Shown one piece after another: positions 1-64,000 of a DNA stretch of 64,000 nt. This DNA comes from Gibbula magus. Its lineage: Eukaryota > Mollusca > Gastropoda > Trochida > Trochidae. Where the stretch lies: contig OW388289.1 of the NCBI GenBank assembly GCA_936450465.1, positions 80,803,093 through 80,867,092 of the forward strand, given 5' to 3'. The notes under the pieces are model-generated. The model was not told the DNA's origin and did no database searches. It worked only from the letters and a program-made list of their open reading frames with translations. Every line of letters starts with the position of its first letter. Within the stretch, counting starts at the first letter, position 1. The translations under genes and the position numbers were made by a program.

Positions 1-606
1 AATGATAGCTGAACAAAGTTCAATGAAAGTGAGGATTTAATGCTTGCATTTCAATGAGATATAACATTAAACAACCACACAATGAATCCAGCAATAAATA
101 ATGTGTAGAATAACAAAGACATCATTCTCAGGAAAGATTTGAGACTTGAAAATGAGAATATGGACACAAATGTCCAGTAACGAAGACTGGTGTATTGAAA
201 AAGGTGTACAAGCTTTGTAACTGTTTTTCACAAAAAAAGCAAAAAAGTATACATGGCCAATGTAAAAATATTGGGTAATTGAATGCTTGATTTTCCTTGT
301 AGAACATCAAATGAAAAATGTTTATGGCTTTAAAGCATGTATTAATGTAGTACACAACACTAATGACATTGAAATAACATTTAGAACTGCACCAATGTAA
401 GTTTCAAGATACATATGTATATTGTATTGTTGAAATTAAATTGTTTGATATTGAATATGAGTACGTAATCATGCTGAGATAATGATATTTCATAAACTTG
501 TGAAATATGATCATAACTCTATTGTTAGATTGTCAATCATCTCTTCTACAAATAATTTGATCACTCAACCTCCCTTGGCATATGAACTTATCTCCCTTGT
601 ATCTGA

Positions 607-3600
607 TCAATGGATTATCTCCCCTTTCTCTCCCTTCCACCTCTCCACAAGTTCCACCTTACAGCCGAGATCTCTGAGAGCAGCCTTGGCCTCATCCTCC
701 AGTGCTTTGTGTCTACTGCGTGCCTCGTTGATCAGCAGCTCAGCTCCTTGTTCCAGTATCTTGTCACAGTTCTCTCGGGTACGAGCGACCAGGTTACGCA
801 GAGCCATACAAGCTTGTTTCTACAACAAAGGGCAGTGTGGTCTTAACTCCCATTTAGTGAATTTTTGCATTTAATACAAATGAAATGTAACATTAATATA
901 AAAACCAAATTAAATATATTTATTGTGATTATATAGAACCATGCTGGTTTGGTTCTACAATACACACATTATTATATTTGCATTACTTTTGTGCACACTC
1001 CATGATACATGTAAACAGTGAACACATAACACTATATGAAAACATAAAATACAGTTTCTTTGCCTTGTTATCTACTTTTAATTCATTAATTCATCTAGTT
1101 ACCTCAACCGTATAATAAACACTTTAATCACACCTATAAAAACATTTATCAGACTTCCTATACAAAATCAGTGGAGGAAAAACGGGGAAAATAGATGGCG
1201 TTACTTTGTCAAGTGAGTTACTTTGTCAAATAATACGGGAAGAAGTACATACAATTCTCAAAAACTTGCCAGCCCATTACAAGTTTATGGTCTGTGAAAC
1301 AGGCTATATTTCATTTACTCTGTAAGATAAAGCAAGTCCTCACCTGGAGCCCCTCCGCCCCCGGGTGTATCTTCATGGCTTGGATAATGTTCTGATAACC
1401 CAAACACTCCATCACCTTGGCAACGTGGCCTGGATTACGCAACACTACAGTAGCCAAGGCAGAACATGCTGCTTCTGCGATGGAGGCATTTGCCTGATGC
1501 TTCATCATGGAGGCAAGGATCAACTCCACTCCATTAGACTTCACAATCACAGACTTCACGTTGTCATTCCCCGCTAGCGCTTTTAGTACAACCGGAGCTT
1601 GCTTAGAGATGTTCTGATGATGAAAAAGATATGGCAAACTTGTACATTTGGTAAGTATAACTGTATCACTTGACGATCTAAACAGTATTTGTCATGAAAA
1701 AGATATATCCGTTATAATTGATTAACATACCATCTTTGATAATATAGATTTACCGGTAAGAGTCATAAATAATGTTTACTCCTAGAGGCCACTTGAAATC
1801 ATTGATAATGACAACCTGGATTGTCTCCCAACAAAGATTACTCAACTCATTTCTTTCCACATAACTTTTATTACATGTTGGCTAACTTGGCTATATTTCT
1901 GGTTTCAGTAAAATCCATCAAGGGTGAAAGTTAGAAACACAGACAGCACCCTTATTTCTATCATATCAAAACTTGTTCTATATCTCCAACTGACCACTGT
2001 TTTTTAAGAAATATGTGTGAATCACACAAGTGAAGGAACTTCCATTGGCATTATCGGTCAAGGGTACTGACCAAATGCTCAGTTTGAAAATCTCTGATTA
2101 CACAACTAACTTTGATTGCAACAAACCAGGAATCTAACACAGAAAGTAGCCAAAATGACTTGAGTTAACTCAATGGATAGATAATGAACCTGGATAGATA
2201 ATGTACATAATTTAAAGTCATAGACAACTGATTTTTTGTACCAGCATATTCATGATGTAAAGAGTTTTTCTTTTGAACAAACCTTTTCATTGAGATTTGA
2301 TTGAAAAGCCTTCAAAATCAATGTCACTCCCCCTAAATCATCAACTTGTTTACAAAATTCATCCCTCACTGCTAATCGGGCTAGGGTTGCGAACAACTCG
2401 CTCAGTACATTGCTGTCGTCTTCATACTCTGAAACAAAATATTTGTAATCTTCAGACATGTTACATGACTGATTAACATTCATGATAAAAGTTGATCTAC
2501 TATTAATTGTTATGATTTGTCCAGTTTAACCACTAGACATATCACTTGTCCTTCATTCTATGAGTTGACAATCATACAAATATTAAACCAAATCAATTAA
2601 GAACCTTTTACCAAGATGTGGTGTTAGTAGTGTTTGTTCTCCCTGTTGACCATCCCCAATCAAAAAGATATTTGCATGTCATACTCATGCATAATGTATT
2701 GTATAATTTGCCTTTTAATTTACCTTTGCAGATATTAAGGATTCTTTCAAGGGCATTTCCCTCTGTAACAATCATCTTTGCATGTTCGTGAGCCTTTCCA
2801 AACGGGACCCTCACATCATCATCATTGGTTAGAACTCGAAGGAGTGTGCAGACTTCCTTCACAACAGAAGGACTTTGCTTACAATCCTCTAACAGCTCTG
2901 AGAGGATGACAATTATGTCCTTGCTGACAAAGTTTTGACGATTACCCTCGTGCTTGACACACATCAATCTTATACAACGCACAACCAGCTCTAAAATGTC
3001 AAAGTTTGTCTTGAATTTTCTTAAGTTCTCAGTGAACATGACACATCCTTCTTCATCAAGTAGATCAGGCTGACCATTTACAAGAGCACAGAAAGCTCTA
3101 AGAACTGCAGATAATACAGTTGTATTTTCCGAATATTTGACACACAGTTTGACCAAGACTGGATATGCCTTGTTGTTGCCAGCGAGACATCTTCGAGACA
3201 AATCAACATCACACTCAGTTTGTACAATATCTAAAGCTGATATGACTGTCTCGTCAGATTCCTTGGATACCTGAGAGAGATCCTGAATAGCTTTGATAAC
3301 AGGGTGAACTACTGTTTCACCGCCACCTCCACTGAACAAACTTGCATCCTTGACAATGTTATCCAGATTCACATTCTGAAATTATATAAATACTGTGATA
3401 ATGAAATCTAAAACAATCGTAAAAACAGATACCTCAACATTAAAGTTTTCCTGCTTTGAACCTGAAATAGCATTAAAATATTGAGTTGGAAGTTCTTGAA
3501 CTACTTTATTTTCAAGAAAACCTAATGAAAAGCATACAATATACATTATTTAGTATAAAGTGTAAATGAGCTATATTGTTATTACTTCAATAATGTTCAT

Positions 3601-3871
3601 TTCCATTCTGAAAAACAAGTGTCCACCTTTACAAAACATATTACAAATAATATTATATCCATCATAACTATCCTCATCGTTCAACCAACAACAAAATTGG
3701 CACTTGTTGAATAATTTCAAACAGTTGTATCTATTAATACTGTTACCACTATACCTGAGTTTCAAATTGTTGAATAGCATCTTGAATGGCATCTGCAACT
3801 GCCATGTCAAAATCCTCCATATTTTCCTTAACAACATCATCAAATGTTTGCTGAGTGATTTGCTTGGACAT
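607..3871 (-). CDS. ARMC6: ARMC6, armadillo repeat-containing protein 6 (five coding exons)
   Basis: Five exons read on the minus strand join in frame: 3871-3755, 3375-2724, 2428-2283, 1613-1344 and 819-607, giving 465 aa plus stop. Every junction has GT..AG ends, and the one split codon (phase 1, between exons 2 and 3) closes as Glu257. The start is MSKQITQQTFDDVVKENMED, which matches the ARMC6 N-terminal block from its second in-frame Met in vertebrates. Landmarks seen are NVNLDNIVK (about 40-48), GQPDLLDEEG, NDDDVRVPFGKAHEHAKMIV, LARLAVRDEFCKQVDDLGG, LKALAGNDNVK and the C-terminal AKAALRDLGCKVEL. These line up in order with human ARMC6, which is about 476-501 aa by isoform, so the copy looks complete. 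The fold is a stack of armadillo helices, a protein-protein interaction scaffold; the partner and cellular role are poorly defined. Identity comes from remembered family sequence, not a search. No AATAAA was seen downstream of the stop before the window edge. Confidence 0.93.
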
Positions 3872-4035
3872 TTCTGAAACAAAACATTAAAAAACATGTT
3901 CATTTTGCTTTAATATAAATTAATTTCTTTTTCTGGTATTTTTGGTCAGTATACAGATTGACTTTAAATATTGCCCTTGTATTAAACTAATTTTTCTCTT
4001 TAGGATAAATGCAACATGATAATGTAACTATAAAC

Positions 4036-4096
4036 AAAATTAGAAGGCAATTCATCATTCATTGAATAATGAATTCAGAATTGCCTTCTAATTTTT
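4036..4096. repeat. foldback in ARMC6 intron 1
   Basis: AAAATTAGAAGGCAATT at the left is matched by its reverse complement at the right, with about 27 bp between them. It is a short hairpin, possibly a tiny MITE remnant. Confidence 0.6.
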
Positions 4097-4398
4097 TATT
4101 CAAAGAGATAACCTTTAGAACAGAAATGGTTTTAATTGTTTAATAAATTAATTTATATTTTGATTACATAAAAAAAGTTCGTAAATTAAAGAACACAGTG
4201 TCCCGACGATTCAAGAATTTATTTTAAATAGAATGAAGCAACATCAAAACCTGGGTTACCTAGGCTACTGGCGAAAAACAGCGTTTACAAAGTTTGGTTA
4301 GCAACATAAATTCAAACAATAACTAATCATAACTAATCACTATTAAATAATATAACGTAACTTAGGATTTTATGGATGTATATTGCGATCATACTTAC

Positions 4399-4540
4399 TT
4401 GCCACAATAGAACCAATTCACACAACGAATGATGCAAAAACTAAATTTGACTATGATTAACAGAATGAATGTGATTCAGCATGCGAGATGACCGAAGAGC
4501 ATCTCCGGAACTAAAAACGCGTTAAAAAGTAGTGCAGTAA
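4399..4540 (-). other. likely 5' UTR exon and promoter side of ARMC6
   Basis: A strong 5' splice site on the minus strand (GGCAA|GTAAGT, exon end at 4399) lies 526 bp upstream of the acceptor (TTTCAG, exon from 3873) that precedes the ARMC6 start codon by two bases. This places a non-coding first exon just upstream of 4399. The upstream boundary near 4540 is a guess; no TATA box was recognised. The stretch holds short ATG-initiated reading frames that would be uORFs if transcribed. Confidence 0.5.
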
Positions 4541-5263
4541 TATTTCTTGTCCATGAATAAAAAATATAGTTTTTAGATGGAATTAAAGGCTAAACGAATT
4601 CAACAATGTAGTTTCATGTTGGGTATTTTATAAACAAATTATTGTAATTGTATTATTGTGGTTGATGTATTCATACGCTAGTCCTTTTGCAAGGGAGACA
4701 ACTTTCATACAATGCTAGCCGCAAAGAAATATTTTTCACTTGAAGACAATCTTTTGTTATTGTCCTTTGGACATTCTTTAGCATTTGTGCTGAGATTAAT
4801 GTTATTATTTGTTGTGGAAGGCGATTTATTGTTGAAAAAGAACTATGTATAATCACTTTCTAGTAATTTAATAAATTATATTAGATAATACATTGAATTT
4901 TCTGAAGATACCATTTTGAGCTGTGAGGTTTTGTGAGCTCTTATGGTCTAATAATAAAGGGGAAAATGAGATTTTAAAAATACAAATTTAAAACACCAAT
5001 GACCATATTAATTCAATTAGTATTAAAACATAGGCCGTTTGCCATAAGACAAACTTCAACGATTAATTGCATATTACATTTTATATTTACATTTTATCCA
5101 CAATCGAAGTACATATGTTGGTTATGTGGCAACGTACATAACATCTCTGCTTTATAAGATTAATTTGTAGTTAATGGTATGATTCGATTTACCTTGGAAA
5201 AGAAGTGATGGTGTTGAAGATTTTACGTACGAATCATCCCGATATTTTCAAACGCCAATATGA

Positions 5264-5380
5264 GTTTAAACCAATGTATTTACGAGTATCCACATCCCTA
5301 TATATCAGGGATGTGTATACTCTTATATACATTGTTTATAGTAAGACATTGGGTATCCTCAATTTCCTGTGGTTTAAACC
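5264..5380. mobile_element. hairpin element, family A (copy 1, left arm shortened)
   Basis: The right part (GGGTATCCTCAATTTCCTGTG) and the middle (GAGTATCCAC...GTGTATACTC, TATATACATTGTTTA) are diverged forms of the perfect hairpin at 38726-38881. The copy is flanked by a 9-bp direct repeat GTTTAAACC (5264-5272 and 5372-5380), which looks like a target site duplication. The left arm lacks the outer part seen in copy 2. Confidence 0.6.
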
Positions 5381-6149
5381 GTGTGTTACTTGGTCTCGAT
5401 GTAAAACACTTCTTGTATATGTTATAGTTTTTAACGGGTTAATAAAAAGACTAAAGCGTATTAAATTCATTTACGAATATGTGTATTTAGCTATGATCTG
5501 ACAAAATGGCCCTACCTTGAATGTAAACAATTTACAACTCATTTACATTTCCTTTCAAAGTTATTACATCCAGACGGTGTATCGGGTTTGACCAATGGCA
5601 TCGTAAACGTTTCGCAATTTTTTAAACCAAAAAAAGTTGGATCGCAGGTTTACATAGTGCATGGATCATTCATGCAATATCTTCTCCAAAGCACTGTAAG
5701 TTAGAAACGATTTGTATTAAACTAAATGACACATAAAGGCACAGCTGCACCAGCCTCCCCGTAAACATATCGGAAATGCATACTGTATCTTACAACGAAC
5801 AACTCTAAAACTCCTAAAATACGCAACCATTTCAATCATAATATAAATTGGAAAGCTCACATGAAATCTTATTTTTGCATTAAATACGCAGGGAGTATGA
5901 CAATTATCAAACATATTATCAATTAGTCAAACGTATTTCTGGAAACTTATTTACAAGGAGACAAATATGAGTTGACAATGTTTATTAGGTCATATCAACT
6001 ATTGTACATGTAAATGGGGCGGGTTGTTTCGGTTTTTACACACGTAAAATGATGTTGCTCGTTTTCATTGGTAACTAGTAATTAAGATAATTTGGCGATT
6101 GGGGATGAATATACAAGTTGAGTGAAATTATTTGAACTGAAATCACCAC

Positions 6150-6350
6150 ATTTGGGCCATGTTCAAGAGAGGTTTAAAAATTGAGCGATTACTTTTAAAC
6201 CTCTCTTGAACGCGATTGTTCAATGTAGCGCTACGTAGCAAAGCGAGAAACCTTGAGGAATCGCACCGTGTCGTTCAGGAGAGAATGCGCTACGTTGAGT
6301 ACTACATTGAGCGCTCAATGAGCGATTATAAGCGCTCGCTGTTATGGAAC
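6150..6350 (+). repeat. dispersed repeat B, copy 1, with internal hairpin
   Basis: It begins with CATTTGGGCCATGTTCAA, holds a hairpin (TTCAAGAGAGGTTTAAAA at 6163 and its reverse complement ending near 6211), then TTCAATGTAGCGCTACGTAGC and clustered GAGCGCTCAATGAGCG-type words. A second copy lies inverted at 8735-8872. Confidence 0.6.
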
Positions 6351-7466
6351 GGAGCCATGGTATGTTCGCCAAATACAATTTTATGAAACGCAATGGTTGC
6401 ATCTTTAAACATCCTGCTCCATCAGGGGAGTTATATCCGCGAGACTACTTAACAAATCCCTGATTGACGTCAGTGACAATTTGTGACTCGTCCATTTCCT
6501 TCCCATACCAATTATACGTACATTACTATCTCCATTGACGGACCTATGATGCTTCAATATATCAACAAATATCTCGAGATTTGTACAAATGTGTCACCCA
6601 ACATGCACATTCTACAAGAAACTCGCGTATTAGCGATCTATCGCTGACGTCAATGTAAATGCATATACCGTTGTTTCGGTTTATAGACTGAAATAGATAA
6701 ATATGAAATATTAAGCATTGTCATCCAAATAGTCCCATCCAGACAGTAGCAGTATTTCCTCTGACACCAAGATAAAGAATCCACGTAGACGTCACATCCT
6801 CGAGCCACGCGTCTACCCATGAGAATACGCACCTATGTCTCTTTGATATAAATAGAACCTTCAAATGAGCCTTAAATAGTCTGTTTCAGATCCCCAGATA
6901 AATCTAATACAAGACGCTATTGATCAGCATGTATACTTTACTTAACCCAACTTGAGGGGTCAGAACAATGCATGCGTTATTTATAAGTGTCCGCCTTTTA
7001 TATCTTAACAGATCTATATTGTTCTACATGACAAGTGTATTTGCCATGTGCTGAAGTATAATTATATGACGATCATGTGCATGGGATTGTATCTAATGTT
7101 GTAGTGTAAACTGTACTGCAGTAGAATCTACCGATTTGTCATTCACGGTATTGTATTAAAGTTGTGGTAGTATTGCAATGAAATGTTAGTACTTGGTTTA
7201 GCGATAATAATGATTAGTGCTGTTAGGGAAAAGGTTTTAATCTCATTAAAATCAGATCGAATGTAAAAATCTTACCTCACAGTTTCAGTAAAATCAATGG
7301 AACCTAGTTGCGAGGTACGAGTGTTACTTTCGACATGATTTAATGAGATTGAATGTTTGAGAAATTTGAATAATTATAATACATTTTCATGTAATATTTA
7401 CTAATTATTTTATTATTTTGTGTTGATTGTTATGATAGACAGGTATATCTACTGCAAATAATATTT

Positions 7467-7536
7467 CCAAATCCCTGGCGAGATTCGAACCCCGGATGTG
7501 AAGAAGAACGCGCTTACCACTGTGCTACCCCGCATT
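7467..7536 (-). repeat. tRNA-like sequence (SINE head or tRNA pseudogene)
   Basis: The minus strand reads GCGGGGTAGCACAGTGGTAA followed about 30 bp later by CCGGGGTTCGAATCTCGCC. These fit the pol III A box (TAGCACAGTGG) and B box (GGTTCGAATC). The acceptor stem does not pair convincingly, so a tRNA-derived SINE or pseudogene is more likely than a working tRNA. Confidence 0.55.
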
Positions 7537-8734
7537 TATTGGCAAAATGAAAAGGTAAATGAACATCCAACAAACACTCCATATTTTCATAGGCTGATTA
7601 ATCTAAATGTTTTAGTTTCAAAGATAAAATATATAAATATTGGCTGCATTGTTGAATTGAGAAGGTGTACCATTTTAACCTGAAACTTTTCATGAATATA
7701 ACATAGGCCCAGCATAATTGTATCCTCGGGGTGTCGATGTCAAACTTGCCTGTAGTTTAAGGCCGATGAAATCCTGAAAACATATCTGGAATTGAAACGT
7801 TGTGGTTATTTATACAATTCATTTTATTCTTGCTGCGTACACCTTTCTCTCATTCGTGATCAGAAAACGTGTCCTTTCACGTTTGCATGTCGAACTTGCC
7901 TTTCGGTTGTGACCAACGAAATGTAGAAAATCCGTAAAGAATTCAAAATGTGTGGTCATCTAAAACAGTTTTTATTATTCCTGCTGCGATAAGACTTTTG
8001 ACTCGTTTGTGATCAGAACACGAAATCTCATACTTGGCAGTACTCGTCAAGATTGAGTCCAATATCATCGCTCCTACTTCCAACTTCTACACATCATAAA
8101 GGAGTGTCCACTGGAATCCGCCCAATGATCTACATGTATCATGTTAAATAATTTTATTATATGCAGAATGTAATTGCCTTTAGGCTCCAGGATCGAATTA
8201 TTGATGGTGAATATGTCACAAAACGATGGCTCATCTTGTTCATAAGAGTATGCGGTACTTACGATTCACACCAATCACAGACGTTACTACACATTCACAG
8301 AAAGTATATATAGAAGAATGAACGCATATATGTAAATGTAATGAAACGAGTCTGTATTATTAATTGATTATTTGTCAACATGGATGCTTTTATGAAGGAA
8401 AAGGAGTACCTGGTTCAGTCAGGGTTAGGTGGTTAGGCATGGACCTATATCCCCTGTTTAACACAATCATGGTTCTAAATGTTGTCACTCCAAGACAAGA
8501 GAACAACGTTTCAGCATAAGTGTCATGGTGTATTGTTGCGTTAAGAGTTAGTAACTATGTTAAATTTTATACAAAATATCTTTAAGCAGAGGTTATTTGA
8601 AACTGGAGTCCTTAAAATCGCAAATGTGTAGAATACTTAAATTGTACAGTGTATGCAATTATTGGCAGCGATGAAGAAATGGATCAATCAGACAGTTAAA
8701 TTTGGTAATTGAATTGCAAAACCAACCGGCGGTT

Positions 8735-8872
8735 CTACAAAATGAAGCGCATCGTAGCGCTCATTGATCGCTCAATGAAGCGCCCAATGCGCGCTTAATC
8801 TCTCGTGAAGTTTGCTCGCCTTGCTACGTAGCGCTACATTGAGCAATCGCTTTGAACACGGCCCAAATGTGT
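8735..8872 (-). repeat. dispersed repeat B, copy 2, inverted
   Basis: On the minus strand it reads CATTTGGGCCGTGTTCAA, then TTGCTCAATGTAGCGCTACG, then AGCGCG, GAGCGATCAATGAGCGC and related words. The order and spacing match the plus-strand copy at 6150-6350 without its hairpin. Confidence 0.6.
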
Positions 8873-8879
8873 ATCTCTG

Positions 8880-10260
8880 ATTATGAAACATAGGATATAG
8901 CTCATGTATCCACAAGGGAGACAAATTCTCCTCAACATCAGCTTGTTGAGACCTGCAGCAGTCCAGCTGCTCTATTTTCGCACCAATGGCAGTTTAATAT
9001 CGTAAAGAGACCCAGGAACAGGTCCCACCATTCGAATTCCCTTGTTCATTCTCGCATTTTATTGGTTTATAGCATTCACGTGAGGACAGGATGACCAGTA
9101 AACGTGGACGTGTAACAGGAAGTTGTAACGGGGGTTAATTGTTGTCCTGCTGCAGAGGTTGTGGCCATACCGTGCCAAGCACGTGGACGTTATGTCATGT
9201 CGTTGTCAAAACAACTCGATTTGAGTTCTCTAATCTACATTTTCATCATTAAAGTTTGGTCAACCTCAAATTAGAATTGAATCGCTTCCATGAGCACCAA
9301 TGCCATTTAAACAGCCATGTCATGTCACAAGCATATTGTGGTCTTTCCCTGTAATAAGTCCATATTGTAATTTAGAAATGTTCCTTTAATTTCGAATAGG
9401 TAAATACGTTTTTAGAGTAGGGGTGAACATTTTTATGGCCATAAGTATATAACAATTTACAATGTGGTTACGGTAACAATCCATTGATTGCCTTTACTGT
9501 AACACATAATATATATCTACATTTACAGATACAACATGTCTTTTATGTTACATTATATTTGGGAAATGAGTCATCAACGACCCCTCTCTTCATATGCTGG
9601 GCAATTATTATCTTACGCCTACGTATCATTTTGGACTATACCTGTCATATTGAATTAATGTGGATTTTTGTGTGAACTATACTTTTACCTTTACAGAGAG
9701 TATTTCATTTTTACTTAGAAGATTTATTATATCTTTATGTCGACATTACAATTTAAGATTGTTACAACCAACTTTCGGGTTTCTTTTTATAAGAAATAAA
9801 ATATGTAACACAGGAACTGGTTGATTCAATAACACCATATCGTGATGTGTTTTCTCATTTTTCAAAGGTTACGAAATGAGTAGGTCACACAGATTTCAGC
9901 AAGGCTGAATTAACATGTATAAATTAGAATAACATGGTCTCCTCGTTACGTGGAATCACTTGTAAATTTGCTGTACATTTATAGACAATGAAATGTATTG
10001 TGATAAAACTAGAAAGAAATCCACATAATCCTTAATCCTGTTACTTTTGGCAATGAACATATTGTCAGTCTTCGGATGAGTCGTATTTGTATCTCCTGAA
10101 TTGTCAGAAGTCAATGAAAACAGTTTGCTGTTTACGTTACTAAAGAATACCACTTTGTGTAAGATATTCCGCTCAAAGTATTTACAGCTGAAGTGTATCA
10201 AGATGAACGATACGTTCCAAGAACCAAAATGAAAAATGGGTAACACAATAGCCTATAGAG
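8880..10260. other. intergenic and probable 3' flank of the 10270-11559 gene
   Basis: No coding exon is supported here. On the minus strand an AATAAA lies at 9728-9723, about 540 bp past the stop codon at 10270, and could be the poly(A) signal of that gene. Confidence 0.35.
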
Positions 10261-10269
10261 ATAACGCTG

Positions 10270-11559
10270 TCACAACTCTGCTGATGCTAGTACCGACTCC
10301 GGCTCAGCTTGTCGCATCACTTCGAAAAGTCTCATTTGATCCTTAGCCAATGTGGCGATGCCAGATAGGTCGATGAGTTCTTCGGGTACCCTTAGGTACC
10401 TGCAGCGGTTTATATCCTTCCACAGCTCGAGCAGACGACGCCGATAGTCCGACTCAGGCATGTATGTGGGCGTTTGATCGAAATCCACTCTCATCTGGCG
10501 CCTTCGTGGGAGTCGTCTGCCCGCCATGACAGATCGTGTGACGTCACCACTTCCAGCAATGGCGGTCTCGGGTTTCAGAACGCTTAACTCTGCAGAAAGT
10601 GATGTTGTTTTCCGAAGGTAGTCATCTATGTTGCGCAGAAACTCTTCTTTCTTCAACTCAAGCTCTTCAGCTTTTGTAAACTCATCGTCAAGCATCTCTT
10701 GCCGTCGCTCTTCGAATAAATCTTCACCTAAATTGTCATCTATAGAATCGTCTGATGGATACGTTGACCTCACCTCACGACTGGCCCGACTGTTTGACGT
10801 CATAGCAGACGACACCCTAGCGTCCTTCTCTGCCAGCGAATGGGAAGAGAAGGGGGAATGGGAGTGGCCATGTGGCTGCCCGTTTGAGGAACCGCCTGTT
10901 GTTGGTCGTGACACCCCAAGTTTGTGTTTATCTGATGTAACACCTGCTGTTGTGGCTGGACGTTGGTCAGAGTCCTTCTCTGGGCTGCTCATGAAAGCTG
11001 ACTGGTTGACAGTGAATGCGCTGAAGGGTCGTGGTTTCTCACTATCACGTACAACGTCAACCGACACTCTTCTCTTATTGTTTTCATGAATTGGGGCGTC
11101 TATAAAAGCACCAGTCACAGAATTGCTTCTTCGAAATTCCGGATGATTTGGAGCAGGAGTTATCTGCCCTTCCCGACCACGTGACGCAAGCCGCGGATGC
11201 GCACTGGATGACCTTTGACTCAAAGGTCGCTCAAATTTCAACCGTCTTGCCGCAGCAGCAATTTTCAGCGCGCCGCTTATATTCACAGAATTGTAGGACG
11301 GTTTCAACTTGCCGTTAGCTTCCATCTGTCTCAGCTGAGTAATGTCGTCTGCCGACAGGTTGGACCTAATCTTAGAGACCCTGTCCTTGAGACGCCTGTA
11401 GTTGACTCTGATGATCCTATGGTTGAGATCTAGCAGCTTCAAGGAGTAAGCTTTCTCCAGGGTGAGTGTCTGCAGCGACTTCTCCAGACAGCGCTGCTCC
11501 TTCATGTTGAAGGTGACGGCCGCTACCTCCTTGTCGCTCCCGTACCGCCGCCCAGACAT
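10270..11559 (-). CDS. uncharacterised 429-aa protein, Ser-rich with charged helical ends
   Basis: One uninterrupted exon runs from the ATG at 11559 (MSGRRYGSDKEVAAVTFNMK) to the stop at 10270. The ATG is the first in frame: an in-frame TAG lies at 11583-11581, and a TTGCAG acceptor near 11594 suggests a spliced 5' UTR. Residues about 10-90 are charged and probably helical (LEKSLQTLTLEKAYSLKLLD, RLKDRVSKIRSNLSADDITQ). About 100-270 is Ser/Arg/Pro-rich low complexity, likely disordered. About 275-335 is acidic and coiled-coil-like (DLFEERRQEMLDDEFTKAEE). The C-terminus (MPESDYRRRLLELWKDINRC onward) is again ordered-looking and ends ESVLASAEL. There is no signal peptide or membrane segment. The length and the non-random composition, with balanced codon use, argue for a real gene. 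The family was not recognised and no function is offered. Confidence 0.82.
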   Translation of the reverse strand: MSGRRYGSDKEVAAVTFNMKEQRCLEKSLQTLTLEKAYSLKLLDLNHRIIRVNYRRLKDRVSKIRSNLSADDITQLRQMEANGKLKPSYNSVNISGALKIAAAARRLKFERPLSQRSSSAHPRLASRGREGQITPAPNHPEFRRSNSVTGAFIDAPIHENNKRRVSVDVVRDSEKPRPFSAFTVNQSAFMSSPEKDSDQRPATTAGVTSDKHKLGVSRPTTGGSSNGQPHGHSHSPFSSHSLAEKDARVSSAMTSNSRASREVRSTYPSDDSIDDNLGEDLFEERRQEMLDDEFTKAEELELKKEEFLRNIDDYLRKTTSLSAELSVLKPETAIAGSGDVTRSVMAGRRLPRRRQMRVDFDQTPTYMPESDYRRRLLELWKDINRCRYLRVPEELIDLSGIATLAKDQMRLFEVMRQAEPESVLASAEL

Positions 11560-11599
11560 CCTGTTCCTCCTCCTCCTCACCTAGACGCGCACCTGCAAC

Positions 11600-14500
11600 A
11601 CAGAGTCCAGTTAGTCTCAGAGTAAATATTAACACATTGTCCGTTAGCAGATTATTTCAAAATATTGAATGAAACCTGTCTGTCTATCTGGATTATCTAA
11701 TATATGAACACAACAACCCGCGAAAACATCAGCCTTAGCATGAGGAACACGTACAACAATCATCAGGCGCCATATTGCATTCAACCAAACAGTATGGATA
11801 CCATCGACATCACAACAAACAGCATACTTTACTGAGTTTTGTAAATCAAATTGTAAAACAAGACATCTTTATTTTTATGCTTGGAAATACCAAACCATAA
11901 AACAATGATTCGGGGGGTTTTCCTGTTGCGCTGGAATAAAGCTTTTACCCTTAGATGTTTTCTCGAACTTCTGTTATACAGCAACCGCTTGAAAGTTCTG
12001 TAGCAATTGTTCGATTAGTAAGAGAAATATAATATCCTAGGGTTCTATGTATTTCTTTAAAATATCGGAAACATCTATATCAGTGAATTCAATCTTCTAA
12101 AATAATTTGATTAGATATATATATTTATACAGTGAGTGCTTCATAATTTCCGTTTGCTCACCATCACTATAATGGTCGAATTAAATTTATGATGGAAGTT
12201 GCGTTCTTCCTCGGATGTCATTAGGAACAGGAGATTTAGAAGTATAACTCCTTTCCGACATGTTCAACCGGTCCTTACAGGGCGGGCGTGTGTTTAATAT
12301 TATTTATCACACATTTTAAAAGATGTTTTCGACATTGAGAAATATATTGCTCGAAAAAATTTCAACATGAACTCTTTTGAGAGGAAATTGGAGACTATTA
12401 AGGATGTCATCAAACGTTATTGAACGAACTATTTTCTCGATGAGGTGACCCACTATCGATACATCTCTTTTCCATGTACTGTTTTATTCCACTGTACGTG
12501 GTTTGTAACGAAAATGGCAATTTTATTATGCACGATGTTCCATATCAATTGTTTCTATATAGTGTACTAAATATTGATGATTGTATCCAAATAAAGTGAA
12601 CAAAAAAACTATTTAAAAAATATAATTTATCACGCATCCTTTAAATGATGATAACAATCAATATTTACAGATAGTAGTCCACGCGTGGATTTACTTTTGG
12701 ATAACTTTAAAAGATATTAAGGCTCCTGTGATAACTCCCCATTGTAGTTACATGTAGGTTTGAGGCTAACTTACATAACTCGCGCTAGTCACTGTCACTT
12801 GATATTTTGAGTCTTGATGCATTTCGTCTGTTTTAGTGTTTCAGAGTAGCAGCATGCTACGCCTGGACTTGGCGGTTCAGTAACGTGACATTTTTTTTAA
12901 AAAACCTGATATTCACGCGACGACCAAGTACACACATTTATAATCATTTTGCCAAACGGGCGGATGCCTTTGAGAAATCTCTGAAACGTTGTAATAACGA
13001 AAGCTTCAGAGCGCTATCAGCTAAGCACTGGAGTGACTGAAATATTTAGGTGCGAACAAAAATATTTTCTAAAATTAAAAATGTATATGTGGGTGTGAAA
13101 TAATTAATGAAATATTATTTTTGAACATAACTTATATTTTTTATAATTTCCATAATTGTTCATTATTATTTTTATTATTGCTTCATTCGGAACTCCATAA
13201 CAGCTCGTTTAGCAACTCATATGAAACTATATATATAAACTCAGAGAACAAAATATCGGGCAAAACAATGTGCATCGCCACTTCAGAAATACACATGCGA
13301 ATTCACAGTAAATATCGAAATATATAAGTTCGATGATAGATTAAAATTCAAGATTGGAAACATGCAAATTCAACGTTCGTCTTGATTATTTTAATGCATT
13401 GTTACCTAATAAGAATGATGTTATCACAAATTTTACTTAAATAAAACAGTACAGAAAGTCAACTTCAAAAGGATGAGTAAAAGTTCCGTTATGCAAATGA
13501 TCAAATTGACCTTTGTTTAAAAGACTATTCACAACAAACACGAATCAAAGAGAGAATCCATTACAACAAATTTTAATTACATGTATTTCAACGTTAAATC
13601 CGAATGAACATAACATAAGAAGGAAATACAGTTATAGGTAGTTGTGGGTATTGTTAGAAAAAACAGATTTACAGAAAATGTTAACGACATTTCTCATTAG
13701 ATGCGAAGACAAAACATACCTGTGAAACGATGTAATGATATCCTTCAACTCCACATACTATTCCAGAAATACATTAACGTATCAATGACACTGTATGTTT
13801 GCGTTGTTCTATATAAAGAGTTTATTCCTATCCATGGGCATGTGCATAATCCCCAGAAGTCATGGCTAAGGTCAACACACATAAACTACCTTAGTGAACA
13901 CGTCCTGGGAGCAGCACATGCAAGGACTATATACAATAACAAAGTCATGCTTATTTGTTGGTGGCGAAACCTTTGACCGCTGTTTTAATTAGCTTATCCT
14001 ATGTTGTAATGTCAATGAATGCCAATAGTATTAATAGTAAAAAATCATTCACCCGTAAGATGAATAACAAAGACAAATCTACTGATACCTAGATTCTAGA
14101 TATTTTTTATTTAAAAGAAAATGATGTAATGAGGAGGAACCCTTTGTACATTTATATGTATTCTTGTTGAAACTACTTAGTTTTAATATTGTTTGTTTAT
14201 CAAGTCGGTCATTTCCAACTAGAGTTACATCAATATATAAATAGTTTGGGATTGTGTAGGCTATATCTGTGAACCAAAACAATTGTTTGACTCTCTCAGC
14301 ATTCAATGTTTGAATTAAATAATGGAAATTTCCAAAGATTTCATAAATGCATACACTGAGGGTGAACTATTCAATTTCCGAATAAACCGTTTGAAACAGC
14401 TGTATCACATCAACGTATGGTCTCCCTGTGGTTGTTGAACACTTGATTTCATTATTATGCTATTATCCAGCTTATTTTGATAAAGCATATGTTGTTCCAC

Positions 14501-15820
14501 GCCATTGAATGTCAATTTGATTAAATCATGAAATACTGACGTCACTAAACCGGATAGGATTAATGCCTTTGTGTAATTGACCTTCGAAGATCAACATACT
14601 GACCAATGGTGCTGTTCAATTGTCAACAATAACATCAGGAGAAGTGGTGTTGTTTTAGAAAAAATCAAACCCATTCATTGACATTCCACTGAGGTTAACT
14701 AAACGACGCATTTGGACATTTGTGTTTTGGGAAATAGACCCTAAAGATGATATAATTATACAATAATAATTATAGAGTTTTTAAAATAACGACTTTTTCA
14801 GCTAACCACGTTATTTTTTCAGTTGATTTTATTAGATATAACCTCACAAGCACCAAACATAGTTTATATCTCATTCGTAAAATGTAATAACATTTCTTTT
14901 CAACATAAGGGTAATGATCGATCATTTTTATTCAAATGAAAATATATACCATCATAGTATACTCACATGTCGTGACTGCTCGGAGACTGATCTGAGCAGT
15001 AAATAAATAACATGCATTCATATCCGCAAGGAGTTAATTGATCACGAGAACGATTACATCACTGGTCTTTGATATATAAAACCGCTGCAGATGGAGTTAA
15101 TCCTGTAAGTGTTTTTATTGATGTTCAGAGATGTCAGATCACAGATCGATGTAATCCTGATCACCACATCAATCGATTTCAGCGAATGGCTGTCAGGGGC
15201 CCTTGAGTCAAGGTGAGGTAAAGTGTTTTGTTTGGTGCAAGTGGACGGTGGTATAACTAAGCGGATTACTTAGCATAGTACGGTTGACTTCGATTGAAGT
15301 TAAGTTGTTTGTTGTGTTCTCGTGTGAGTTCGATATAATACACATTCATACGTCATCTAAAACTTTAAAGGCAAAATCGAAAATTCAAATATTCAAAACT
15401 TTATTCAAAAGAGATTACATTAAACGTTATTCAATAAAACAATAAAACTTTGGTACGTAGAAAACGTGCTTTGTAATGAGGAATATTATAGATTTAATGT
15501 CCGCAATACATTGTACATTTGAAATTAATTGTATGCCTTTTGCCCTTCAGCCACAGTTGAAGCGTTGTTCTGTCCTTATAATGATGAGTATCTAGCAAGG
15601 AAGCCACAACCCCCATATTTTGATATCTTTGTCCTTCACAAATAAATTCATTTATCAAAAATATAATACTTCCAACATCATATATGCTCTAATAAATGGT
15701 TGTCGTTTAGCTGAATCAGTGTCCGTATTGTTCTTATGCTTATAGGTCACGTTGTTCAGTCACTGTAACCCGAAATTATCGTTAAAGGTATGTATACCAG
15801 GTATGTATTGGTCGTGATGA
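11600..15820. other. intergenic or 5' intron of the preceding gene, no CDS seen
   Basis: About 4.2 kb of AT-rich sequence without a recognisable coding exon. It may hold 5' UTR exons of the 429-aa gene, for example a minus-strand donor CACAG|GTATGT near 13720, but none can be confirmed. Confidence 0.5.
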
Positions 15821-15821
15821 A

Positions 15822-16650
15822 GACAGACAGATAGACAGACAGATATGTTTATTAATGTCTCACCTTGCGTATACATTACATATATACAAGAAAATAAAAC
15901 TATACAATATACACAAGCCATTCCATAGGAATTATGAGAGACAAACAAAAACTACTAGATAAAAAGCATAAAATACATTACATAGGTGTAAAAAAAAAAG
16001 CATTAATCATTATGTAAAAGGTATTACTTATATAAGAACCATCTTCTTCTTCGTAAAATATTAAAACAGGCTTTGGCACAAAAAAGAGTTAAATCACTAA
16101 GTGTAAAGAGCACTTCAAACTTCCCTGCATCTGTTAAAGTACTAAAAGTAGGATAAATATATTCTGCTTCTTTAAAAAGGTCATACCGTAAATCGTCATA
16201 TAGAGGACAGTTTAAAATAACATGATACTCATTCTCAACACAGCTGTTTTCGCACATTGGGCATGTTCTTTCTTCCTCGGGTAGACGTTCATATCGCCCT
16301 GTCTCAAGTCTAATAGGCGCCACTCCTAGCCTGAATTTTGCCATAGCACTTCTATGAGATCGGGGTACATGAGAAACTATAAAAGGTTCAACGTGATATC
16401 CCATTTTCTTCACTGTCTTGTAAGTTCTTAGCTTCCCGGTATTGTCCTGTATCCGCTGAGTCCACGCATACTTGTGCTTTTCAAACAGAATATCTTCCAT
16501 TGTCTTAGCGATGCCTGGTTGGATAGCGTTTTGTAGATGGCCACAGTTACAATCATTAAAAAGTTTTTTAAGTTTAAAATTCCAGTTTTTATGATGAAAA
16601 GGTAAACTATTACCGGTACTTAAATGTAGATGCTCCGTCACTTTTTAGAC
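15822..16650 (-). mobile_element. 5'-truncated LINE: C-terminal end of ORF2 and 3' tail
   Basis: An open frame on the minus strand (16641-16024, about 205 residues, no native start) encodes the C-terminal part of a non-LTR retrotransposon ORF2. It has a Cys/His knuckle CPMCENSCVENEYHVILNC (C127, C130, C134, H140, C145 of the frame) of the zf-RVT kind and ends WFLYK. The 3' flank holds AATAAA next to a TCTG/TCTA tandem tail (plus strand 15822-15846, AGACAGACAGATAG...), a usual ending for CR1/L2-like LINEs. The reverse transcriptase and endonuclease parts are missing, so this is a dead 5'-truncated insertion. The tail frame is still intact, which suggests it is young. The exact clade is not resolved. 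Confidence 0.72.
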
Positions 16651-18867
16651 GGTGTTATAAGCTTCATGTGAATGATTATACAAATGAAAAAAATGTCATA
16701 CAAATATTAATATGGACTTTTGAGGCCAATTTAGAAGTAGCTACTACAGAGAAGACATTAATTAAAAAATTAAGAAATTAATGAATGATCAACTTCGATC
16801 ATTTTCGTTTTAAATAAAGATGTTGATTATCAATAAATATCCTTATTTCTCTCATTCTATCTCTCTTTCTTTATATCTCTTTCTTTTAAAACATGCGATA
16901 TCATAACTATTTGGAGCTGCGACCTCAACTGCAAGAATACCTTGTTATCTTAACCTTTTTGTCGTCAACATTCATTGTTAAACATGGTGGGGGAAGACAG
17001 TAATTTGATTTTGGTTAATAACATATATAGTGGAATAAGTTCACAAATTTGGTTGCATTTGCATTATAGTAAAACGGTCAAAATTACCTTTAAAATCTCT
17101 GATACTGCGGAATTATCCAAACTAGCATTGACAGTGACAGCGTTCACCTCCGTGCTCAGTATTTCAATATTAGTTGATGGATCGTGATGTATGAACCGAG
17201 AATGCCACGACACCTGGCAACAATGAGCGGCTTCACACCTCCAACTCGTCCGATTTATCAAACCTGCTGAAGTTAAGCAATGATCAATAACTCAAGTAGA
17301 AAGGGCTCAGTCAGTAGGTCTCTGTCAGGGTGATCTCATCTCACCACCTTCAATATCATCTTTTTGTATCCAGAGAATGACGACCTATAGGATTTTCGTT
17401 GTTCTATTTAAAAACTTATATATATATCTTAAGCAGCTGAACGAATACGTGTGCAAGATCAGATATTTGTACATTGTATGTTTCAAAATATATATTCCGA
17501 CCCCTCGTGTTTCTTACAATACAGAGGTTGACGTATGGAAATCGTTTAACCTGTAAAATGTAAATTAAATCTTTATACAATTGCAACTTGCAATGAAACC
17601 CAGGATGCTCAATACAAAGTTCTTGGCCAGTAAATATATAATATTTACATTCGACGATGAAATACAACACAGTATGGTTCTTGAACAATTAGTTTTATGT
17701 AGAAGACGTCAATATCATTTGGTCTCTTGATACTCATAGTGAGGATAAGTGTTAGTTGCTTAACTGAGATCCATACACGTTATTAAACAACGTACAGTCA
17801 CAACTGCAGCTAAATGACTTGACTAACATTTGAATTTATAATTACTGTGCCTTGCTTAATAAAGGTCTATACTGTATTAAATACTCTTATCTTTACACGG
17901 TCACACTTGGTGACCTACTAGACAATGTAAATTAGTTGATTCTCTTGCATATGTAGAGTCATATACTGGCCGTGGCTCTTACAAGTCGTTTTACATAAAT
18001 GCGTTTGCAATCTCCTATTGGTTCGTAACACTTGTGAATAAGAAACGTTGGAGCTTTTAGCACAATAGTACCTTTAGTAACTTGTTTAATTATAGAATTT
18101 TAAATAATCGTTATGTATTTATTCTTTATAAGTAATCCATATAAATGTTCATGAAGTCTGTTTTGAATAGATGTTTTCGTTAACCAAAATATTACCAATA
18201 AGAAATTAAAATTTTCCTTGTTCACTAAAATAGTTTTGATAACTACTTTCATATCAAAACTTATTTTAGAAAACTAGCTCAGTTCTCAGCTTCAATTCTA
18301 GGTCATTGTCATTGTATGTTGTTCAACTTAGTTGAATCGTATAAACAAATCACAACTTTATGTTTGTATCGTCACTATGCTGACAGCAACATTCAGTACT
18401 TCTAACACAACTGATAGCGTTTGAAATGTTAGACTAAAAATGACATTAAATGATTTAAAAAATCTTGCCAAATTCGGTAACTTAACTTCGTAGGTTAAAA
18501 CAAATGTTCTAAAATCCTCACACATTAAACTATTATATGATAAGGGTCCCGAACACGTTAATATTGATTCACGTCTCGCTGTTACAACAGTTATGCGAAG
18601 CACTCGTATTCAATATCCATGAAGTATGCACGAACACACATACATAATGCCTATATCTGATCACAGCGTGTACCAAATTTCATATGCATTGTTGATAGTA
18701 GTGTGTTGTTATATACCCCTTCCTATCATTCCGCGGGTAATTTCATATACTTTATAATCAATATTGTCACACGCTGAAATAACATAAGCCCAGATAATGT
18801 ACTGATAATGACATGGGTTCGCTTTTGTTCATTGTGATTACACTTCCAGATTTACCTTATCTACTCT

Positions 18868-18870
<3 letters not shown>

Positions 18871-18940
<70 letters not shown>
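18871..18940. repeat. (AT)n microsatellite
   Basis: About 35 uninterrupted AT dinucleotides. Confidence 0.97.
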
Positions 18941-18945
<5 letters not shown>

Positions 18946-19839
18946 GTGCCTGTATAATATAAATCAAGTTGAATACAAATTCAAATCCCATTTCGTTAAA
19001 CCTGACCTGTGTTATACTATCTGTCACGAATGGATTAAATTTCTAATACATTCGAAGTAATTTGAATAAGCCGACCCCTTGGACTGACAGTACTTAACTT
19101 TAACGGTCCATGTAGAAATGTACATGTCTGTTACCGGTATATATACCGGTTCGCGGGAACAATATATATCATTCAATTTTACAAGAGTCTCGGTGATTTA
19201 AAGAGAGCTTTACACTTCTGAAATCGTACACAGGATGAAAACATTTGCATTACAGTCAGTGGGTGTGCGAGTACGGTGATTATAAGAAGCATGATTAAAA
19301 TGTAAAAACGATCCTAGGATTTAGTTGGCAGTGTCCTGAAATGGAAGTGTAATACAACGAATACAGATTGCTTATGGTAAAGGAAAGCGGTCAGTCGAGA
19401 CGTGAGACAACTTCTAAGCATCTTCGGCATTAATTTCAAACGAAAATATAAATCTTACCTCGACCGCTTGACTTTTCACGCCCAGAACACTAATAAAACA
19501 GGACCTAGTACTTAACCTTGTGAGATCCCTGTTTGAACTGACACCATTTATGAAAACCAAGTCTGCTGCTAAATCAATCCCTATCCGTAGGTGGTCTGAG
19601 GTAGCCGTTATTTAAATTCAACGAGAAAACCATTATCGTATGTAATGACACGTCAGAGGGTCCCTTCTCTATTCATATCCTGTTTGGAAATGGAATTTCT
19701 AATCAACTATCTTTTGTACAGTATAGTATATCAACGATCTCTAAGGGTCGTATACCTTTCTAGAAGAATGACAATCACTTCCTTGACAGAGCTATGTTGG
19801 GGGTCGTTTCTGGGTATTTGGTGAGATGAGGCGTAACTA

Positions 19840-19925
19840 AATTGTATTGGCTGATAGGCTCAATATCACATGCGCTGACAGAAAATGACACTTGATCTAT
19901 AGACGTCGGGTGGGATTGACTCAAA
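19840..19925 (+). repeat. dispersed repeat C, copy 1
   Basis: The string GCTGATAGGCTCAATATCA..GCGCTGACAGAA..TGACACTT..ATGGATTGACTCAAA-like sequence recurs in the same order at 24078-24155 with substitutions. Confidence 0.45.
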
Positions 19926-20432
19926 CGTTTGTTTGTATATATCAAAGTGAGGAGTGTGTAGTTTATATGTCTGTATACTTATTGTGTTCCAATACATAGG
20001 GATTAGTAGGATTTTATTGTTTAGGAGACGTTTTTATTTCATGGGAAGGGTGGGCAGTTGATTTATTCCAAGAGTACATGTTTAATTCAACTAAGTCACG
20101 TTTTATTGGTTATAAAGTTTCGTTTTATTGTTTTTGTGTCGATATCGTTCATACGTCTGTATACTTTATGGTATCCTGCAACAAAGGTTTAATGCAACTT
20201 AAGTCACCTACGTGACGTTAATGAAAAGAAATATGAGTCTATTGAAGTATCCGTTTCCTTCTATTGCTCTTTGTCTTGGTAGCCTGGACAGATTCGTTTA
20301 GCTTGATCACAACATAGTTGTTTAAGGTGTTGTAATAGTGACTAAAATTCAACAATAAATAACAAACATATTCTTAGTTCTATGAAAATCTGAGTGCTGG
20401 GTTTGACGATGTTTTAAATACAAAATATAGAG

Positions 20433-20806
20433 ATTATTACCCGAGGAAGTGTGTCATATGACTTTTACGAAACGAGTGTGAATTTTTGTATTGCCCGAGC
20501 GAGAGCGAGGGTTATACATACATTTGCACGAGTTTCGTAAAAGTCATATGGCACACTTTCGAATGTAATAATTTCTTTATTACCCATTTTATTCCATTTG
20601 ATTCGCGTTAAAATAGTCAGGAAACGGCCCACTTCCCTTGCGACGGCAACCTATAGTGACGTCACGAACAATCATTTTTATGACGTCACAGGCGACGTAA
20701 TACGGGGAGCCGCGGTGAAACAATCGTTGCTAGGCAACCGTGATATGTGCACATGTGCTCATATCAAAAATATTAACTCGGTTATTTTCAACCATATGGG
20801 TAATAA
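20433..20806. mobile_element. hairpin MITE, family D, copy 1
   Basis: An inner foldback (20433-20575) pairs GTCATATGACTTTTACGAAA with TTTCGTAAAAGTCATATGGC around a loop containing GCGAGAGCGAGGGTTATAC. ATTATTACCC at 20433 is mirrored by GGGTAATAA at 20798-20806, so the full element may be about 370 bp. The segment between holds several TGACGTCA-type words (near 20660-20690). A second copy lies at 57396-57550. Confidence 0.65.
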
Positions 20807-21026
20807 AAACATATAAGCATTGACATCTTAGTGGTAAAAGTTTTCGAAAACTAAATGTTAATGCATCTCTAAATTCCACATTAACCGGAAGCTAATAAAA
20901 ATGCGGATCAAAAACATGCCGAGTTTATTTGTACCAATTTAACATTGCACGATATTTATATTATTATTTGCGGACAGACACAGATACCGATAGGTGGTAT
21001 TATTAATCTAACATATTTACATTTAT

Positions 21027-21712
21027 AAGGAAGGATCAACCCAAGAAATGTTCAATCCAAGGAAGTACCAATCCAAGGTAGGACCAATCCAAGAAAGGAT
21101 CAATCCAAGGAAGGATCAATCCAAGGAAGGATCAAATCTGAGAAAGGATCAATCCAATTCAAGGAAGGGTCAATCCAAGGAAGGGTCAATCCAAGAAAGG
21201 AGCAAGACCATTATAAAAAAGGGTCAATCCAAGGAAGGAACGATCCAAGGAAGGAACAATCCAAGGAAGGATCAATCCAAGGAAGGACCAATCCAAAGAA
21301 TGATCAAAACTAAGAAAGGATCAGTTCAAGGAATAACCAATCCAAGAAAGGAGCAATCCAAAGAAGGACCAATCCAAGGAAGGATCAATTCTAAGAAAGG
21401 ATCAATCCAAGAAAGGGCTAATCCAAGGAATGAGCAATCCAAAAAGGGACAAATTCAAGGAAGGACCAGTTCAAGGAAGGAATCAAATCTCAGAAAGGAT
21501 CAATCCAAGGAAGGGTCAATCCAAGAAAGGAGCAAGACCATTCCAAAAAATGATCAATCCAAAGAAGGGCCAATCCAAAGAAGGGCCAATCCAAGGAAGG
21601 AACAATCCAAGGAAGGGTCAATCCAAGGAAAGGTCAATCCAAGGAAGGGTCAATCCAAGGAAGGGTCAAGACCAATCCAAGGAAGGATGAATCAATCCAA
21701 AGAAGGATCAAT
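21027..21712 (+). repeat. 16-bp minisatellite (consensus AATCCAAGGAAGGATC)
   Basis: About 40 degenerate copies of a 16-bp unit. Because 16 is not a multiple of 3, the frames rotate, and three units translate as QSKEG.IQGR.NPRK. Apparent proteins of up to 239 residues arise this way and are treated as by-products of the repeat. Confidence 0.9.
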
Positions 21713-21719
21713 CGCAACA

Positions 21720-24700
21720 AAGTTGTTAACTGATCTACAACATTTACTTATATCTTCCCTAAAATGAATTCTTATGACCTGATGATTTCATATTTCATGG
21801 AATGTTATGATTTTATAATTATATAATTCCCAAAGGTGATTAAAATTTCGGATTTCCTGGAGCTGATAAATTAATTACATATTTCCTCGAGCTGGTAAAC
21901 ATTGTATATGTCCTGGAGGCGATCAAGATTTATTATCTCCCAAAGTTGATTAAGATTTTATATTTCCAAAGGCGATCAGTATTTTCCATTTACTAGACTT
22001 CATATTCGTGATTTCATATTTCACACGGTTGCTGAAAATTATAAATTCTATGCTGGTTCATTTAGTTAAGTTTCAAAGTTATAAAGGTGAAAGCCGAGAT
22101 TTATGATCGAAAACCGGCCAATGACGCGCACCAATTGGTCAAACGTAATTTTGGAAACTAACCTATAGCAAACAAAAAGACAAATGTAGGTGTTTATATA
22201 TGTGTTAGGCTACATTATCACTGTGCATATATGTGACCCGCAATTTCGGTTTCTGCGCATGTAAACTGCTGTTGTTCGACTTTCTTTGAATTCAAGTAAC
22301 TATTTGGCGTTAACATAAGACGATGCAAGTAAAGTACAATATTTGATCAGCACGTGTGGTCTTTTGACACGTAAGAAAGTCAAATAAAATATGAAATATA
22401 AATACAAAATACCCAATGGCTCTTTAAGTGAATCAAAAGAACTAAATTGATTGATACTTCAATAATTGGTTTAATATTCCCTATTCATCATATATAAATT
22501 CGCTAAAAGAAACTATGTACTTTTAAAAGTGTAAATGATCATTTAAAAACATCAAGACGTCGCTATAGATTGTGGTATTTGTTCGAGTCGAATAGATGTA
22601 AAATACAATTTTGTTAAATATTATGATGAAACAGCAAAATTACGAGTACAAATAATAACTAAAATATCTGCTTGTTTAAATGCTTGTTAAATCAATAGAA
22701 GAATCATGAACGAATCACTGCAAAAGAACGACGACAGGTGTTAAGAATGTTGCATTATCTCATTGATAAATCAAAATTCCACGCATATCGATTCACATGG
22801 AACAGTTGACATCGGCCACATGGAGAGGAAATCCGCATGTACGGCATCAATATTGGCCACTTACCCGGTATTGAGAGTGCTGGATGTTTACTGCCTCTGA
22901 ATCGAGTATCCTGCATTAGCCCCACCCATAGCTACCGGTGGTTTGGCATAGTGTTAGCCATGCAATAACATAATCTATTTCTGATATTTGTCAAACAACG
23001 TGAGGTGTCTGTGGCGTATCGTAGCTAGGAAACGTTATGATTTGTTTCTGTTTTATTATTTGATTACGGAAGTGGAGGACAAAACTTTCAAATGGAATTT
23101 TACAAACAAGAAAAGAACCTACAGATAGATTAGTAAGATTCAGCGTCCTTGTCATCTTAAAACCATGTCGACACACTTATTTTAAAAACATCTTGTAGAT
23201 ATTGTATGCTACGATTATAAATGACTTTTAATTATACGACTACATCACAGTTAAATATGAAAATAGTATCATTTTAATTATTGTCACCCATCAAAATCGT
23301 TCAGGTAGGAAGATCGATCTTTGATGGATACAGAATACTGGGCATTATGCTTCTGAATAATATATTTGGAAGTCTAAAAGAACATACATGCGTTGACGAG
23401 ACAATACGAAGATCAGTTCTTCACATATCGCTAACGATATATAGTTGGCCTTATTTGAATATTGAATATTTGATATTTTGATACGTTCCATGAAAGGGGT
23501 GATAAACACATCTCAGACAAAATTAATCAATTATATAATCAACATAAAATAACATACAAAAGACTTACCTATATGGTCGGTGGACTTTTTAGCTCCATAT
23601 TACTAAAAGGAGGCGGACGGAGAACATATCCTTGTCCAAAGTCTAAATGTCAACTAGTAGTGTGAGTCTAAGATGTCACTGACTGTCGGTAATTACAGAG
23701 ATTGTGGAGACTATTTGTGAGAAGACTTCGTAATCAATCAAATCTTAGGGAAACACGAGCCCTACTTTACTAGGTCAAATGTTGATCTCCAAAGCCCATG
23801 GCTTATAGAACAATCAACAGACTAAATCCTTGCACAAATAATGCTATGACATAGTGTACGCCTCCTGTACCGCTTATCCGTGTACATGCTATTGCCTACA
23901 ATTGGTGACGTGCTGTAGATAGAACACGGGCTATCCCAGTCCACGGTAACTACGAGTTACCTCATAACAGAAACCTTATCTCTAGCTTCTGTTCAACATC
24001 TTCCTATACACCAACGCTGGTGGTAGGGGGTGGGGTGGATTGGGTTAACGGGGTGGTGTGCTGGAACCAGATCCGTCTCTGATAGGTTGGATATCAACCG
24101 CGCTGACAGAAGTGACACTTTATCTGTACACCAGGGGTATGATTGACTCAAAGGAAGTGTATATGTTGTATGTATACTCATGTATACCGATAAATAAAGA
24201 ATACGGTTTATTATTATTTCAGGTGGTATGTTAGATCTGGGATTACTGGGATTTGGTACTGCCAATTTTAAGTGCAGGTATTTGTTGTGGATGGTAATTA
24301 ATAATAATGATTTGACTTAAGAAAGAACGATCCTTTACGTTGGCAATACAATGGTTCTCAGCTCTGTTAGTCCATTCAGTCTCTTTAAGTCTCTTTATTT
24401 TAAGCAATAAGCACTGTAAAGTCTTACCTTTTCACAATCCACATCACATCTACCTTGGATAATATCAAACAGTAAAAAGCTCAACTTGCCTGTTAAATAT
24501 ACATCTTCGTTGTTGGTATTAATCTTCATCAAGTTGACAATCTAAGGGTTCTCAACTCTTTCACTTTCTTGCCATGTGTTTGATTTATCAGAGAGACTGG
24601 AAAGAGATTTACACACTTGCAGTAGCACCTGGCAATAATGTTTTGGTACACGCCACTCTCTCCTCAGTCTTCATCAAATCCCAATAATGTTTAGCAATAA

Positions 24701-27340
24701 TCAATAAGGGCGAGTAGAGGCCAGCCTCGGGACCATGTCTAGCTTATGTGGGATCTTAGTCCTTGTCATCAGCGTCTCCTTAGTGTACATTACTCGTGTG
24801 AGAAACATTTATTTGCATTAAGGGATTTGTGGCAAACCTTTTGGATACATTATTTATCTGCTTTCTATCTTATCTGTTTCATTTGAGGGAAGGGTTTTCA
24901 GTTCTTCAACTATTATTCTCGTTTTTACTCGCTGTACATCTGTAATCAATCACTTGTTTATTCAGGGGAAGGTTTTTGAGTGCTTAAACTAATATCCTTT
25001 ATTTTTCTCTTAATCTATCTGTAAACACGTGTCTTTTCAGACGAAATTGAGTGTTGACTATTATTGTCAGTCTTTCTTTATTCATTTGTTATTAAACTCA
25101 CGTCTCTTCAAGGGAAAGGTTAGTGAGTGCTTCAAATTATATTTTTGGTATTTCTCTCTACCCATTTGTAAGAAAGTTTTTACTTTAAATTTAATTTAAA
25201 TTGACAATGACTATCTTATCTCTATTAGACAATGACTATCTTATTGTGCATAACAAATCCCTTAAAAACTCCTAATGCGACAATGTCTTTGAGTATATAC
25301 ACGTTCATAAAGGTTAATACCACGTTGTCAACCCGTCTCACGTATAGCAGATTGATGGTTTCACTTAACAGATAAGAAAGCAAGTGTTGCAAATATTCTG
25401 AGAGTTGAATATCTACTGCTACTAATATCTACTGATAAAACGCATACAATCACCAGTAAATGTATACCAGTACACACCAGTTTAATATACCTACAAGAAC
25501 AAGTATGCTGATCCAAAACTCTAACAACACAATGTACAAATTATTCCAAAACCGCAATAACTAACCACACACCTCATGAAGATCTACTACGTTATCTTAT
25601 TACAGGTGAGACTGGCATCTCAACGCATTCTTCAAGAATTATATGAAAATATGTCACCATGTATACTTTATAAGTATATCACCTACCAAGTATTTAGGTA
25701 AAAGTTTAAAAGAAAGTCGGGGTAGACAAATAGACAGCCATACAGAGGAGAGATAACGAAACAGATTATAGACCAGAGACAGGTATGGTAACTGTATAGA
25801 TAAATATCAACACGACATATATAGTTACACGTAGACCACGGCAATCTGGATATCGATCTCTGCTGATCGAAGTATCTCGTACAGGTACGAAGTCATTAAA
25901 CCAGCTCACCTGGCACTAGATCAATACAATTGTAGTTCTAGTACTCTTTATTGTGTATAAACAAGCATTCTCTGAGAAATAAACTCTGTCATTCGTCTGG
26001 TTAGTGTCGTTACTGAACAATAGCTATGTGTTGACATGCGGTCTATGGTTTCCTCGATTATGTAATGTTTGCTGTTCATGTGGATCATAAAAATAAATGT
26101 AGCAATCATGTTTATGAATAAAAGAAGTTCACCATTTCTTAGACTATTGTGATTCCATGGTTTACAAAAAAAACGTATAACTACAATTACGTCTTGATAA
26201 AAAACGCTTTGGAAAGCACAATCAAATCTATCAAAAATTAAGAAACCACGGCATTTGGCATTGACATGTTTAATGTTCAATTCCAAATATGATTTTAAAA
26301 AACAATGAATTGTCTCTACTGCTAGATATCTCAGCGTTCATTGATCCGCCCCTGTGACCGTATCAGATAAGACCAAACATCTACTTCACAACACATGTAA
26401 ACAAATAAATAATCTGATTGGTCCGTGTCAACGAACAATACACGCATGCAAATAGTGAGAGAGATACTGGCTGACAATGAAGCGCAAAGGCTGTCCCTTT
26501 AAGATCCTGGTTCATGGACCTGAAATACCGAGTCCATAGAAATCAGCATTCCATTATGTTCTTCCTGTACTAATTAACAACCGGTCTCGTGTTTTAATTT
26601 TCGGAAATTAGAATTTCGGACAAGTCACGCGAAAACCAGACATGTCAATGTCAGTTTGGATTCTTTGATGCCTATGGTACAGTAAGACATTGTAATTAAT
26701 AGGTATGTTTTTGGACAGGACACGTATTTGTATGTCAATGCCCTGTGTCGTGTGGTGACTGGTTGGAAATATGAGAACATGGGATGGTGGGATGCTTTCG
26801 TGCCATAAGGAATAATGACATTGTCCATGAACCTTGTATAAGGAATCAATTATTTTGAAGGACAGAGAACGGTAAATAATGAGCAACGAAAAGAATGAAT
26901 ATAGGTGAAGGACCTATTCTGCCATAACGTTACGTAATATTTGTTTATGTTTGGCTTTTGAGAAAATAGAGACGGTAGATAATTGGATCTGTTTACTCTG
27001 TCTAATTCTCAAGAAAATTCTAGTTGCTTACCAACGATAGGAAATTCGAGGTTGTATGTGGGATACTTATTAATGACCCATTGTATTTGTCATTAACATG
27101 ACACCAAACAACTATTCAGTTTATAAGTATGAAATGTTGGACAAATCACAGCAAAATCGAAAATCAACATGACAAGATATATTCAACAATGTTGTCATTG
27201 ACATGAGATTTTATAAAAGGTTTTGATATTTGTATGCTGCCGTAACTGGACAATATATATATCATCCAAAAACAGTCGGAATAAAAAAAAACTTATCTTA
27301 AAGTTTATTACCTACAACGATATATAGTGATATTAAACTT
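21720..27340. other. intergenic, no gene seen
   Basis: No coding exon supported. A minus-strand donor of good quality (ATAG|GTAAGT at about 23568) could end an untranslated exon of the 429-aa gene, but nothing else supports it. Dispersed repeat C has a copy at 24078. Confidence 0.5.
24078..24155 (+). repeat. dispersed repeat C, copy 2
   Basis: TCTGATAGGTTGGATATCAA, CGCGCTGACAGAAGTGACAC and ATGATTGACTCAAAG align in order with the sequence at 19840-19925. Confidence 0.45.
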
Positions 27341-27344
27341 GAAA

Positions 27345-27835
27345 TTGCTGACGACATCGACCTCCTACATGCCACTTCAATGACATGAACGAGAAGCCCA
27401 GTTCCTTGCTAGGAAGCCTAGAATCTACGCCAAAAAGACCAAGGTTATACAGAGCAGCGACAGCATCAGCAACAAACTTGATGTGTTTCAGATGCCCTCG
27501 TCAGATACTGCGTATTTATTGATCAGCCACCATCTCCAAATACGAGTTTTACAAGTGGAAACATACTTTCCCATTGTCCCAGGTAATTAAGAAGAGAAAG
27601 TGGCGATACATTCAGCACATGTTACGGATGAAAACAGATGCGATCCCGCGAATCGTAATGAGATGGACATCACAATGGAAGAGAAACAAAGGAAAACCAA
27701 AGGAAACATGGAGAAGACCTATGGAGAAAGAAATGACCCGAGGTCAGATCCAGCAATGGAGTCAGGACCGGTGATATTGGCGATCTTTGATAGAGGCCGT
27801 ATGTGCTAGAGGCACGAAGAAAATTAAGAACGTAT
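27345..27835 (+). mobile_element. LINE remnant: RT catalytic region to C-terminal end, degenerate
   Basis: IADDIDLLHA near 27345 is the remnant of the reverse transcriptase YxDD/FADD box. Further along, the open frame at 27574-27774 reads VIKKRKWRYIQHMLRM..DAI and GKPKETWRRPMEKEM, the usual C-terminal block (KRRKWRWIGHVLR / GRPKETWRRT) of animal LINE ORF2 proteins. A TGA breaks the DR.YWRSLIEA motif near 27774. Several stops and frame changes lie between the two blocks, so it is a dead copy. Confidence 0.78.
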
Positions 27836-27969
27836 AAGCAAGCTTGAAATAGTTTCAGAAATTGTTCGTACAGATCCCAGAATCGAGTGAGCTCAATGTT
27901 ATGGTAGAATCGAGACAAACCTGAGTTTGAATGTCAGCGGAATTATAGCAGCTCTAAATTATTCATTCC

Positions 27970-28740
27970 AAACATCACACTAGTGCAACACAGACATATA
28001 GTGACAGGAAGACACGGACAGACGGATATAGTAATAGAATGACAGAGACAGTGACACTTACGGTTATGGTGACACCCACACAAAACCATGGCGACACGAA
28101 CATGCAGTGAAACCAAGACAATGACCTCCTTACACAAAGACACCCAAACCAAACACAGTGCAAAAAGACATGGGAAAAGCAACACAACGACAAAACATAT
28201 TGACGAAAAGAAAAAGACAAGGTGACACAAGAAAATCAAAGGCTTAGATATACTGACACAGGACATAGTGACCACAACGCTAACAAAAACATATTAACGC
28301 AATGAAAAGACAATATCAGGGGAAAAACTATGACATTGTCTCATAAATAAAAACAAATTGACACAAAGACTAAAACAGTGACAAATAGACAAAGTGATCT
28401 GAAGACATATATAGTGACTCAAAGACAAAATGACTTAAATACATTATGACTAAACGATAAAGACATCGTGACATAAATATAAAAACATAGTGGGACACAT
28501 ATAAACCAATAATGACACAAATATAAAGACATACTGACAGAAATATAAAGACATAGTGACACAAATATAAAGATATAGTGACACAAATATAAACCAATAA
28601 TGACACCAATATAAGGACATATAGTGACACACATAATGAAACAAAGACAAACGTGTAGTTACTAAAAGACATAGTGACACAAACACATAAACATTAATGA
28701 CACAAACACACAGAGACAGCTAGGCACTGACATAAACAGA
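27970..28740. repeat. degenerate minisatellite (about 22-24 bp, GTGACACAAATATAAAGACATA)
   Basis: GACATAGTGACACAAATATAAA-like words recur throughout and are clearest at 28480-28700. The minus-strand frames (VSLCLYICVTISLYL-like) are hydrophobic by-products of the repeat and are not called as genes. Confidence 0.75.
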
Positions 28741-28759
28741 CAGTAAAAAGCAGCTGGAT

Positions 28760-31700
28760 ACTTATTGATATAACCACGCATCGTGAGGGGGACATCTCCT
28801 TCATGCGTGTCACACAAATGTATTGCCCTCCTCCGGGTTCCATTACCGGTAAATACTTCAGTGTATTCTTAACGACTTCAAAACAAAACAAAAGCAAGCA
28901 CTTTAAAAAAATAGCAATAAAAGATAAAGACATTAACAACCAGGATAAAACAGGACGTTCAAATGGACCCAATTAAAGAAAAGGACAGAAGTGACCACAA
29001 TATCTTGACAATACAACTGATATAAGTAAGTGGAAACATTCAAAATTGGAAAATGGAAACACATCTTGATAAAATCAAGTGATCAGCTTACCCAAATTTC
29101 CAGTTGAGTATACATATCGTAGCAACTGAGACATGTATTAGGACGTCTCCTGGGGTATCCCGGTATTTTCAAAGAGCCTCTTGTACTCACAACAGGACTA
29201 TTCGTTTGTGATACAGCTGTTATTTCAAGCTATCAAATCTCAGGGAAACCTGATGGTTGTGTTTGCGTCAACAATAACACTAGACTTACGAAACGACGAC
29301 TGAACCAAGTCCTTCGGACAATATTGACAGTCACAAAGTCTGTATACTGTTGAGCTTACAAGACATATACACGCGCTTGGTTACAGGGGAAACATGAACA
29401 TCATGTTTGGTATCATCTTCAGTAACCCGGGGTAATGTTTTAATACGGATTCTAGAAGGTTTATAGTTCAAATAATAGAAATGACATTCTCAAGAACATT
29501 TTGAGGCTTCATGAACATCTGATTTAAAGAATTACCATAAAGAAAACATAAGAATAAGAGTTTAGTTTGTAAAAGGCCATAAGACCCATTGTCCTAAGTG
29601 GTACAACGGGATTATAAATAAGAGTCACCATTTTTTTAATGCAATATTAACAAATGCAGAACAGCCTTGTTAAAAAATTAAGCAAATAATATTTGTCATG
29701 TAATTGTCATGTTTTGTATGTACAAATATTATAGAGATAATAACAATGCGCATCGAGAATTTAACAAGCTGTCATTCTATGTGTTGTTCTGTGAACGTCT
29801 GACGGTTAAAATACACGTAGGGGTAACCGTTGTTCACTCATGCCTAAACGGATATTTCAGTATTGGAAATTTATGATGGACAAAATTAGGTTTTAAATGT
29901 GTGTATATATTGCAAACTACTAGTTCGGGTATTGTGTGAGGTGTGAAGAAAACACACTTTTTTGGTATGATGAACCCTTTGTAACTAAGCGTTACCATGT
30001 TGAGCAAATATTCATAAACAAGAACACACTGTAATCGACGTAACTGACCGGAACAGATTGAAAGGATTGAAGTCACTTGCTGTGACAGAATATAACACTC
30101 GATACGACCACAAGAGATTGATGTTCTAAATCATTTGTATGAGTTATGAGTATGTGTATGTTTACTTAGTGTGTATACAGATAGCAGGAATGTGTGTGAT
30201 ATAAGTATTTCATCGTTTATACGTGATGACACTTGTCGTAGTATATATATATATCAGAGTCTTGATTTGTAAATGTGTTTTAGTGCTAATATAATCTGAA
30301 TATATCAAATATCAACATTGACCTACAGCTCTCTTAGTACTATAATAGTATCGACAATGTAGGCTCATTACTCCCTGTATTACTTAATTTCGTGTGACAT
30401 TGGCTTAATGTAGTAGATGAAAAGTTTACAGTATAAACTATCAATGTTATATGTTAAATCATCTGTGTTGACTACATGTTCTTGATTAATGGATAATGAT
30501 TAATGCAATTAATGAGAAATCTTGTAAATATTATACTATTAAGCTTGGCATTATTATATTGAAAATTATAAAAGATGAACATTTAATTAAAAGAATCTTA
30601 CAACAATATATATTTATTAAAAACACTCATTGATGATATATAAAGTAAAACAAGATCATTAGAGGGGGGGGGGGGGGGGGGGGTTAAAAACAACACAATT
30701 CCATAGCACTCGATCAACAATATAAATCATACAGGCTATAAACATTCTCAGTCTTTTTATTATGACCCCTTATGATAACCTTGTCTTGTTCGGTTTAAAG
30801 CCTACTCGATTACAGCTCATTGCTCAATATAAGTAGACAGGAAAGTCAGGTAAACATCAACATTCTAATATCAATATTGAAGTTTTTATTTTCCTTATGA
30901 TGATAGATGATAGAGTCAAATATACAGGCTCCTCTACGTAAACCAACTACTTACTTAATTTGTTTTCAAAGCTGTATTGATAAATCCATAAATATGCACA
31001 TTGAAAACATTTGTCTGGGTTAGTAACAGTAAAGTTCAATATAATTTCCATTTTGAAGTAAACATGGAAATCAATCATGTTCGTTCTTATAGAATAAGCT
31101 CATTAATAGTACTGATAAGCAAACACATTTTGCCTTGACTTCCAAATACACACGTACATTGTACACGGTCACTGGGTGCCGCCATGATAAAGACAGCCAT
31201 GACTTTCAAATTCTGCGACTGACCAAGGCTTTCAGTCAAGGCTCTTAGGTTCACCCCCATATACATACAAGCCTCACCTGAACACCTCTATCCACAACTT
31301 GCCAGGTTCTTTTCATCCCAGCTTAGATTACAGTGAGATATCCAGTTCAACTTTTACCATGTGTTTCATAACCAAAGACATTTAGTAAGCAGAAGAGCAT
31401 TATACCAATCTGGTCACTGCAAACACGAACATCACCGGACCTTTATGTTGAACTCTTTTAATCTCCTTGTGTATATATACACCACTTATGAGTGAGCGTT
31501 GGAGCTTTTGGATAGGTCTTTTTCCACATAAACTTGGCTTATCTTGTCTATCTTGCCAATAGAGTTGTTTTACAACAACTGCAGCTATTCTACGCGCAAC
31601 ATCAAAGGGAATAAACCTTCGTGGTTTGACAAAGGGGACAGAAAGGTAGAGACAGTCACTCTGAAAATGAGTTGTACGACCATATGATGATCAGATTACT

Positions 31701-33170
31701 CGAACAACAAATAATGGACGCATGCCTTAAGCAGGGAGGAACATATGTACAAACGAAGGAATTTCTACTTTCCTTTAAGAAGACGTTCAACATTAAATTC
31801 ACGTGAATCCTATATTCAAAATACATAGTGACATCCATTAACACCCACTAATAAATGTCTACAATATTTGATATTTTACACCACATACTTATATTATATA
31901 CACTCTACATACATTCATATCTTAATGGATGGTATTTTGGCAACGAAATTGACAACCTTAATTTACTTAATTGTTACATATATTTCATAAATGATATCGA
32001 TAATTATAATGTTTAGATTGAGCGTTTCATCATGTACGAAACGTTTATATTCCCATTTGTATTGTGCTGTGTAAAGTCTGCATGAATGTTGACTGATTAA
32101 TTTCCTTTCTTATATCTCTTTTGATATCCCAGTTTAATCCATCAAAGGAAATGCTAACATATCCATAAGCCGTACATTGTTCAAATGGTTATGTGGTACT
32201 AAACATAAATTGAGGTACCTTAAGGATCGATACATCGTGATCCCTGTTATCTATACTGTTAACTCCTGTCATGTATGTCACCATGTAATATCAATACCAC
32301 AGAATGAAATAGTTCTGTGAAGGGGCAACCCACTATTCCAAGATGATTCAGTGTTGAGAGCTGTTTAACGCTGTATCATCGAATACAGATCATGAGTCGG
32401 CTGAGAATATGAACACCTTTTTGAAAAAATAAAGACTTTAAATATTAATGTAGTTTCTATTTAATTGTTTTAATTTTCGTTTTCAGGCATCACTTCAAAT
32501 ATTTTATTGAGAAGAAACATAGACTGAATGATTTAAATATTAACGGAGAAAGTATTTCCGTTTTTCTGTATCAGGCTTTAAAACCCGCATTAAATGCCAA
32601 ATATTATATATCTGGTTTCCTCAGTGATGCGATGCTTCAAAGACATCCCAAATTACATGATATGTACACTAAATAAGTTAAGAATGTGAACAAATGCAGA
32701 TGCAGAAGTATGCAAAACAATATTGTTGACATGTATATATATATATCAATAGCCGGTATGCAAAGGAATATTCTGTAATGTATATCACGACCTGTATGCA
32801 GCACGATGTGGTTGGCATGTATTGTCAACTATATCATATACAAAATAATACGGTTTACATATACGTGTTTTCATCCACCCGGTATGTATACCACTACATA
32901 GACCATGTATACAAAATAATTTGGTTGACATGCACTATATCAACCTGCTTCTGCAAGAAGAGAATTAAGAGTCCGCCCTGGTGATGTATCTACGTTGATA
33001 TCGTCATACACTGATCGATATAAGCCTGCACGTCATCACTCAGATCCAGGCACTGAACATGGAGAAGGAGGAGGAAGAGGATCGACTTACTTGGTTTGTT
33101 TGCTGGTGGGTAACAAATGTACATCTTGCTTTGAATGCCGAAGAAGGACATAGAGAATGATTAGATTACT
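28760..33170. other. intergenic, no gene seen
   Basis: AT-rich sequence without a supportable exon. It holds the 20-G run at 30664-30683 and a short AT repeat near 30241-30255. Confidence 0.5.
30664..30683 (+). repeat. poly(G) run of 20
   Basis: Twenty consecutive G in otherwise AT-rich DNA. It could form a G-quadruplex, though run length in such tracts is prone to assembly error. Confidence 0.9.
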
Positions 33171-33173
33171 ACA

Positions 33174-33176
<3 letters not shown>

Positions 33177-33262
<86 letters not shown>
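33177..33262. repeat. (AT)n microsatellite
   Basis: About 43 AT dinucleotides; a second shorter AT tract lies at 33359-33395. Confidence 0.97.
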
Positions 33263-33266
<4 letters not shown>

Positions 33267-33356
33267 AAGAGTAAACATCAGATGGTTTTGACTGGATCAA
33301 TCTTCTTTAATATGACTGTCGAAGAAATCACGATGATTTATTCATATATTCATTTA

Positions 33357-33399
<43 letters not shown>

Positions 33400-33810
33400 T
33401 ATTACGTGTATTTTAAACAGCTACTGCGTTATGCATGGGAACTTTCGTTTTCCTTATAAGTTGATTCTGTTTCAAAACCAAGAAAAACATGCAATTGTGG
33501 TGAGGCAAGTAATAATTAAATCAACAAGTTTATATGGAAATATCGGACATCAATCCGTTCAATGTCTATTTTGTTAATTATTTGTATATTTCGCTGACAA
33601 AATTAAACAGTTTTCCCACGAAACAGCTACTTAGCCAATATTCAATCTGTCGTGCAGCTCCTAAAGGTTATGAGATGTTTATTGCGGGGTTTACTTTCTG
33701 CTAATCAGTGTGCCTTTTTTAATGATTTGTTTCATTGTACACGTTTATCATCCGGTTTAATATTCATATGCTACAAAATCGATGATTTCAACTTCAATTT
33801 TCAATCAGTT

Positions 33811-34041
33811 TTCCAATGTATGATAAATGATAAAGGCCCGTCTGAGAGAGATCATAACGCATTTCGACGTGAAGCAATAAACCTACTGAAAAAACACCGA
33901 TGTTTATTGATTCAAAAGGCTTGCCTTTCTAATCGCGTTGCCAAAAGATACTGCGGGGGAAAAGAAACGATACCAAGACAAATGCAAGATATTGTAATGA
34001 GTGATGGGTCATATGCCTCCAGAACTAATCTTGAATTTTAA
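33811..34041 (+). CDS. possible coding exon or TE relic of unknown type
   Basis: After a TTTCAATCAG acceptor-like site near 33809 the frame VFQCMINDKGPSERDHNAFR..INLLKKHRCLLIQKACLSNR..MQDIVMSDGSYASRTNLEF stays open to a stop at 34041. The composition (charged, few rare residues, no low complexity) looks protein-like, unlike most short frames around it. No family was recognised and no partner exon was found, so this is weak. Confidence 0.22.
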   Translation, partial: FQCMINDKGPSERDHNAFRREAINLLKKHRCLLIQKACLSNRVAKRYCGGKETIPRQMQDIVMSDGSYASRTNLEF

Positions 34042-34064
34042 TATTTTTTTTAACATTTCTTGTT

Positions 34065-34170
34065 CACGTTTCTGAAAAATGTGCCTTTTAAAATTGTCGT
34101 TTTGGAATCTCCTTAACTAGGATAGAAAAGGATTGCTTTTCGGCTTGTTGTATGACGCCCTGAAGTAATG
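34065..34170 (+). mobile_element. Tc1-like MITE family E, fragment
   Basis: CGTTTTGGAATCTCC..GATAGAAAAGG followed by CTTTTCGGCTTGTTGTATGACG matches the segment CGTTTTCAAATCTCG..CTTGGCTTGTTGTATGAC at 45975-46032 and its equivalent in the full element at 36091. Confidence 0.45.
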
Positions 34171-36090
34171 ATACGTCCCAGAAGCTTCAATTTGTCCAGG
34201 ACATATTTTATTAACTTAAAGGCACTGTTGCACGCCAATTGTTTTAAAATACAGATAATGCAAATATAATGCCCATCTCTCGACATTACAAACGATCTGC
34301 CCTTAGTAATGTACCATATAAGTTATCTGGAAAATATGTACGATTCCATTCTCTTCCAACAGAGGTTACTCCCTTCAGATTTCCGATCCGAGGGTAGTTA
34401 AAGAACCCATAAACTCATTTTGTATTCTATTTTAATCAATGTATTCATACAGAAAATACTTTCAACTGTAAATGTCCTTAACTGGATGAACGGGGCTGGC
34501 TTTACTGTGCATGCCGGAAGTAAGTTTGTGACGTCATAGACAGCATAAAACTATTGAGTCTAGTGATAATACTGTTTTGTGATTGGTCACATTTCTCTTT
34601 GTATTCATAGAGAAGGAGCAACTACTCCTACAATCGTTTCCTCAATTTAACGAAGGAGTTTGTAAAATGCCAGTGGCTCACACTTAGTACTTGTACGAGA
34701 TATTGACGAGCATACAATCGCTACAATTGAGCTTTCATAATGCTTTGAAGTCAATAAGAACTCATCATGTGATACCGCCGTTGATGTCAAAATGCTTTTA
34801 CTGAAAGAAGAATAATTTTGGATGATGAAAAAAAGGAAAATTAATATTAATCAGGAATCAAATCGTATTTTATATGATATTTAACATCAAAAGTGAACAT
34901 GGGATTATATTCTAATATGTTTTTCTATATCAATCAGACTTGATCTAATAAAAAGTAGTGACTAAAGGGGTCAACAACTAGATCGTGCTGCCGGATAAAA
35001 TCGAATGTTAAGGTCTGTGATAAGTACATTATATTTTGTAAGTATTTATATCATTAATCTAAGGGTATGCTACATTTAATTCTTTTATGGCACATCACAT
35101 ACATGAAGAAATCGCTCTTATTCAATATGGTTTGGAGTGTTAAACGTTTATAAAATATGGAAATTAAAGGCACAAATATACTTACATTCAATTTCAACTG
35201 TACATGTACATGTACATGTACTAAGTGAGACCCAACTCTTTTATTACCCAAATTATAATTTCAAATCAATAAACTATTTTAATAATTCAAACCATTTTCA
35301 TTGAAACGTTACTAGCATTTCCTGTATAACTAATTATTCTGTATTCTCAAAACCAACTATTGTAATTTAAGTCAAATTGTATATCAACCCACCTGCTGCG
35401 CTCTTAATATAAACACGCTAACGATATGAAATACCACTTCAGTCACACACCTGACAAACCGTTAGGAATTCCGCAAGTATACATTATAAGCAACAACAAT
35501 GGTCTACAGTGGTATTGATTGTTATACGTGGTTTAAGAAAACAGTGTTGATGATTTTAATATGGAAACTATGGAGCATAACGGTTTAAGAGCGCGGGCAA
35601 CCCACTGTGTGTGTTATTTCTTTGAGGACGGTAAACATGAAACAAAGAGGGTAACACAAATAACTTTATAGAATTTTAAAAAAAACATTATCTCGAATTC
35701 GATCAAAACTATCACAATATAGATATAATTTATATTTTTGTTATCTAAATAAGAACGAGTAGTTTGGAATATTTGAAAAGTGTCACCAAAATCATAAGTG
35801 GATAATACGGCGACAAGGTATCTTACCACTCTATATCTAAGACATTGTATCCCGGACACGGTGTGATGAGACCGATATAGCAAATGCATTAGAATACAGT
35901 CAGAATTCATATACGAGCTCAGAAGGGGAAGAAATCAGTCATAACAAAGTGAAGAAATCACTGATATCGGCCTTCAGTGATGAAATCACATGTTCATGAA
36001 CCTGTGGGCATGTCATGCTCTGTCGGGGGCATAATAATAATGTGTACAATAACAATGAACACTATTATTTGATCTAGCATTACATATGTT

Positions 36091-36642
36091 TATACACTCG
36101 TGGACAAAAGAAAGTATAGGTACAACAACGCAATATATTTGAATCAACGAGTGATGAACACTACTGAAACGCCATGTCTCTAAAGGCAAACTAACTTAAT
36201 CTGTAATTTTTTAAACATTATCTGTTCATATTGAAAACTTGAACACGGCTTCTATAAAATATTCGTTTGAGAATCACCCTAATCAGGTGAGATAGGAGAG
36301 TAAAACATGGCTTTCTGGCTTGTTTTATGACATCGATTTAAAGCCCAAGAAGGTAGATTATGCCGACAGTATCTTATACTTACATAGTTTTCACGTTTCA
36401 CAATAAAATACCAAACATTATGTAAACAAAACACCTTTGAAATAGCAATTTCAGCACCCAATGTGTGTTTGAACAAATATAAAATGTTATATGTATCATA
36501 CTACCATGCTTGAAATTGTGTATATCTCTTTAAGAGATATATCCTCATCACAAACATTCACAATCGGCTGTATCCGGTAGGAATATTTTGTGTTGGACTC
36601 TGTTGAAAATAAAATGTACTTTCTTTTTCCCGTGAGTGTATA
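36091..36642. mobile_element. Tc1/mariner-type MITE, family E, full length
   Basis: Terminal inverted repeats TATACACTCGTGGACAAAAG at the left and GTACTTTCTTTTTCCCGTGA..GTGTATA at the right are about 25 bp each, and each end carries a TA. That is the expected target site for Tc1/mariner elements. The inside (about 550 bp) codes for nothing recognisable, so it is non-autonomous. Related sequence lies at 45925-46380, 34065-34170 and, inverted, near 53425-53460. Confidence 0.72.
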
Positions 36643-37749
36643 AGCTTCTTGTGACATCATTTAACATTTAGCAAGATGTTAACATTTTGTTGTCTTTTGC
36701 TACATGTATTTATCACTTAAATTGTCATCACCACCCCATGTCAAAATAGGCCACACATAACATAAACAGAAGTCATACAGTAGCTTCCCTTACCTTCGTG
36801 TACTATCCTGCACGGTGGCTTCTAATGATATGTTTACTATGCACAGTGCGTATTCATTACACGTCAGGTATGAAGTGATGCGAATTATAAACATATAAAC
36901 GGGGTACTTTAATCGATAAAATCTAATAGAAAAACACGACAAGCATATATATCATACATTTAATAGAACATATTTTATATGATTGAACTTTGACCCTGAG
37001 CATAATGAAAAGGTCATGTCACAATAACACTATACTGCCATGATACGTCTCCTCTTAGAAATGCACATATATGCACTGGTAGATAAACACAATAACCCTG
37101 TTTCCTCTTGTGAAAAGCATGCAGTAACCACCGTTGCAGTGAATGATTTATTATAGTCACTTCGATTTATGAGCCTTTAATTCATATCGTATGATCAATA
37201 AAATAACACGATGTGGAAATAATAAACACTTGTTGCCAACAATTCATACAGCATGCACTATTGTTATACTGGTTTATTATTTCAACGTTAGTGTATACTG
37301 GGTGGGTGGGTGTACTAATATTTATAAACTGGATAATGTATTTTATCACACGTGATAAAATATCCGTGTCGTAATTATCCTGTATGCAGGGTTTAGTCTC
37401 TAATCGCCTACATATCCCGATTCGCCTACATCCCAATTCGTCTTCAAAAACAAAGTTGATTAAGTAAGCTATAACAATGCACCCCTACTCTTGTAATGAG
37501 CCTGCCACATGGTGTATGTCAAGAATTAATTCCAAAACAACAACTTGTGATGAAGAGTTTATGACTTTTCAAATTCAAAACTGACATGGGAATGTGCTTC
37601 TTTACCTCTTTTACAGGTAGAGGACTTTACCATTTACTATAGAGGGCAATGGTTTGAAAGTTATTTGAAAAATAGAATGCAACGTGTACTAAGTCAAGGT
37701 TACAAATCAGAATTATAAACCTCTGGTGACGTCATCCCTTTGTTAAGCA

Positions 37750-37915
37750 CCGTTCCGTAACCTGGAGGTAGGACCTATCTGTGAGTTAGGTTAGGTCTAT
37801 CTGTGATTTAAAGACCTAATATGAGGTCTATCTGGGATTTAAGGACCTCATATGAGGTCTATCTGGGATTTTGGGACCCCATATGAGGTCTCTAAATCAC
37901 AGATAGACCGCAAAC
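37750..37915. repeat. short tandem and inverted repeat, about 33-bp unit
   Basis: AGGTCTATCTGTGATTTAAA..GACCTAATATG, then AGGTCTATCTGGGATTTAAG..GACCTCATATG, then AGGTCTATCTGGGATTTTGG..GACCCCATATG, closed by the inverse AAATCACAGATAGACC. Each unit is itself a partial palindrome. Confidence 0.75.
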
Positions 37916-38036
37916 ATTAGTAATTGATTTTTAAACTGATCTCTTTTTAAATCTCAGACATTTCCCATCATAAAATTCAATTTATCCTAGAATTCCAACA
38001 CAAGAATTTCACAAATATATCATCACTCGAAAGTCG

Positions 38037-38098
38037 ATGATCGAACCACTGACCTTTCGGCTTGCAACCAAGTGTGCATACCATTTGGCTACGGAGCC
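38037..38098 (-). repeat. tRNA-like sequence (SINE head or pseudogene)
   Basis: The minus strand reads GGCTCCGTAGCCAAATGGTA and ends in AGTGGTTCGATCATCG. The A box TAGCCAAATGG and B box GGTTCGATC are at normal tRNA spacing. The 3' half of the acceptor stem does not match. Confidence 0.5.
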
Positions 38099-38725
38099 AG
38101 TTGAAATAAAAATGATTTTTTCATGACCAATTGATTACACTATTTCATTGCCTCGTGTAAAATTGACGGTTTCTGTATACTTATTTTCATTAATGTAGTT
38201 TTACGTTTAATATGCAAAAAGTCTTGTAAATATAGAAACTGTGTTGTGTTTGGGATAACTTTGATCCTGTTGACATTGGTCGAGCAGGTTTGTGTGCAAA
38301 CGTGTACATTTCAGCGTGCCGCACCCGATGACACGTGCGCGAAAGCCATGAAGTGCACGTGAAAAATGCGACACGCGTCCTTATACCCGGCGTCGCCTGA
38401 GATGACACATTTGTATAAACTGTCAACTTCTATGATACAGTATTAAATGAAAAGAATTTCGCAAATGTTTATAAAAATAGCTAATTATCACTAAAGATTA
38501 AATTTTAACGAACTCAAATTATTTGAAACGATGTTGCCTTATAATGAAACAATTTTGTAGGGGTCATTTTTATAGAGGGGTGCAGGGTATTTTTCAAATG
38601 TGAATTCTGCAGGTTTGTCCTTAAAAGTATATATTCCCTCAGTTCATAAGCCGGTTAAGGTACTCAGACTCGGTCTTGGTGCCTGTAGATAGACCGCAGG
38701 GGGAGTCGGGTAGGACAGATAGACC

Positions 38726-38881
38726 ACAGGAATTTGAGGATACCCAAGATCTCAATGTAAACAATGTATATAAAAGTATCCACGCCCCCCTCTATACAAT
38801 AGGCTATTGTATAGAGGGGGGCGTGGATACTTTTATATACATTGTTTACATTGAGATCTTGGGTATCCTCAAATTCCTGTG
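38726..38881. mobile_element. perfect hairpin element, family A (copy 2)
   Basis: Two 78-bp arms (38725-38802 and 38804-38881) are exact reverse complements around one G at 38803. The tips are CACAGGAATTTGAGG and CCTCAAATTCCTGTG. A 9-bp direct repeat AGATAGACC flanks it (38717-38725 and 38882-38890, the first overlapping the tip by one base). The 8-9 bp duplication would fit a Mutator-like (9 bp) or Merlin/hAT-type (8 bp) transposase acting in trans. It lies just upstream of the LINE RT fragment. Confidence 0.75.
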
Positions 38882-38901
38882 AGATAGACCGCGGCATTCT
38901 A

Positions 38902-39121
38902 CTTAAAACCAGTTACAGCCGATGTGTCCCAGGGATCTATCGTGGGACCTCTATTATTCTTAGTTTACAAAACCGACTTCGTTGATGGAATTGAATGTAA
39001 CATACAACTCTTTGCAAACGACTCGTCACTCTATGTAATAATCGACAGTCCCTTCACGAATATGAATATCTTACAGGTTGTTCATCAATTTATTACTGAA
39101 ACAAAACGATTTGATTCATGA
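38902..39121 (+). mobile_element. LINE reverse transcriptase fragment with mutated catalytic box
   Basis: LKPVTADVSQGSIVGPLLF followed by LVYKTDFVDGIECNIQLFAND is the central RT region (VPQGSxLGPLLFLxYINDL...FADD) of a jockey/CR1-like non-LTR element. The catalytic FADD reads FAND, so it is inactive. The frame ends at 39121. Confidence 0.82.
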
Positions 39122-39129
39122 AATTATAA

Positions 39130-42100
39130 TCGTCCGTGAAGTGTTTCAACTGACCACGAAACAAATCTATAATATGTGTTTTAATCTTTGTGCATACAGT
39201 AGTCCGTTAGGTTGGTCATGAACCTGATACGGATTTATCATCGAAAACAAATTATACCATCGTCTCAGAACAACTTCAGTGTCTCGTAAATTACACATAA
39301 ATCCTGTTTTCTTTGATTATTTGAGTTTACCTTACCTTACCTTTGGAACACATTACCGCTATGAAAGTTAATAAAATAAATAATAATTATAATAACATAT
39401 ATTAAGGATCGACAAACTGTATAATGTAAATATTTCCGTAATTTCATGAATTCGGGAATTTCAGGAATTAACATACATTCATCAAAACAAAACCAAACCT
39501 CTCTTGTTTTCTTTCTACTAGATGAGTCCACTTTAACATTATAGGGGTGATGCCAGTTTATCATTGCCCAATCAGTAATCAACAGGCCATGACATGTTGT
39601 TTTAAGACTGTAGGCAAATCGGGATGTAGGCGAATAGAGATCATGCCCATTAGAGCAATATCCAAATACCTCTATTGCAGTCATAAACAGTGGAACTGTA
39701 GATTGCGTCATAACCAACTTTTAAGGGGAATATTTAATTAAGCGACACAAAATAATCACAGAATACAACTAACACAAACAGCACGACCCACATTCTTTAA
39801 ATCACTAGTTATTAATAACGTCAACGCCAAATGTGATTTTTAAAGTCAAATATCTTCAAGAAATGATACAAATTATTGGTTAAAATGATCAACATCTTCC
39901 GTTATACCAGGAGAACCGGGTACCCATCTTAGGTCTACAAAGCAGTCATAGTGGTACCACAAACATCAATGAATGATAAAACAATCGGGATTTATCAAGA
40001 ACAAAATTAGAATCAGTCTGTCAGTAAACGGGGCAGATCGTCAAAACTACACGCTTTTCTTCTCTGCCTAACATTCCCCAACATTTAACGAAACAATAAT
40101 CGAACTGAGTGGGGGCAGAACCGAATGGTTTATAAGCTTAATTTTGACAACTTTATATCACTGTGACAGCAAGCCATTGACGATTTAGGAATGCCATTAC
40201 TCTTACTCTCTTTTAACAGTTGAAATTAACATGTGAAAACAAGGACCAGCTTTCGTTTTGGTTTACTTTTCCCATAAATATTAATTTATATGACAACCAC
40301 CTGAATGGGACGAATTTATTTATAATATTAAGAATATTTTATTCGTCAAAGATAAGAAACTTAATTTAACACTCGTACGACCTCAGTGCGGTATAACATG
40401 TTAAGTTGCATTAATTGACTTGAATTCTTTATTTCAATTCTAAGTTTAGTACACTTGCTGTGTGACAAATAATCCTTTTGTCAATAAAACAGGCTTGCGG
40501 ACACCTTAAACCGTAATAAACTTTTTTCTCTACTCCATAAGCACTTGATGTATGCGTGTCAGATCCTATTCAACACAGGGAGGAGGTGATATAATGGAAA
40601 AATAAATGTGTATATCAGTATGTGTCTGACACTTTCGAGTATACCGTAGAGAACCCCTTGGCTTTGATCTCGTTTGAAGTAATTTTTAACCTTATGAAAT
40701 ACAAAAGGTCTTTTTAAGTGATTTTTCACACGTAAGAGAGAAACTAATTAAAAACAAGCGAATTCGATTACAGCATAATATGTCTCTTCATGAAATATAT
40801 ATATACTTTTATGTTCTGAAGTGTTCCCTGGTGTTTGGTGTCTAAATGTGTCACTTCAATTAATTTTACATATGTTTTATGTATTAGAATCGTTGCAAAA
40901 CAAGTCCGAGCGAGGGAAGAAATACACAATCAGTTCGCCTCTTTATATATATGTCAAAACCAAGGATACCAATAAAACCAATATTCTGCGGTCTCCTTCA
41001 CCATGTATGTATTATACATTATATATGTCGTATAATATCCACAAATAGTATTGTACAAAGACACCTTCCAACCAGGAATTGATGACAAGATCACAATGTT
41101 CTGATGTAATATTGAAAAGGTTACTCCGTCTTTACTGTTCGTTTCATGGTATTAGACTTAGCATATTTTGAATATTACTTCCATTCTGATGTTTTTAATT
41201 CTAAATGTCACGGATGCAGCTGGAAGCAAACTTAGGTCATGAAAGTGGTAAATGTATATACTTTTTGTATTGTGTATCGTGACATTCTACACAATAATAC
41301 TTACATTGATAAGTCACTGTGACAACCCTGCATTAACATATTCAAAGTATGGTGATTTTGACAATGTTCTCCATGGCAAAACCTTTAAAAGCTATAACGT
41401 TTCATTTATGTTTGTTTACATGACAGTATATGTCTCATTTTACTGTTGACATTAAGTTTCTTTAAAAAATCAATAATTTTCTGAACTCAAGTTGAATGTG
41501 ACGAATCATTGTATGAATTCTGTCAAAGGTTATGTATGAGAAAAATATAAATATATCATGTCTAACTTGTGAGAAATCACAGACGAAATCCAGTCTTCGG
41601 TAACAGTGTTAGAATTCTTTATGATAAAGTGATATCTTGAGCCGTAATGGGGAGTAATGATCGACAAACTAAATACAAATTAAACCGAAATCTCATTTCT
41701 ATTTTTGTCGAAGCTAGGTGAATTTGTTTTAGTTTAATCCATACCAGTTAACAAGTATCACTGACAAAATGTGGATTATCAACTAAAGTAATAGCAGTGT
41801 TGAGCAGACATGTTTAAAATTGTTAACATGTCCTGATTAACCTATAGCACCTATCAACATTCATATGTAAAATTCAGTAGCGTTTTAAAACTAATATCAA
41901 CGAATTAATATCGGGGAGTCTGTTATAAATATAAGATATATATCATATTTCACTCGGCATGATGTACTCTGTGTATTCCTGCATTGTTCGTACACCAATA
42001 CATACTTGACTACATACACTATGTCAATAGTTTCCTTTCGGTTATCTAATACAAATTAATAATGTATGGAGAATGAAGCGTACGAATCAGATCTATGCAT

Positions 42101-42620
42101 TTCTGTGTAAATAAAGCATGATAATGTATGTAGGACTATGTGATATTAAACAAACATAAATTATGATAATGTATTATAGCTTGTAAATATTGAAAGCAGA
42201 CAAATATTGAGCTCACTTGGTATGCAGCATAGGTCGTATCTTCCCTGCCCTTTCACCTGTGTCGTACACCTGAGTGTCTTTGTCGGCAGAAATCCCAGAT
42301 CCTTTGATCAGTTCTCTGGTAGCAGGTTGGGTATGTGTTAAGGCTTTCGATCAATTCATTCTTGCATTAAGAGCATTTCACTTTTAAGTGCTACATGCAA
42401 CTTTACACGGGCCACGTGACACCCGGCATCTCGATTGCAGGTAGACTTTCTGAATACACCAGGACAGGTAAAAGGTAAATAGATTATGACTAAGCTACAT
42501 CGGTTTTGAACGTCCATGTCAATGTATGAAAAAAGAAAGTTGGTTTGATGCCTGTGTGGCTTACTGGGGGTACACAGCGAGAAAATCATGGGTCAGGTGA
42601 CACAGTACAGAAAATACCAG
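39130..42620. other. intergenic, no gene seen
   Basis: No supportable exon. The minus-strand frame at 39337-39717 and the plus-strand frame at 40821-41048 showed no recognisable family and have no matching splice partners. Confidence 0.5.
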
Positions 42621-42627
42621 GGCCTTG

Positions 42628-42730
42628 ATTTTCGAAGCTCTCTTAGTACAAGGAGAGTCGTAAGTACCATAATTTAGATTAACACTGCCTTGCGACTATG
42701 TTAGTACCAAGATAGCTTCGAAAATATAGT
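42628..42730. mobile_element. short TIR/hairpin element (about 100 bp)
   Basis: GATTTTCGAAGCTCTCTTAG at the left is mirrored at the right by TAGTACCAAGATAGCTTCGA followed by AAAATA. The middle also pairs partly (AGTCGTAAGTAC / TGCGACTATGTTAGTAC). Confidence 0.55.
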
Positions 42731-42837
42731 TTCAGATACCGTAATGTATCCTTAATAATTACATACACCCAATATACAGTTATATAGTTATGATGATGAT
42801 TAGGAGGATCAGTGCAGGATTAACACAGCTTCAGGCT

Positions 42838-42840
42838 ATC

Positions 42841-42899
<59 letters not shown>

Positions 42900-43255
42900 A
42901 ATCATTCGCCATTCATAATTCATCATTCGTAATTCGTAATTCGTCATTTTTCATTCATCATTTTTCATTCATCATTCGTCATTCATTATTAATCATTTTT
43001 CATTCATCATTCGTCATTCATTATTAATCATTTTTTTCATTCATCCTTCGTCAATCGTCATCCATCATTCATCATTTTTCATTATTATTCGTCATTCATT
43101 ATTCATAATTTTTCATTCATCATTCAACATTCGTCAATCGTCATTCATCATTCATCATTCGTCAATCGCCATTCATCATTCGTCAATCACCATTCATCAT
43201 TCATCATTTAAATTCTTCCTTCATCATTCGTCATTCTTTATTCGTCATTTACCAG
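42838..43255. repeat. 7-bp satellite (ATTCATC)n, decaying to the right
   Basis: Eight clean ATTCATC units at 42838-42900 grade into variants (ATTCGTC, ATTTTTC, AATCGTC). Confidence 0.95.
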
Positions 43256-45441
43256 TGCAGAATTAAAGTCTATGTTTGTACAATATGAATTAAAAAGTAA
43301 TAAAGGGTACATTTCTATAACATCCGAATCAATAAATGTCGTCCTGTTCAGTTTCACAGGTTATATTTTCGAGACATGTATGAAATCGACATTGTTTCCC
43401 AGGTAATAAGGTATGTGTACACCTTTACGTGCCGTTGCGTTTTTACGTTTCCCTACTTGTCAAATAATTTATTGCCTTTTGTTTGATAAGTTTATACAAA
43501 AAGTGAAATAAACGCTTTATTGCTTCTAGACATAGAATGAGAAATACTTCACAAACACTTCATATCACAATTTCAAGTGCGAAGGGAATAATAATAAACA
43601 CATAAATCAGTCAGTAGGGATATAACAATAACATATCCTTTACATTATTCATTGTGAAGTACAATCTCAATAGCCTAACAATGGACGTTTTTATCAATCA
43701 TTCTTCTGTTTGACTATGTTTTATACGCAACTAGTAAGTCATGTGACTTTAACCAATGAAATAAATGTCACCATCCATTTAAATGAATAAATAAACAGAC
43801 ATGTCTATATGCTTACTCCAAAACGAGATAAGGAGAACATATGCGCGATAAAAGAAATAAAATGAAATTAAGCAAAGCTGATTGAGCACATTATCCATCT
43901 GTAAACCATTTGGACATTTTATGTTTCTCGATTTTTGTGATTTTTGTCATTAACAAGGTTATGAAATGAATGTCAAATTATGTTCATTTGATATTCCCAA
44001 AGTAAATTTGGATAATTAGGAATGATATACTACACAAATAAATACTTACTAAGCAAATTGTTTTAAGTGGGCTCCTAACGTCTCTGTCAACATGTCAAAT
44101 TTACTTCTGTTGTATCATGAATGATTTTTCAAATTATAATACATACATGTAAAATGTTTGGCTAAAATGCCTTAGAAACATGGCAATGGATATACACAAC
44201 ACGTGCTTGCCTATAAAGTCCAAAGTATCAGTCTGATCAAAAAAGAGCGTTTTCCGAGGAATAAATATTTGCAAATCGACCTTGATACAACCTCATTTCA
44301 TCGGGGATTTTCACGCCAAACCGACCAAGTGGCGAGGAATCTATAGAATCAGTTCCTATCCTGATGAGAACTATTTTGCATATTTTATTCCTTGGAACAG
44401 GGTCGATTTTAATCACTGTCCATAGTATATGTGAATAATTGTTTTTTGCTCTACTGCTCTACTACCCATTCTGAAAGATTATATTAGCGCTTCAAATACA
44501 AACTATTCATCCATTTGATGATCTTCTTACAAAAAGATTAACACTCAGGAACCATTCGAATACCTTGACAGTACTATTACATTTCATGGATCGGACTACA
44601 TTATTCTGAAGGCTATAAACATACACTATATTGACAAAAATGTATGATAATCTGAAGAAAACGAGCAAACATCGTAGTTGATCGTGACTTGAATTATTGT
44701 GAATGTTGTGCAGCTCCTCGTACAAATCTACGAACAAGTCTGGGACCCATCTTGACGTTCAGAGTAGAGTGATAGCAACATGTGAATTCGCTTGTAAAAT
44801 TTCCCAGCAAACATCGCCAGTCTTAAGACCTGAACCTAACATCCAATGTTATATTTATTTGCATGTGCAAGACGGGATGCATCTCCTATCTCTTTGTAAC
44901 CTACGTGCTTAGAACAAGTGTTGATGATATCTCGTGTCGACGGCGTTATCGTAAATCCTGAACAAAATAGTTGCCTAGCTGTTATATAAATGAAAGTGGA
45001 GAGAAATGTAATGGATTCGGAGTTTGTAGATATACAACTGTCTCACTTTCAGAAAAAAAAGTATTCATTTGCAGCTTTATTCACATTTGTATGTACTATG
45101 TATACAATTTATACATTAATCATGATCAACATCTACACAGTTATGTGAAGTCATCGAATACCTTTAAATGTCATCAAGATCATGGAGAAATATCAGTCTG
45201 AATAATTGATCTTATATCATCTGAAACCAGAATAACAGAGTGTTTCTTTCTTCGCCTTGTACCCTGCAGCTCATGATCGGTATCTAACTATAGCACATTT
45301 CAATGGGTTTGATGATCATATTACACAATGATCACCTCTGTCATTAAGACACTAACTTTAGTTTTAGTCGATTTAACCGCTCCTGACTCGGAGTTAAGAC
45401 TTTTGAGAATGAATGTATCATCATATGTAAGTTAAATATAC

Positions 45442-45596
45442 CTCGTCCAGAAAATTACGTTGGTCGCTAGATGGAGAAACCACACTACCAGGAAGAGTAC
45501 CACCAGGAGTCCAACTATCCACTCGGCCAAAGATACCTCGACAAAACATTTTGTTAGAAGTAAAGTAACAAATCTCCCAAGGCTGAATTGTGCCAT
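45442..45596 (-). CDS. candidate first coding exon with membrane anchor (P450-like N-terminus)
   Basis: From the ATG at 45596 the minus strand encodes MAQFSLGRFVTLLLTKCFVE, then the strongly hydrophobic stretch SLAEWIVGLLVVLFLVVWFL, then HLATNVIFWTR before a donor (ACGAG|GTATAT, phase 2). A short lead, one transmembrane helix and an aromatic-basic turn resemble the signal anchor of microsomal cytochrome P450s, but this part is poorly conserved and no heme-binding or other P450 exon was found downstream. A second frame across the same DNA (GRVDSWTPGGTLPGSVVSPS) also looks protein-like, so even the frame is uncertain. Confidence 0.3.
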
Positions 45597-45924
45597 TGAT
45601 GTATTGCGGATCATAATATCATAATAACATAAACAGAAGAAAGTATTGTACGTTTCGGGCGAGTCCCCCTTGGGCTTCGACCTCACACCCTCAGAGTCCT
45701 ATACCAATGCCAGAGAGATTCGTAGATATTATATTGACACATGAAAACTGATCGTGATCAATATGAATTTACTAGATAAACTCAGTGTTATTGGTTACAA
45801 AACCAACGTCGGCAAAATAAACTATACCGTACAAACTACACCATATTTCAATCCAATAGCGATACATGCGACTGAAATAGAGTTACATCGTGTCTTCAAC
45901 TAAATTTGAAGTTCCATAACAGTA

Positions 45925-46380
45925 TCTGTCATATTTCTGAGAAACACACGTTTTAAGAAATCTTCGTTTTCAAATCTCGTTATCTAGACGAGATAGGAGA
46001 TTAAACAAGGTTCCTTGGCTTGTTGTATGACCTCCTACAATAACAATGCGTGAACAAATCAACAAAGATACACTACGCGTATGCCGCCAACATCTTATAT
46101 CTTACATAATTTCCATATTTCATAACATTTTACTTTAAAAACAAACATTATGTCCAGAAAACCCCCTTTAAATAGCAAATTTAGCATCCAGCGTGTATTT
46201 GAGAAGAAATAAAATATTAAGCATCATACTCTTCCAAAAAGAATGATAGCTCCTTCCGAGATATATCCTCACCACACACATTCAAAATCGACGTTATCCG
46301 GCAGAAATATTTTGTGTTTTACTTTGTTAAAAGTTTGGTATCGTTTCTTTTGTCCCCCAATGTAAGTTATGCTTATGGAA
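45925..46380. mobile_element. Tc1-type MITE family E, second copy
   Basis: TGGCTTGTTGTATGACC, ACAAACATTATGTCCAGAAA, AAATAGCAAATTTAGCATCC, CGAGATATATCCTCACCACA and GCAGAAATATTTTGTGTTTT follow in the same order and spacing as in 36290-36595. The left terminal repeat is not recognisable. Confidence 0.65.
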
Positions 46381-49076
46381 GCATGTCGTTATTACTGAAA
46401 TAAAGGTAAAACTGGTAAATAAGCGCTACATAATATTCCTGAATCAATAAAATGAGTTCCAAAACGAATGTACATGCAGTCCATTTCCCAGCATAGTGCA
46501 TTGCAGTAGCGCAATACAATTGGACGAAATGAACTCAAACTACTTATAACTACATCTTGACATTTCACATAAAGCATATTATCCTATGATACTTTCTTCT
46601 TTGTTTGAACCTATAGACGTTTCTATTTCCAAAGTCATGGGGGCCGCCATCTTGGTGTCACGTGACTGTCCGCCATTAAGGTGCTGTTCAAAACGTCAGC
46701 TTGCCTGACGTTAGTGTGAAGCGGTAACATCACACTCGCTCGCCTACTCCGACCGTCAGAGATTGCATAAATAAACATGATATCCTGTTTTTATATATTA
46801 AAAAGTGCTAAAAGTGTTTAATTCATTAAAAGTGAAATTAAGTTTGGCTTTTTTAAATTCAAGCGCTAAGAGCGCTATAAAAACAAGATTAGTTCCATGT
46901 TGACTTTAATAAGTTTTATATGTTTCTACGTAAATATCGAGACGCAATATTCCTGTGGATATAGGCCAAGATAATTAATGAACATTTATAAACAGATTTC
47001 CCCCGAATAATAACAAAAATAGACGACAGAGAAACACAGCACCATGTTCAAAGGAAATATTTTGTTTCCCCGATGACATGTTTGTTTGAACCAAGCACAA
47101 AATTGTGTCAAAACAACGAACTAAACTACCCAGATAAAACAAATGAAAGAGAATTTTCAAAAGAGTGAAAACAAAATACTACTGTCAAATAAAGTCTGAC
47201 TCGTAAATTATATATCTTGCATTGTATGGGGTATGTATTGCTTCTCTTGCTCCTGGAGTTAAATCCTTTAATAAGGAAAATGAAAAGTTGAACTCATATT
47301 CTTGATTAATATGGTTACATACACTATTGGGCTGTATGCGTTCATTACGAATACGATGCACCGTTTTGCTTTTTAATGACATAGGCGAACCAGTCACATT
47401 TACTGTCAACATAAAACATGTTTTAGTATTAAAGCATTTTCCGTATTTAACAGGTTATAAAGCTACTTTAAAAGGTAGGCCTTTTCATTGCGACATGGTA
47501 TCGGCTAATTACATATATCATCAATATAAACTTTCTGTTTGTGTATATCATAGTTAATGCAAGTTAATTATTTTATAAATAAACTCTTTGTCATAACCTT
47601 GTACGGGTATGTTCGCTAAAATGTCAGATATATATTTCGGACGTTACAAGTAAAAACTCGGGGATGGTGTCTGTACATTAATTTCGAACTAATTCTTCAG
47701 ATTTCTCTTAATAATCTTTGTGTTGTGGCTTTACGTTCACTTTTGATTTGTATAGGGAAAACGTTGTTTTAAGTAAGAGAACTTCCATATCATTTGAAAT
47801 TGAAAAACATTCTATCAATATTAAGAAACATAAATCTTTACCGTTTGAAAACAATAGTAGAATTAACTAATTCGTGACAACTACGATACATGGCTTTAAA
47901 TATTTCCAGAAACAAATCTCATTGACTTATAAACAAACATTCTAAAACAAATAGATCCATATTAAAAAGAACTGTGATGATATATCTATGACGGGGTTGA
48001 CCCATCCTCTTTCAATTTGAATCCGATATTCTGTCATGCATTTAATTGAAACTATCATAGACAAATCCTAAAAATTTCCTCTTATATTTCCCGACACTAG
48101 CTGTAGGCTATATTCAAAATTTTAACAGGACGGTAATTCAAAGCAAGCTCTCGAAATGTAGGTCTAGTTTCGTCAAGCTTAAAACGTAAAACATTTCTTT
48201 CAAAAAAGGCAATCAAACGTAGACATATAATTACTTATTACTCTTGAATTTTAAGTTACTTTTTATCTTTTTTCTTCATCGCAAATACTAAACAGTTGTC
48301 TTCAGTTCCATGTATAGGCCTAATTTCTTATGCGCACCGAAAAATAAAGATGCAGCAATTAAGTGATTAGACAGAAAGTGCGGTTTCTCCCCAAAAATCT
48401 CAAAGTTCTGCGGATGCCTTCCTTTTGATATATTCTGAACAAAATTGTGTATATATATTCTAGATCTGTTTTCATAATCGTAAAGAGAAAATAATTATCT
48501 TTAATTCAATGTATAATTTGTTTATGCGTAGCAAAATGTAAATATGCGGGAAGTCATGCGACAAGTGTCGCAAACAGGCCGTTTATCAAAATCTTTTAGC
48601 GTCAACGGCCGGGCACCAAGAGGGTTAATTGATGTATTCTCCTTTCATATAAATAATTGTAATAAGCTCAAAATTACTTTCTTCATAAAAGGGTAGTTTT
48701 TTAAAAATAAATATATTGACATTTATTTCAGGATGTCATTGTAATAGTTTTGTTTAAATGTTCAGTGTTGAATTTCTGGTACAGTAGGCTAATTTGACAT
48801 GATTTAAATTAAGAAATATAAGTTATTTCTATAAATAAAATCTTCAAATGAATCAAATTCGACAGCTTTTTCATACACTCAAACAGTGCAAGGTAATTTG
48901 ACCATTTAATCATGTTTTATATAACTCTTTTTGTTGATTTCCATACAATGTGGGCGTGTACGCTACAGTGTAAACAAGCTAGCAATCAGCACCTCAATGG
49001 CGGACGACCCTAGCGCCTTTAGTGAGAAAGGGGGATAACTCTTACTATAGCTTCAAATAGAAACGTGTATACTTAC

Positions 49077-49205
49077 AGTAACTAAAACGAGAAAGGTCAA
49101 TCCGTGCAAACCTGATATTATAACCATCGTCATATCATGTTCGAAAGAGATCGGCTCTACCGTTGCCAATGGAGAAACAACTACACTGCCATTTATGCCA
49201 ATTGT
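49077..49205 (-). CDS. candidate exon, possibly encoding a signal peptide
   Basis: A good acceptor (TTTTACAG) and donor (ACT|GTAAGT) bound 129 bp, 43 open codons, on the minus strand. The last part reads MTMVIISGLHGLTFLVLVT, which would suit a signal peptide or membrane helix. It does not join in frame with the exon candidate at 49697-49790 without hitting a stop, so one of them may be untranslated. Confidence 0.3.
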
Positions 49206-49310
49206 CTGTAAAATTGTATACACTGCATGTTCACAAGTTGTATGGAGTGCTTATAATAATAACCGTTGACGTATTCTTGATTCACAAAGACTAGCCCGGT
49301 AGCTGACAGA

Positions 49311-49393
49311 AGGATAAAAGGTTGTTTACGTTGTGACTCAAAGTGTTCTCAATCCGAACTATCGAACATAATACCGGGAAGAAACGCTTAAAG
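49311..49393 (+). promoter_or_regulatory. possible promoter and 5' UTR exon of the ion channel
   Basis: GGATAAAAGG near 49311 resembles a TATA box. A strong donor AAAG|GTAAGT follows with exon end at 49393. It could splice to the TTTTCAG acceptor at 50137-50139, whose exon contains the channel start codon. The transcription start is inferred. Confidence 0.35.
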
Positions 49394-49696
49394 GTAAGTC
49401 GGGTTGTAACAGACGCAGGCTGTAAATATCACATACATGTAACAAATATTAGACTGAATTACTTATAATTGTGAATAATTTTATAAGATTAAATCACGTT
49501 TGATAAATATTAATTTGTTCGTTCTCAAATTTACACCCAAATAAGACCTCGTTGAAAACATTCAAAAATCATGACAAAAAGTTAAATAATTTATGTTAAT
49601 TGTTTCAATATTATTATGCGACTGTTAACAAATTGTGTTGCTGAACTAAAAAAATCCGAATCAATATCGAAGGCATTTGAATATGAATATTTTACC

Positions 49697-49790
49697 TGTC
49701 TTGTTGCTGCATGGGTCGATGTTGGTATAGTTCGTCTTCACTCGGCTCGGAGTAAAGAGAACAGTCCACCAATCTGAAATCTGAAATGTG
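49697..49790 (-). other. candidate exon with canonical splice sites, frame unresolved
   Basis: The minus strand has ATTTCAG acceptors near 49790 and a donor ACAG|GTAAAA near 49697. Two of three frames are open: ISDWWTVLFTPSRVKTNYTN and LVDCSLYSEPSEDELYQHRP. Joined to the exon at 49205 the second frame stops after QLA. It may be a last coding exon or a 5' UTR exon. Confidence 0.25.
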
Positions 49791-50197
49791 AAGATTCCAC
49801 CTCTTGAACGAAATATGTTTTCTATATTGGAGTCTCAAAGGGTTTAGTTGCATTTAATGATGATATTCTACCGTACAGCTGATGCGACTTATTAGTCTAT
49901 CATGTTCCATTAATGTGTTTATGAAGTATTCGTTGTGAGCAAGAAGTCCTACTGAACGTGTATTTAAATAAAGAGACATAATAACGTCAATTGAAAACAA
50001 AAGCGGGACAGGATAGTTTCCTTGCCTCAGTCAACTGGAAGCTACTTCGTCAATAGGCTTCATTACAGAGAAGACGTATTTCGCAGTAGTGTGCACAGGG
50101 GGGGAGAACTATAACTCCAAACACTTCTCTGATTTTCAGAAGAGAATGAGTGATTCCAAACACGGTCAGGAGAGAAGTGATCACAGGTGAAAACGCT

Positions 50198-53100
50198 ATG
50201 GAGGGTTTGGATCATGTTGCAAATGAACGCTATGCCAACTACACGGTGGATTCGAACCACCGGTCATCGTCTCGGGATACTCAGCTGGCTATGGAAGAGG
50301 ACTGTCCAGTGGTATGGGACACATCTGATGTTGGACACTGTCCACCCCCGACCCCCCAGCCCAAGGTGTTTATAAGGGTCGTGTTCCTCAAGATAGGGGA
50401 GATAGACACCATGAAGGAACAGTTCTCAGCTGACGTATTCGTGCAGGCCAGGTGGAGGGAGCCCTCGCTTGACCACTCCACTGAACGGGTGAGTACTCGA
50501 TGCATCGACGATATGAAATTCTTGAATGTAAGAGGGCCGACTTATCGGACGAACTAGCCGATATCTGAAATAAAAGCTCGTGTTTTCTTCATCGATTGAA
50601 CGATAAAACTGTTTTCAATTTGCAAATTGTAGATCTAGGTGTAGCAAAATAAGTTTAAAATGTTTTGTGTTTTTTTTAAGAATGTTTTTTAATTTGGCAA
50701 TTACAAATCTAAACGTACGAACGGGAAATTAACTTTCACGATATTTCCACAAAAATAATCCCTAACAGCTTGTTGTTAAGCTTGTGACACGCACGTCTCA
50801 GTAATCGACCAATTAGAGATTGATGTTGAAATGCATTGAATGCCAAGTATTATTATAGTCCCTTTTTCCTTTTCTCTCTGCAGATAACTACAATACTCAA
50901 CATTTACTTTGCAGTAGCGATAATGATATCATACACATAATGCCATGTTTATTCATTACGTGTTATATTAAATACGCTGCAGCACGTTGTTGCATATTAT
51001 TTTTTTTCTCAAGTTTGTTGTTCGTTATTTAAGATTATACAATATCTTGTGACATTAGAGGGTAAAACATCTCATTACAAGACCCAATAAGCCGTATAAA
51101 AAAAGAAGACTATCAGTTTTGGTAGTAAATGGTGCGACATATAAAGCGACAATTTTGTTGAACTCATCAGTGTGAGAGGTAGAATTTTAAGTCATATTGG
51201 ATTTTGAGAGTTCAGAGAGCGAGATGGTTGATCATCCAATCATTTATACCATATTTACAACTCTACTTTGAGTGTTTAGGTATCGTATATCAGTGAGATC
51301 ACTTGGATTACCTTCGAGCGGCCATTTTGATGTGAACACTTTGAAATGGCCGCTCGATAGGACATGGACTCGCATGGCTTAACTGAACCATGTACATTCG
51401 AACTCTTTTTATTTATTCAGGAGTATTAGTTAGTCATTGGTAACTCGTATTTACCTGTTTGTGAGAGCATATAATTTCAGTAAACAGAATGTACTACAGC
51501 GCCTTTAGAGTTACCGTTATAGTTTACGGCATGTATATGACTCTCCAGAAAGAGTACAAGCATTTTCACTAAAATTGCAGATGGTATTATTATTCTAAAC
51601 ATAACAATGTTAGTATTTCGCTCAGTTGAAATGCGTCTGTACCAAGCCTTGATTTAACCCTCTGTCTTCAGGTTACATTTGCTCCATTCATGTTTTGTTA
51701 ACGAAAAATATGTGTTTTTATTTTTTCTAATATCTCGTCTTCGATCAATCTGTGAATGCTATAACGTTGATGCAAGTCCTAAATTACCATATTCTACTTA
51801 AACGTACACAATATGTGGGTTCATCCATGCAGATTTGCTGTTCTCATGCAGAAAGTCGCCTTTTCGCGGCTTTACTCCCTGAAGACGATTAAATTGTTAA
51901 ATTTTAAAAAAAAAGTATTACATGTCATGTTCCTAAGATGTAGCGATTGTAAACTATAGCTATCCAAGAGTTGAAACAACTTGATATAATGCTACGGCAT
52001 TCAATGGAATAACGGAATGCCGGAATAACGTTATTTTAATGGACAAAATGGCGCTAGGAAAACAGTTGCAAATTCTTCTTTGCCTAAACCATTTAAGACA
52101 TTTTACCTGTTATTAATTCATGCTGTCTCATAATACCAGAAGACGCAAAATACCGTTCCATTTGTGACATTTAATATTTGTTCATATGCCGTTGTCAGTT
52201 GTCAATCTATCAGTAGTTATACTCTATACATGCATGATATATATACTTATGTATTTGCCATATGTCTTTGTTTAAGGCATTACACGTGTTGTTTGATAAA
52301 TTGGTTGAGACCTACGATTATATACACCATGACATGTAATCTCATCTTTTAAAATGAATTAATATTTAATTCTATCACAATATGATCTATATTATGAAAC
52401 TTTGTACAATAAAATATTTGAATAACATTCCTTCACTTGTCAAAAAACGTGAACTGCACGATGTAGCCGATGCTTGTCTTTATCTCTTATATTTGAGAGC
52501 TGTCCTGACATTAGAGCTTTCTAGAATGGAATACTAAATTAATGTTTTATTGATAACAACTTGATGTAACCTTTTCACGCAACAAAAGAAATAATATCGC
52601 TATATGATGACTAAAACCATGAATAATAGAATACTCCACTTTATGAAGTATTAAGTGCAAGTCAACTTGGTATACATTCTGGAGCTTGTCTGCGTTTGTA
52701 CAACAGTTCAACTTAAATTGTCAATTCTAATAAGCCAATGAACAAACATATTATGAAATATATTTCTTATAAATATAAAATTTACAATATAAGGGTCGTT
52801 TGAATCCCTAAGTGTTAGCTTCTTGTAGAGTTGAAGGATCTGGTTTAACGGCGGTTGTATCGCCCCTCATGATCAGTGATTGTTTTCACATTGATCTTTT
52901 CATTTTACCTGTTCGATTATATTATAAATAATGTTATAATCTATAAAATATATGTTCTAATATTGTCTGTCAATTCATGTTCATGGGTACGCTCCAATGC
53001 TGTATTACGTTAAAACATGTCACACCACAATGAAAGTAACACGAAGCGCATATTCACTAAGGGCATTGTAATTCCAGTTCCCTGATGTACATCAATTAGA

Positions 53101-56100
53101 TTTAATTTTGATAAAATTGTTAGCTATACTTCGCTGAACTGTAAAGCTAGTTGCACTTTTATACCTGAGGACACTTACAACCATGTCAACACTTAAAACA
53201 CTATACGCCAAGTTTCAAGACCTGTTCGGATTCTGTCATAATATTTGAATCGCAGTTCAGGAAATAAAGTTTATAAAAGATGTTTTTGAAATAATGTACC
53301 ATTTTTAGTTTAATTTCGTTTGACGCGTATGGCGTCTGAAAACATTTGAAAAATCCTATTTCATTCTCTTATCTTGACTACTTAAGTAGATTCCAAAACG
53401 ACATAATTGTTTAAGGTTAAATTTTCAGTAATATGAACAGATAATGTTTCAAATAGTAAAAAAATTTAATGTCAAAAGGAAACAAAGACAAACATTCCAT
53501 AACTTTCATTGCAATAACTCAAAAGAGACAAAACCTTAATTTTACTTTTGCGTTTTCTTTTTTGAAGAGTGAATCATCAAATTAAAGTGATTGTTTCATG
53601 TTGGCAAGGCAAATATATATTATATGCCAGGCAAATATTTCATTATCTACTAGAATAGAGAACAGTGTGTGGTGATTAACGGATCCCGATTAGATAAAAG
53701 AGGTGTCTTTGCCGGAGTACCACAGGGTTCAGTATTAGGACCGCTCTTGTTATACCCCCGCTACGACGTCATTCCGTCCGTCCGTCATTCCGTCCGGTCA
53801 ATTTTCTGAAAAACCGTCAAAGGTACATCAACCAAACTTTGTACAGTTGTTAAACACGTTCTTCCCATAGCGCACAGACAGTTTTAATTTTTCTGAGATT
53901 TAATTTTTTTTTTCTCGGAAACTAATAAATCTAGATGAATGAAATTTTGGTTTCGAGTACTCATGACCATACTCTTTATCGAGTTCGAAAACCAGTTCTG
54001 AAATATTTTTTTAACGGAGTTATGGGCCTTGAATCCGAAATTGAACTTAGTACCAAAATCGCTGTGGTGCTCCAATGGGGACATGTTTTCCCGGCAACTA
54101 TACTACACCTAGGTGAATGAAATTTAACATGTAGATAGATAGTCCAGATGATAATGTCTAGATGATGAGTTCAAATTCAAGTTCCGAAATATTATTGCCC
54201 TTGAATCTGTAATTGAAATTGGTACCAATTACCGCTGTGAAGCCCTAATGGGAACAATTAAGTTACCTGAAAAATATCACATCTGAGTGAATGAAATTTT
54301 GTTCTAACAAAGCCAGTTCCCAAAAATATTTTAGACAATATTATGATGCTTGGATCTGTTTTAAACATTGTACCCTTGAATTCTATTATGCTCAATGGAC
54401 GGATAGCGGATGGCGGGGGTAAATGAGCCATGCTCATATTTTTCTTGTTTATTTATAATATTGTATATATAAATGATATAGTAGAAGGTATAAATAGTAA
54501 TATACGCCTTTTTGCGGACGATAACCTTTATATGCCATTAATGGTGACCACGTCGAAACTGCTAATGATATAAATGATTGACCTGAAGCGAATAGCTGAA
54601 TGGGCAGAACAATGCCAGTAGATATTTGTCAATGATGAAACTTGTCTAGTAAATATTTGTCCATGATGACACTTGTCCAGTAGATATTTGTCCATGATGA
54701 CGCTTGTCCTTGGTGGCACTTGTCCGGTCCACATTTGTCCAGTCCCAGGGTGGCGCTTAGTAGGCGGCTATATTGTCCTTTGTGCCACTTGTCTTGGTGG
54801 TTATTATCCTTGATGGCATTGTTGCAAGTGGCTACTGTCCTTGATAACGTCTGTCCAGAGGGCACGTATCCGGTCAACAATTGTCCATGATGGCGCTTGT
54901 CCTTGGTGGCATTTTTCCGGGGTCTACATTTGTCTGATCCTCACATGTCAGGGTGGCACTTAGTAGGCGGCTATTATCTTTGACGGCACTTATCTTGGTT
55001 GCTCTTGTCGGGCTGGTTAATGTCCTTGGTGGTGCTTATTTTGGGTGGTTAATGTCTTTGGTGGTACTTGTTTTGGGAGGTTATTGTTCTTGGCGGTACT
55101 TGTCCGAGTTCCTGTTCTCTTATAATTAACAGAGACGTGAAAGAATCACATTTTCAAATAAGAAATAACATTGTTTGATTGATAATGCATGGTGTTTGAT
55201 TGGCTGAAGTTTAGTGACAAAATTTCAGTCATTAGCCATATTATACACCGGCAGGGTCGGACCTGTTTGTTCGGGGGAAACTGACTGCAAACCGATTATT
55301 CGAGCACACGTCCGTCCGTCCCATTATCAACTTCGTCAGAACTTACAGCAGAATAACACCCGACACCCGTGTGACAATGATCTACCTAGCCAATGAGAAC
55401 ATTAATGTCTTGCCATGGCCACCCAGGTCCTCAGAATTGACCCTCATGGAGCATATCTGGGATCAACTCGACGTGTACGTCAACAGGTCCGACAGACGTT
55501 TGCAGAGAACTTGCAGTAGTGTCCAACGTGTCGAGCATACGATCTGTTCCGGGGCGGTGTGGAGCAGTGATAGCATCTCGTGATGCTCACACCAGGTACT
55601 GACTATATACCCCTGGGGCTACACATTGTGCACTGGATGGTATGACAACGTGATGACAATATACACAATACAGTTGTCATCCTGTGTACGCAATTTGGGC
55701 TCACTAGGTTCAATCTGCTATAAGATATGCTCGTTTGAATAAACACCAACTATATCTTGGATCTGTGTTTTGAAGAGTGTATTTGATAGTGTGCTTGTTG
55801 CCATATATAAACGAATTATATTCGAACATATTCACCACGTTGTATCCCTGAGTTTTCATCTCACTGTCTGTGACTCCAATTGAAATACAACTCACGAAAT
55901 AAAGCTAAAGTTTAAAAAAAATGATGCTGATCTTGCAAGATTCTGCCCGAGTTGGGTCATGTCGTTGTTAATGGATTTGTGTCGGCGTGATCATATGAAC
56001 CGTGATTTATCGATATGTTTGTCTGTATCTCTGTTATAGCTTCCTTATGTATGGTGACGCGTCTCAACCTATCGCGTATCCAAGCACAGTTTAGAATCTG

Positions 56101-59100
56101 CCTTATTTTATTCTGCTCACGGTATATTCAATTTAATTCAAGTCAATAGTCAATAGTCCCACAATGCGATACCTCAATATAAGAAAATAAGCATATTATT
56201 AGTGTTAACGGAATATTCCAAGTATACCAAACAAGTTGTAAAAAATTAGATGAAATGAAAACATGGCATTGATCGTTATATTTTATTTACGAGTTTGGTA
56301 AATATGACTGTGCTGACTGTGTATGTGCTGACAAAGGGCATATACAGATGTACGTCACTGTACCAATACTTGAAATATAATATATAAAATAGTGCATACA
56401 TAATTTATAAATACCAAAATAAATAATCCTTTAAATTCATGATCAAAACTTGACTAATTGGTAATCCTTCCATTAAACCCCATTTATCATGAGTTGATGA
56501 GGTAATAATTGGAAATCCTACTTCCCGTCAACAGAGCAATCAGATCGCTCGATTGGTATTTAGGGCGGCGTAACATTCACCTTGGTCGATTTTCGAATTT
56601 GAAGAGAAATTAAAATAATTAAAATGATTGACATGTGATGGAAACAAACCAAGTTCTGTGGGGAAATGTATATCTGGGTGGTACGTGTGTTTAGTGTTGA
56701 ATGTCACCGATTTCATAGCGTAACATTCTACCTGAAAACAAACCGAGTCGAGATCGACAGCGATTGCTGACGTAGATCCTTTAGGGTGTATATCTTTTAC
56801 CTACGTTTTACTTACATTTTAATGACGATATCGAGTTCCTGTGCCTGGGTTTCATATAGCGTTGTCTTCCTTGGTTACAAACGACATTTAGAAACATTTC
56901 ATATATAGTCCATCCGGTTGTTTGAATGGGTACCTGAACACGGGAAATACGGACCTATACCTTTGGAAGCGGCAAATTACTATTCCTTTAGGACAATACA
57001 ATATGGTTACGTTTTGGACAATGTGTTCATATACAGGCCAAAACTTTTGGGACACCCCTCGTATAAGTGCATGGAGAAATCATGTTATTTATTAAATGAA
57101 ATGAATTTGGGACACTATTTATATATAGTTTTTTTATCATTACATAAGCTATCACCTCATGAAATGACACATAAAAAGTATCAATTATTCATAATGTACA
57201 ACAATTTACACTTACATTAAAATGATAAGAATCATTTGGTCTTTCCTTGGAATAACTGCTATTACCTACACTTAAATGAGGTTCGATGCTCTATGTGGAG
57301 AACGATAATAATAAGTTCCGCTAAGATATTTGGAAGTATCAATATTCTCTTTCTCCATAGCTCATAAACATATTTATGTATTGCCTGTATATAGAGACAA
57401 TTACCCGATAACTGTTTCATGTGACCTTTACGAAACGAGTGTAAAAAAATTTATTGTCAGAGCGAGAGCGAGGGTTATACACACATTTGCACGAGTTTCG
57501 TAAAAGTCATATGAGACTTTCGAGTGTAATAATTTGTCAATTACCCGTTCCAATAAATTTATACAGATAAAAAAAGGTTACAACAAATGTAAACATAATT
57601 TCAAATATATTGTGCGTTGTGTTTTTATGCTTTCTAATTTATGAATAAAAATTTAAGGTGTTCAAATTTCGTTTTCTAATTCACTAGTCTGATGACGACA
57701 TAATAATCTATGACCACACGTTGTCGTCCACAGAAAAAAAGTTGTATATCTATAAATTAATTCTACTCACTCATCACACTGACTTCTAGAATGCCCAAAA
57801 TATATGTATGTTCCCAGGCTGTGACTGAGTCACTAACAGTCGTATGGTGAGAGAGGGCCTTTACTGATAGACAAGTTGGTATAATTATTCTGTAAACGTG
57901 AAACGTAACTTTCATTACTCTAGACAGTGATAGGGTCATTGATTTGATTAAAATTGTATCACGTTCAAGTCCATTTACATAAAGAATGCTGTTGAATCTA
58001 ACCCAACGTTTCTGCCACATAATTAAGAAATTTTAATATCAAAGGTTTAACTTTCACGAATTCAAATCATCATTAGAGTATTGGTTAAGTTCAAATTTTA
58101 TTCCTTTCTGCAGAACGTGGATGACGTTGACTGGACATCTAAATGGAACCCCAAGTTACTGATTCAGAACACAGCGAGTGACCAGAAGCAAAGCATATGG
58201 TTTGATGTGCAGTTCAGCGAGGGTCAGGCGTACGTCCTGGAGAAGAGGCGAGTCAAGGGGTGGTTCACCGAGAACCTCGAACTCGAGGACTTCCCCTTCG
58301 ATATACAGGTACTCTTAAAGGGGTGGTTCACCGAGAACTTCGAACTCGAGGACTTCCCCTTCGATATACAGGTACTCTTAAAGGGGTGGTTCACCGAGAA
58401 CTTCGAACTCGAGGACTTCCCCTTCGATATACAGGTACTCTTAAAGGGGTGGTTCACCGAGAACCTCGAACTCGAGGACTTCCCCTTCGATATACAGGTA
58501 CTCTTAAAGGGGTGGTTCACCGAGAACCGAGAACTCGAGGACTTCCCCTTCGATATACAGGTACTCTTAAAGGGGTGGTTCACCGAGAACCGAGAACTCG
58601 AGGACTTCCCCTTCGATATACAGGTACTCTTAAAGGGGTGGTTCACCGAGAACCGAGAACTCGAGGACTTCCCCTTCGATATACAGGTACTCTTAAAGGG
58701 GTGGTTCACCGAGAACTTCGAACTCGAGGACTTCCCCTTCGATATACAGGTACTCTTAAAGGGGTGGTTCACCGAGAACCGAGAACTCGAGGACTTCCCC
58801 TTCGATATACAGGTACTCTTAAAGGGGTGGTTCACCGAGAACCGAGAACTCGAGGACTTCCCCTTCGATATACAGGTACTCTTAAAGGGGTGGTTCACCG
58901 AGAACCTCGAACTCGAGGACTTCCCCTTCGATATACAGGTACTCTTAAAGGGGTGGTTCACCGAGAACCGAGAACCGAGAACTCGAGGACTTCCCCTTCG
59001 ATATACAGGTACTCTTAAAGGGGTGGTTCACCGAGAACCGAGAACTCGAGGACTTCCCCTTCGATATACAGGTACTCTTAAAGGGGTGGTTCACCGAAAA

Positions 59101-62100
59101 CCGAGAACTCGAGGACTTCCCCTTCGATATACAGGTACTCTTAAAGGGGTGGTTCACCGAGAACTTCGAACTCGAGGACTTCCCCTTCGATATACAGGTA
59201 CTCTTAAAGGGGTGGTTCACCGAGAACCGAGAACTCGAGGACTTCCCCTTCGATATACAGGTACTCTTAAAGGGGTGGTTCACCGAGAACCGAGAACTCG
59301 AGGACTTCCCCTTCGATATACAGGTACTCTTAAAGGGGTGGTTCACCGAGAACCTCGAACTCGAGGACTTCCCCTTCGATATACAGGTACTCTTAAAGGG
59401 GTGGTTCACCGAGAACCTCGAACTCGAGGACTTCCCCTTCGATATACAGGTACTCTTAAAGGGCTGGTTCACCAAGAACCGAGAACTCGAGGACTTCCCC
59501 TTCGATATACAGGTACTCTTAAAGGGGTGGTTCACCGAGAACCGAGAACTCGAGGACTTCCCCTTCGATATACAGGTACTCTTAAAGGGGTGGTTCACCA
59601 AGAACCGAGAACTCGAGGACTTCCCCTTCGATATACAGGTACTCTTAAAGGGGTGGTTCACCGAGAACCTCGAACTCGAGGACTTCCCCTTCGATATACA
59701 GGTACTCTTAAAGGGCTGGTTCACCGAGAACCTCGAACTCGAGGACTTCCCCTTCGATATACAGGTACTCTTAAAGGGGTGGTTCACCGAGAACCTCGAA
59801 CTCGAGGACTTCCCCTTCGATATACAGGTACTCTTAAATGGCTGGTTCACCGAGAACCTCGAACTCGAGGACTTCCCCTTCGATATACAGGTACTCTTAA
59901 AGGGCTGGTTCACCGAGAACCTCGAACTCGAGGACTTCCCCTTACATATACAGGTACTCATCGGAGTGTCCGCCATTTTGTTTTTGTGCATTAAAGGCAC
60001 TGTAGCACGTTTTTTCGCTCAAATAAGTTGATGAAATGTATTTGAAAAATAATTTCACCAATGGTAAAACATCCTTCTCTCTTCGGAAAATAAAGTTTAA
60101 AATGAGTGTACATGTTTCGGTAAAGCCATGGGAAATGTTTTTGTAATATAAAATAATAAATTGTGTTCACAATAAAATGGCCGCCATGCAATTTTTGCTT
60201 TATACGCAACATATTTTTTACCGCTACAGATAATTGGTTTGTGTAATAAGATGTTTTACCCTCTTAAGTTAGTTTAAATGACATAAACTATCATTATAAA
60301 TGGGAAATTTGAAAAAATAAATTTTGCAAAAAACGTGCTACTGCCCCTTTAAAGACCCTGATCATCTTTGCATTCCGTTGGATAATGTAGTCTACAGACA
60401 CAGCTTGTTTAAAATCTTCTGCTCATTCTTAAGGACGAGAATGCGTCCGTTGTGCAATGTACAGACACAAGTGGATAACAGCAGTTATTATCTTGACAAG
60501 ATTACATGTCGACAGCTGTCGAATTGATTTTCGCGATCATCTTGGTTTACGTCCCACAATCCTTTGCGCGACCTCGAAAATAATACGCCCCTTTCTATAT
60601 TTTTAGCAATAAGCCAATGTCCTTTAGTTTAAAGTCTGTATTTTCACGAATAACGGTAAGATTTTCTCGGGGCTCGTTGCAATGTCTTGCTAAATATATA
60701 AGGAATACGTTTAAAGTAATTTAATTAACTTTGAGCATGCATCTTTAAGTCAATTGAGAAAATAGCTCCATTGTTATTAATGCTACAACTGTTTGATAAT
60801 AACACGTGTATATTGACAGAATATGTACTAAGTAACAAATAATTGACCATTAGACGGACCAACAATGTACTGTTATGCTTTATCAACCTACCAGCCATAT
60901 AACGTGATACTTCAAACGACCTTTCTAAACCATACCACCCGGTACGAGGGACTTACAACCTTGTAATTCGCTCCAGGAGGGTTTACACAGACAGTTGTAA
61001 ACACTGTTAGAAGGAATTATAATGATTGTAAACCCTGATATATGTGTTAAGATGACGGCTTGAAAGTAAAGATCTGAAGAAACTAACTAAGAGTAATTTT
61101 GAAAATTTTCATAAGTTTACGACAGAATATGTACAGCAAATGTTTTGCAGAAAGGGCGTCTCGAACCCGTATCCACTATCACCTGTAGTTACTGAGTCAA
61201 CGCCTTAGACTTCTGCGCCAAGGGGGCAGACGAGATTTCACGGTACAAAAGAAACTCATATAGCGCGGCTGTTAACAGCCTGACATCACCGAGGGATCCT
61301 CAATATAACGCCAGGGATCCTCAATATAACGCGATTACAAGTAAAAACCCTGTTTTACACTTAAAACCGGTTGATAATATAGATAAGCCATTCTACCTCG
61401 GATATGGTAAGGTTGTAGACCCTGATAATCAGGAAAAACCCTCGGATGCTTCGCATCCTCGGGTTTTTCCTTCCTATCAGGGTCCACAACCTTACCATAT
61501 CCTCGGTATCATGGCTTATCCTTATAGTAGCACATCTTCTTCACACTCGTAAGTTTACTTCTTTATTTTTGGATGAATGGAACATTGTCAAATCTAAAGT
61601 CATCAAAATATTACATTGACTAGTATGTTTCAAATGGATTGCTTCAATCAAGTATAGATAACATATATGTGTAAACAGGAATCTTCCCCAGGATGTCGTT
61701 TCGAGAAAAATAATCCGAGAGCTAGAGCCTTATAATCGTGAAATTAACCTTCTTATTTGTAAACATGCATCTTTTTTTTCTTGAGGACAACCTAGGATGC
61801 ATCCGTTGTATATTGCACAGACACAAGTGCTTAGAAAATCATAGACCTGAAGCACGCTTCCGTTTGCAGCGTGTTACCGACTCTGTGTATTTAGATAGCC
61901 AGAAATATATCAACCCGTGACCTTTCCGTTGATATACAGGCGCCATTCTGTTTAATAATCTATGGCGTGTTCCTGGTTACAAAACATTATCATTTTCAGT
62001 GATTAAACATTGAATAGACCGTGTGGTTCTAGATATCTAGAATATCTAGAACAAACCCGGAACCATTTTCTTTGATATATTGGTATTAGCACTGAATTCG

Positions 62101-64000
62101 GTCTATTCATTCCAATAAAATCGTTTTAATGTATATTTCATAAAATATCAATGTGTGTTTAGATGGCTAGAGCAGAACATTGAGCAGAACTGTGTGATAT
62201 TTCGGAATATTCATTTACAAGTTATCAAAACATGATGTTTTGGTTTAGTTTGTGTTAGATTTCTTTCATAAAAACTCTTAAAATTAGTTGGTTGTGGGTT
62301 CATATTTTTACATTCGGTCATGGAGAAAATCAATTGCAATTATAATTGTGCCTACAACATCAACAAATGTAAAAGACTGATTTATTACATTAACATTTAA
62401 AGAGACATTTAGTGTGTTCGTGTTTCCATAGAAACTTTTCCCACACATATAAATGCCTGGAGAAATCTTTCATTTACAATGACATATGAAAAAATAATGT
62501 TCATATCAGGTCATGATGACACTGAATGCGATGTCATTAGTTGGATTTTCCATTCTTGCATTCTACGTAATTAACACTCGTCATCCTCTCCTTAATAGAA
62601 GTATAGCCCCGATCTCCTCTCCTCAATAGAAGTATAACCCCGATCTCCTCTCCTCAATAGAGTATAACCCCGACCTCCTCTCCTCAATAGAGTATAACCC
62701 CGACCTCCTCTCCTCAATAGAGTATAACCCCGACCTCCTCTCCTCAATAGAAGTATAACCCCGATCTCCTCTCCTCAATAGAAGTATAACCCCGATCTCC
62801 TCTCCTCAATAGAAGTATAACCCCGATCTCCTCTCCTCAATAGAAGTATAACCCCGACCTCCTCTCCTCAATAGAAGTATAACCCCGATCTCCTCTCCTC
62901 AATAGAAGTATAACCCCGATCTCCTCTCCTCAATAGAAGTATAACCCCGATCTCCTCTCCTCAATAGAAGTATAACCCCGATCTCCTCTCCTCAATAGAA
63001 GTATAACCCCGACCTCCTCTCCTCAATAGACGTATAACCCCGACCTCCTCTCCTCAATAGAAGTATAACCCCGATCTCCTCTCCTCAATAGAGTATAACC
63101 CCGACCTCCTCTCCTCAATAGAAGTATAACCCCGACCTCCTCTCCTCAATAGAAGTATAACCCCGATCTCCTCTCCTCAATAGAAGTATAACCCCGATCT
63201 CCTCTCCTCAATAGAAGTATAACCCCGATCTCCTCTCCTCAATAGAAGTATAACCCCGACCTCCTCTCCTCAATAGAAGTATAACCCCGATCTCCTCTCC
63301 TCAATAGAAGTATAACCCCGATCTCCTCTCCTCAATAGAAGTATAACCCCGATCTCCTCTCCTCAATAGAAGTATAACCCCGATCTCCTCTCCTCAATAG
63401 AAGTATAACCCCGATCTCCTCTCCTCAATAGACGTATAACCCCGACCTCCTCTCCTCAATAGAAGTATAACCCCGATCTCCTCTCCTCAATAGAGTATAA
63501 CCCCGATCTCCTCTCCTCAATAGAGTATAACCCCGACCTCCTCTCCTCAATAGAAGTATAACCCCGACCTCCTCTCCTCAATAGAAGTATAACCCCGATC
63601 TCCTCTCCTCAATAGAGTATAACCCCGATCTCCTCTCCTCAATAGAAGTATAACCCCGACCTCCTCTCCTCAATAGAAGTATAACCCCGATCTCCTCTCC
63701 TCAATAGAAGTATAACCCCGATCTCCTCTCCTCAATAGAAGTATAACCCCGATCTCCTCTCCTCAATAGAAGTATAACCCCGACCTACTCTCCTCAATAG
63801 AAGTATAACCCCGACCTCCTCTCCTCAATAGAAGTATAACCCCGATCCTTTACTAAACCTATGTCTGCAGCACCTGTCGCTGATGATCACGTCAGACTTG
63901 TCCAGCTCTGAGGTGAGTCTACTGGACGACGAGTATGAGCTGAGCAGTGTGAATAGACTGAGCTTCATTGACGAACAGGAGTGGGAGATGCGGAACTTCG
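50198..64000 (+). CDS. pentameric ligand-gated ion channel, cysteine-less (Pro-loop), 5' part
   Basis: Exons 50198-50488, 58114-58308 and 63871 to the window edge join in phase 0 at both introns (CGG|GTGAGT, CTGCAG|AAC, CAG|GTACTC, CTGCAG|CAC), giving 205 residues of the extracellular domain. The ATG at 50198 is the first in frame; a TGA lies at 50147. Residues about 57-90 (VFIRVVFLKIGEIDTMKEQF, then VFVQARWREPSLD) are the family's first strands, where RWREP is the loop with the conserved Trp. Exon 2 has WNPKLLIQN and DFPFDIQ (157-160 FPFD), and exon 3 has SFIDEQEWEM. Such proteins form five-subunit membrane channels opened by small ligands. Aligning to FPxD, the two Cys of the 13-residue Cys-loop are Glu and Leu here, as in prokaryotic Pro-loop channels. 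No N-terminal signal peptide is visible; the first 50 residues are polar. The ligand and ion selectivity cannot be read, because the transmembrane exons lie outside. Confidence 0.82.
50489..53680 (+). other. first part of channel intron 1, no gene seen
   Basis: AT-rich intron sequence. The only structure noted is a 15-bp-arm hairpin at 51313-51357 (TCGAGCGGCCATTTT and its near-complement). No exon of the channel family was recognised here. Confidence 0.6.
51313..51357. repeat. short hairpin
   Basis: TCGAGCGGCCATTTTGATG pairs with AAATGGCCGCTCGA around a 13-bp loop. Confidence 0.6.
53680..54630 (+). mobile_element. LINE RT fragment split by a nested DNA element
   Basis: The left part (53697-53751) reads GVFAGVPQGSVLGPLLL. 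The right part (54449-54630) reads VYINDIVEGINSNIRLFADD and then DLKRIAEWAEQC. Together they are the central RT region of a jockey/CR1-like element with an intact FADD box but later stops. The two parts are separated by the element at 53752-54442. Confidence 0.8.
53752..54442. mobile_element. non-autonomous DNA element nested in the LINE
   Basis: About 690 bp, bounded by TACCCCCGCTACGACGTCAT at the left and AGCGGATGGCGGGGGTAA near the right, imperfect inverted ends. TCTTGTT occurs on both sides (53745-53751 and 54443-54449) and may be the target duplication. About 20 bp lie between the right inverted end and the second TCTTGTT, so the exact boundary is uncertain. CCGTCCGTCC near the left end resembles a repeat common in mollusc genomes (from memory). 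Confidence 0.6.
54615..55110. repeat. degenerate minisatellite (TTTGTCCATGATGACACTTG...)
   Basis: The unit is about 31 bp at the left (AGTAGATATTTGTCCATGAT plus GACACTTGTCC) and loosens to CTTGGTGGCACTTGTCC-type words at the right. The first unit runs straight on from the LINE RT coding sequence. Confidence 0.8.
55230..55625 (+). mobile_element. Tc1-like transposase remnant
   Basis: Across two frames the sequence reads like the C-terminal half of a Tc1 DDE transposase: an RVGPVCSGETDC lead, then NINVLPWPPRSSELTLMEHI with WDQLDVYVNR after it, matching the NVLPWPxxSPDLNPIEHxWD block, and finally SRDAHTRY before a stop near 55585. The catalytic Asp of SPDLNPIEH reads Glu (SSELTLMEH). With frame breaks, it is inactive. 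Confidence 0.8.
55640..58113 (+). other. remaining part of channel intron 1
   Basis: AT-rich, with MITE family D copy 2 at 57396-57550. A plus-strand frame at 56918-57220 (FEWVPEHGKYGPIPLEAANY) has no recognised family and no support. The intron ends at TTCCTTTCTGCAG (58113). Confidence 0.6.
57396..57550. mobile_element. hairpin MITE, family D, copy 2 (in the channel intron)
   Basis: AATTACCCGA, CATGTGACCTTTACGAAACG, AGCGAGAGCGAGGGTTATAC, CACGAGTTTCGTAAAAGTC, TTTCGAGTGTAATAATTT and ATTACCCG occur in the same order as in 20433-20590. It sits inside intron 1 of the ion-channel CDS. Confidence 0.65.
58258..59953 (+). repeat. 27-copy, 63-bp minisatellite made from the channel exon end and its splice donor
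   Basis: Each unit holds the last 51 bp of channel exon 2 (GWFTENLELEDFPFDIQ) followed by 12 bp GTACTCTTAAAG from the intron. 27 x 63 - 12 + 7 = 1696 bp, which is exactly the measured length; the extra 7 bp (AACCGAG) lie in copy 12. Units differ mainly at one codon (CTC, TTC or CGA before GAA). The last unit has a CG-to-AC change (FPLHIQ) and leads into a different intron sequence, GTACTCATCGG. All 27 retain CAG|GTACTC. As the unit is a multiple of 3 without stops, open frames of 245-637 residues appear on both strands; these are by-products unless later donors are used. Confidence 0.95.
59991..60352. mobile_element. TTAA-flanked MITE (piggyBac-like ends)
   Basis: TTAA then AGGCACTGTAGCACGTTTTTT at the left is mirrored by AAAAAACGTGCTACTGCCCCTT then TTAA at the right. 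A TTAA target site fits piggyBac-type elements. The interior codes for nothing seen. A similar left end (TTAAAGGCACTGTTGCACG) occurs near 34217. Confidence 0.7.
61152..61230 (-). repeat. tRNA-Leu-like sequence (pseudogene or SINE head)
   Basis: The minus strand reads CCCCTTGGCGCAGAAGTCTA, then GTGGATACGGGTTCGAGACG. The A and B boxes are spaced for a tRNA with a long variable arm (Leu/Ser type). The anticodon stem does not close well. Confidence 0.5.
61382..61520. mobile_element. foldback element (139 bp)
   Basis: GATAAGCCAT..CCTCGGATATGGTAAGGTTG..GACCCTGATA..GGAAAAACCC on the left is mirrored on the right, around GATGCTTCGCATC at 61445-61457. A few mismatches are present. Confidence 0.7.
62585..63846 (+). 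repeat. about 41-copy, 28-31-bp minisatellite ending at a splice acceptor
   Basis: The unit is ATAGAAGTATAACCCCGATC then TCCTCTCCTCA (31 bp), with a shorter variant (ATAGAGTATAACC) and a C/T variant in GA(C/T)CTCC. The array is very homogeneous and stops 24 bp before channel exon 3 (acceptor CTGCAG at 63870). Its pyrimidine-rich blocks resemble polypyrimidine tracts. Confidence 0.95.

Follow-up and report, generated by a model that had tools for sequence, protein, structure and literature searches.

A ladder of 27 splice donors at the Pro-loop exon of a predicted receptor gene of Gibbula magus, with similar ladders in related genes

The host gene and its predicted product

The window (the whole stretch of Gibbula magus DNA that was analysed, 64,000 nucleotides) carried exons A, B and C of a receptor gene, together with two tandem arrays in the intron between exons B and C (5,562 nt). 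The features are shown in Table 1. The coding sequence comprised seven exons (1,221 nt, 406 codons and a stop), four of which lay wholly beyond the window, and GT/AG was present at every junction. A pseudogene, named in the initial annotation as something that would overturn its reading, is refuted as far as sequence can do so, since the coding sequence is 406 codons long with a splice site at each junction, and the gene is apparently intact. The intron after the Pro-loop Q was also found in the four paralog loci seen.

Table 1. Features of the receptor gene and of its arrays in the window
Feature	Positions	Strand	Description
Exon A	50198..50488	+	likely start codon; ends ..STER|gtgagt; located by tblastn of P0001
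Exon B	58114..58308	+	65 codons, ligand-binding domain; ends ..ELEDFPFDIQ (Pro-loop); acceptor ttctgcag, phase 0
Donor ladder	58255..59959	+	27-unit minisatellite (63-bp unit: the 54-nt end of exon B followed by 9 nt, GTACTCTTA)
Donor 1, CAG|GTACTC	58306..58314	+	exon end 58308; expected to yield the normal protein
Units 2-11	58309..58938	+	donors ending 58371 ... 58938; in frame, +21 residues each if used
Unit 12	58939..59008	+	70 bp with a 7-bp internal duplication; shifts the frame of every later donor
Units 13-27	59009..59953	+	donor use would lead to a stop in exon C
Second array, same intron	62584..63847	+	31 bp x 41; pyrimidine-rich units ending CAATAG (weakly acceptor-like)
Exon C (HLSLMITSDLSS...)	63871..64000	+	acceptor tgtctgcag; leaves the window and ends 128 nt past it

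The gene is predicted to encode a Cys-less pentameric ligand-gated channel, or "Pro-loop receptor". The closest protein among the matches listed was P0001 of Haliotis rufescens, with 86% identity across the 195-nt exon B. P0001 scored 35 bits for the ligand-binding domain PF02931 (cut-off 26) and 28.0 bits for the transmembrane domain PF02932 (cut-off 28.1), its predicted structure (pLDDT 85.5) had four long helices after a beta domain, and the best Foldseek matches for the model were GLIC-GABA chimeras, ELIC, and the glycine receptor. The P and D of the [F/Y]PxD motif were present in 48 of the 49 aligned sequences, the remaining one being gapped there, and the window exon reads FPFD; neither loop position of the Cys pair was Cys in any of the 49. 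Owing to the short exons, Pfam scans of the three forward frames of 49001-58308 and 59954-64000 detected no receptor domain; the peptide of exon B by itself found no PDB relative (one chance match), and window exon B alone gave no family match.

Cys-less Pro-loop receptors have been reported from gastropods and bivalves, among others (PMC4795631). The window gene shares with them the [F/Y]PxD loop, the lack of the Cys pair and a predicted channel fold; the passages considered are silent on repeats and splicing. The initial annotation had placed the ladder at the Pro-loop, and the position was confirmed, for exon B ends FPFDIQ and the P0001 model puts the junction Q167|H168 where a strand begins, immediately past the Pro-loop.

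Structure of the exon B ladder and the consequences of donor choice

TRF found a single array (63 bp x 27.0, 96% matches), starting 54 nt inside exon B, and 27 CAGGTACTC sites were counted in it, in agreement with the 27 tandem splice donors first described there. The positions originally given for them (58308, 58371 ... 59953) proved to be the last exon-like base of each site, with GT starting 1 base on. Each unit carried CAG|GTACTC, and every unit other than unit 12 was 63 bp long (26 units). The description of the unit as exon end plus intron start was correct, but not the "first 12 bp" of intron attributed to it: the exon part is 54 nt (58255-58308) and the remaining 9 nt are GTACTCTTA, in which GTACTC alone agrees with the intron that follows the last copy (GTACTCATCGG). 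A single tandem repeat at the exon-intron boundary thus spans exon, splice site and intron, and 27 near-identical copies exclude a chance origin. Unit 27 encodes FPLHIQ in place of FPFDIQ. The second array of the intron ends 23 bp ahead of the real exon C acceptor, with no visible exon sequence in its units.

The variant order RRRFRRL was identical in units 5-11 and units 12-18, which points to duplication of a 7-unit block. Expansion of a smaller real array during assembly is highly improbable even though tandem arrays are prone to miscounting, given that units 2-27 comprise 10 distinct sequences in block order and that separate ladders exist at other exons.

The reading frame was open across all 27 units, and donor 1 joins exon C in frame. 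The claim that donors 1-11 keep the frame was confirmed, each later one adding 21 residues if used; at donors 12-27 the frame is off by one base and a stop follows 13 codons into exon C. By hand count, copies 2-27 differed by 2 synonymous changes, 5 amino-acid-changing ones and 1 frameshift event, so that the synonymous share was 2/7 base changes (29%), close to the 19% predicted for sequence free of coding constraint. One of the 8 mutational events fell in the splice core, which makes up 20 of the 63 positions (P 0.22).

The splice-site matrices and the branch-site consensus applied here are approximations, not measured in this animal. On such a matrix, exon A had a strong donor (7.47 bits) and donor 1 of exon B a weak one (1.37 bits), a score equalled or exceeded by 183 of 3,584 GTs outside the array. 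Position and exon length are all that sets donor 1 apart from its 26 copies. Both points weigh against the preferred reading given below, in which the first donor is the usual one.

Use of donors 1-11 in turn would insert the 21-residue repeat, in 0-10 copies, where strand beta7 begins, altering the coupling of ligand binding to gating. Those donors are in frame in an array open throughout, the junction in the P0001 model is just past the Pro-loop at a strand start, and the first two donors of the exon D ladder of the same gene are also in frame, adjoining the M2-M3 linker (placed from the P0001 model). Regular length isoforms of this kind are nevertheless unlikely. An insert at Q|H was seen in 0/49 aligned homologs, the loop P, D and Q were kept in 48/48 homologs ungapped there, the copies bear no sign of coding constraint with the frame broken by unit 12, and stops close the big ladders of two paralogs. 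In P0001 the sequence FPFDIQ-HLSLM runs on without an insert, and there was no repeat-bearing protein among the matches listed in two protein database searches. One of these two, run on the repeat region, scored 7,993 candidates; it missed P0001 as well, and its negative therefore carries little weight. It is chiefly the window exon B array that would allow in-frame length isoforms.

The unit end (CTTCCCCTTCGATATACAG|GTACTC) could also act as acceptor and donor at once, in which case retained units would later be excised as a GT-AG intron and the normal message restored whichever donor was used first. Such a mechanism would be akin to recursive splicing or to intron gain under the AGGT model. 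AG|GT occurred in 27/27 units, the unit acceptor outscored the real exon C acceptor in 5/5 scorings and the exon B acceptor in 3/5 on the approximate matrices, and a match to the approximate YTNAY branch-site consensus lay 41 nt upstream in 26/27 units. Since donor and branch site would be a mere 21 nt or so apart inside a single unit, the mechanism looks feasible only in steps of at least 2 units. Such self-purging is unlikely: its matrices and consensus are approximations, and AG|GT was present in 0/4, 0/53 and 0/47 donor-like sites of the exon D ladders described below, so that it cannot explain the tolerance of ladders in general.

Ladders in paralogs and their association with splice boundaries

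The exon B ladder is not unique, and related receptor genes of the same genome carry similar ladders. The window gene has a second one at exon D (4 donor-like sites, none AG|GT), the C9 paralog has 53 donor-like sites at exon D (none AG|GT) and 9 at a decayed exon B ladder, and the C1 paralog (106.30-Mb) has 47 at exon D (none AG|GT) and an acceptor ladder at exon C. The ladders differ between exons and genes in unit length and intron part. The 53- and 47-donor ladders meet in-frame stops shortly past their first donor, which leaves donor 1 as the sole source of an open, in-frame product there. Two paralog loci had no donor ladder at the 9 donors tested, and the 87.12-Mb paralog had two arrays in its loci, neither reaching an exon match. 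The copies of the exon C and exon E ends could have represented whole-exon duplicates (mutually exclusive exons), but this was rejected, with just 45 and 35 columns aligned.

A role at the RNA level, in which numerous weak U1 sites near the beginning of the intron buffer the choice of donor, guard against early polyadenylation or throttle expression via nonsense-mediated decay, would fit the large ladders (27, 47 and 53 donor motifs) of three genes of one family. It is quite improbable, as the arrays are not common to the paralogs, two loci being ladder-free at the 9 donors tested, and the splice core of the exon B array shows no sign of selection.

In the four family loci, 6/17 arrays crossed a splice boundary vs 0.23 expected (Poisson 1.7e-7), an expectation that assumes uniform seeding and an incomplete boundary list, with the 87.12-Mb paralog outside the count. 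Without the window array that prompted the search there were 5 crossing arrays (P about 4e-6). In control genes, 0/8 arrays crossed any of 63 splice boundaries. The family loci are rich in arrays, which take up 16,150 of their 86,699 bp, and a nearby copy was found for 620/3,609 random noncoding 52-mers vs 6/17 donors (P 0.06). The automated donor-copy test (score at least 34) detected copies at 5/16 family donors vs 0/32 control donors (Hsp70 23, HSPD1 3, SDHA 6; Fisher 0.0026); it missed the C1 106.30-Mb exon D ladder and the C9 exon B array, the latter scoring 29 yet being an array by TRF. Wider manual scanning, over exon matches of HSPD1 and SDHA (9 each), showed two HSPD1 exon-end copies (scores 58 and 35) and one copy inside an SDHA intron; with hand-made denominators the comparison was 6/17 family vs 2/38 control (P 0.008). 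At a score of at least 34, the window gene had copies at 4/6 donors and 0/6 acceptors vs 240/3,000 random 52-mers.

Genome-wide, three GGTAAGT at 14-44 nt spacing occurred 6,684 times vs 5,290 for the reversed pattern. Donor-motif arrays are therefore not strongly enriched across the genome, and a genome-wide rule of donor arrays was rejected, the pattern count giving no support for a strong excess.

Relation to known systems and proposed origin

Boundary repeats in genes of human segmental duplications were reportedly studied by De Grassi and Ciccarelli in 2009. The initial annotation knew of no described case of the arrangement, and this does not stand as to its kind, for boundary tandem repeats that alter splicing have been published; the ladder is an extreme and recurrent variant of them (PMC2812944). 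That source describes minisatellites across exon-intron boundaries in human segmental-duplication genes, 27 intron modifications, and novel introns arising by activation of cryptic splice sites. The window array is likewise a minisatellite spanning such a boundary; new introns are the outcome described for the human repeats, whereas in the mollusc family the donor of a paralog-shared intron was multiplied 27-53 times in several genes.

A tandem duplication crossing an intron-exon boundary is reported for a potato RdRp gene (PMC4974935), and intron gain by tandem duplication with 24-nt repeats for fission yeast (PMC3629103). In these reports of AGGT intron gain (Rogers model), tandem copies likewise carry a splice site, and AG|GT stands in each unit of the window array. 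Copy numbers in the ladders are far above the few copies described there; the exon D ladders, however, lack AG|GT, and the window gene shows no sign of a new intron. Recursive splice sites, or ratchet points, juxtapose acceptor-like and donor-like sequence at AG|GT as the window array does, but those of flies are described as conserved and in very long introns (PMC6110457, PMC8605326), whereas the window has one recent array with a weak donor half in an intron of 5,562 nt.

The best explanation, which is probably correct, is that these minisatellites were seeded by tandem duplication across splice sites and are tolerated since splicing normally takes place at the first donor. A tandem duplication would have spanned the 5' splice site of exon B in an intact Pro-loop receptor gene, and the array would have grown to 27 units by unequal exchange or slippage; the sequence and the block duplication are what is directly observed. 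The exon ends LELEDFPFD (CTCGAACTCGAG..) and YLTYL are internally repetitive, and such slip-prone ends may explain recurrent seeding. Splicing would commit to the first donor, at the end of the 195-nt exon, and copies 2-27 would be removed as intron; if donors 2-11 were used now and then, the resulting receptors would carry 21-residue inserts beyond the Pro-loop, and messages spliced at donors 12-27 would contain a premature stop. Both length isoforms and tolerance through the first donor had been proposed initially, and tolerance is the better supported. A point against first-donor choice comes from human DOK7, where two donors compete and preference goes to the intron-proximal one, though it is also the stronger (PMC5585400). 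Were that rule to apply to the window gene, the choice would fall on donor 27 and the gene would not work.

Here, natural genes line up 27, 47 and 53 near-identical donors at a single exon end, in an animal whose RNA can be sampled. The choice of the spliceosome among identical donors has mostly been studied with two sites in a minigene. If only the first donor is used, position alone decides; otherwise, the gene makes isoforms or a premature stop. It may tentatively be suggested, at less than even chances, that splice sites seed minisatellites in this family, that homologous exon ends of separate paralogs repeatedly and independently became ladders of tens of donors, that the spliceosome has to select the first among as many as 53 near-identical sites, and that the window gene can also make in-frame length isoforms. 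If ladders did recur at homologous exon ends, splice sites would be shown to act as starting points of minisatellites, a stage linking tandem duplication with the appearance of new introns or exon ends.

Host gene and position of the array

A search of the protein database with exon B showed 86% identity over 65 residues with a cys-loop ligand-gated ion channel-like protein of Haliotis rufescens, the only above-threshold match among the six candidates listed (selected on shared words and length). The seven exons, of which D to G were taken from the assembly containing the window (1.47 Gb, 140 contigs), joined into a coding sequence of 1,221 nt, made up of 406 codons plus a stop codon, and every junction had GT/AG. 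P0001, the H. rufescens relative, carried the ligand-binding Pfam domain above cut-off, while its transmembrane domain scored 28.0, just under the cut-off of 28.1. The PDB sequences closest to P0001 were ELIC chains, and its AlphaFold model (pLDDT 85.5) matched GLIC-GABA chimeras, ELIC and glycine receptors in structure. Across the 49 aligned relatives neither loop position was ever Cys, and all of them had the loop P and D except one sequence that was gapped there. The gene is classed here as a Cys-less Pro-loop receptor as defined in PMC4795631. In the P0001 model the ladder junction fell directly after the Pro-loop, where strand beta7 starts, which bore out the proposal of the initial annotation that the repeat lies at the Pro-loop of a channel exon. 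The intron following the Pro-loop Q was common to the window gene and the paralogs seen. Against P0001 residues 149-167, the Batillaria attramentaria model P0009 joined EKRR straight to HLS, omitting exactly the segment repeated in the window, a jump that points to an intron at the same place and possibly to a further donor upstream.

The donor ladder (a tandem array multiplying a 5' splice site) described in the initial annotation, with 27 donors made by repetition of an exon end, was confirmed. CAG/GTACTC (slash, splice site) was found in 27/27 copies, 63 bp apart with the sole exception of a 70-bp step at unit 12, where 7 bp were duplicated, and copy 1 was the coding end of exon B. The exon contributed 54 nt to the unit and the intron side 9 nt, 6 of which matched the intron after the last copy; the unit's composition of exon end plus intron start therefore stood, but not the 12 bp of intron claimed. 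Units 2-27 comprised 10 distinct sequences, chiefly three types with a single-codon difference (CTC, TTC or CGA), and the variant order of units 5-11 was that of units 12-18. A large array thus lies at either end of one intron, the second having 31-bp units and standing immediately upstream of the acceptor of exon C. Its units had a pyrimidine run followed by CAATAG and were weakly acceptor-like (common types rank 94-122 of 3,199 AGs). A MITE-like short element with inverted ends (ATTAAAGGCACTGTAGCACGTTTTTT.. and ..AAAAAACGTGCTACTGCCCCTTTAAA) was inserted about 36 bp past the last ladder donor.

Coordinates and structure of the exons, arrays and other features
Feature	Location	Position	Details
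Exon A	window	50198-50488	tblastn
Exon B	window	58114-58308	coding end is copy 1 of the array
63-bp array, exon B	window	58255-59959	27 copies, 96% (TRF)
MITE-like element	window	~59990-60353
31-bp array	window	62584-63847	41 copies
Exon C	window	from 63871	tblastn
Exons D, E, F, G	same assembly	3.5-7.4 kb beyond window
Exon D end	window gene		repeated into intron; 2.8 copies (TRF), four GTAAGT donors
Exon C and E ends	window gene	in the introns, ~95 nt (exon C) and ~580 nt (exon E) from the intron start	single diverged copies
48-bp array, exon B	C9 paralog	starts 12 nt inside exon	~32 units
31-33-bp array, exon D	C9 paralog	starts 16 nt inside exon	53 donors
23-bp array, exon D	C1 106.30-Mb paralog, minus strand	starts 11 nt inside exon	47 donors
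51-bp array, exon C (acceptor ladder)	C1 106.30-Mb paralog, minus strand	L030 reverse complement 1-456 with L006 1-542; C1 ~106.2995-106.3005 Mb	repeats acceptor and exon start
29-bp array, intron B	C1 106.30-Mb paralog	L006 1129-4571	~118 copies
Donor-motif array	C1	5482392-5483571	51-bp unit GTAAGTACT..GTGCTATACAG/GTAAGT, AG/GT type
Donor-motif arrays	C1, several neighbouring loci	52498817-52702963	43-bp unit ..AACATCACTG/GTAAGTTGGG
Weak match to LRRK2 ARM repeat family	window, minus strand	1314-1691	ORF; 18.9 bits, below cut-off 26.2
L006 and L030 are sequence segments at the C1 106.30-Mb paralog.

Recurrence in paralogs and comparison with chance

Unit lengths and intron parts differed between the ladders of the gene and its paralogs, so that the ladders look to have arisen independently. 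The unit of the acceptor ladder (..AATTTCGCAG/GACCTGTCTATCGTGATCAC.., the 3' splice site and exon C start, 51 bp) was present in about 19-20 units by TRF span, with 9 exact GCAG/GACCT copies counted. No donor ladder was found at the 5 donors tested in the 106.31-Mb paralog, which had one upstream copy of its own exon C acceptor, or at the 4 donors tested in the 87.12-Mb paralog. The 29-bp array occupied much of intron B in the C1 106.30-Mb paralog, starting roughly 100 bp past exon B and not including it.

Among arrays of period at least 10 and at least 2.5 copies in four family loci (87.12-Mb loci left out), 6/17 crossed a splice boundary, where uniform placement of seeds of that length would predict 0.23 (Poisson 1.7e-7); without the window exon B array, where the search began, there were 5 crossing arrays (Poisson ~4e-6). 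At the control loci (Hsp70, HSPD1 and SDHA), 0/8 arrays crossed any of 63 predicted boundaries, and neither of two arrays at the 87.12-Mb loci reached an exon match. Weighing against an excess, arrays made up 19% of the length of the family loci. A cruder test of nearby copies gave no clear excess (donors 6/17 versus random noncoding 620/3,609, P 0.06), and such copies were rare outside arrays (7/2,901 in family loci, 29/2,381 in control loci). Two exon ends of the unrelated housekeeping gene HSPD1 (L034 and L036; C12 ~47.13-47.14 Mb) had a diverged copy shortly downstream in the intron, with the donor GT present or absent. Genome-wide, triple GGTAAGT occurred 6,684 times versus 5,290 for the reversed pattern; the excess is small, and large arrays dominate the count. 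The genome-wide pattern search also gave the donor-motif arrays in the table.

Donor choice and coding consequences

When the splice to exon C was made in silico, donors 1-11 kept the frame and added 0-10 copies of 21 residues, as had been proposed, while donors 12-27 led to a stop after 13 codons of exon C. No insert was present at the ladder junction in P0001 or in 49 homologs. No repeat-bearing protein was found among the 6 candidates of the exon B search or among 7,993 candidates scored, a search that likewise did not recover P0001. The copies differed by 2 synonymous changes, 5 replacements and 1 frameshift event, and 19% of random changes to the unit would be synonymous, which on these small numbers points to copies without coding constraint. 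By an approximate matrix the donor was weak (1.37 bits), being equalled by 183/3,584 GTs outside the array.

The intact gene, the uninterrupted P0001 and the paralogs in which other donors give a stop argue, at the sequence level, that the first donor would be the one used. The opposite outcome could occur by analogy with DOK7, where the intron-proximal of two donors is preferred and is also the stronger (PMC5585400). The window array might also clean itself up through splicing from copy to copy, which is possible because its unit ends are acceptor-like and preceded by YTNAY: by approximate matrices CTTCCCCTTCGATATACAG/GTACTC scored above the real exon C acceptor in 5/5 scorings and above the exon B acceptor in 3/5, and YTNAY was matched 41 nt upstream in 26/27 units. 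Such clean-up cannot be general, since no donor of the 53- and 47-donor ladders has AG before GT. In both of these ladders an in-frame stop comes after donor 1.

Proposed origin and known boundary repeats

A tandem duplication across an exon end would leave a copy inside the intron, where, provided that splicing takes the first donor, it would stay intronic and hence be neutral; slippage and unequal exchange could then expand the copies. The same two positions may have been hit in separate genes because the exon ends are internally repetitive. Duplication across the exon end, tolerated through first-donor use and then expanded, is the best explanation and a fairly probable one. The reading in the initial annotation was upheld in part.

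Human segmental-duplication genes are described as having tandem repeats at their exon-intron boundaries, together with new introns (PMC2812944). A new intron from duplication across an intron-exon boundary is described for potato (PMC4974935), and 24-nt repeats with two introns gained for fission yeast (PMC3629103). The earlier statement that no described case was known therefore fails for boundary tandem repeats (PMC2812944). A ladder in which the end of an existing exon carries tens of donors, and which recurs in paralogs, was not found in the literature searched. We therefore call the ladder a variant on a known theme, the theme being boundary repeats and the variation the large number of donors and their recurrence in paralogs.
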